Positions 1 through 10,903 of a stretch of DNA of 10,903 bases are shown one piece after another. Position 1 is the stretch's first letter. Each line of letters opens with the position of its first letter. The notes below the pieces were generated by a model. That model was not told the origin of the DNA and did not search any database. It saw nothing but the letters and a program-made list of their open reading frames with translations. Source of the DNA: Smithella sp. ME-1 (lineage in GTDB: Bacteria > Desulfobacterota > Syntrophia > Syntrophales > Smithellaceae); NCBI GenBank assembly GCA_000495415.1, contig AWGX01000240.1, positions 1 to 10,903 of the forward strand, in the 5' to 3' direction. A program made the translations under genes and the position numbers.

Positions 1-6
1 CCTCAA

Positions 7-21
7 CGTATTAGTAATACG
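7..21. repeat. Perfect palindrome at the left edge
   Basis: CGTATTA and TAATACG flank a single G, giving a 7-bp dyad. It sits immediately outside the 67-bp end repeat and is flanked by CCTCA on the left. It is probably part of the same repeat element, which would then continue beyond the right edge of the window, where the sequence stops at CTGAGG. Confidence 0.6.
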
Positions 22-88
22 CCTTAGAGTTTACCCGGCGCATGCAGGGCCTCCACCTGGCCGCCTCAATATCATCTCTGATTGAGAA
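22..88 (+). repeat. 67-bp end repeat, left copy (inverted relative to the right end)
   Basis: Aligned by eye without gaps, this segment matches the reverse complement of 10837-10903 at 58 of 67 positions. The best-conserved part is a run through GAGTTTACCCGGCGCATGC. It lies outside any convincing gene. It is either one copy of a dispersed intergenic repeat or one arm of a large inverted repeat. The genes between the arms are ordinary chromosomal genes with no transposase, so I favour a dispersed repeat. Confidence 0.85.
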
Positions 89-165
89 ATAGTATTATTA
101 CATTTGTTTTGTTGAAAACATTTGTACGTTTTTCAGCAAAATATTTCAATCTTTCTTTTCATCAC

Positions 166-226
166 TGTCATTCCGGCATTCTCCTGGCCGGAATCCTCTG
201 TCATTCCCTCGTAGGAGGGAATCCAG
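166..226 (-). repeat. Two tandem hairpin repeats of the CTGGATTC...GAATGAC type
   Basis: Two dyads stand side by side: ATTCCGGC/GCCGGAAT (170-177 with 187-194) and ATTCCCTC/GAGGGAAT (203-210 with 215-222). Each is preceded by CTGTC on the plus strand. Read on the minus strand they have the form GGATTC-stem-GAATGAC, a hairpin repeat common between genes in many bacteria. A related copy in the opposite orientation lies at 1847-1876. The stems differ in sequence but remain paired. Confidence 0.75.
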
Positions 227-249
227 TTTTTACTTTCATAAAAAACGAT

Positions 250-277
250 TTGAAATTTAGAAAATTACGGGTATATT
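250..277 (+). promoter_or_regulatory. Candidate sigma70-type promoter upstream of the DUF1847 gene
   Basis: TTGAAA (250-255) and TATATT (272-277) are separated by 16 bases; each hexamer matches the consensus at five of six positions. Transcription would start near 284, giving a leader of about 220 bases before the DUF1847 gene, or about 30 bases before the doubtful ORF at 314. The region is AT-rich, so a chance match is possible. Confidence 0.4.
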
Positions 278-313
278 TAGCGCACTTATCTTCTTCTTGA
301 AAAATAAAACGCT

Positions 314-529
314 ATGGTTATCTATTCTCAAGATATCTGGCAAAGCAATATGCAAACGCAATTATATAATAAACTTCCCGGAACCGAGGATAATGATCCC
401 GCGTCTGTAGCAGAATGGGATCGAGACCAAGCTATAGATAAGTATCAGACGTTGGCAATTATAAAATCCCATCATTTACTGATGACATCAAAAGGATATT
501 ATTATGAACACATCAAAAAAAGAGCCTAA
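314..529 (+). CDS. Possible small hypothetical protein (71 aa)
   Basis: An ATG-started ORF of 71 codons encodes an acidic, soluble-looking protein with no signal peptide, membrane segment or cysteine. I do not recognise it. Against it: no Shine-Dalgarno sequence is visible before the ATG, and its last 26 bases overlap the DUF1847 gene in another frame. For it: a promoter-like site lies about 35 bases upstream, and the amino-acid composition looks protein-like rather than random. It may be a small gene translationally coupled to the next one, or a chance ORF in the leader. Confidence 0.3.
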   Translation: MVIYSQDIWQSNMQTQLYNKLPGTEDNDPASVAEWDRDQAIDKYQTLAIIKSHHLLMTSKGYYYEHIKKRA

Positions 530-1262
530 TAGTACGTGTGTAAAGTGCAATAATAGAATTTGTTATCCCCTGATGAAAGCGGATGATCCGTTGCCGCAAA
601 TTGAAAATGCGCCGTCATACTGTCCGATGCGCCGGCTACCGGATACTGTTAAAAAAGCCAATTCTGAATATGACAGGGCAGAAATCAGGGAATTTGCCAG
701 ACTGGCTTCCATTCAGGAAGCAGAATGTTACGAGCTGACGCCCGAAGGGATAAGAACAAAGATTCCCCGGCTTGAAGAAATTATACAATTTGCCTGGAAG
801 TGTAATTATCAGAAACTCGGAATCGCTTTTTGTGTCGGCCTGAAAAATGAAGCAAAAATAACCGCTGATATCTTTGAGGCAAAGGGTTTTAGTGTGGTCT
901 CCGTTTGCTGCAAGGTCGGCCAGGTCCCCAAGGAGCACATCGGATTAAAGGGAAACGAGAAGATAATGGGCGCCGGGCTGATGGAGACCATGTGCAACCC
1001 TATTACGCAGGCTGAGGTTTTAAACAAAGAGGGTGTTGATCTGGCGATATTGCTGGGACTCTGCGTGGGACATGACAGCCTGTTTTTCAAATACTGCAAC
1101 GCACCGTGCACGGTTCTGGCGGTTAAGGACAGGGTTCTTGCCCACAATCCGCTTGCTGCAATCTATCTTTCAGACAGCACTTACTATGGCAGGTTGAAAA
1201 CAAAAACGAATCAAAAAAGCAGCGGGCAAAAGGTGGTTCTTCCTGAAAATGTGCGAAAATGA
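504..1262 (+). CDS. DUF1847 family cysteine-rich, probably metal-binding protein
   Basis: A 252-aa cytoplasmic protein with no signal peptide or membrane segment. It is recognised as DUF1847 from its C-terminal block: CNP near residue 164, the GLCVGHDSLF motif at 185-194, then VKDRVLAHNP at 207-216. The N-terminus carries Cys12, Cys15, Cys20 and Cys40, which suggests a metal or iron-sulfur site; in total there are 13 cysteines, including the adjacent pair Cys135-Cys136. The biochemical function of the family is not established as far as I know; metal binding is inferred from the cysteines. The ATG at 504 has an AAAGGA ribosome-binding site seven bases upstream. It is followed after 53 bases on the same strand by a peroxiredoxin-like selenoprotein, which suggests an operon and a shared thiol/redox role. 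Confidence 0.88.
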   Translation: MNTSKKEPNSTCVKCNNRICYPLMKADDPLPQIENAPSYCPMRRLPDTVKKANSEYDRAEIREFARLASIQEAECYELTPEGIRTKIPRLEEIIQFAWKCNYQKLGIAFCVGLKNEAKITADIFEAKGFSVVSVCCKVGQVPKEHIGLKGNEKIMGAGLMETMCNPITQAEVLNKEGVDLAILLGLCVGHDSLFFKYCNAPCTVLAVKDRVLAHNPLAAIYLSDSTYYGRLKTKTNQKSSGQKVVLPENVRK

Positions 1263-1301
1263 TTTGGAAATGCCAATAAGAATGAATTTAAAAATATTTC
1301 T

Positions 1302-1307
1302 AGGAGG
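1302..1307 (+). promoter_or_regulatory. Ribosome-binding site that fixes the selenoprotein start
   Basis: A perfect AGGAGG lies eight bases before the ATG at 1316. It is the best reason to begin this gene upstream of the in-frame TGA rather than at the internal ATG at 1466, which has no comparable site. Confidence 0.85.
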
Positions 1308-1315
1308 ACAACGTT

Positions 1316-1786
1316 ATGGCAAGAGTAGAATTAAATGTTCAGGCGCCGGATTTCACGCTGAATGATTTTAACGGCAAAAGCGTGTCTCTTTCCGATTATA
1401 AAAACAAAAAGAATGTGATGGTGGTTTTCAACCGCGGATTTTTTTGACCATTCTGCCGCGCGCATATGGCGCAGTTGCGCCAGGATTATGAAAAATTCGT
1501 CAAGCTCGATACGGAAATTCTGGTTGCCGGCCCGGAAAAAGCCGAAGCTTTCAAAGAATACTGGGCAAAAGAAAATCTGCCTTTTATCGGCTTGCCTGAT
1601 CCCGAGCACAGGGTTCTGAAACTTTACGGTCAGGAGGTCAAACTTTTCAAACTCGGCCGCCTTCCCGCGCAGATGATAATTGATAAATCCGGCAAGGTTC
1701 GTTTTGTTCATTACGGCCATTCGATGGCAGATATTCCGGAAAACAAAGAATTATTAGATTTAATTGAAACGCAATTATCGAAATGA
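1316..1786 (+). CDS. Peroxiredoxin-like selenoprotein with a Sec-x-x-Cys active site
   Basis: A 156-aa protein if TGA at 1445-1447 is read as selenocysteine (residue 44). The frame is intact on both sides of this codon. Upstream is a typical AhpC/TSA-type N-terminus (APDFTLNDFNGKSVSLSDY, residues 10-28). The TGA falls in VVFNRGFF-U-PFCRAH, where cysteine-containing relatives carry FWCPFC, so Sec replaces the first, reactive cysteine and Cys47 would be its resolving partner. Downstream are LPDPEHRVLKLYGQEVK and a PAQMIIDKSGKVRFVHYGHS block typical of thioredoxin-fold peroxiredoxins. The classical P-x3-T-x2-C signature is absent, so it may be a peroxidase or another thiol/selenol oxidoreductase. 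A SECIS-like hairpin follows the TGA. Read with TGA as stop, only a 43-aa peptide or a 106-aa fragment from 1466 would be called. It probably shares a transcript with the DUF1847 gene. It needs selA, selB, selC and selD elsewhere in the genome. Confidence 0.88.
1467..1482 (+). promoter_or_regulatory. Bacterial SECIS-like hairpin
   Basis: TGGCGCA and TGCGCCA form a perfect stem around GT, or more realistically a 6-bp stem with an AGTT loop (1473-1476). The loop G at 1474 is 27 bases past the last base of the TGA. Bacterial SECIS elements bind SelB through a short stem with a small loop carrying G/U, placed roughly 16-37 bases after the UGA, inside the coding region. Position, stem and loop all fit. 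An alternative, weaker stem is CTG-C-CGC with GCG-CAG (1453-1474). Confidence 0.72.
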
Positions 1787-1800
1787 AAACTGCATACCGG

Positions 1801-1876
1801 CTGTTTACTCCGGCGTATGCCGGATGTGCCGGTATGACGATGGATACTGGATTCTCCGGTTAAACCGGAGAATGAC
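1801..1876. repeat. Repeat hairpins between the convergent selenoprotein and AOR genes
   Basis: Two dyads are visible: CCGGC-GTAT-GCCGG (1810-1823) and a strong 10-bp stem ATTCTCCGGT/ACCGGAGAAT (1851-1860 with 1864-1873) with a TAA loop. The second is flanked by CTGG and GAC, the same layout as the hairpins at 166-226 but in the opposite orientation. It sits where two transcripts meet and could end or stabilise both. No T-tract follows on either strand, so it is not a classical intrinsic terminator. The AOR stop codon is inside it. Confidence 0.7.
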
Positions 1877-4055
1877 TGAGAAGTGCGGTAACTTTCTCTT
1901 TCGCTTCTTCACTCAAATAATTCCATAAGCCGATTTTCTTAAGAGTTTCTAATTTAGGAATACCAGTCTCGTTCCAGCCGCGCTCGGCGTAATAGACGCT
2001 GATTAGCTTCTTAAGCTCTTTTTTACGATGCTTCATCAGGATTTCGCGTTTTTCGGAAGTTTTTATTTCTTGAACTTCATCAATCGGCTTATTCAAGATG
2101 GTACTGAGTTGTCCATCGTTATAGTCTTTTTCGTTCTCGTAAAGGATATCCTCCGTAGGACCGATTGCCCTGTCCGGAATCCAGTCATGTTCCCCTGTAG
2201 TCTTATCAAAAGTCATCATGTTCATTATACGTTGCAAATTTATATCCCTATCTGTTTGCTCGAATATTTGCTCCCAGGTCATGTTTGTACCCAGCATACC
2301 GTTGTAGAAATCGGCGTAAATTTCCTGCGAAGCGGGATTGATATAGATATCCGTATTTTTACGGCTGTTGGAATCTGGATTAAAAACATCCACCCACGGT
2401 AATTTGCACAAGCCCAGATTGTCGTTACCCAAGCGTACGCGAGGATAAGTAATTAGCGCTCTGGCTTTAGCTTCAAAAGTAGGGAATGCACCCAGCAAAT
2501 CCACTTTAATGAGCCAGGCTGCGGCATGATGAGCACCGATATCGCTCGCCACCGCGTAAGATCCCTGCATGGATAGCGACCGGTGTGTCCGGTAAAGTGA
2601 AAAAGGCAATCCTTTGGCCTGCATGGCAAATTGTTCCAGTTCCTTGCGTGGATTCGGTTTGCCGGTGCGGTCAGCACACTTTTCACCAATCCAGTTGATG
2701 AGCTCCAGCATGCCCAGTCCCGCAATACTTGTCAGAGCTGTCTTGCGGTAGGCAATGTCATGAATAAACTGAAGCGCGGCCGGTTCATCACCCCATTTCA
2801 GTTCGAAGCCATCAGTATCTTCTTTGATTAGATAACCGCGCTGATAACATTCCATGACAAAAGCCATGATCACCGCAGTGGTAATCGTATCAATTCCGTA
2901 ATTATCGCAATGCCAGTTGGCTTCCATAATAAATTCCGGATTCCACATACCCAGATTGGAACCGAAACCGGCCGCTGTTTCATATTCAGGGCCGTCAACC
3001 CAAACCTTCTTACCTTTGTGTTCACCGGATGTCAGAGTTACCCAGCCGCCTTTGGTACATCTTAGATTACAGCCGGGGAAACAGCCATCCATCCCACGAT
3101 GATCAAAAATATGTTCGGCGTAGTTTTTCCCGCAGATATTTCCCGCGCGTGGATCGGAACCATACTGATAATTATTTACCGGTAGGGATTTGTAATCATC
3201 CTTATTCATAAAAGCAATGAGACCGGCTGATCCCTTGCGGTACATCTTAAGCGATTGCGGATCAACCTCTTTGACAATCTTGTGCAATTTGGAGCCCGCC
3301 TGTTTCACTTTTTCCCAATCCGCCGCCCCATAGGGATTTTCCCCATGCGGATAACCGGAAAGCACCACAATCGCCCGGATATTTTTGTTAATCATTACGG
3401 TACCCAAACCCGTGCGGCCGGCCTGTTTTGTTCTGAACAGCCCTTTTGTTCCATCAACCGGTTTTACGGCATCATAATAATGGCTGTTGATACAGCCATA
3501 TGTGGTATTGGCGGCACCGATACCTGTTGTGAGAAAAACAATGTCTTTCTTTTCGTGGCCGGACTGAAGAAACTTATCGACAATAAATTTCTCCAAATCA
3601 AATACCTGATCGATAGAAGGCGCTTCGGTGATGTATATCTCTTTCTTGAAATCGTCGATGACAATCATGGCGTTGGTTTTGCTGATTCCAGTGATCTCCA
3701 GGGCATCAAAACCGGCGTACTTCAGATAAGCGCCGAAATGACCGCCGAAATTGGAAACTCCCGGAATATGAGTCAGCGGAGACAAAGAAATTGCCATGCA
3801 CTTGCTGGTTCCCGGAAACTGCGGAATACCGCCCAGTGGCCCCGGAGAAAAAATCAGCGGATTTTCCGCGTCGTCGGCTGTTGTTTTCGCATTTATTTTT
3901 TTGTGCAGAAGATAAAGCCCCAACCCCCGACCGCCAATAAAAAAATCGCGAACTTGTTCGTCAAGCGGCCGAGTCTCAATTTTACCGGTGCTCACATCAA
4001 TAGCCAGAATCTGGTTGGCATAACCGTGAGAAAGCGGCTTCTTTGTATATTTCAT
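1860..4055 (-). CDS. Aldehyde:ferredoxin oxidoreductase family protein (tungsten/molybdopterin enzyme)
   Basis: A 731-aa cytoplasmic enzyme of the AOR family, which interconverts aldehydes and carboxylates with ferredoxin via a tungsten-bispterin cofactor and one [4Fe-4S] cluster. The N-terminal domain shows ILAIDVSTGKIE (16-27), the GGRGLG pterin-binding loop (41-46), GPLGG (72-76) and SNFGGHFGAYLKYAGFDALEITG (101-123); then AGRTGLGTVMINKNIRAIVV (212-231). Cluster ligands are Cys325, Cys329 and Cys333 in DGCFPGCNLRC, plus Cys550 in DNLGLC. NYGIDT (385-390) matches the conserved GLDT region, and a YYAERGWNETG block lies near the C-terminus. The ATG at 4055 is chosen because an AGGGG site precedes it (4062-4066); an in-frame ATG at 4133 would add 26 residues unlike the family. 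No ferredoxin or flavin subunit gene adjoins it. The last residues and stop fall in a repeat hairpin. The substrate is unknown; the benzoyl-CoA reductase BamB belongs to the same family but its partner genes are absent. Confidence 0.93.
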   Translation of the reverse strand: MKYTKKPLSHGYANQILAIDVSTGKIETRPLDEQVRDFFIGGRGLGLYLLHKKINAKTTADDAENPLIFSPGPLGGIPQFPGTSKCMAISLSPLTHIPGVSNFGGHFGAYLKYAGFDALEITGISKTNAMIVIDDFKKEIYITEAPSIDQVFDLEKFIVDKFLQSGHEKKDIVFLTTGIGAANTTYGCINSHYYDAVKPVDGTKGLFRTKQAGRTGLGTVMINKNIRAIVVLSGYPHGENPYGAADWEKVKQAGSKLHKIVKEVDPQSLKMYRKGSAGLIAFMNKDDYKSLPVNNYQYGSDPRAGNICGKNYAEHIFDHRGMDGCFPGCNLRCTKGGWVTLTSGEHKGKKVWVDGPEYETAAGFGSNLGMWNPEFIMEANWHCDNYGIDTITTAVIMAFVMECYQRGYLIKEDTDGFELKWGDEPAALQFIHDIAYRKTALTSIAGLGMLELINWIGEKCADRTGKPNPRKELEQFAMQAKGLPFSLYRTHRSLSMQGSYAVASDIGAHHAAAWLIKVDLLGAFPTFEAKARALITYPRVRLGNDNLGLCKLPWVDVFNPDSNSRKNTDIYINPASQEIYADFYNGMLGTNMTWEQIFEQTDRDINLQRIMNMMTFDKTTGEHDWIPDRAIGPTEDILYENEKDYNDGQLSTILNKPIDEVQEIKTSEKREILMKHRKKELKKLISVYYAERGWNETGIPKLETLKKIGLWNYLSEEAKEKVTALLSHSPV

Positions 4056-4191
4056 TCTTAGACCCCTGAAAAATAATTTTTGCACGTTAGAGTAATATTG
4101 ATAAAAAATCAAGGTTGACTTTAAATAATTCACGAGTAAAGTTATAATAAAAGTAAAACAAAGTCAGGCTTTTTAAAAATAATAATGTTTA

Positions 4192-4221
4192 TTGACAAAG
4201 GGCAGTTGTAGCAGTTTTTAT
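4192..4221 (+). promoter_or_regulatory. Candidate promoter for the REC-PAS-HD-GYP gene
   Basis: A perfect TTGACA (4192-4197) is followed after 18 bases by TTTTAT (4216-4221), a weak -10. Transcription would start near 4228, about 20 bases before the start codon. The divergent spacer (4056-4247) is very AT-rich and must also carry the promoter of the AOR gene, for which I see only weak candidates. Confidence 0.4.
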
Positions 4222-4247
4222 TTCACGAGTTAACAAAGGAAAGGTTC

Positions 4248-6440
4248 TTGACTGTGGCAGGAAACATGGAATCTACAATCAACAATCACAAATCTCTCCG
4301 GATATTAATTGTTGAGGATTCGGAAGACGATCTGCTACTTATGATCCGCGAGCTGAAAAAAGGCGGATTTAATCCTGTATATGAAAGAGTAGACACTGCC
4401 GCGGCAATGAAAAAGGCACTCAAAGAGAATCAATGGGATATTATTCTCTGCGATTACAAAATGCCGCAATTCAGTGGGCCTTCAGCCATTGCTCTATTAA
4501 AAGAAATAAACATCGACATTCCTATTATCATTATCTCCGGCAAGATCGGCGAAGATACTGCCGCGGAATGCATGCTCCTTGGAGCTCAGGATTATATCAT
4601 GAAGAACAACATGTCCCGTCTCTGTCCGGCCATAGCCAGAGAACTGGACGAAGCAGATTCAAGAAGCAAACAAAAGGAAATGGAACAGGCACTGCTCCAT
4701 AGTCAGGAGAAATATCAAAACATCCTGGAAAATATTGAAGACGGTTATTACGAAGTTGATCTTGCCGGCAATTTTATTTTTTTCAATAGTTCCTTGTGTC
4801 GAGTCATGGGATATTCCAATGAAGAAATGACAGGCATGAATAACCGGCAATATACGGATAAGGAAGGAGCAAAAAAACTTTTCCAAGCTTTCAATCAGGT
4901 TTATAATACAGGAATACCTACCAAAGAGTTCGACTGGCAGATTATCAGAAAAGACGGAACAAAAAGACACATTGAAGCATCAGTCTCATTGCTCAAAGAT
5001 TCATTGGGCAAGCCAACAGGATTCAGGGGAATTGTACGTGATATTACCGAACGCAAAGAGATAGAAAAAAAATTGCGCGAAGAAGAACAGCGGTTTCGTG
5101 CTCTTGCGGAACAATCCTCAGACATAATTGTTCTTATAAATAAGGATCTGGCTATTACTTATGAAAATCCGGCTCTGAAAAAATTTTTGGGATACGAATC
5201 TGGAGAAATTATTGGCAGGAACGCCTTTGAGCATATTCATCCGGACGATTTGAAGCTGGTAATGGATATATTCAATGAACGATTTAACGACATAAACGCC
5301 CCTTCATCGCAAATTGAAATACGCATTCGTCACAAGGATGGAAGCTGGCATATTTTTGAAGCTGTGGGCAGTAATCTGATTCGTGACAATATTGTGGAAG
5401 CCGCCGTAGTCAATCTCCGTGATATTACCGATCGCAAGAAGGCAGAAGAAGCCCTGCGGAAAAGCGAGGCAAAATACAGGCATCTCGTGGAAGATGCACA
5501 TGAAGGAATCTTTCAATCAACTGCTGAAGGGCGCCATATTACCGTAAACCAGGCTTTTGCGAATATACTGGGATATGACTCACCGGAAGAAGTCGTAAAA
5601 AGCATTACCGACATTGCTCATCAAATTTACGTAAATCCGGAAGACCGTATAAAAATACTTCAGACTATTGATAAAGAAGGCTCGGTAAAAGGTTATGAAA
5701 CTGAATTCTACCGAAAAGACGGCGGCAAAATCTGTGTCTCTATCAATATGCATGCGGTACGGGATGATCAGGGAAACCTGCTTTACTATCAGGGTATTGA
5801 TCAAGACATTACAGACAGAAAAAAAATGGAGAAGGAACGTCAGGAAAATATTGAACGTCTGCGAAGATCCTTGGGCGCCACTATTAACGCTATGGCTGTA
5901 ACCGTGGAAACGCGAGACCCCTACACGGCTGGTCATCAAAAAAGAGTGGCTGATCTGGCAAGAGCTATAGCGTCGGAAATGAAACTTACGAATGAACAAA
6001 TCGATGGCATCCGTATGGCCAGTATGATTCATGATATCGGCAAAATATCCATTCCTTCAGAGATTCTTGCCAAGCCGACAAAACTTACCGAACTGGAATT
6101 TAATTTAATAAAAACACATTCTCAATCGGGTTATAATATTCTAAAAGACATCGATTTTCTCTGGCCGGTGGCCCAAATTATTCTGCAGCATCATGAACGC
6201 ATAAACGGATCGGGCTATCCAAACGGATTAAAAGAAGATCAAATCCTTCTGGAATCTCAGATTGTAGCCGTAGCCGATGTGGTGGAAGCTATTTCATCAC
6301 ACAGGCCGTATCGTCCTGCCTTTGGTGTTAATATAGCATTGAATGAAATTACCAGGAACAGAGGCATTCTCTATAATCCAAAAGTAGTAGATGCCTGTCT
6401 GCGGCTTTTCAACGATAAAAATTACATGTTTTCTATTTAA
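4248..6440 (+). CDS. Response regulator with REC, three PAS domains and an HD-GYP c-di-GMP phosphodiesterase domain
   Basis: A 730-aa soluble signalling protein, with no membrane segment. Residues 17-135 form a receiver domain: acidic pair Glu23/Asp24, phospho-acceptor Asp69 (LCDYKMP), Ser97 and Lys119. Three PAS domains with linker signatures follow, about 152-270 (ending RDITERK), 280-396 (RDITDRK) and 405-525 (QDITDRK). The HD-GYP domain spans about 540-725: Glu554 and His563, HDIGK (His595, Asp596, Lys599), His624, HHERINGSGYP (His648, His649) and Asp677 in VADVVEA, then RPYR. All expected metal ligands are present, so it should hydrolyse c-di-GMP in response to phosphorylation and PAS-sensed signals. 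The start is TTG at 4248, seven bases after AAAGGA; GTG at 4254 is an alternative, and ATG at 4266 is too far from the site. No histidine kinase gene adjoins it. Confidence 0.93.
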   Translation: MTVAGNMESTINNHKSLRILIVEDSEDDLLLMIRELKKGGFNPVYERVDTAAAMKKALKENQWDIILCDYKMPQFSGPSAIALLKEINIDIPIIIISGKIGEDTAAECMLLGAQDYIMKNNMSRLCPAIARELDEADSRSKQKEMEQALLHSQEKYQNILENIEDGYYEVDLAGNFIFFNSSLCRVMGYSNEEMTGMNNRQYTDKEGAKKLFQAFNQVYNTGIPTKEFDWQIIRKDGTKRHIEASVSLLKDSLGKPTGFRGIVRDITERKEIEKKLREEEQRFRALAEQSSDIIVLINKDLAITYENPALKKFLGYESGEIIGRNAFEHIHPDDLKLVMDIFNERFNDINAPSSQIEIRIRHKDGSWHIFEAVGSNLIRDNIVEAAVVNLRDITDRKKAEEALRKSEAKYRHLVEDAHEGIFQSTAEGRHITVNQAFANILGYDSPEEVVKSITDIAHQIYVNPEDRIKILQTIDKEGSVKGYETEFYRKDGGKICVSINMHAVRDDQGNLLYYQGIDQDITDRKKMEKERQENIERLRRSLGATINAMAVTVETRDPYTAGHQKRVADLARAIASEMKLTNEQIDGIRMASMIHDIGKISIPSEILAKPTKLTELEFNLIKTHSQSGYNILKDIDFLWPVAQIILQHHERINGSGYPNGLKEDQILLESQIVAVADVVEAISSHRPYRPAFGVNIALNEITRNRGILYNPKVVDACLRLFNDKNYMFSI

Positions 6441-6490
6441 TAAACCCCTGTTAAGTATTACTTCTTACCCATTCAACTATTAATATTCCC

Positions 6491-6519
6491 TTGACATACA
6501 AGATTGAAATTCCTATGCT
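6491..6519 (+). promoter_or_regulatory. Sigma70-type promoter for the cyclase gene
   Basis: TTGACA (6491-6496), a 17-base spacer and TATGCT (6514-6519). The -35 is a perfect match and the -10 matches at four of six. Transcription would start near 6526, about 57 bases before the ATG. It suggests that the cyclase gene is transcribed independently of the HD-GYP gene. Confidence 0.6.
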
Positions 6520-6582
6520 GCAACGGCCTGAAAGTAACGTTCCATTTAAAAAATACATTAATTATTATTAAGGGAGAAACGA

Positions 6583-7281
6583 ATGACAAACGATTCAACC
6601 GTTTACGCAAAATATATATTCCTGGATATCGTCAAGTATTCAACCCGCTCGGTGGAAGGCCAAACGGCCATTATTAAAGCTCTAAATGAGATAGTCGAAC
6701 AAGTTGCGAATGAATACAAAATAGATGCCGATCACGCAATTTATATTCCTACCGGAGACGGTATGTGCATAGGACTTATAAATGTTATCAATCCATATGA
6801 TATTCACTTACGTATGTCATTGGATATATTGAATCTGATCGAGAAACATAATAAAAAAGAATTAAACCCGGCTTGCAAATTTAATGTCAGAATCGGAATC
6901 AATGAAAATGATGACAACCTGGTTACCGATATCAATGGTAAAAGAAACTTTGCCGGTAACGGCATCAATATCGCCCAAAGAATAATGAGCTGTGGCGATG
7001 CAAACATGATTATCGTTTCTTCGTCAGTCAAAGACCGTCTTTCGGCGAGGGATGCTTATTTAAATAAATTTAAAGGCTATAAAGTCACTATTAAGCATGG
7101 TGAAAAAATAACCGTTTACCAATATATTGATAATAGTATCCGTTACCTTTCTACTGACACGCCCTCTGCCATTTTGAAAGAAGAAAAAAGAAGAAAAAAC
7201 AAGATGTACACAAAACCTCTAAGCTTTCTCTTTGGTTACATCTCTGATAAGTTAACTGACAAAGATACAAAAACCAATTGA
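6583..7281 (+). CDS. Class III adenylate/guanylate cyclase-domain protein
   Basis: A 232-aa soluble protein that is little more than one class III nucleotidyl cyclase domain; these make cAMP or cGMP as head-to-tail dimers. The two metal-binding aspartates are Asp15 in FLDIVKYS and Asp59 in PTGDGM. FAGNGINIAQRI (123-134) provides the transition-state residues Asn129 and Arg133. VRIGIN (102-107) and MIIVSSSV (142-149) are the flanking core strands. By my alignment with mycobacterial-type cyclases (DVWGDAVN), Asn122 stands where the purine-selecting Asp would be, so the substrate cannot be stated. Residues 195-232 are a basic tail (KEEKRRKNK) with no recognised domain. A GGGAG ribosome-binding site lies upstream of the ATG. 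It follows the HD-GYP gene by 142 bases. It could also be a degenerate, non-catalytic domain, but the visible catalytic residues argue against that. Confidence 0.85.
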   Translation: MTNDSTVYAKYIFLDIVKYSTRSVEGQTAIIKALNEIVEQVANEYKIDADHAIYIPTGDGMCIGLINVINPYDIHLRMSLDILNLIEKHNKKELNPACKFNVRIGINENDDNLVTDINGKRNFAGNGINIAQRIMSCGDANMIIVSSSVKDRLSARDAYLNKFKGYKVTIKHGEKITVYQYIDNSIRYLSTDTPSAILKEEKRRKNKMYTKPLSFLFGYISDKLTDKDTKTN

Positions 7282-7403
7282 TTTGATGTTGAAAGTCAAT
7301 TTGCTGCGCAGCGGATCGCGCTTTCTAATATTTAAAACGCGTCATCTTTTTAATGTAATTTCTGATAACATCCCTTTTTGTTCATTTTATGAGCAATATT
7401 TCA

Positions 7404-7432
7404 TTGACAGACAAAACCGGTTTGATTATCCT
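7404..7432 (+). promoter_or_regulatory. Sigma70-type promoter for the CoA-transferase gene
   Basis: TTGACA (7404-7409), a 17-base spacer and TATCCT (7427-7432), with a perfect -35 and a four-of-six -10. The predicted start near 7439 leaves a leader of about 50 bases before the ATG at 7491. It separates this gene from the cyclase upstream. Confidence 0.55.
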
Positions 7433-7490
7433 CCTTTCACAAAAATAAATGATTATCAAAGAAATCCTATCTGACGGGAGGAAACCAACT

Positions 7491-8714
7491 ATGGCAATTT
7501 CCAACGGACCGCTTCACGGAATTCGAATACTGGATTTGACACAGGCACATGCCGGACCTTTCGGTACAATGCTCTTGGGAGATCTGGGGGCAGAGATTAT
7601 CCGAATTGAACCGCCGACGGGTGATATGACACGTATGGGTGAAACCAAGATGAACATGCTTTTATACTATCCCATGGCACTGGGACGAAACAAGAAAAGC
7701 ATTGTGCTGGATATGGGTTCAGAAGTTGGAAAGCAGGCGTTTTACGATCTTGTTAAAATCTCCGATGTAGTAATCTCCAATTACCGTCCCGGTGTTTCCG
7801 AACGTCTGGGCGTGGACTACGAAACACTTAAAGGAATCAACCCTAAGGTCATTCGCAGTAACATCAGCGGATACGGTGAAACAGGGCCTTACGCGTTATT
7901 TCCTTCTTACGATATCATTGCCTGCGGACAAAGCGGACTTTTAAGCCTTTCGGGAGAACCGGGAAGGTCTCCCGTTATTCCCGGCGGCATCGCTCTCGCG
8001 GATATGCTTGGCGGTACGATGGCAGCGTTCAGCACTCTGGCCGCTCTTGTCAAAAGAAGTAAGGACGGTATTGGAATGCCGGTACAGACCAGCTTATTGG
8101 ATTGTTTGATGACCTTCCAGCAGGTGATGTTTCAGATGTATTTTTCTTTAAACAAAATACCCGGTCCCCAGGGAAACCGCCACCCGATCATGGCCCCCTA
8201 CGGAATCTATCCGACAAAAGACGGATTCATCACCTTCGGACCTTCTGATTCGGACAAAATTATCAAGCTGATAGGTCTCGAATCCATATTAGAGGATGAA
8301 CGGTTTAAAAACACGCTGGCCCGTATAATGAACCGTGTTGAATTCGAGAAACTTTTTGAGGAAGCCCTCCTCCGGAAAACAACACAGGAATGGCTTGTTT
8401 TGCTTCGCGACGAAAATGATATTGCCTGCGGCGCAGTCCTGGATTATCCTCAAGTCACGGAAGATCCACAGGTAAAGCATAATCAAATGATTCTGGAAAT
8501 GGAACTCAACGGTGAGAAATACAAAACCATTGGCCCACTGTTCAAGATGCCGGGAGTTCTTGAAGGAAAACCGGAACCGCCGGCCGATTTGGGACAACAT
8601 ACCGAAGCTGTATTAAAGGAACTTTTAGGTTACTCCGAAAGCCAGATCGAAGCGATTAAAAAGCAAAACGAAGATTCTTTGCCGGAATTGAAAAAACGTC
8701 TAAAAAAACTCTGA
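7491..8714 (+). CDS. Class III CoA-transferase (CaiB/BaiF/Frc family)
   Basis: A 407-aa cytoplasmic enzyme that moves CoA between an acyl-CoA and a free carboxylate. The N-terminus has GIRILDLTQAHAGPFGTMLLGDLGAEIIRIE (10-40), the family's CoA-binding signature. Then come NYRPGV (97-102), GYGETGPY (127-134), the YDIIACGQSGL segment and IALADMLGG, where Asp171 corresponds to the catalytic Asp169 of formyl-CoA transferase, which becomes the covalent aspartyl-CoA thioester. HPIMAPYGIYPTKDGFI and the C-terminal PPADLGQHTEAVLKELLG are also typical. The length is normal. The start is ATG 7491 with GGGAGG nine bases upstream; an in-frame ATG at 7449 lacks a site. The substrate cannot be read from the sequence. 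In an anaerobic acid degrader it could activate fatty or aromatic acids, but no acyl-CoA dehydrogenase or racemase gene adjoins it. Confidence 0.92.
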   Translation: MAISNGPLHGIRILDLTQAHAGPFGTMLLGDLGAEIIRIEPPTGDMTRMGETKMNMLLYYPMALGRNKKSIVLDMGSEVGKQAFYDLVKISDVVISNYRPGVSERLGVDYETLKGINPKVIRSNISGYGETGPYALFPSYDIIACGQSGLLSLSGEPGRSPVIPGGIALADMLGGTMAAFSTLAALVKRSKDGIGMPVQTSLLDCLMTFQQVMFQMYFSLNKIPGPQGNRHPIMAPYGIYPTKDGFITFGPSDSDKIIKLIGLESILEDERFKNTLARIMNRVEFEKLFEEALLRKTTQEWLVLLRDENDIACGAVLDYPQVTEDPQVKHNQMILEMELNGEKYKTIGPLFKMPGVLEGKPEPPADLGQHTEAVLKELLGYSESQIEAIKKQNEDSLPELKKRLKKL

Positions 8715-8748
8715 TGCTGTTCATTTGTTTAGAGTATTTTGGCTGAGA

Positions 8749-8815
8749 CCTATAGACACAATTGAAATTTAAAGATATTTCAAGTTCGCTGAAATAATAC
8801 GAATTGATCTATAGG
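8749..8815. repeat. Nested inverted repeats in the glnS leader
   Basis: CCTATAGA (8749-8756) and TCTATAGG (8808-8815) are perfect 8-bp inverted repeats 51 bases apart. Inside them TTGAAAT (8762-8768) and ATTTCAA (8777-8783) form a second dyad with an 8-base loop. The 223-base gap 8715-8937 holds no ORF worth calling. The structure may be an operator, a leader RNA fold or the 3' end of the CoA-transferase transcript. I do not recognise a T-box or other known riboswitch in it. Confidence 0.4.
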
Positions 8816-8937
8816 CGATTTCTGTACAAAGCACTACTTACTTGTGTTTCACTATTGATGTATTTCTATAAATATAGTAGATTTCATTAGTTATTTTTTA
8901 TGGAATTTTATGGGACTGAAGGAGTTTTAATTCACTA

Positions 8938-10629
8938 ATGACGGAAGCTGTAAGTTCAACTCCCTCTGATTTTATCCGTGATATCATCGATAACGATTTA
9001 AGAATTAACAAAAATGATGGAAAAGTGGCCACCCGTTTTCCGCCGGAACCGAACGGTTACATACATATCGGACACGCCAAGTCCGTATGCCTCAACTTCG
9101 GCATTGCCGCACAATATCAGGGAACCTGCAATCTCCGGCTGGATGATACCGACCCGCTGGGTGAATCCATGGAATTTGTGGAATCAATCATTCGCGATAT
9201 CCGCTGGCTGGGATTCGACTGGGGAGATCGTCTTTATTACGCCTCTGATTATTTCGAAAAGATTTATCAGTTTGCCCTTGAACTTATCAAATCCGGTAAC
9301 GCCTATGTATGCAGCCTGAGCCCCGATGAAGTGAGGGAACAACGTGGAACGTTCACAGAACAGGGGAAGGAAAGTCCCTATCGTAATCGCTCCGTGGAGG
9401 AAAACATAGACTTGTTTCAGAGGATGCGGTCATGCGAGTTTGCGGATGGCGCCCATACACTAAGAGCCAAAATCGATATGGCTTCTCCGAACATTGTCAT
9501 GCGCGATCCCGTAATCTACCGCATCAAACGAGAGCCCCATTACCGCACGGGAACAAAATGGATTATCTATCCCATGTACGACTTCGCCCATTGTCTTTCC
9601 GACGCACTGGAAGGCATTACGCACTCTATCTGCACTCTTGAGTTCGAAAACAATCGTCCGCTCTACGACTGGATAGTGGAGCGACTCATCACCGGCAACC
9701 GTCCGCAACAAATTGAATTCGCCCGTCTCAATTTAAGCTATACAGTTCTCAGCAAACGCCGTCTGATTGAACTTGTGGAAAAAGGTTTTGTCAAAGGATG
9801 GGATGACCCGCGCATGCCTACCGTTTCGGGAATGCGCCGCCGGGGCTACAGACCGGAGGCCATCCGGAACTTTTGCGCCCAGATCGGCGTAGCCAAAAAC
9901 GACAACCTGATTGATGTGGCACTGCTGGAGCACTGCGTCCGCGAAGACCTCAACGAGCACGTACCCCGCGCAATGTGCGTTTTGCATCCCCTGCGCGTTG
10001 TCATTGACAACTACCCTGAAAATCAGATGGAACAATTTGAATGTGCCAATCATCCGCAGAAACCGGAGATGGGCACTCGCAAAGTTCCCTTTTCCAAAGT
10101 TCTCTATATTGAACACGACGATTTCATGGAAAATCCGCAAAAGAAATATCACCGGCTTGGTCCGGGGCGTGAAGTCCGCCTTCGCAACGCCTACGTTATA
10201 AAATTCGAGAGTATGGTGAAGGACGACCGCACCGGGAAAATTGTAGAATTGCACTGCAGTTATGATCCGGCAACACTCAACGGTCCACCGGCTGACGGAC
10301 GTAAAGTGCCGGGCGTTATCCACTGGGTATCTGCCGAGCACTGTGTTCCCACCGAGGTACGCCTATATGACCGTTTGTTTACTATTGAAAATCCCGGAAG
10401 CGAAGAGGCTTTTGTCAATTATTTGAATCCGAATTCCTTGGAAGTCATTACGAATTGCTATGCTGAACAAAACCTGAAAAGCGCTACACCAGGGAAACAA
10501 TTCCAATTTGAAAGACTGGGGTATTTTTGCGTGGACGAAAAGGATTCAGTGCCGGGAAAACTTGTCTTCAATAGAGTGGTACAGCTTCGGGATTCGTGGG
10601 CGAAGATTGCCGGAGGTGACAAAAAATAA
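8938..10629 (+). CDS. glnS: Glutaminyl-tRNA synthetase
   Basis: A 563-aa class I aminoacyl-tRNA synthetase that attaches glutamine to tRNA-Gln in the cytoplasm; the length is close to that of E. coli GlnRS. The HIGH motif is His43-Ile-Gly-His46 in [15 protein letters not shown], and the KMSKS-equivalent is VLSKR (270-274). GlnRS-specific stretches include NLRLDDTDP (65-73), [11 protein letters not shown] (146-156), [18 protein letters not shown] (175-192) and [20 protein letters not shown] (211-230), which distinguish it from GluRS. The C-terminal beta-barrel anticodon-binding region runs from about 345 to the end. The gene looks complete. The ATG at 8938 is the only plausible start because an in-frame stop lies just upstream; AAGGAG at 8919-8924 is 13 bases away, longer than usual, which may mean modest translation. 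A GC-rich hairpin begins about 20 bases after the stop. Confidence 0.97.
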
Positions 10630-10634
10630 CTGGC

Positions 10635-10790
10635 TATTGAAAAATGCCCCCGGCTTACGCCGGGCTAGCATCTGCGGAGTTTACCCCGGCGAAAGCCGGG
10701 GTTGCGCTTCGGCTCTCGCTGTTCACGTACGCTAAAAGTACGCTCCGCTGCTTGATCCTCGCGCGCCTTGCATATAAGCATTTTTGATTA
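10635..10790. repeat. MITE-like repeat unit downstream of glnS
   Basis: The unit is bounded by imperfect terminal inverted repeats, TATTGAAAAATGC (10635-10647) and GCATTTTTGATTA (10778-10790), matching at 11 of 13 positions. Inside are two GC-rich hairpins: CCCGGC-TTAC-GCCGGG (10649-10664) and ACCCCGGC-GAAA-GCCGGGGT (10683-10702, a GNRA-type loop). Further in, CGTAC and GTACG flank a short loop near 10715-10733. There is no ORF of note. It may serve as the 3' boundary of the glnS transcript. It could be a non-autonomous mobile element or simply an intergenic repeat; no target-site duplication is evident. Confidence 0.55.
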
Positions 10791-10799
10791 GTCTTTTAA

Positions 10800-10845
10800 G
10801 ATTTAGAATATTATAAAGAATAAAAACTATATTCAATTCTAAATC
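10800..10845. repeat. AT-rich 10-bp inverted repeat
   Basis: GATTTAGAAT (10800-10809) and ATTCTAAATC (10836-10845) are perfect inverted repeats around a 26-base AT-rich spacer. The right arm overlaps the inner edge of the right-end repeat. No function is evident. Confidence 0.5.
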
Positions 10846-10903
10846 AAAGATGATGTTGCGGTGGCGAGGAGGAGGCCCGGCATGCGCCGGGTAAACTCTG
10901 AGG
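10837..10903 (-). repeat. 67-bp end repeat, right copy
   Basis: This is the reverse complement of the repeat at 22-88, with 58 of 67 positions identical. It contains the dyad CCCGGC-ATGC-GCCGGG (10876-10891). The window stops at CTGAGG, exactly where the left copy continues into a palindrome, as expected if an assembly broke in a multi-copy repeat. Confidence 0.85.

Follow-up and report, generated by a model that had tools for sequence, protein, structure and literature searches.

A peroxiredoxin-like gene on a Smithella contig most likely encodes a selenoprotein with selenocysteine at residue 44

We analysed a window of 10,903 nucleotides from Smithella sp. ME-1 (contig AWGX01000240.1, positions 1–10,903 of the forward strand) and conclude that the gene at 1316–1786 on the forward strand is a real selenoprotein gene, in which the in-frame TGA at 1445–1447 is most likely read as selenocysteine (Sec). 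Sequence comparison makes this recoding well supported, and we consider it highly probable that Sec is inserted at UGA 1445–1447 and, together with this, that Sec44 is the catalytic residue. A broader proposal, to which we give slightly less than an even chance, is that the protein belongs to an unmodelled, almost purely Sec-containing peroxiredoxin (Prx)-like clade, in which Sec at the position of the Prx Thr is alone catalytic, a side branch having given up the peroxidatic-position Cys (for Ala, or for Ser or Thr in its Cys44 copies) with Sec or Cys kept at 44, and the SECIS hairpin dictates protein sequence, a co-change of residues 52 and 55 from Ala/Arg to Met/His keeping the stem paired; most of this side branch would have built other hairpins 1–6 nt earlier, and methods based on Cys/Sec pairs would tend to miss the clade, because its close Cys homologs are rare.

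The read-through frame and its database entries

The gene encodes a 156-residue protein of the AhpC/TSA fold whose sole interruption is the TGA at 1445–1447, which falls at residue 44 and opens the motif UPFC; Cys47 (TGC, 1454–1456) closes the motif. This frame, its coordinates and the position of the TGA agree with a first-pass annotation made from the letters alone. That annotation had also proposed the upstream start on the strength of a ribosome-binding site, which we read as AGGAGG at 1302–1307 on the same strand, 8 nt before the ATG at 1316, and it had described family-typical protein on both sides of the TGA, as is borne out by a PF00578 (AhpC-TSA) match of the read-through protein at 89.6 bits (cut-off 26) that spans residues 8–130 and crosses the codon. 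The read-through protein also matched Redoxin at 74.7 bits.

Among the best 120 of 7988 database matches, 60 entries do not contain residue 44 (59 of these start at Met51), 53 have Trp at this position, five have Cys (P0004, P0028, P0045, P0052, and P0117, although a U-bearing record may display as C), one has Arg and one has Leu (P0008 and P0015). When a UPFA protein was used as the query, 106 of 111 newly listed entries (P0129–P0239) were without residue 44, and a search with the Cys copy L086 returned seven proteins at E ≤ 1e-25, five with Cys44 and Ser47 and two fragments. The prediction that such a gene would be unannotatable by default was thus largely accurate. The active-site residue is missing from at least 166 stored entries (60/120 plus 106/111), and a further 53 have Trp in that position, leaving the enzyme invisible or mislabelled in protein collections.

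The many entries that start at Met51 (internal ATG at 1466–1468; open reading frame 1466–1786) could mean that the TGA genuinely ends a 43-residue peptide and that a second protein begins at this methionine. We regard this arrangement as very unlikely, as no ribosome-binding site was seen by eye before 1466, the PF00578 match runs across the TGA, and the stretch from the TGA to Met51 includes Pro45 and His50, neither of which varies in any of 16 aligned sequences. The 53 Trp44 entries, in turn, would agree with a source organism that decodes TGA as tryptophan (code 4 or 25), a reading whose probability we judge to be practically negligible. Several genes of the window end in TGA, including the DUF1847 gene (1260–1262), the selenoprotein gene itself (1784–1786), and a CoA-transferase gene (8712–8714), and the other long open reading frames of the window have no in-frame TGA, indicating that the genetic code is not reassigned. 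Moreover, Trp83 of the same protein is encoded by TGG, genomic copies replace the TGA by a codon for Cys, a thiol-redox residue, and for 49 of the 53 Trp44 entries the longest contig is under 2 kb. Gene callers may pick code 4 on short contigs, and the Trp44 entries are probably TGA codons read by that code.

Conservation of the TGA and Sec machinery in related genomes

A contig scan across 84,980 species yielded 33 loci (L001–L033), with Syntrophaceae and Syntrophomonadaceae among the hosts. In all 29 close loci (L001–L029), codon 44 is TGA; the motif is UPFC or UPYC in 27 of them and UPFA in two (L027 and L028), and L030–L033 are distant redoxins without the motif. In whole-genome profile searches, 56 of 155 genomes from the relatives' class had matches (E ≤ 1e-20), as did 25 of 395 sampled from their phylum (E ≤ 1e-18) and 16 of 398 sampled from the phylum of G020, which carries the Fusibacter tunisiensis locus L020. 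Of 60 matches listed in the class-level search, 54 cross codon 44 and extend past position 104, and 53 of these 54 contain exactly one TGA, its position at codon 44 having been read directly only for matches fetched as loci. The 54th, in genome G053, has decayed: TAA occupies the Sec codon, a TAG lies upstream, and the frame changes. We considered UAA-recoded Sec in this copy (L106, G053:C42:14600–16200) and dropped the idea in view of the upstream TAG and the frame change.

The four full-length, stop-free matches of the phylum-level search are Cys copies, all in genome G250. Loci L077, L086, L088, L089, and L108 of this genome comprise one copy with Sec (UPFA) and four with Cys (CKQS, CRYT, and CRNS twice). 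Genome G178 (L078 and L085) has a Sec copy with UPYA and a UKQS copy that bears TGA but lacks a hairpin. The UKQS copy, L085, groups as sister to a Cys copy and may represent either a Cys copy that has decayed or an error. The expectation of the first-pass annotation that homologs would align across residue 44 with Cys or Sec was realized, most genomic copies having TGA and a small number Cys. In a wider comparison set of 83 distinct rows, each spanning position ≤12 to ≥104, and in the searches above, the TGA is conserved in dozens of assemblies that include Thermodesulfobacteriota, Bacillota, Chloroflexota, and KSB1.

After removal of duplicates and of rows under 90 bits, we compared six relatives with the window on each side of the codon. 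Across these 12 comparisons dN was 0.00–0.45 and dS, where computable, was 0.95–3.6, with saturation of dS in four of the 12. For L001, L005, and L012, dN was 0.00–0.19 upstream of the codon and 0.09–0.10 downstream at dS ≥ 0.95, whereas dS was saturated in four of six segments for L014, L016, and L017. These values bear on whether the gene is a pseudogene or its TGA a sequencing error at a Cys codon. The broken G053 copy, with its internal TAG and TAA and its frame change, illustrates that such decay occurs, as do the downstream stops or frame changes of L024, L025, L029, and L100, the last of which has TGA where expected, yet a second stop soon after. For the window, however, retention of the TGA in dozens of assemblies over several phyla and purifying selection downstream of it make this explanation highly improbable.

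The genomes of L001–L029 were also searched for the Sec machinery, alongside 14 control genomes. Matches for selB exceeded the cut-off in 29/29 relatives' genomes and 2/14 controls, and tRNA-Sec exceeded the gathering threshold in 29/29 and 5/14, respectively; 28 of the relatives' tRNA-Sec matches were full-length at ≥65.9 bits, and that of G027 was partial at 50.7 bits. Rates for selA were 24/29 and 1/14 (among the 29, none was found in G003, G027, G028, or G029, and G017 had a fragment), and for selD 27/29 and 2/14 (none in G004 and a match below the cut-off in G022). An in-frame TGA lies inside selD itself in 27 of 28 matches over the cut-off.

The window resembles Smithella-like metagenome-assembled genomes. 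L010 aligns with it at 84–91% nucleotide identity in three blocks over the DUF1847, PAS-HD, cyclase, CoA-transferase, and glnS genes; at the same nucleotide-alignment settings, the selenoprotein gene aligned with L015 (88%) and L001 (86%) and not with L010. The DUF1847 protein (190 bits) is encoded upstream on the same strand at 504–1262, 53 nt before the selenoprotein ATG. Among 28 places examined, the window, L010, and L013 are the only ones with the DUF1847 gene beside the selenoprotein gene, and no conserved partner gene or functional clue emerged from the neighbourhood of the window and 27 loci, with Pfam run on 10 neighbours. A 67-nt inverted repeat, 87% complementary, occupies both ends of the window (22–88 and 10837–10903), possibly marking repeats where contig assembly stopped.

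A SECIS-like hairpin downstream of the TGA

The selenoprotein reading gains further support from a feature absent from the first-pass annotation, a putative bacterial SECIS hairpin at 1467–1482 on the forward strand (UGGCGC-AGUU-GCGCCA). It has 6 bp and the loop AGUU, which lies 25 nt after the TGA, and its energy is −10.0 kcal/mol when folded alone. The accessible text of PMC13188914 gives a bSECIS model with a loop of 3–9 nt, an upper stem of 4–16 bp, a spacing of 16–37 nt, G in the first two loop positions, and a minimum free energy ≤ −7.5. As a local hairpin, the window's structure falls within the published limits; it is absent from the lowest-energy fold of a longer stretch. Accordingly, in a first bSECIS test, which required the hairpin in the lowest-energy fold, the window failed and 50 of 88 family entries passed (duplicates included) compared to 164 of 954 background TGAs.

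The local-hairpin criterion was written after this result and was applied to distinct sequences, with duplicates and rows under 90 bits removed. At −6 kcal/mol or better, a hairpin was found in 55/59 core sequences, 4/9 side-branch Sec sequences, 0/3 Cys copies, and 78/1986 sampled background TGAs; at −4 kcal/mol, these values were 56/59, 8/9, 0/3, and 164/1986, respectively. Four of the 59 core sequences had no hairpin at −6 kcal/mol, and L029 and L067 had none at all. Folded alone from just before the UGA, the window stretch adopts another lowest-energy structure that is no better than shuffles (z −0.40). The ribosome may be argued to cover the first dozen bases past the UGA; when folding begins 12 bases from that codon, the window does form the hairpin. 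Synonymous shuffling of 80 sequences, including distant Sec proteins and with four motif-less rows and all duplicates dropped, gave p < 0.05 in 17 of 77 Sec sequences (mean z −1.41; p 0.055 for the window), a signal that is weak for single sequences, and z +0.12 for the three Cys copies.

Codon usage points to the same place. Synonymous conservation is maximal just past the TGA, where the gene's best-conserved run of eight codons begins at codon 48, and RNAalifold recovers the hairpin at this peak. In 26 sequences, a set that leaves out L024, L027, L028, and L029 as broken or UPFA copies, Leu54 is always TTG (0.21 expected), and, where the residue is present, Ala52 is always GCG (0.27 expected) and Gln53 always CAG (0.52 expected); the wider set has exceptions in L096 (CTG) and in L067 (GTA for residue 52). 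Across 52 distinct core sequences, the six stem pairs form in 97.8% of cells, and 18 cells are changed on both sides compared to 6.4 in shuffles and 0–10 in slid versions, whereas the number of stem pairs with a double change, three, is not above shuffles (153/500). Substitution of Met52/His55 for Ala52/Arg55 (ATG..CAT, 8/52) accounts for most double changes, which may thus represent one or few events. This joint change in the SECIS stem and the protein may be an instance of protein sequence being shaped by an RNA signal.

In the side branch, L027, L028, L074, L075, and L079 share a different hairpin, CAUCUG-3 nt-CAGAUG, with its loop 21 nt after the TGA; the hairpins of L076 and L078 lie at 19 nt and that of L077 at 24 nt, and L085 has none. 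L102 and L104 each contain two adjoining Prx-like frames about 450–470 nt apart, every frame with an in-frame TGA (ULLC/UMLG, UASC), and have a SECIS-like hairpin whose sequence almost matches that of the window hairpin, though the proteins are distant. Rfam at the gathering threshold reported nothing in the window.

Active site and relation to known families

Profile alignment to 2ywn places Arg40 at the Prx Pro, Sec44 at the Prx Thr, and Cys47 at the peroxidatic Cys, and the canonical PxxxTxxC/U motif of peroxiredoxins is missing from the protein, just as the first-pass annotation had claimed; the 1-Cys peroxiredoxin AhpE and BCP differ from the window protein in having this Pro and Thr. In the structure model, Sec44 directly precedes a helix at 45–56. 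The UxxC motif noted earlier is present as UPFC, and the relatives add to that description: the side branch retains Sec44 with Ala in place of Cys47, and some relatives, with Sec or Cys kept at 44, carry Ala, Thr, or Ser at position 47. Because the side branch keeps Sec44 yet has Ala for Cys47, we take Sec44 to be the catalytic residue, and its role as the nucleophile is a strong inference from these alignments. The natural series UPFC, UPYT, UPFA, and CKQS offers a direct test of selenocysteine without a resolving cysteine.

In the mechanism that we propose, the gene would yield a small selenoenzyme of the Trx/Prx fold. The hairpin at 1467–1482 would recruit SelB with Sec-tRNA(Sec), and Sec would be inserted at UGA 1445–1447. 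The Sec44 nucleophile is then expected to attack an oxidised substrate, whether a disulfide, a sulfenic acid, or a peroxide, and form a selenenyl-sulfide with Cys47 that thioredoxin or a similar donor would re-reduce; for members of the UxxA branch, where this internal partner is missing, resolution of Sec44 would fall to an external thiol. The substrate and reductant are guesses. The same selenoprotein could instead be a peroxiredoxin-type peroxidase that reduces peroxide rather than a thiol-disulfide oxidoreductase, as the top VIA-align 2 rows are the peroxiredoxins AhpE, Bcp4, and Bcp1 and Cys47 aligns with the peroxidatic Cys. We think this assignment unlikely, given that Arg40 and Sec44 replace the Pro and Thr of PxxxTxxC, that some relatives have another residue at the peroxidatic-Cys position and keep Sec or Cys at position 44, and that ResA is also near the top by Foldseek.

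ResA-type thiol-disulfide oxidoreductases have a CxxC-type motif, a likeness to the window protein, and are among its top Foldseek matches, although their TMq is about 0.7 compared to 0.8 for the best Prx rows. In the window protein, inspection by eye showed neither an N-terminal anchor nor a signal. A viral fold search gave eight matches at E ≤ 0.001, six of them named redoxins or glutathione peroxidases and two uncharacterised. Deiodinase-like selenoproteins (PF00837) have a Sec-Pro step in a Trx/Prx-like fold; kinship with them, raised by the Sec-Pro step of the window protein, was dropped when eight scanned proteins gave no PF00837 match at E ≤ 1 and matches to NF038285 were only weak (24 bits for the window protein, cut-off 250). 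With regard to the PRX_like2/SelU group (cd02970), the window protein had no match to PF13911 (AhpC-TSA_2) at E ≤ 1.

The best NCBIfam match of the window protein is the SelL-related NF040769, which 56 of 56 aligned family members also match at E ≤ 0.001. The window nevertheless scores 80.3 bits against a cut-off of 120, over residues 9–105, and has no second Sec: the SelL motif is UxxU, whereas the second position is TGC in the window. NF040769 scores for L027, L076, and L086 are 73.7, 68.9, and 52.6 bits, respectively, and all three fall under every listed NCBIfam cut-off.

The first-pass annotation placed the protein in a less-studied group, and its novelty is smaller than this implied. In the accessible parts of the literature, Prx-like UXXC selenoproteins appear in the 2005 list for the Sargasso Sea set (PMC1088965); a list of 2006 then gives Syntrophus aciditrophicus a Prx-like thiol:disulfide oxidoreductase selenoprotein and Syntrophomonas wolfei a 'distant' one (PMC1794560). 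Table 1 of PMC13188914 describes the Prx-like thiol:disulfide oxidoreductase selenoproteins by PF00578, UxxC/UxxU, and the representative WP_010940744.1, and in GOS data the Prx-like selenoproteins are divided into several subfamilies (PMC2398784, as far as its text was available). Our literature search pairing Smithella with selenocysteine found no paper.

The window protein fits these known Prx-like PF00578 UxxC selenoproteins, among which its group forms a separate clade with support. It shares with the Prx-like thiol:disulfide oxidoreductase selenoproteins the PF00578 domain, Sec as the first residue of UxxC, a SECIS-like hairpin, and related hosts (Syntrophaceae and Syntrophomonadaceae), and its clade would be marked off from them by its RGFxUPFC and HYGHSMxDIPxN signatures and its UxxA branch, a comparison in which WP_010940744.1 and the Syntrophus and Syntrophomonas proteins are known by description only. 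The protein is therefore a new member of a known selenoprotein type, and its group is perhaps an unrecognised clade within that type. One route of the homology step of deep-Sep, in the available text of PMC12013277, requires Cys homologs among the top hits, which may be why the clade has been neglected.

An in-frame TGA at UxxC (UPYC, UPFC, UPNC) also occurs in the distant Prx-like frames of four further loci (L083, L084, L101, and L105); these frames score below the NCBIfam cut-offs and are possibly other unmodelled selenoproteins.
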